Positions 1 to 11,477 of a DNA stretch of 11,477 nt are shown here, one piece after another. The notes beneath the pieces were generated by a model. It did not search any database. It had not been told where the DNA came from and saw only the letters and a program-made list of their open reading frames with translations. The stretch covers positions 1 to 11,477 of the forward strand of contig JACRMZ010000109.1 in the NCBI GenBank assembly GCA_016219455.1. The letters are read 5' to 3'. Made by a program: the position numbers and the translations under genes. Source of the DNA: Candidatus Aenigmatarchaeota archaeon (GTDB taxonomy: Archaea > Aenigmatarchaeota > Aenigmatarchaeia > PWEA01 > JACRMZ01). Positions within the stretch are counted from its first letter, which is position 1; each line of letters opens with the position of its first letter.

Positions 1-3
1 CGC

Positions 4-25
4 AAGAAGGGGAGTTCCCCTTCTT
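4..25 (-). terminator. perfect inverted repeat downstream of pyrB, possible terminator
   Basis: Two 10-base arms, AAGAAGGGGA and TCCCCTTCTT, are exact reverse complements separated by two bases (or a 9-bp stem with a 4-base loop). The repeat lies about 40 bases past the pyrB stop. On the minus strand, what follows the hairpin is outside the window, so a U-tract cannot be checked. It could be a terminator, an RNA-processing site or an operator for the next gene. Confidence 0.4.
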
Positions 26-45
26 ACCGGGCTATCATCCCCCTT

Positions 46-58
46 CACAGAGTCTGTG
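46..58. repeat. short palindrome CACAGA-G-TCTGTG
   Basis: Six-base arms are perfectly complementary around a single central G, 8 bases beyond the pyrB stop. It may be part of the pyrB 3' region or an operator-like dyad. No function can be assigned. Confidence 0.3.
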
Positions 59-65
59 GAAATAA

Positions 66-1010
<945 letters not shown>

Positions 1011-1012
1011 CT

Positions 1013-1927
1013 ATGAAACATTTCCTGACGATGCTTGAGCTCTCCAAGCAGGAGTTCGAGGAGATACTCAACACCGCAAAATCGCTCAAACGGGCGCAGC
1101 AGCAGCCCCTCAAGGGAAAGGTCCTTGGGATGATATTTGAGAAGCCATCCACGCGGACGAGAGTTAGCTTTGAAGTGGGTATGCAGCAGCTTGGCGGCCA
1201 CGCAGTCTACCTTAACAAGAATGACATACAGATAGGGCGCGGCGAGACGGTAGCCGACACGTCCCGAGTCCTTTCCCGCTACTGCGATTTCCTCATGGCC
1301 CGCGTTTTTTCCCATTCGACATTGGAGGAAATGGCAAAGTATTCTTCAGTCCCCGTTATCAACGGGCTTTCAGATATCCATCACCCATGCCAGATAATGG
1401 GCGATTTGCTGACGCTTCAGGAAAAGTTTGGGAAGCTGATGGGACTTAAACTCGCATACGTAGGCGATGGAAACAACGTATGCAATTCCCTGCTGATAGG
1501 ATGCGCCATGGCCGGAGTCCATATCTCAGTCGGCTGCCCCAACAGTCATGCGCCAAACAAGGATGTAATCAGGGAAGCAAACAACATAGCGAAATCCACG
1601 GGCTCGAAAATTGAAATCGTCGATGACCCGGTCGATGCAGTCAGGAACGCTCACGCAATCTATACAGACACATGGGTCAGCATGGGCGATGAGGCGCAGA
1701 AGGAGGAAAGGGAAAAGATATTCAAAAATTATCAGGTCAACTCTGTCCTAGGGCATTATGCAACTCCCAACTGGGTTTTCATGCACTGCCTTCCTGCCCA
1801 CAGGGGACAAGAGGTAACGAACGACGTGATTGACGGAAAGCATTCTGTTGTCTGGGACGAAGCGGAGAACCGGTTGCACATACAAAAGGCAATTCTGGCG
1901 TTTCTCGACAAAAGAAGGTCAATTTAA
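1013..1927 (+). CDS. argF: ornithine carbamoyltransferase
   Basis: Transfers the carbamoyl group from carbamoyl phosphate to L-ornithine to give citrulline, a step of arginine synthesis (or works in reverse in the arginine deiminase pathway). The 304-residue protein shows the carbamoyl-phosphate motif STRTR at 46-50, HPCQ at 124-127, the ornithine-binding DTWVSMG at 219-225, and HCLP at 258-261. The last two distinguish it from aspartate carbamoyltransferase. The frame is also open from a TTG at 1007, but the ATG at 1013 gives the usual family N-terminus (MKHFLTMLEL) and the right spacing from the TATA-like box at 984-990, so it is preferred. No Shine-Dalgarno site is visible, consistent with a leaderless transcript. 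It is divergent from pyrB, which competes for the same substrate. The biosynthetic role is likely but not proven by sequence alone. Confidence 0.97.
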   Translation: MKHFLTMLELSKQEFEEILNTAKSLKRAQQQPLKGKVLGMIFEKPSTRTRVSFEVGMQQLGGHAVYLNKNDIQIGRGETVADTSRVLSRYCDFLMARVFSHSTLEEMAKYSSVPVINGLSDIHHPCQIMGDLLTLQEKFGKLMGLKLAYVGDGNNVCNSLLIGCAMAGVHISVGCPNSHAPNKDVIREANNIAKSTGSKIEIVDDPVDAVRNAHAIYTDTWVSMGDEAQKEEREKIFKNYQVNSVLGHYATPNWVFMHCLPAHRGQEVTNDVIDGKHSVVWDEAENRLHIQKAILAFLDKRRSI

Positions 1928-1955
1928 CATAAAGTAAGTAAAATTTCAAAACGGT

Positions 1956-1964
1956 CTTTTAATA
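1956..1964 (+). promoter_or_regulatory. TATA-like box of the MoxR-VWA operon
   Basis: CTTTTAATA lies in the 68-base gap after argF. A start site about 26 bases from its centre falls near 1986, leaving a leader of about 10 bases that carries the Shine-Dalgarno site. This would give the six-gene operon its own promoter. Confidence 0.45.
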
Positions 1965-1969
1965 GGTGG

Positions 1970-1981
1970 TTTTTTAATTTT
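1970..1981 (+). terminator. T-rich tract after argF, possible archaeal terminator
   Basis: TTTTTT followed by AATTTT lies 43 bases after the argF stop, with no stem-loop. Archaeal RNA polymerase often terminates at such oligo-T runs. It overlaps the promoter region of the next operon, so it may equally be just AT-rich promoter sequence. Confidence 0.3.
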
Positions 1982-1985
1982 GTGT

Positions 1986-1992
1986 AGGTGAT
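1986..1992 (+). promoter_or_regulatory. Shine-Dalgarno site of the MoxR ATPase gene
   Basis: AGGTGAT matches the complement of the conserved 16S rRNA 3' end and sits 3 bases before the ATG at 1996. The same GGTGA type of site is used for genes on the minus strand of this window. Confidence 0.6.
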
Positions 1993-1995
1993 TGA

Positions 1996-3345
1996 ATGGG
2001 GTCCAGTGATAATGTAAAGAAGCTTTATGATTACGCCAAAGACAACCTCTACCTCTGCCTTCCCGATATGGACATCGGCGGGGAAAGGTACAACTCATCT
2101 TTGCTTTTTGGATTTCTTACTGCAGCCACCGGAGGCAAGGAAGTCATATTCGGCGAATATGGGATGGGGAAAACGACATCATCCGAAAACATAATCTCTC
2201 TTTTTTACGGCTTGCCAAAGGAGGCCGTGATGGCGTCCACGTTGCAAGGCCAGCCTGAGCAGACGGAGGAGAAAACAGTCGGACGTTTTGACATCGGGAA
2301 GCTCAATGCAGGTGAGGAGGAAACCATATGGACATACTTCACGCTTCTGGAGCCAAAGCTGATAGACGAGGTCAACCGTTTGCCTGCAGGCAAACAAAGC
2401 GTGATTCTTCAGGGAATGGACAGGGGAGTCTGGAAATACGGAAAGTCCAATATATACCAGCAGGAGTTCTCGCTTTTTGGGACATGCAATTACAAAGACA
2501 GCGGCAACACGGATTTGATGGAAGCCGTCCTTGACAGGTTCGATGTCGCAGTCGAGTCAAGGAGCCCTGGCGCCAACATGATGAGAGTCATAAGGCACAT
2601 GAAAGCCGGAAAGTCCCCTGTTGAGAATGCGCAACTGGCGGACAAGCTGCTTTCCGACATAGAAGGCGTTAAAGTCAAGAGCTTCTCTGATTATGCCTCA
2701 GTCAAGGCCAAAGTAGACGAGGCATCCAATGAGTTCAGAAGGCTTTTCGAGGAAGCCGAAGGGATAGCGCTTCCTGACGCAGGTGCGAGGAGGAAAATAA
2801 AGGAGGATATAAACGCTGTGAAGCTTTCGCATGACGCCGACCTTTTCCTCGATTTGGTAATATCAGAGGTCGGTTTCTGCCCAAAGCACGGGCAAAAACG
2901 CGCCAATAACCTATGCAAACCATTCTGTTCGCATTACAAAAACTACGCAGGCTCAAACACAAAGAGGGGATTGTCAGTCAGGACAAACAAGGCGATAGTC
3001 AAGTATTCCAAGGCGCTTGCGTGGTTCATGGGCTCTGAAGAAGTCACGGTAGAGCATGTGGAGACTGTTTTGCCGTATGCGATATGGCATAAGCTTGAGT
3101 TCTACGACGATTACCTTTCTTCATTGAAGCAGGACGAGAAGGACGAACCACTCCAGTTCTATGCGGCCAAGAAGATGGTGAGAAATATGAAAGCCGAATT
3201 TGACGAGATAAAGCCGGCTCAGGCAAAAGTCGTCAGCCTTCTGAGGGAAGGCAAGCATGATGAAGCCAAGAAGTTCATCGAAGGCGATGAGGCGCATGTC
3301 GGCTACGAGCAGCCGGTATTCAAAGAGTATCTCAGGCTTGATTAA
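1996..3345 (+). CDS. MoxR-family AAA+ ATPase
   Basis: A cytoplasmic AAA+ ATPase of 449 residues, expected to act as a chaperone-like remodelling machine with a VWA partner. Walker A is GEYGMGKT at 53-60. Walker B with the MoxR signature is LIDEVNRLP at 122-130, sensor 1 is Asn165 in FGTCNYKDSG, and the arginine-finger region is LDRFD at 179-183. Sensor 2 is around Arg329 in LSVRTNKAIV, followed by the usual lid helices with an EEVTVEHVETVLP segment (348-360). Between the core and sensor 2 is an unusual cysteine/histidine group (C295, H298, C307, C311, H313) that could bind a metal. The C-terminal tail of about 80 residues is charged and helical. It is first in the operon, and the VWA gene lies three genes downstream, the classical MoxR-VWA pairing. 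It lacks the N-terminal tag seen in four neighbours. The substrate is unknown. Confidence 0.9.
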   Translation: MGSSDNVKKLYDYAKDNLYLCLPDMDIGGERYNSSLLFGFLTAATGGKEVIFGEYGMGKTTSSENIISLFYGLPKEAVMASTLQGQPEQTEEKTVGRFDIGKLNAGEEETIWTYFTLLEPKLIDEVNRLPAGKQSVILQGMDRGVWKYGKSNIYQQEFSLFGTCNYKDSGNTDLMEAVLDRFDVAVESRSPGANMMRVIRHMKAGKSPVENAQLADKLLSDIEGVKVKSFSDYASVKAKVDEASNEFRRLFEEAEGIALPDAGARRKIKEDINAVKLSHDADLFLDLVISEVGFCPKHGQKRANNLCKPFCSHYKNYAGSNTKRGLSVRTNKAIVKYSKALAWFMGSEEVTVEHVETVLPYAIWHKLEFYDDYLSSLKQDEKDEPLQFYAAKKMVRNMKAEFDEIKPAQAKVVSLLREGKHDEAKKFIEGDEAHVGYEQPVFKEYLRLD

Positions 3346-3349
3346 CGCC

Positions 3350-3802
3350 ATGCACCAAAAAAAGGGCGGCATGTTCGGCATGTATGATGGCATTAAAGTC
3401 GACTATGAAGAGAGGCACCTCAAGCCCAACGAAGGCGATGGATTTGGAGTTACGGATTTGATAGAAGGTTCACTTTCTACGGATATACCAGCTCGTTACA
3501 CAATTTCCAGGACCTACGATGTCCCCAACGGGACATATAGCGTCAGCGCAAGGGCAAATGTGAAGTCCGGAAGCCCCACGTACAATGGCGCATGGCAGTT
3601 TGAATCTCAGGGATTGCCCCTATACGGTTCTCCGACGATTCCAATAACATGGGAAAACGATGAGAGCGACACTTATGACGTTCAGGTAACAGATGGCAAG
3701 CTCAAATGTGATTTCATATGGGGAAAGAACTCAGGCTATGCAAGGACCGGTTTTGTTGAATATGTGGAGTTCCGGTATATGAGGAAGCTGGAAAAAGTAT
3801 GA
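3350..3802 (+). CDS. tagged small beta-sandwich-like protein 1
   Basis: A 150-residue protein of unknown function, without a signal peptide or membrane segment. It begins with a short basic stretch and the peptide MFGMYDGI (8-15), the tag shared with three other proteins of this operon. An acidic linker follows. From about residue 48 to the end is a compact domain rich in alternating polar and hydrophobic residues, with YDVPNGTY (56-63), VTDGKL (113-118) and a final VEYVEFRY (136-143). This pattern resembles jelly-roll or carbohydrate-binding-module sandwiches, where a GTY strand and a DGKL turn are common; the similarity is my reading, not a search result. The next gene is a paralog. The ATG at 3350 is chosen because it lies 4 bases after the ATPase stop; the frame is open further upstream, but that part overlaps the ATPase gene. 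An internal ATG at 3371 is a less likely alternative. Confidence 0.85.
   Translation: MHQKKGGMFGMYDGIKVDYEERHLKPNEGDGFGVTDLIEGSLSTDIPARYTISRTYDVPNGTYSVSARANVKSGSPTYNGAWQFESQGLPLYGSPTIPITWENDESDTYDVQVTDGKLKCDFIWGKNSGYARTGFVEYVEFRYMRKLEKV
3371..3391 (+). other. N-terminal tag copy 1 (M-F-G-M-Y-D-G)
   Basis: Codons 8-14 of the first sandwich-like protein encode MFGMYDG, followed by Ile. This is the first of four copies of the tag in the operon. It differs from the others in having Met in place of Pro. Confidence 0.8.
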
Positions 3803-4230
3803 AAAAAAATCCTTTTGGCATGTATGACGGCGTTGGTGCTGATAACGACGACGCTCTGCAGATTGAAGCTTCTGTTATCGAGGACACTGAAAAAATAGAA
3901 ATGGATGCAAAAGAAGTGAAGTATCCTGAATATTATGTAAGACGGTCATATGTTGTCCCCAATGGGACATATCTCGTCCGTGGAAGGGCAAATGTCCGTT
4001 CGCACAACACCGACTACAGGGCAAGATGGATGCTTGATGCGCAGGAATCACAGGTTTATGATACGCAACCCATACCGGCTGAATGGTCTGTGGGTGACAG
4101 TGACTGGATAGATGACATTCGTGTTAAAGACGGAAAGCTATCACTTACGCTAACGCTTTCACGGAGCAATAACGAGTTGAGGCGCGCTTACATGGAGTGG
4201 GTGGAGTTCAGCTACAGGAGGCGTGAGTGA
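3799..4230 (+). CDS. tagged small beta-sandwich-like protein 2
   Basis: A 143-residue paralog of the preceding protein. It starts MKKNPFGMYDGV, so the tag lies at residues 5-12, followed by an acidic linker (15-40). The sandwich-like domain spans about 45-141, with YVVPNGTY (51-58), VKDGKL (109-114) and EWVEFSY (133-139) matching the neighbour at the same places. The start overlaps the upstream stop as ATGA (3799-3802), typical of translational coupling. Two short DNA blocks are almost identical to the neighbour (17 of 18 bases at 3955-3972 versus 3521-3538, and AAGGGCAAATGT in both), which suggests a fairly recent tandem duplication or gene conversion. No signal peptide is visible, so it probably acts in the cytoplasm. 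Function is unknown; a ligand- or glycan-binding role is a guess from the fold pattern. Confidence 0.87.
   Translation: MKKNPFGMYDGVGADNDDALQIEASVIEDTEKIEMDAKEVKYPEYYVRRSYVVPNGTYLVRGRANVRSHNTDYRARWMLDAQESQVYDTQPIPAEWSVGDSDWIDDIRVKDGKLSLTLTLSRSNNELRRAYMEWVEFSYRRRE
3811..3831 (+). other. N-terminal tag copy 2 (P-F-G-M-Y-D-G)
   Basis: Codons 5-11 encode PFGMYDG, followed by Val. The codons differ synonymously from the other copies (for example TTT against TTC for Phe). Confidence 0.85.
4216..4221 (+). promoter_or_regulatory. Shine-Dalgarno site that fixes the VWA gene start
   Basis: AGGAGG inside the end of the preceding gene lies 8 bases before the ATG at 4230. This favours that ATG over the in-frame GTG at 4227. 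Confidence 0.6.
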
Positions 4231-5933
4231 TGGACGAGGAATACAGGAAGAAGCTTGAGGAAAAGCTCCCGAAAGTGTGGAAGGAAGTGAGGGAATCATT
4301 CAACTATCCGCAGATACCAAAGCCAGTTTTTGATGAAAAAACGCAGGAAATAGAAATGAAAAACCACAGGATTGTGATAAACCCTGAGTATGTCAAAGAA
4401 CTCGAGGCAAAAGGGCTTGCGCAGGATGATGCGTTAAAGGCGATGCTAAGCCATTATCTGGGGCATTATTTCTACAAGAATGACCCATGGGATTTTACAA
4501 ACATGCTTTTTGTCGAAAATGAAATGTCGCTTGTTGACGAAAAGCGGGCAGCTGAGTTCCGCAACGCCTACAATGACGTTTGTGTCGACCTTAAGCTCCT
4601 GCTAAGGCACAGGAAAAGCGGGGCCGAAAAGCTTCTTTCGAAGACCGGCACGACAAGCATCGACCGTTTGCTGAGAGCATATTACCAGGATCAGTCAGGG
4701 TATGACATGGGCCTCGGTGGGACAAGCGCCCTCGAAGAAAAATATGTGAAAAAAATAAAGACAATAGACTTCTTTGACCGCAGTAGATTGAAGTACAACT
4801 CAAGGAGATTCGGGAAGATACTGAAGGATTATATCGATGAGCTTCCCAAAGACGAGCTTCCCAATGGCAAGGAGTCCGGAGGGAAAGGGGACGAACAAGA
4901 ATCAGGGGATAATGAACAGGACTCTGGGGGCCAGATGCAAGATCCCGAAGGCAAAAAAGACGCAAATTCCATCGGCGATGGAGACGGTAAAGATGGCTAC
5001 TCAGGCTGCTGCGGCACTGGAAAGCATATGGATCATGAGGCCTTTGGCGAAGATGAAGTCAGGGAAGGCATAAGGGAGCTTGCCAAGGGGATGGACCCAG
5101 AAGAATTCAAAAAGGCAGCAAAAAGGCTTGGAATAGGGAAAATTGAAGGAAAGGGAATAGGGATTTCAGGGGAAGGCTCGCCGGAAATCACAAGCAAGGA
5201 TTATTATCAGACGCTCTCCGAAGCCTATAGGATAGGCATTCTTGAAAAGCCCAACATCAAGAGCGACACAATGTATCCGGAAACCCATAAAAAATACGAG
5301 ATGGGCGACCCATTCAATGAAATCGATTTCCTGAATTCCTATGGCAAGATAATACCAGGAGTCACGCAGAAGTGGAAGTATTCTGAAATGGATGTCCACG
5401 GCAAGCTGGATGGCATACCTGATGCGCTTGTAGTTATAGACAGCTCAAGCAGCATGATAAATCCCTCCTCATCGCTTTCCTACGCGGTTCTTGGCGGTTT
5501 TTGCGCCTCCAACGCGTATTTGGACAGCGGGAGCAAAGTAGGCGTCATAAACTTCTCAGGAAACAACCAGATGCTCAGCGTCGACTTTACCGATGACAGG
5601 GACAAGGTATACGAGGCTCTGGCTTCATACTTTGCCGGCGGAACGGTAATGCCGCTTCAGGAGCTGAAGCAAATGGTAAACAAGAATGAAAAGGAATGCG
5701 ACATAATACTGATAAGCGACACTCAGATAGACAACCTCGTTGACACGATAAATTATTTGAAGGGCATAGAGAACAAGAACAGAGTCACTGTCCTTTGCAT
5801 TGGCGATAGTTATGGCGACCTTCAGAAGTATTCCGATGACAAGTTTTCAATATACGCCATCGAAAGCATTGAGAGCTTACCGGATATAATCCTAGGGGAC
5901 ATCAGAGGCCATTTGAATGGGAAAAAAAAGTGA
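4230..5933 (+). CDS. VWA-domain protein with degenerate metallopeptidase-like N-terminus
   Basis: A 567-residue cytoplasmic protein, the likely partner of the MoxR ATPase. The N-terminal part (about 1-200) resembles the putative metallopeptidase domain found ahead of VWA domains in several bacterial and archaeal families. Its zinc-motif position reads HYLGH (75-79), so the catalytic Glu of HExxH is replaced by Tyr, and NAYNDVCVDLKL follows at 112-123. A Gly/Asp/Glu-rich, low-complexity linker runs from about 203 to 260. The C-terminal VWA domain (about 396-560) has an intact metal-ion-dependent adhesion site: DSSSS at 404-408, the Thr of AGGT at 469-472, and ISD at 495-497. The start overlaps the upstream stop (TGATG). 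MoxR-VWA pairs usually remodel or insert metals or cofactors into other proteins. The client here may be the tagged neighbours, which is an inference. Confidence 0.9.
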   Translation: MDEEYRKKLEEKLPKVWKEVRESFNYPQIPKPVFDEKTQEIEMKNHRIVINPEYVKELEAKGLAQDDALKAMLSHYLGHYFYKNDPWDFTNMLFVENEMSLVDEKRAAEFRNAYNDVCVDLKLLLRHRKSGAEKLLSKTGTTSIDRLLRAYYQDQSGYDMGLGGTSALEEKYVKKIKTIDFFDRSRLKYNSRRFGKILKDYIDELPKDELPNGKESGGKGDEQESGDNEQDSGGQMQDPEGKKDANSIGDGDGKDGYSGCCGTGKHMDHEAFGEDEVREGIRELAKGMDPEEFKKAAKRLGIGKIEGKGIGISGEGSPEITSKDYYQTLSEAYRIGILEKPNIKSDTMYPETHKKYEMGDPFNEIDFLNSYGKIIPGVTQKWKYSEMDVHGKLDGIPDALVVIDSSSSMINPSSSLSYAVLGGFCASNAYLDSGSKVGVINFSGNNQMLSVDFTDDRDKVYEALASYFAGGTVMPLQELKQMVNKNEKECDIILISDTQIDNLVDTINYLKGIENKNRVTVLCIGDSYGDLQKYSDDKFSIYAIESIESLPDIILGDIRGHLNGKKK

Positions 5934-6681
5934 CCCTTTCGGGATGTACGACGGCATTGACGTCCCAAAAGGGGATGAAACAGCCATTGTCGACGGAAAC
6001 ATGGCAGATGCTCTTTACATTTTCGGCAGGATAGACATGAATTTCGACAAGATTGACGGCTTGTATACATACAGGTATTATAGCACGGCCCCCGATAACG
6101 CGCTGATGGGCGTTTTTTGCCACCTCCTTGGGGAGGATGGCGCTCGCGAACTCTATGACAACGTAAAGAAAACCTTCTCCAAGGATGGCCTGTATGCAAG
6201 GTCAACTGCAGATTACAGAAGGCCGGAGATATACACCAGTGCATGCGTCGGTTTGCTGGCATTTTCCCTTGGTGAAAGGGAAGAAGCAGAGAGGATTTTC
6301 AACACTTTTTTGAAAACCGATAAAGACGAAATCGACGGTTTGTTTGGCATGGCAATACTTGGAAAAGTTTTAGGAAGAGACGGCGAAGCAAACGAGTTCT
6401 ATGATCGCGCCATGGGATTGTCCACAAACGAGACGCTTTATGCTGCCAAAGGCTCCGGCTATTATGACACCAAGAACAGCGCCCTGAAGCTTGTCTACCA
6501 CAAACTTGCGGGAAAGGAAAGTGACGACAGGGATATTTTCAAAGAAATTGAGGCTAGGATACCGAAGAACAACGGCCTCTTTGTCTGGGGAAGCCACATG
6601 ATGCCTAGCAGTTCTCCAAGCATTGATGACAGCGCGCTTGTTGGCATATACCTTTGCCTGAGAGGCGGAATGGTCCTATGA
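5917..6681 (+). CDS. tagged alpha-hairpin repeat protein 1
   Basis: A 254-residue protein of unknown function with no signal peptide. It begins MGKKSDPFGMYDGI, carrying the operon tag at residues 7-14. The rest is five degenerate repeats of 32 to 50 residues. Each joins a segment like DNALMGVFCHLLG, an A-x-x-[I/L]-[Y/F] helix and a DGLY/GLF turn; the turns fall at 48-50, 91-93, 141-143, 173-175 and 220-222. The third repeat is shortened. This pattern resembles TPR-like or alpha/alpha-toroid proteins; I cannot separate these by eye. It ends SALVGIYLCLRGG, nearly the same ending as the next gene, so the two are paralogs. The start lies inside the last 17 bases of the VWA gene, indicating tight coupling. 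Confidence 0.86.
   Translation: MGKKSDPFGMYDGIDVPKGDETAIVDGNMADALYIFGRIDMNFDKIDGLYTYRYYSTAPDNALMGVFCHLLGEDGARELYDNVKKTFSKDGLYARSTADYRRPEIYTSACVGLLAFSLGEREEAERIFNTFLKTDKDEIDGLFGMAILGKVLGRDGEANEFYDRAMGLSTNETLYAAKGSGYYDTKNSALKLVYHKLAGKESDDRDIFKEIEARIPKNNGLFVWGSHMMPSSSPSIDDSALVGIYLCLRGGMVL
5935..5955 (+). other. N-terminal tag copy 3 (P-F-G-M-Y-D-G)
   Basis: Codons 7-13 encode PFGMYDG, followed by Ile. The GGG and TAC codons for Gly and Tyr differ from those in copy 2 although the peptide is the same. Confidence 0.85.
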
Positions 6682-7571
6682 CAAATCCGTTTGACATGTA
6701 TGACGGAGTCAAGCATGAGGAGGAAAACGGGCTGAAAAAAACCACGGCTACTAGAAAGTTTGATGAGAACGCTCTAAGGAGAGCCGAGGAGCTTTACGAC
6801 AGCATAAAATCCAAGGTCCCCAGGAAAGACGGGCTTTACGGCTACGCGGGCTTGAACGACTACATCTCGGTTTCGGAAAACGCGCCGGTTGCAATATTGG
6901 CAAAGCTGCTTGGGAAAGACGATGATGCAAGGGAGATCTATCTTGGCATAAAGGGACAGATTGGCAAGCAATACAACGGGCTATATAACGAATCCATAAT
7001 GCCGGACATTCCTATGGGTGGTAGAGGGCCGTCTACCAAGGGCAACGCCTTGATGGGAATACTTTCCCTGATGCATGGGGACGTCGAGGAGGCGGAGAAG
7101 ATATACAACCTGGTAAACAAGGACATAGGCAAAAGCGGCGATCTGTACGGCAGCGATTCTTTCAGCAGGGGCTCATGGAGCGACAACACCCACGACAACG
7201 CCCTCATGGGAACATTTGTGAAGATGCTTGGGAAGGATGTGGAGGCAAATAAAATTTTTGACGAAATAGATTCCATGATGAGGATGCCTTTGGGCCTGTA
7301 TGGCCACACAGTTAGGAGCGAGATAATCTACACTGAAGACAACGCTTCTATGGCCATATTCTGTGACGTGCTGGGCAACTACGTCTATTCGGAGGAGATT
7401 TATTCAAAGTTCGAGTCTGTTGCCGGGAAGGACAACGGCCTGTACCTTTCAATGGAAAAAGGGGCGTACATGCTTCCAAGAACAGATGGAGAAAGGAGCC
7501 TTTGCTCGCAGCCAAGTGCCCTTGTAGGCATCTATCTGTGCCTTAGGGCAGGCAAAAAACTTCAGCCGTAA
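6678..7571 (+). CDS. tagged alpha-hairpin repeat protein 2
   Basis: A 297-residue paralog of the preceding protein and last gene of the operon. The tag is PFDMYDGV at residues 4-11, with Asp in place of the usual Gly. Five repeats of about 48-54 residues follow, with [G/D]LY turns at 52-54, 101-103, 155-157, 206-208 and 254-256. Each turn is followed by a variable loop, a segment like NALMGILSLMHG, and a helix such as AEKIYNLVNK. The protein ends SALVGIYLCLRAGKK. The repeats are more regular than in the neighbour. The ATG at 6678 overlaps the upstream stop as ATGA; the frame is open back to a TTG at 6654, but only the ATG places the tag at the very N-terminus as in the other proteins. The 3' end overlaps the convergent gene by 10 bases. 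The repeats may form a solenoid or toroid that binds a partner. Confidence 0.87.
   Translation: MTNPFDMYDGVKHEEENGLKKTTATRKFDENALRRAEELYDSIKSKVPRKDGLYGYAGLNDYISVSENAPVAILAKLLGKDDDAREIYLGIKGQIGKQYNGLYNESIMPDIPMGGRGPSTKGNALMGILSLMHGDVEEAEKIYNLVNKDIGKSGDLYGSDSFSRGSWSDNTHDNALMGTFVKMLGKDVEANKIFDEIDSMMRMPLGLYGHTVRSEIIYTEDNASMAIFCDVLGNYVYSEEIYSKFESVAGKDNGLYLSMEKGAYMLPRTDGERSLCSQPSALVGIYLCLRAGKKLQP
6687..6707 (+). other. N-terminal tag copy 4 (P-F-D-M-Y-D-G)
   Basis: Codons 4-10 encode PFDMYDG, followed by Val. It is the only copy with Asp in the third position. Confidence 0.8.
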
Positions 7572-8146
7572 AAGCCGTATTTGCTCGCTTTCTTGTTCTC
7601 CTGTTCCATTATTTTTCCGTACACTTCAAGACCTTCCGCATAAGCCTTTTCAAACATATCGCTCTCGGAAAGCAGAGTTACAATCTTGGAGCCGGTTTCA
7701 TTTGGAATTCTCTGGTAGCCGTCGCTGAGTACGGTTTCAATCTCCTTTGGATGGTTCTTTACCACATTTTCCATGAATGGGTGCATTAGCCCTATTGCGG
7801 CGCTCCTTCTTACGGCACTTACCATCGTTTCGACTTCTGCGAAGTATGAACCTGCCGTTTCGTAATCCTTGCCTTCCAAACCGACGCGCTTACGTATGCT
7901 ATCAAACACCTTTTTTTCCTTCCCTATGACTTCCTTTACCGAGGGGTCGCTCTCGAAGCCTTTGCCCCTCCATGATACCCTGGCAACCGTTTCATTAAGC
8001 TCTCCCATCAGTGAGCACATCTCTATAATGGCAATATGCTTTTCAGAGTACTCCAGAAATCTCTTTTCAAAGTTTTCCTTGCTTCCAAAGCCTTCGATGT
8101 ACTTCCTTATATTTTCTATTTCCTCTTCGTGTGGTATCTGGACCAT
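7562..8146 (-). CDS. uncharacterised helical protein, 194 residues
   Basis: I do not recognise this protein. The 194 residues are rich in Glu, Lys and Leu with no obvious signal peptide or membrane segment, and the sequence suggests an all-helical soluble protein. Features that could be searched include MCSLMGELNETVARVSW (43-59) and a small aromatic C-terminus ending KYGFYG. It is third in a minus-strand operon, 4 bases after the preceding stop. The Shine-Dalgarno site AAGGTGA contains that stop codon, which supports the ATG at 8146. Its last 10 bases overlap the end of the convergent tagged repeat protein gene. Proximity suggests, but does not show, a link to the MoxR-VWA system. Confidence 0.78.
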   Translation of the reverse strand: MVQIPHEEEIENIRKYIEGFGSKENFEKRFLEYSEKHIAIIEMCSLMGELNETVARVSWRGKGFESDPSVKEVIGKEKKVFDSIRKRVGLEGKDYETAGSYFAEVETMVSAVRRSAAIGLMHPFMENVVKNHPKEIETVLSDGYQRIPNETGSKIVTLLSESDMFEKAYAEGLEVYGKIMEQENKKASKYGFYG

Positions 8147-8150
8147 AAAA

Positions 8151-8157
8151 TCACCTT
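8151..8157 (-). promoter_or_regulatory. Shine-Dalgarno site with embedded stop codon
   Basis: On the minus strand AAGGTGA is followed by TTTT and the ATG at 8146. The TGA is also the stop of the upstream gene, so terminating ribosomes sit on the next initiation site. Confidence 0.6.
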
Positions 8158-8516
8158 TTCTTGTAACGCTCGTACTCCTTGTTGTATTCTATCTTGTATT
8201 CCCGGATCTCAGAGAGCGCAAGGCCAAGAGTGCCATAGTCGACATCCTTGGCTTTTTTCCACCCTGGATTTGATTTGTTCCCGTATTTGTCATTGTATTC
8301 GACGAATTTCTTCGCTCCTTCGGCGTATTTGCCAAGCCTCAGCGGGTCCCACACGGACTTTCTTTTGAAATCATAGTGGTCGTCATCCTTTATCGAGTAG
8401 ACAAAATTGTGGGCTTCGTCTGATGTCATCCCAGCCCCGACGAGAATAGCTTCTGCGTCTACAAGGTACTCTTCGCCGTTTTTCTTTGGTTCCTTTTTGT
8501 CATTTTTTGGGTCCAT
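8151..8516 (-). CDS. uncharacterised small protein, paralog of the preceding gene
   Basis: A 121-residue protein of unknown function. The N-terminus is Lys/Asp-rich (1-14). Then come a segment AEAILVGAGMTSDEAHNF (21-38), a middle segment LGKYAEGAKKFVEY (61-74) and a C-terminal segment DVDYGTLGLALSEIREY (91-107). These three blocks align in order with the 112-residue protein encoded just upstream, so the two genes arose by duplication. It is probably helical and soluble, with a basic Tyr/Lys-rich tail. The start at 8516 lies 6 bases after the preceding stop and is preceded by GGAAGTGA. The middle block, with KYxxAAxxF character, recalls a short TPR-like hairpin, but this is weak. Confidence 0.8.
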   Translation of the reverse strand: MDPKNDKKEPKKNGEEYLVDAEAILVGAGMTSDEAHNFVYSIKDDDHYDFKRKSVWDPLRLGKYAEGAKKFVEYNDKYGNKSNPGWKKAKDVDYGTLGLALSEIREYKIEYNKEYERYKKR

Positions 8517-8522
8517 TAAAAA

Positions 8523-8530
8523 TCACTTCC
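8523..8530 (-). promoter_or_regulatory. Shine-Dalgarno site with embedded stop codon
   Basis: GGAAGTGA on the minus strand includes the TGA stop of the upstream gene and lies 6 bases before the ATG at 8516. Confidence 0.45.
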
Positions 8531-8861
8531 TGAATCTCATTGACACAACATACTCGCGTATCTTCTCAAGCGCCGAGCCGAGGACTTCCTTGTTGACATC
8601 ACGGATCTCCTCCCAGTTATAATGGGACCGGGTGTCATGCTTTTCCTCGCGTATGAACAACTGGGCTGCCTTTCCATATTCCTTCCTTTTGAGCATGCTT
8701 CCAATATCCTTTTCAAGAACATCGTCGCTTTTGCCGTTTGTAAGCGTTTTTATGAATTTTGGCGCGTAAGACGAGTCCATGCCGCCTTCCTGAAGAATCT
8801 TCTCCGCCTCTGAAAGAAGATGTTCGTACTTTGTTTCCTTGCTAAAGCTGATTATCCCCAT
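8523..8861 (-). CDS. uncharacterised small protein, first gene of the minus operon
   Basis: A 112-residue protein of unknown function, likely helical and soluble. Blocks AEKILQEGGMDSSYAPKF (19-36), RKEYGKAAQLFI (59-70) and DVNKEVLGSALEKIREY (88-104) match those of the next gene, with the same order and similar spacing. The frame is open from a GTG at 8870, but the ATG at 8861 is preferred because AAGGGTG ends 6 bases before it. A TATA-like box about 26 bases upstream of a leader of some 12 bases supports this being the first gene of a three-gene transcript (8861 to 7562). No catalytic motif or metal site is visible. Confidence 0.8.
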   Translation of the reverse strand: MGIISFSKETKYEHLLSEAEKILQEGGMDSSYAPKFIKTLTNGKSDDVLEKDIGSMLKRKEYGKAAQLFIREEKHDTRSHYNWEEIRDVNKEVLGSALEKIREYVVSMRFRK

Positions 8862-8867
8862 AATCCA

Positions 8868-8874
8868 CACCCTT
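8868..8874 (-). promoter_or_regulatory. Shine-Dalgarno site of the minus operon
   Basis: AAGGGTG on the minus strand, 6 bases before the ATG at 8861. Its last three bases are the alternative GTG start, which has no such site of its own. Confidence 0.45.
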
Positions 8875-8895
8875 GATTATATAATATATTTACTA

Positions 8896-8903
8896 CTATA
8901 AAA
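8896..8903 (-). promoter_or_regulatory. TATA-like box of the minus-strand three-gene operon
   Basis: TTTTATAG on the minus strand, whose centre lies about 26 bases before a predicted start near 8873. The short leader would hold the Shine-Dalgarno site. Further AT-rich sequence between this and the gene offers alternative boxes. Confidence 0.45.
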
Positions 8904-8930
8904 TAGCAAATGTATTAACAAAAAGTAAGG

Positions 8931-8938
8931 TTTTATAG
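8931..8938 (+). promoter_or_regulatory. TATA-like box of the aminotransferase gene
   Basis: TTTTATAG, preceded by purine-rich AAAAGTAAGG (possible BRE), with its centre about 25 bases before the ATG at 8959. There is no Shine-Dalgarno site, so the message is probably leaderless. The same octamer occurs on the other strand 28 bases away for the divergent operon. Confidence 0.6.
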
Positions 8939-8958
8939 ACTGTCTTCCATTACCAGCT

Positions 8959-10308
8959 ATGCGACGCGACAGTGCAAAGCCTGTCATAAAAAAGGGTCCT
9001 CCGGGCCCTAACGGCAGGAAATGGGTCTCTTTGCATCACAAATATGGCGCCACGACAACTCACGCATTCCCGTTCGTCTGGGACATAACCAAACCGGCAG
9101 CAGGCCCGTTCTGCACAGACCCTGACGGCAACGTTTTCATGGATTTCAATTGCAATGTCGCCTCTTCACCGTTCGGATACAATAATCCAGGCGTTATTTC
9201 GGCCATAAAGGAGGCCGGTTTTGTCGATCCGGTGAAGATGGCAGGCCAGGACTTCTATCTTGCCACAGGAAAGGACCCGCACAACTCGCTGGAAATTGTC
9301 GCCAACCTTCAGGAAAGGATAATAAAGATTTCAAAGCCCCTCGGGCTAAAGCGCGTTTTCCTCTCCAATTCCGGCGCAGAGGCGGTAGAGAACGCCATAA
9401 AACTATGCTACGCCCGCGGCGGGAGTTACGCATTCACATTTCTCGGGGGTTTCCATGGGAGGACGCTTGGAGCGCTTTCGCTCAACAGGAGCAAGGCCGT
9501 CCACAGGCGCGGATATCCGGCAATAAGCAAAGTCGTTGAACTCCCGTACTGCAAGTGCAAAACACATTGCGTGTGCGGCTGGCGCATTTACAAGAAAGAG
9601 CTCGGCCGCGAAGTCACCGCATTGGAGGAAATGGTTGACAAAAATGTCGGAAAAATAGACCCAAGGGAAGGGGCGTTCATAATTGTGGAGCCAGTCCAGG
9701 GAGAAGGCGGCTACAACATAGGCAACAAGGAATTTATGTCAGACCTGAATAAGCTCTCCAAGAAGCACAAGATACCAATCATTGCGGACGAGGTCCAGTC
9801 AGGCGTTGGCCGCACAGGAAAGTGGTGGGCATCTGAGCACTTCGACTTTGAGCCGTCGATAATATCAGCGGCAAAAGCGCTCCGCGTGGGTGCGACAATA
9901 GGCAAGGAGGAAATGTTCCCTAAAGAGCAGGGGAGGATTTCATCGACATGGGGCGCCGGCGACATTTACAACTCCATCGTGGCTTGCAAGACGCTTGAGA
10001 TAATTGAAAAACAAAATCTTCTGAAAAACGCGGAGAAAATGGGCTCGTATTATGTCAAGAGGCTCAAGGAGCTAGGGGAGAAGTACCCTGAGAAGGTCGT
10101 TGAAGTCCGTGGTTTAGGGCTGATGGACGCAATCGAGTTCTCCTCAAGGGATGATAGGGAGAAGGTTGAGATAGAATGCTTCAAGAAAGGGCTTATAACG
10201 CTTGGTTGCGGCTACCGCACGCTGCGCTTGCTGCCGCCACTTGATGTGCGCACACGGGAACTGGACATCTCAGTCGAAATACTAGAACAGGTCATGAAGA
10301 AACTTTGA
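8959..10308 (+). CDS. class III PLP-dependent aminotransferase
   Basis: A 449-residue fold-type I aminotransferase of the ornithine/acetylornithine/4-aminobutyrate group; the exact substrate cannot be told. It has NSGAEAVENA (137-146), FHGRTLG (165-171), EPVQGEGG (244-251) and the signature IIADEVQSGVGRTG (274-287), where Asp278 binds the PLP ring nitrogen. The PLP lysine is most likely Lys306 in SAAKALRVG. This part is atypical: most relatives have a glycine-rich GGG stretch where RVG stands here. A cluster CKCKTHCVC (198-206) gives four cysteines at a place where archaeal relatives often have one or two, and could bind metal. argF in the window hints at ornithine or acetylornithine, but it is about 7 kb away. 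It has its own promoter and converges with the next gene across a 37-base gap. Confidence 0.92.
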   Translation: MRRDSAKPVIKKGPPGPNGRKWVSLHHKYGATTTHAFPFVWDITKPAAGPFCTDPDGNVFMDFNCNVASSPFGYNNPGVISAIKEAGFVDPVKMAGQDFYLATGKDPHNSLEIVANLQERIIKISKPLGLKRVFLSNSGAEAVENAIKLCYARGGSYAFTFLGGFHGRTLGALSLNRSKAVHRRGYPAISKVVELPYCKCKTHCVCGWRIYKKELGREVTALEEMVDKNVGKIDPREGAFIIVEPVQGEGGYNIGNKEFMSDLNKLSKKHKIPIIADEVQSGVGRTGKWWASEHFDFEPSIISAAKALRVGATIGKEEMFPKEQGRISSTWGAGDIYNSIVACKTLEIIEKQNLLKNAEKMGSYYVKRLKELGEKYPEKVVEVRGLGLMDAIEFSSRDDREKVEIECFKKGLITLGCGYRTLRLLPPLDVRTRELDISVEILEQVMKKL

Positions 10309-10345
10309 TTGTTCTAAGCGATTCCCTATAGGCGTAGGATGCTAT

Positions 10346-11011
10346 CTAACCCAACTTCTTTATGTGCTCGAAAGCAAGGTCTTTCGCGTACTTGGCAATC
10401 TCTTCATTGTTGAAATGAGGGATCATTTTTATTATCTTGAGCATCTCTTTCTTGACGATTTTCTTGTCATCTATTATGTCTGACAGAGTTTGGTGGGCTT
10501 TGGAAATAGTATTAGACATATATTCGATGGAACAGCCTTTAGACACTGCACTCTTCATCAATTTCAGTGATTCTTCTTTTGTTATGATTCCCTCAGTGGC
10601 TTCGTATGCCTTTTTAATGTGTTCCGCTGTATCTGAGTACCTTCCGAAGGTCATTGCATTCTCCATGCCAACATCAATCTCATCTTTGGATAAGGATTTG
10701 TCAAGGGTTTTGTACGCCTCCACAATACGGTCGGCTGTGTATTTAGAATCGTGACCAGCTGCGCTTTTGCTGTAATTGTCTCGGAGTTTTTTGTTTACGC
10801 TTGATACAGCCTTTTCAATCATCTCTTCAGGAAGGTTCTCAAGAATAGCCTTGTACGCTTCGGCTGCCTCCTTGTCCCCGCCGTAAGAATCTCCAAATCC
10901 CCGTTCTACCATTTTTGTATGCTCCTCGATTGATTCTTCCAGTTTCCCAAGGCCCTTCTTCCCCAGAAGCTCGCGGATTCCAAACCGCTTAAGATACTTG
11001 TTTTCACCCAT
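10346..11011 (-). CDS. uncharacterised helical repeat protein, 221 residues
   Basis: I do not recognise the family. The 221-residue protein is charged and helical with no signal peptide or membrane segment. At least three tandem units of about 36-40 residues are visible in the C-terminal two thirds, starting near TADRIVEAYKTL (92-103), TAEHIKKAYEAT (127-138) and MSNTISKAHQTL (164-175). Each is followed by a segment such as ITKEESLKLMKSAVSKG. A less regular unit may precede them around AEAYKAILENLPEEM. This periodicity suggests an alpha-solenoid that binds protein. The start lies 4 bases after the preceding stop, with AGGAGTGA as the Shine-Dalgarno site. It is last in a minus-strand cluster entering from the right edge. 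Confidence 0.82.
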   Translation of the reverse strand: MGENKYLKRFGIRELLGKKGLGKLEESIEEHTKMVERGFGDSYGGDKEAAEAYKAILENLPEEMIEKAVSSVNKKLRDNYSKSAAGHDSKYTADRIVEAYKTLDKSLSKDEIDVGMENAMTFGRYSDTAEHIKKAYEATEGIITKEESLKLMKSAVSKGCSIEYMSNTISKAHQTLSDIIDDKKIVKKEMLKIIKMIPHFNNEEIAKYAKDLAFEHIKKLG

Positions 11012-11015
11012 AGCA

Positions 11016-11023
11016 TCACTCCT
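11016..11023 (-). promoter_or_regulatory. Shine-Dalgarno site with embedded stop codon
   Basis: AGGAGTGA on the minus strand lies 4 bases before the ATG at 11011 and contains the TGA of the upstream gene. Confidence 0.55.
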
Positions 11024-11375
11024 CTTGCCGTGCCTGGTAATAGCTTACGCCGGCATGGACCATCCTTGTTATCATCGTTGCAGGGAATGCGGCCCATGCA
11101 TATTCCCCTAGCACTGGCATCAGAGCGCCTGTATACAGAAGCCCTTCCATTGAGGCAACGTACCAATTCACGAAGTGGCCCACAGCCTTCCCGGGTTTGT
11201 CAGTACTTAGTTCGCCGTCTCCTGTGGAACGACCCAGCTTTCCGGAATAGTTAACCATCGTCTTCATCCCATTCCCGACGCTCTTCCACGTCTCTTTCTT
11301 TGCCACTGTCTTTCCGAAATCGACAAAGTTATTTTTCATGTCTTCTGCAAACATCCTTCCAATGCTCTTTGCCAT
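11016..11375 (-). CDS. small membrane-associated protein of unknown function
   Basis: A 119-residue protein. The first 60 residues are basic and amphipathic (MAKSIGRMFAEDMKNN..., several Lys, and a Gly/Ser/Asp-rich stretch at 45-60). Residues about 66-107 are hydrophobic, with two candidate membrane helices (66-88 and 90-107) separated by Gly-Glu, so a helical hairpin in the membrane is plausible. The tail SYYQARQEE is polar. The frame is open upstream to an ATG at 11447, but AAGGGTGA ends 4 bases before the ATG at 11375, and the extra N-terminus would overlap the probable upstream gene, so 11375 is chosen. No family was recognised. Confidence 0.75.
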   Translation of the reverse strand: MAKSIGRMFAEDMKNNFVDFGKTVAKKETWKSVGNGMKTMVNYSGKLGRSTGDGELSTDKPGKAVGHFVNWYVASMEGLLYTGALMPVLGEYAWAAFPATMITRMVHAGVSYYQARQEE

Positions 11376-11379
11376 AAAA

Positions 11380-11387
11380 TCACCCTT
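11380..11387 (-). promoter_or_regulatory. Shine-Dalgarno site with embedded stop codon
   Basis: AAGGGTGA on the minus strand, followed by TTTT and the ATG at 11375. It decides the start of the small membrane protein and holds the stop of the truncated upstream reading frame. The layout is the same as at 8151-8157. Confidence 0.55.
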
Positions 11388-11477
11388 CTTTGTGCAGAAC
11401 CGAAAGCGCGCGCTTCTCAAACTCGGTGCTTCCGTTCTTGCGTACATCTGCCTCGCCGTTTATGGTGGCGTAGCAAA
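11380..11477 (-). CDS. C-terminal end of an unidentified gene, cut by the window edge
   Basis: A minus-strand frame open from the window edge to a TGA at 11382-11380 gives 31 residues ending SVLHKEG. The composition (charged, with RKNGSTEFEKRAL) is protein-like but too short to assign. The main support is the junction: its stop is part of the Shine-Dalgarno site of the next gene and the gap is 4 bases, just as at the other minus-strand junctions here. The 5' part lies beyond the right edge. Confidence 0.5.
   Translation of the reverse strand, partial: CYATINGEADVRKNGSTEFEKRALSVLHKEG

Follow-up and report, generated by a model that had tools for sequence, protein, structure and literature searches.

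A short N-terminal peptide common to proteins of two different folds in an archaeal MoxR-VWA operon: a candidate private docking tag

The recognition of targets by MoxR-VWA machines and the action exerted on them are described as poorly understood even in the well-studied pairs, in the portion of the source available here (PMC13036017). The available portions of two papers on NorQD propose that the MIDAS binds acidic residues of the target (PMC9976466, PMC13036017). In the MoxR-vWA ternary conflict systems, the vWA is proposed to capture a substrate peptide, according to the sections consulted (eLife 2020, PMC7159879). The payloads of extracellular contractile injection systems bear N-terminal signal peptides, which form sequence groups, and are loaded by the AAA ATPase Pvc15, as stated in the accessible part of the report (PMC11495950). 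In the open-licence literature searched, no description of operon-specific N-terminal tags of MoxR-VWA systems was found.

The window, the whole stretch of 11,477 nucleotides analysed here, contains an operon of six proteins. Four of them, the satellites B, C, E and F, begin with versions of one short peptide (the tag). The MoxR ATPase and the VWA protein were said to lack it, which is borne out by their sequences. The features are:

1996..3345, + strand: MoxR-type AAA+ ATPase, untagged (Pfam AAA_lid_2, Walker A, tree with other MoxR)
3350..3802, + strand: satellite B, tag and beta-sandwich-like body, homologous to C
3371..3394, + strand: tag of B, MFGMYDGI
3799..4230, + strand: satellite C, tag and beta-sandwich-like body (low-confidence model, Foldseek)
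3811..3834, + strand: tag of C, PFGMYDGV (residues 1-42 of the C model have pLDDT <50)
4230..5933, + strand: VWA protein, untagged, N-terminal domain and C-terminal VWA domain (Pfam VWA_2, alignments)
4452..4466, + strand: HYLGH at the HExxH position of relatives, Tyr in place of glutamate
5439..5453, + strand: MIDAS DxSxS (DSSSS), further ligands Thr at 5643-5645 and Asp at 5718-5720
5917..6681, + strand: satellite E, tag and alpha/alpha-toroid body
5935..5958, + strand: tag of E, PFGMYDGI
6678..7571, + strand: satellite F, tag and alpha/alpha-toroid body (model, Foldseek)
6687..6710, + strand: tag of F, PFDMYDGV (residues 1-23 of the F model have pLDDT <50)

The N-termini read MHQKKGGMFGMYDGI in B, MKKNPFGMYDGV in C, MGKKSDPFGMYDGI in E and MTNPFDMYDGV in F. 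The sequence-only reading had noticed the motif [P/M]F[GD]MYDG[IV] on four of the six operon proteins; this is confirmed, each of the four having the whole motif within its first 15 residues, and the codon variation that it reported under a constant peptide is seen at F, G/D, Y, D, G and I/V. The genes of C and F start on the stop codon of the preceding satellite gene (ATGA overlaps of C on B and F on E), and the start of E lies inside the end of the VWA gene. In the draft genome to which the window belongs (866 kb, 65% complete), the pattern TTYGRNATGTAYGAYGG gives four matches, all within the operon, and the reversed control none. Across 156 genomes of the phylum, the pattern CCNTTYGRNATGTAYGAYGG occurs in this genome only, in three places (B has Met for Pro).

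The tagged proteins were also right to be divided into two different folds, since the bodies of B and C are beta-sandwich-like, those of E and F are alpha/alpha-toroids and the two kinds are unrelated. The alignment of B with C spans the length of the proteins (E 2e-25), as does that of E with F (E 3e-19), and the tag is the only part that C and F share in the alignment. Structure models of C and F were built from two-sequence alignments of the window proteins. The C model is all-beta and of low confidence (pLDDT 55), its best Foldseek match being a phage tail fibre (8e-4); carbohydrate-binding modules account for several matches between 3e-3 and 1e-2. In the F model (pLDDT 71, pTM 0.79), alpha hairpins form a closed alpha/alpha toroid, which is matched best by a glycosidase (4e-5), then by glycosidases and terpene synthases with TM near 0.5. 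The tag has pLDDT <50 in both models, of which the lack of information in so few sequences is also a possible cause. Pfam names none of B, C, E and F above cut-off, and NCBIfam and PADLOC name neither B nor E. TPR was rejected for E/F, as the Pfam matches are weak only (E 0.055).

The core of the operon is a MoxR-VWA pair: a MoxR-clade ATPase gene lies beside a VWA partner with the complete MIDAS DxSxS-T-D. The MIDAS is complete in each of the 49 VWA sequences that extend to this site, the window one included. The ATPase matches AAA_lid_2 with 25.2 bits (cut-off 22.7), and AAA_3 and AAA_5 below their cut-offs; its Walker A is GEYGMGKTT. Its best solved relative (E 6.5e-11) is 2r44, entered as an uncharacterized protein, which we take to be MoxR-type. 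The VWA protein matches VWA_2 with 32.3 bits (cut-off 27).

The same draft genome contains a second MoxR-VWA locus, distantly related to that of the window. The tag LAKEHxD, or a close variant, is carried by 19 proteins of this locus and of two further contigs: eight of a leucine-rich repeat group (Pfam assignment on one member), five of a toroid group together with E and F, and six short singletons. The alignment of F with a LAKQH-tagged toroid (E 3e-23) begins only at residue 33. Since LAKEH stands on several bodies, among them the same toroid family as in the window, the tag follows the system and not the fold. The absence of the peptide from homologs, which the sequence-only reading regarded as an argument against itself, is literally found in toroid homologs of this genome; these bear, however, the tag of the other system, which strengthens the tag reading. 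A match to AKEHxD on contig C44 lies away from any gene start and was rejected as a tag. In a third system of the phylum, M[GP]I[ST]DEM is carried by five proteins in four blastp body groups (four matches as a DNA pattern, control 0). The bodies that could be named (sandwich, toroid, leucine-rich repeats, GXGXG beta-helix) have the look of scaffolds for binding or of repeat scaffolds.

A survey covered 34 related systems, picked by similarity to the window VWA or MoxR and thus not a random sample; a generic-looking MoxR/VWA cluster (G042) was excluded. The scan of genome contigs gave 0 loci with the window VWA and 8 with MoxR. A tagged set was detected automatically in 16 of the 34 systems, and several of the other 18 have one satellite; L097, L099, L114 and L120 have many neighbours and no shared tag. 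The N-terminus pair statistics leave out ORFs <100 aa and ORFs overlapping a longer one, whereby L019 lost four of its five tagged proteins and L093 the majority of its own; they were later recovered and kept out of the statistics. Among pairs without body similarity, the N60 score is at least 40 in 40/447 same-system and 25/14222 different-system pairs, which are not independent, the LAKEH system contributing many. The next 60 residues of the same pairs give 0/447 and 13/14222, and 2000 label shuffles a mean of 2.6 and a maximum of 9. Scores of at least 40 are also reached by 37/220 different-system pairs with homologous bodies; these 37 are mostly from close sister systems, and their scores are partly due to the 60 residues extending into the body.

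Different tags are found on the same body group in L018, L107, L108, L115 and L118, and also in L029 and G226; the tags of L115 and L118 are alike. An invariant acidic residue is present in 17 of the 18 hand-listed tag sets, but acidic residues are common, and one is likely to be invariant wherever a set has two or three near-identical tags. The third tagged protein of L113, presumably akin to ribosomal protein S24e by its resemblance, was counted as chance. In bacteria, of which nine of 22 matching loci were fetched (L124-L132), a satellite occurs in seven, because the filtered ORF list of L126 and L128 goes straight from MoxR to VWA, and also in L032, L033 and L034. A common origin of the window NPFGMY/NPFDMY and the bacterial single-satellite NPFEEF was considered and kept as a lead only, because L093, whose tag is LARQF, is the neighbour of the window in the MoxR tree (support 96/90).

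The conservation of the tag differs between families, as judged with tag positions chosen by hand-made patterns. In L107, L115, L108 and L116 no 14-mer of the body is as conserved as the tag. On the other hand, body windows do as well in L112 (90/187), L118 (54/173), G226b (93/184), G226a (39/185), the LAKEH leucine-rich repeat group (24/76), the LAKEH toroids (13/78) and the two window pairs (24/108 and 76/232), where the tag is not clearly above the best body stretches. The correlation of tag similarity with VWA identity is weak (rho 0.20, with a nominal p of 0.02 from pairs that are not independent), and that with MoxR identity is not significant (rho 0.09).

From these sequence comparisons, the peptide tag appears, with good support, to be tied to MoxR-VWA systems. 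It is probable, in our judgement, that it serves as a private docking tag, which brings clients of any fold to the MoxR-VWA remodeller of their own system. This explanation is preferred because the tag is common to unrelated bodies within a system, while one body bears different tags in different systems, and because the peptide is kept despite codon drift, falls outside the part of the body that is modelled with confidence and is accompanied by an intact MIDAS. The N-terminal address would steer several clients of differing fold to their machine, with the VWA protein as the putative receptor. The invariant Asp of PF[GD]MYDG may give the MIDAS metal its sixth ligand, as proposed for NorD and its target, and ATP turnover in the MoxR ring might then pull on, assemble or release the client. 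The earlier suggestion of a tag for the MoxR-VWA machinery is thus supported in part, by the system-specific tags and the retagging of the same body elsewhere; recognition by the pair is what we infer. There is about an even chance that these systems form an undescribed MoxR/HExxH-VWA class with a private peptide code, in which each has its own address and VWA reader and takes in new folds by grafting. If so, two systems could operate in the same cell without interfering with each other, and the class would be common in small archaeal genomes and occur in some bacteria.

Several other functions may be considered for the tag. Cleavage or modification, also suggested before, is kept as a rather unlikely rival: the leader would be recognised and processed, in many systems possibly by the HExxH domain that is fused to the VWA domain, while MoxR delivers the client. 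It is consistent with the HExxH kept in 33 of the 48 VWA sequences with the N-domain region and with the N-terminal place of the tag, which the C and F models do not fold with confidence. The zincin metallopeptidase motif is, however, replaced in the window by HYLGH, with loss of the glutamate, and in the bacterial loci except L031 by HGxxH or HAxxH, yet the N-terminal motifs persist; Pfam finds no metallopeptidase above cut-off in the scanned VWA proteins (best Peptidase_M48, E 0.26). It is similarly doubtful that the satellites use the tag to bind each other or a common scaffold while MoxR-VWA acts elsewhere. One tag on many co-encoded proteins would suit such assembly, and so would contig C10, where four LAKEH proteins are clustered and no MoxR or VWA gene was seen by eye. 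Against it, no tag-like copy stands above background in the core proteins (mean score 25.2 for own and 24.5 for other cores; a score of at least 35 in 15/76 comparisons with own and 206/1140 with other cores), which leaves no homotypic partner there. Homotypic tag-core matching was rejected for the same lack of excess, with a best own match of 47 (L113) and a best other-system match of 53. Assembly alone also leaves the differing tags between systems unexplained.

A by-product of gene birth, that is, a start region with an inert peptide copied before new bodies or serving translation control only, is very unlikely. The chaining of satellite genes by overlapping starts and stops makes local duplication easy, and in several families the tag is no more conserved than the best body stretches; but its residues stay constant while synonymous codons drift, it beats every body window in four families and the same body has a different tag by system. 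In being short, terminal and placed on unrelated cargo, such tags are like the targeting peptides of encapsulins and microcompartments. The loading of satellites into a protein shell, another earlier suggestion, is nevertheless unsupported and highly improbable: PF04454 encapsulin has no match in the own genome, weak evidence at 65% completeness and with a control positive in 3/14 known genomes, and Pfam finds no shell protein in the operon.

One organism with two systems, one toroid body under two tags and many natural tag variants offers a natural experiment, in which client recognition becomes testable by short peptides and tag swaps. Orthogonal tag-receptor pairs could become tools. The tags also offer a way into those proteins of small archaeal genomes that have little or no assignment in the family libraries used here.

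As in RiPP leader peptides and encapsulin cargo peptides, a short shared peptide would address different cargo, whereas the tagged cargo here consists of proteins of 60-460 residues. The contractile injection systems, as far as the available text describes them, likewise have an N-terminal payload peptide used by an AAA ATPase (PMC11495950); they differ in the ATPase, and no tail genes were seen in the window. The ternary conflict systems share a MoxR-vWA core with variable proteins joined by a common recruiting module, which in the sections consulted is a domain with one copy on the core (homotypic; PMC7159879), whereas here it is a short peptide with no core copy above background. Pfam finds no VMAP, iSTAND, FtsH component or enzymatic effector domain in the six operon proteins, and PADLOC, run on four of them, gives weak matches only (mad8, E 0.005; capP, E 0.009). 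NorQ-NorD, CbbQ-CbbO and RavA-ViaA are alike in architecture, pairing a MoxR AAA+ ATPase with a VWA protein whose MIDAS is complete. In the portions seen of their descriptions, MoxR-VWA chaperone pairs have one target each (PMC9976466, PMC13036017), whereas here many unrelated co-encoded proteins bear a private peptide at the N-terminus, and in many of the VWA proteins an HExxH region precedes the VWA domain. The architecture of the MoxR-VWA pair is known; what appears new, as read from sequence, is a private N-terminal peptide per system on unrelated co-encoded proteins.

The window corresponds to contig C105 in the draft genome of an archaeon, an assembly of 866 kb that is 65% complete. Its operon contains the six genes listed below, and at each junction from C through F the gene start overlaps the preceding gene.

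Genes of the window operon and presence of the N-terminal tag
1996-3345, MoxR, untagged
3350-3802, B, tagged
3799-4230, C, tagged
4230-5933, VWA, untagged
5917-6681, E, tagged
6678-7571, F, tagged

The peptide [P/M]F[GD]MYDG[IV], which the sequence-only reading had assigned to four of the six operon proteins, is found within 15 residues of the start of B, C, E and F, and the starts of the MoxR and VWA proteins lack it. Its variable codons were likewise confirmed, as were the two body types under one tag: B is homologous to C, E is homologous to F, and C and F are alike in the tag only. All four occurrences of the pattern in the draft genome lie in this operon (control 0), and its Pro-Phe form, at three places, is confined to this genome among 156 of the phylum. 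AlphaFold models built on two-sequence alignments give C an all-beta body of low confidence (pLDDT 55) and F an alpha/alpha toroid (pLDDT 71, pTM 0.79). With the C model, Foldseek ranks a phage tail fibre best (E 8e-4), followed by carbohydrate-binding modules (3e-3 to 1e-2); for the F model the matches are glycosidases and terpene synthases, with a best E of 3.7e-5 and a TM near 0.5. The tag segment lies below pLDDT 50 in both models. By eye, the flanks of the window (66-1927 and 8959-10308) resemble aspartate and ornithine carbamoyltransferases and an aminotransferase, and the two neighbouring short genes on the minus strand at 8151-8870 look like paralogs that have diverged, neither reaching the cut-off of any Pfam family.

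The same genome holds a second MoxR-VWA locus, split over the end of C114 and the beginning of C11, two other contigs. Proteins starting with LAKEHxD are encoded by the neighbours of this locus, by genes on C73 and, separately, by a cluster on C10. Of the 18 genomic matches to A-K-[EQ]-H-x-[DG] (control 0), 17 lie at gene starts. Including the close variants LAKLH, LAKDH and LAKQH, the set comprises 19 proteins: eight of a leucine-rich repeat group (Pfam LRR checked on one member), five of a toroid group of the same family as E and F, and six short singletons of 60-130 residues that resemble none of the others. One of the five LAKEH-tagged toroid genes (L021:2122-2887) looks split across two reading frames, as a broken gene or an assembly error would be. 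The window peptide is absent from toroid homologs in this genome, an outcome that the sequence-only reading would literally count as refuting, but these carry the tag of the other system instead, which strengthens the tag reading: a LAKQH-tagged toroid relative of F (E 3e-23) aligns from residue 33 of F, downstream of the tag. One body thus bears two tags according to the system, and one tag is borne by several bodies. The two MoxR proteins of the genome are distant in the tree (path 2.16), so the locus as a whole was not duplicated recently. On C10, untagged genes flank the cluster at both ends; reading 9.0 of the 9.5 kb by eye revealed neither MoxR nor VWA, which means that genes for tagged proteins can lie apart from the machine.

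VWA profile searches gave matches in 6/156 genomes of the same phylum (E <= 1e-5), in 28/371 genomes of the phylum of archaeon isolate DeMMO3_20 (E <= 1e-15) and in 22/23 genomes of the class of a Syntrophaceae bacterium. One of the six, G042, has a generic-looking cluster and was left out. Neighbourhoods were fetched for the 31 VWA places of the DeMMO3_20 phylum and for 9 of the 22 bacterial loci, and one automatic rule delimited the archaeal operons (175 ORFs of at least 100 aa in 34 systems). Pairs were considered without body similarity when blastp gave no match with E < 1 past residue 60, and an N-terminal match required an ungapped score of at least 40 within the first 60 residues. Such matches occurred in 40/447 same-system against 25/14222 different-system pairs, which are not independent and are supplied in large number by the LAKEH system; over the next 60 residues the same pairs gave 0/447 and 13/14222. 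In 2000 shuffles of the system labels the mean was 2.6 and the maximum 9, against the 40 observed. The tags are shared within systems and specific to them. By the automatic rule a tagged set is present in 16/34 systems (76 proteins) and absent from 18/34. It covers more than one body group in five (window, LAKEH, G226, L116 and L113), where groups were defined by blastp linkage and may be distantly homologous, least so for sandwich and toroid or repeats and toroid. The third member of the L113 set is counted as chance. Two more sets, lost when ORFs were filtered, were recovered manually: in L019, M[GP]I[ST]DEM is carried by five proteins from four body groups, and in L093, [LIV][AG]RQF by seven proteins from four groups, some weakly linked. 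Genomes G226 (L100 and L102) and G288 (L095 and L096) each have two VWA loci whose satellites bear one common tag, and one tag may there serve two VWA proteins. The related MoxR-VWA loci L097 and L099 have similar neighbours without a common tag, a different kind of satellite set; two of their neighbour pairs score high in the pair comparisons.

One body group spans five loci under the tags listed below. Pfam GXGXG is above cut-off for an L018 member of this group and below it for an L108 member.

Tags of the GXGXG-type body group
L018, VELKLPD
L107, HRxVEDIVxQYEGL
L108, LEEPxPE
L115, KGTGIDDLVRDYVPE, resembling the L118 tag
L118, RGGGLDDVLRGMKPQ, resembling the L115 tag

A second group, in L029 and G226, has two tags. 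Among pairs with homologous bodies, 121/148 from the same system score at least 40, against 37/220 from different systems; the 37 come mostly from sister systems (L115/L117/L118, L111/L113 and L122/L123), and in a few the 60-residue stretch extends into the body. Conservation of the tag was compared with that of every body window of equal length, the tag positions being taken from hand-made patterns, a choice that gives the tag an advantage. In L107, L115, L108 and L116 no other 14-mer is as conserved as the tag, which is also among the best stretches in L018 (9/208 windows as good), L122 (5/203), L029 (3/240) and L111 (17/212). The tag is not clearly distinguished from body windows in L112, L118, G226a, G226b, both LAKEH groups and both window pairs. 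Conservation at the peptide level is shown for part of the families.

Regarding the core proteins, the metal-dependent adhesion site (MIDAS, DxSxS-T-D) is intact in all 49 VWA sequences that reach it. An HExxH region precedes the VWA domain in 33/48 sequences; the window protein has HYLGH at 4452-4466, with the glutamate lost, L032, L033 and L124-L132 have HGxxH or HAxxH, and other variants are HEYLGH (two sequences) and REEGH (one). Because Pfam detected no peptidase above cut-off ahead of the VWA domain in the proteins scanned, the motif is the single element that would suggest a metallopeptidase. The glutamate is absent both from the window protein and from the bacterial loci with an NPFEEF-type satellite. 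Seven of the nine bacterial loci read (L124-L132) form trios: MoxR, a single satellite with NPFEEF or NPFDDF near its start, then VWA. In L033 the satellite has sub-threshold matches to FwdC models, and on the L034 contig the N-terminus of a bacterial satellite is in frame with another protein, perhaps an assembly chimera; the protein it is joined to looks like DNA polymerase III alpha. Scored against their own core proteins, the tags match no better than background (mean score 25.2 own, 24.5 other; scores of 35 or more in 15/76 own against 206/1140 other comparisons). Near the N-terminus of the L113 VWA protein (9275-11092), ERTAFIDLLNL resembles the ERTALDDLLEL that comes directly behind the tag in its two satellites; the score of 47 is inside the background range (maximum 53).

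For NorQ-NorD, two papers propose that the VWA MIDAS binds acidic residues of the target and that ATP use in the MoxR ring rotates the VWA domain (PMC9976466, PMC13036017); a 2020 survey proposes that vWA domains capture a substrate peptide (PMC7159879). A peptide that sits at the N-terminus, keeps an acidic residue and is common to the clients of one system would fit this role, and this is the most likely mode of action. The rest of the model is inferred, from the receptor and its acidic ligand to remodelling and what becomes of the clients: the peptide would be the element of the clients received by the VWA protein of their own system, its conserved acidic residue would be the MIDAS ligand, and the MoxR-VWA pair would remodel the tagged clients. 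This docking reading has two weak points: the similarity between tags is only weakly correlated with VWA identity (rho 0.20) and not significantly with that of MoxR, and a tagged set is lacking in about half of the systems.

Searches of the open-licence PubMed Central literature, which excludes most subscription papers and all preprints, found no description of N-terminal tags that are private to a system and borne by the neighbours of a MoxR-VWA pair. The nearest precedents are MoxR-VWA pairs, ternary systems that use recruiting domains, and signal peptides that Pvc15 loads (PMC11495950). In ternary systems the effector-associated domains have a counterpart in the core (PMC7159879), whereas the tags described here have none beyond background.
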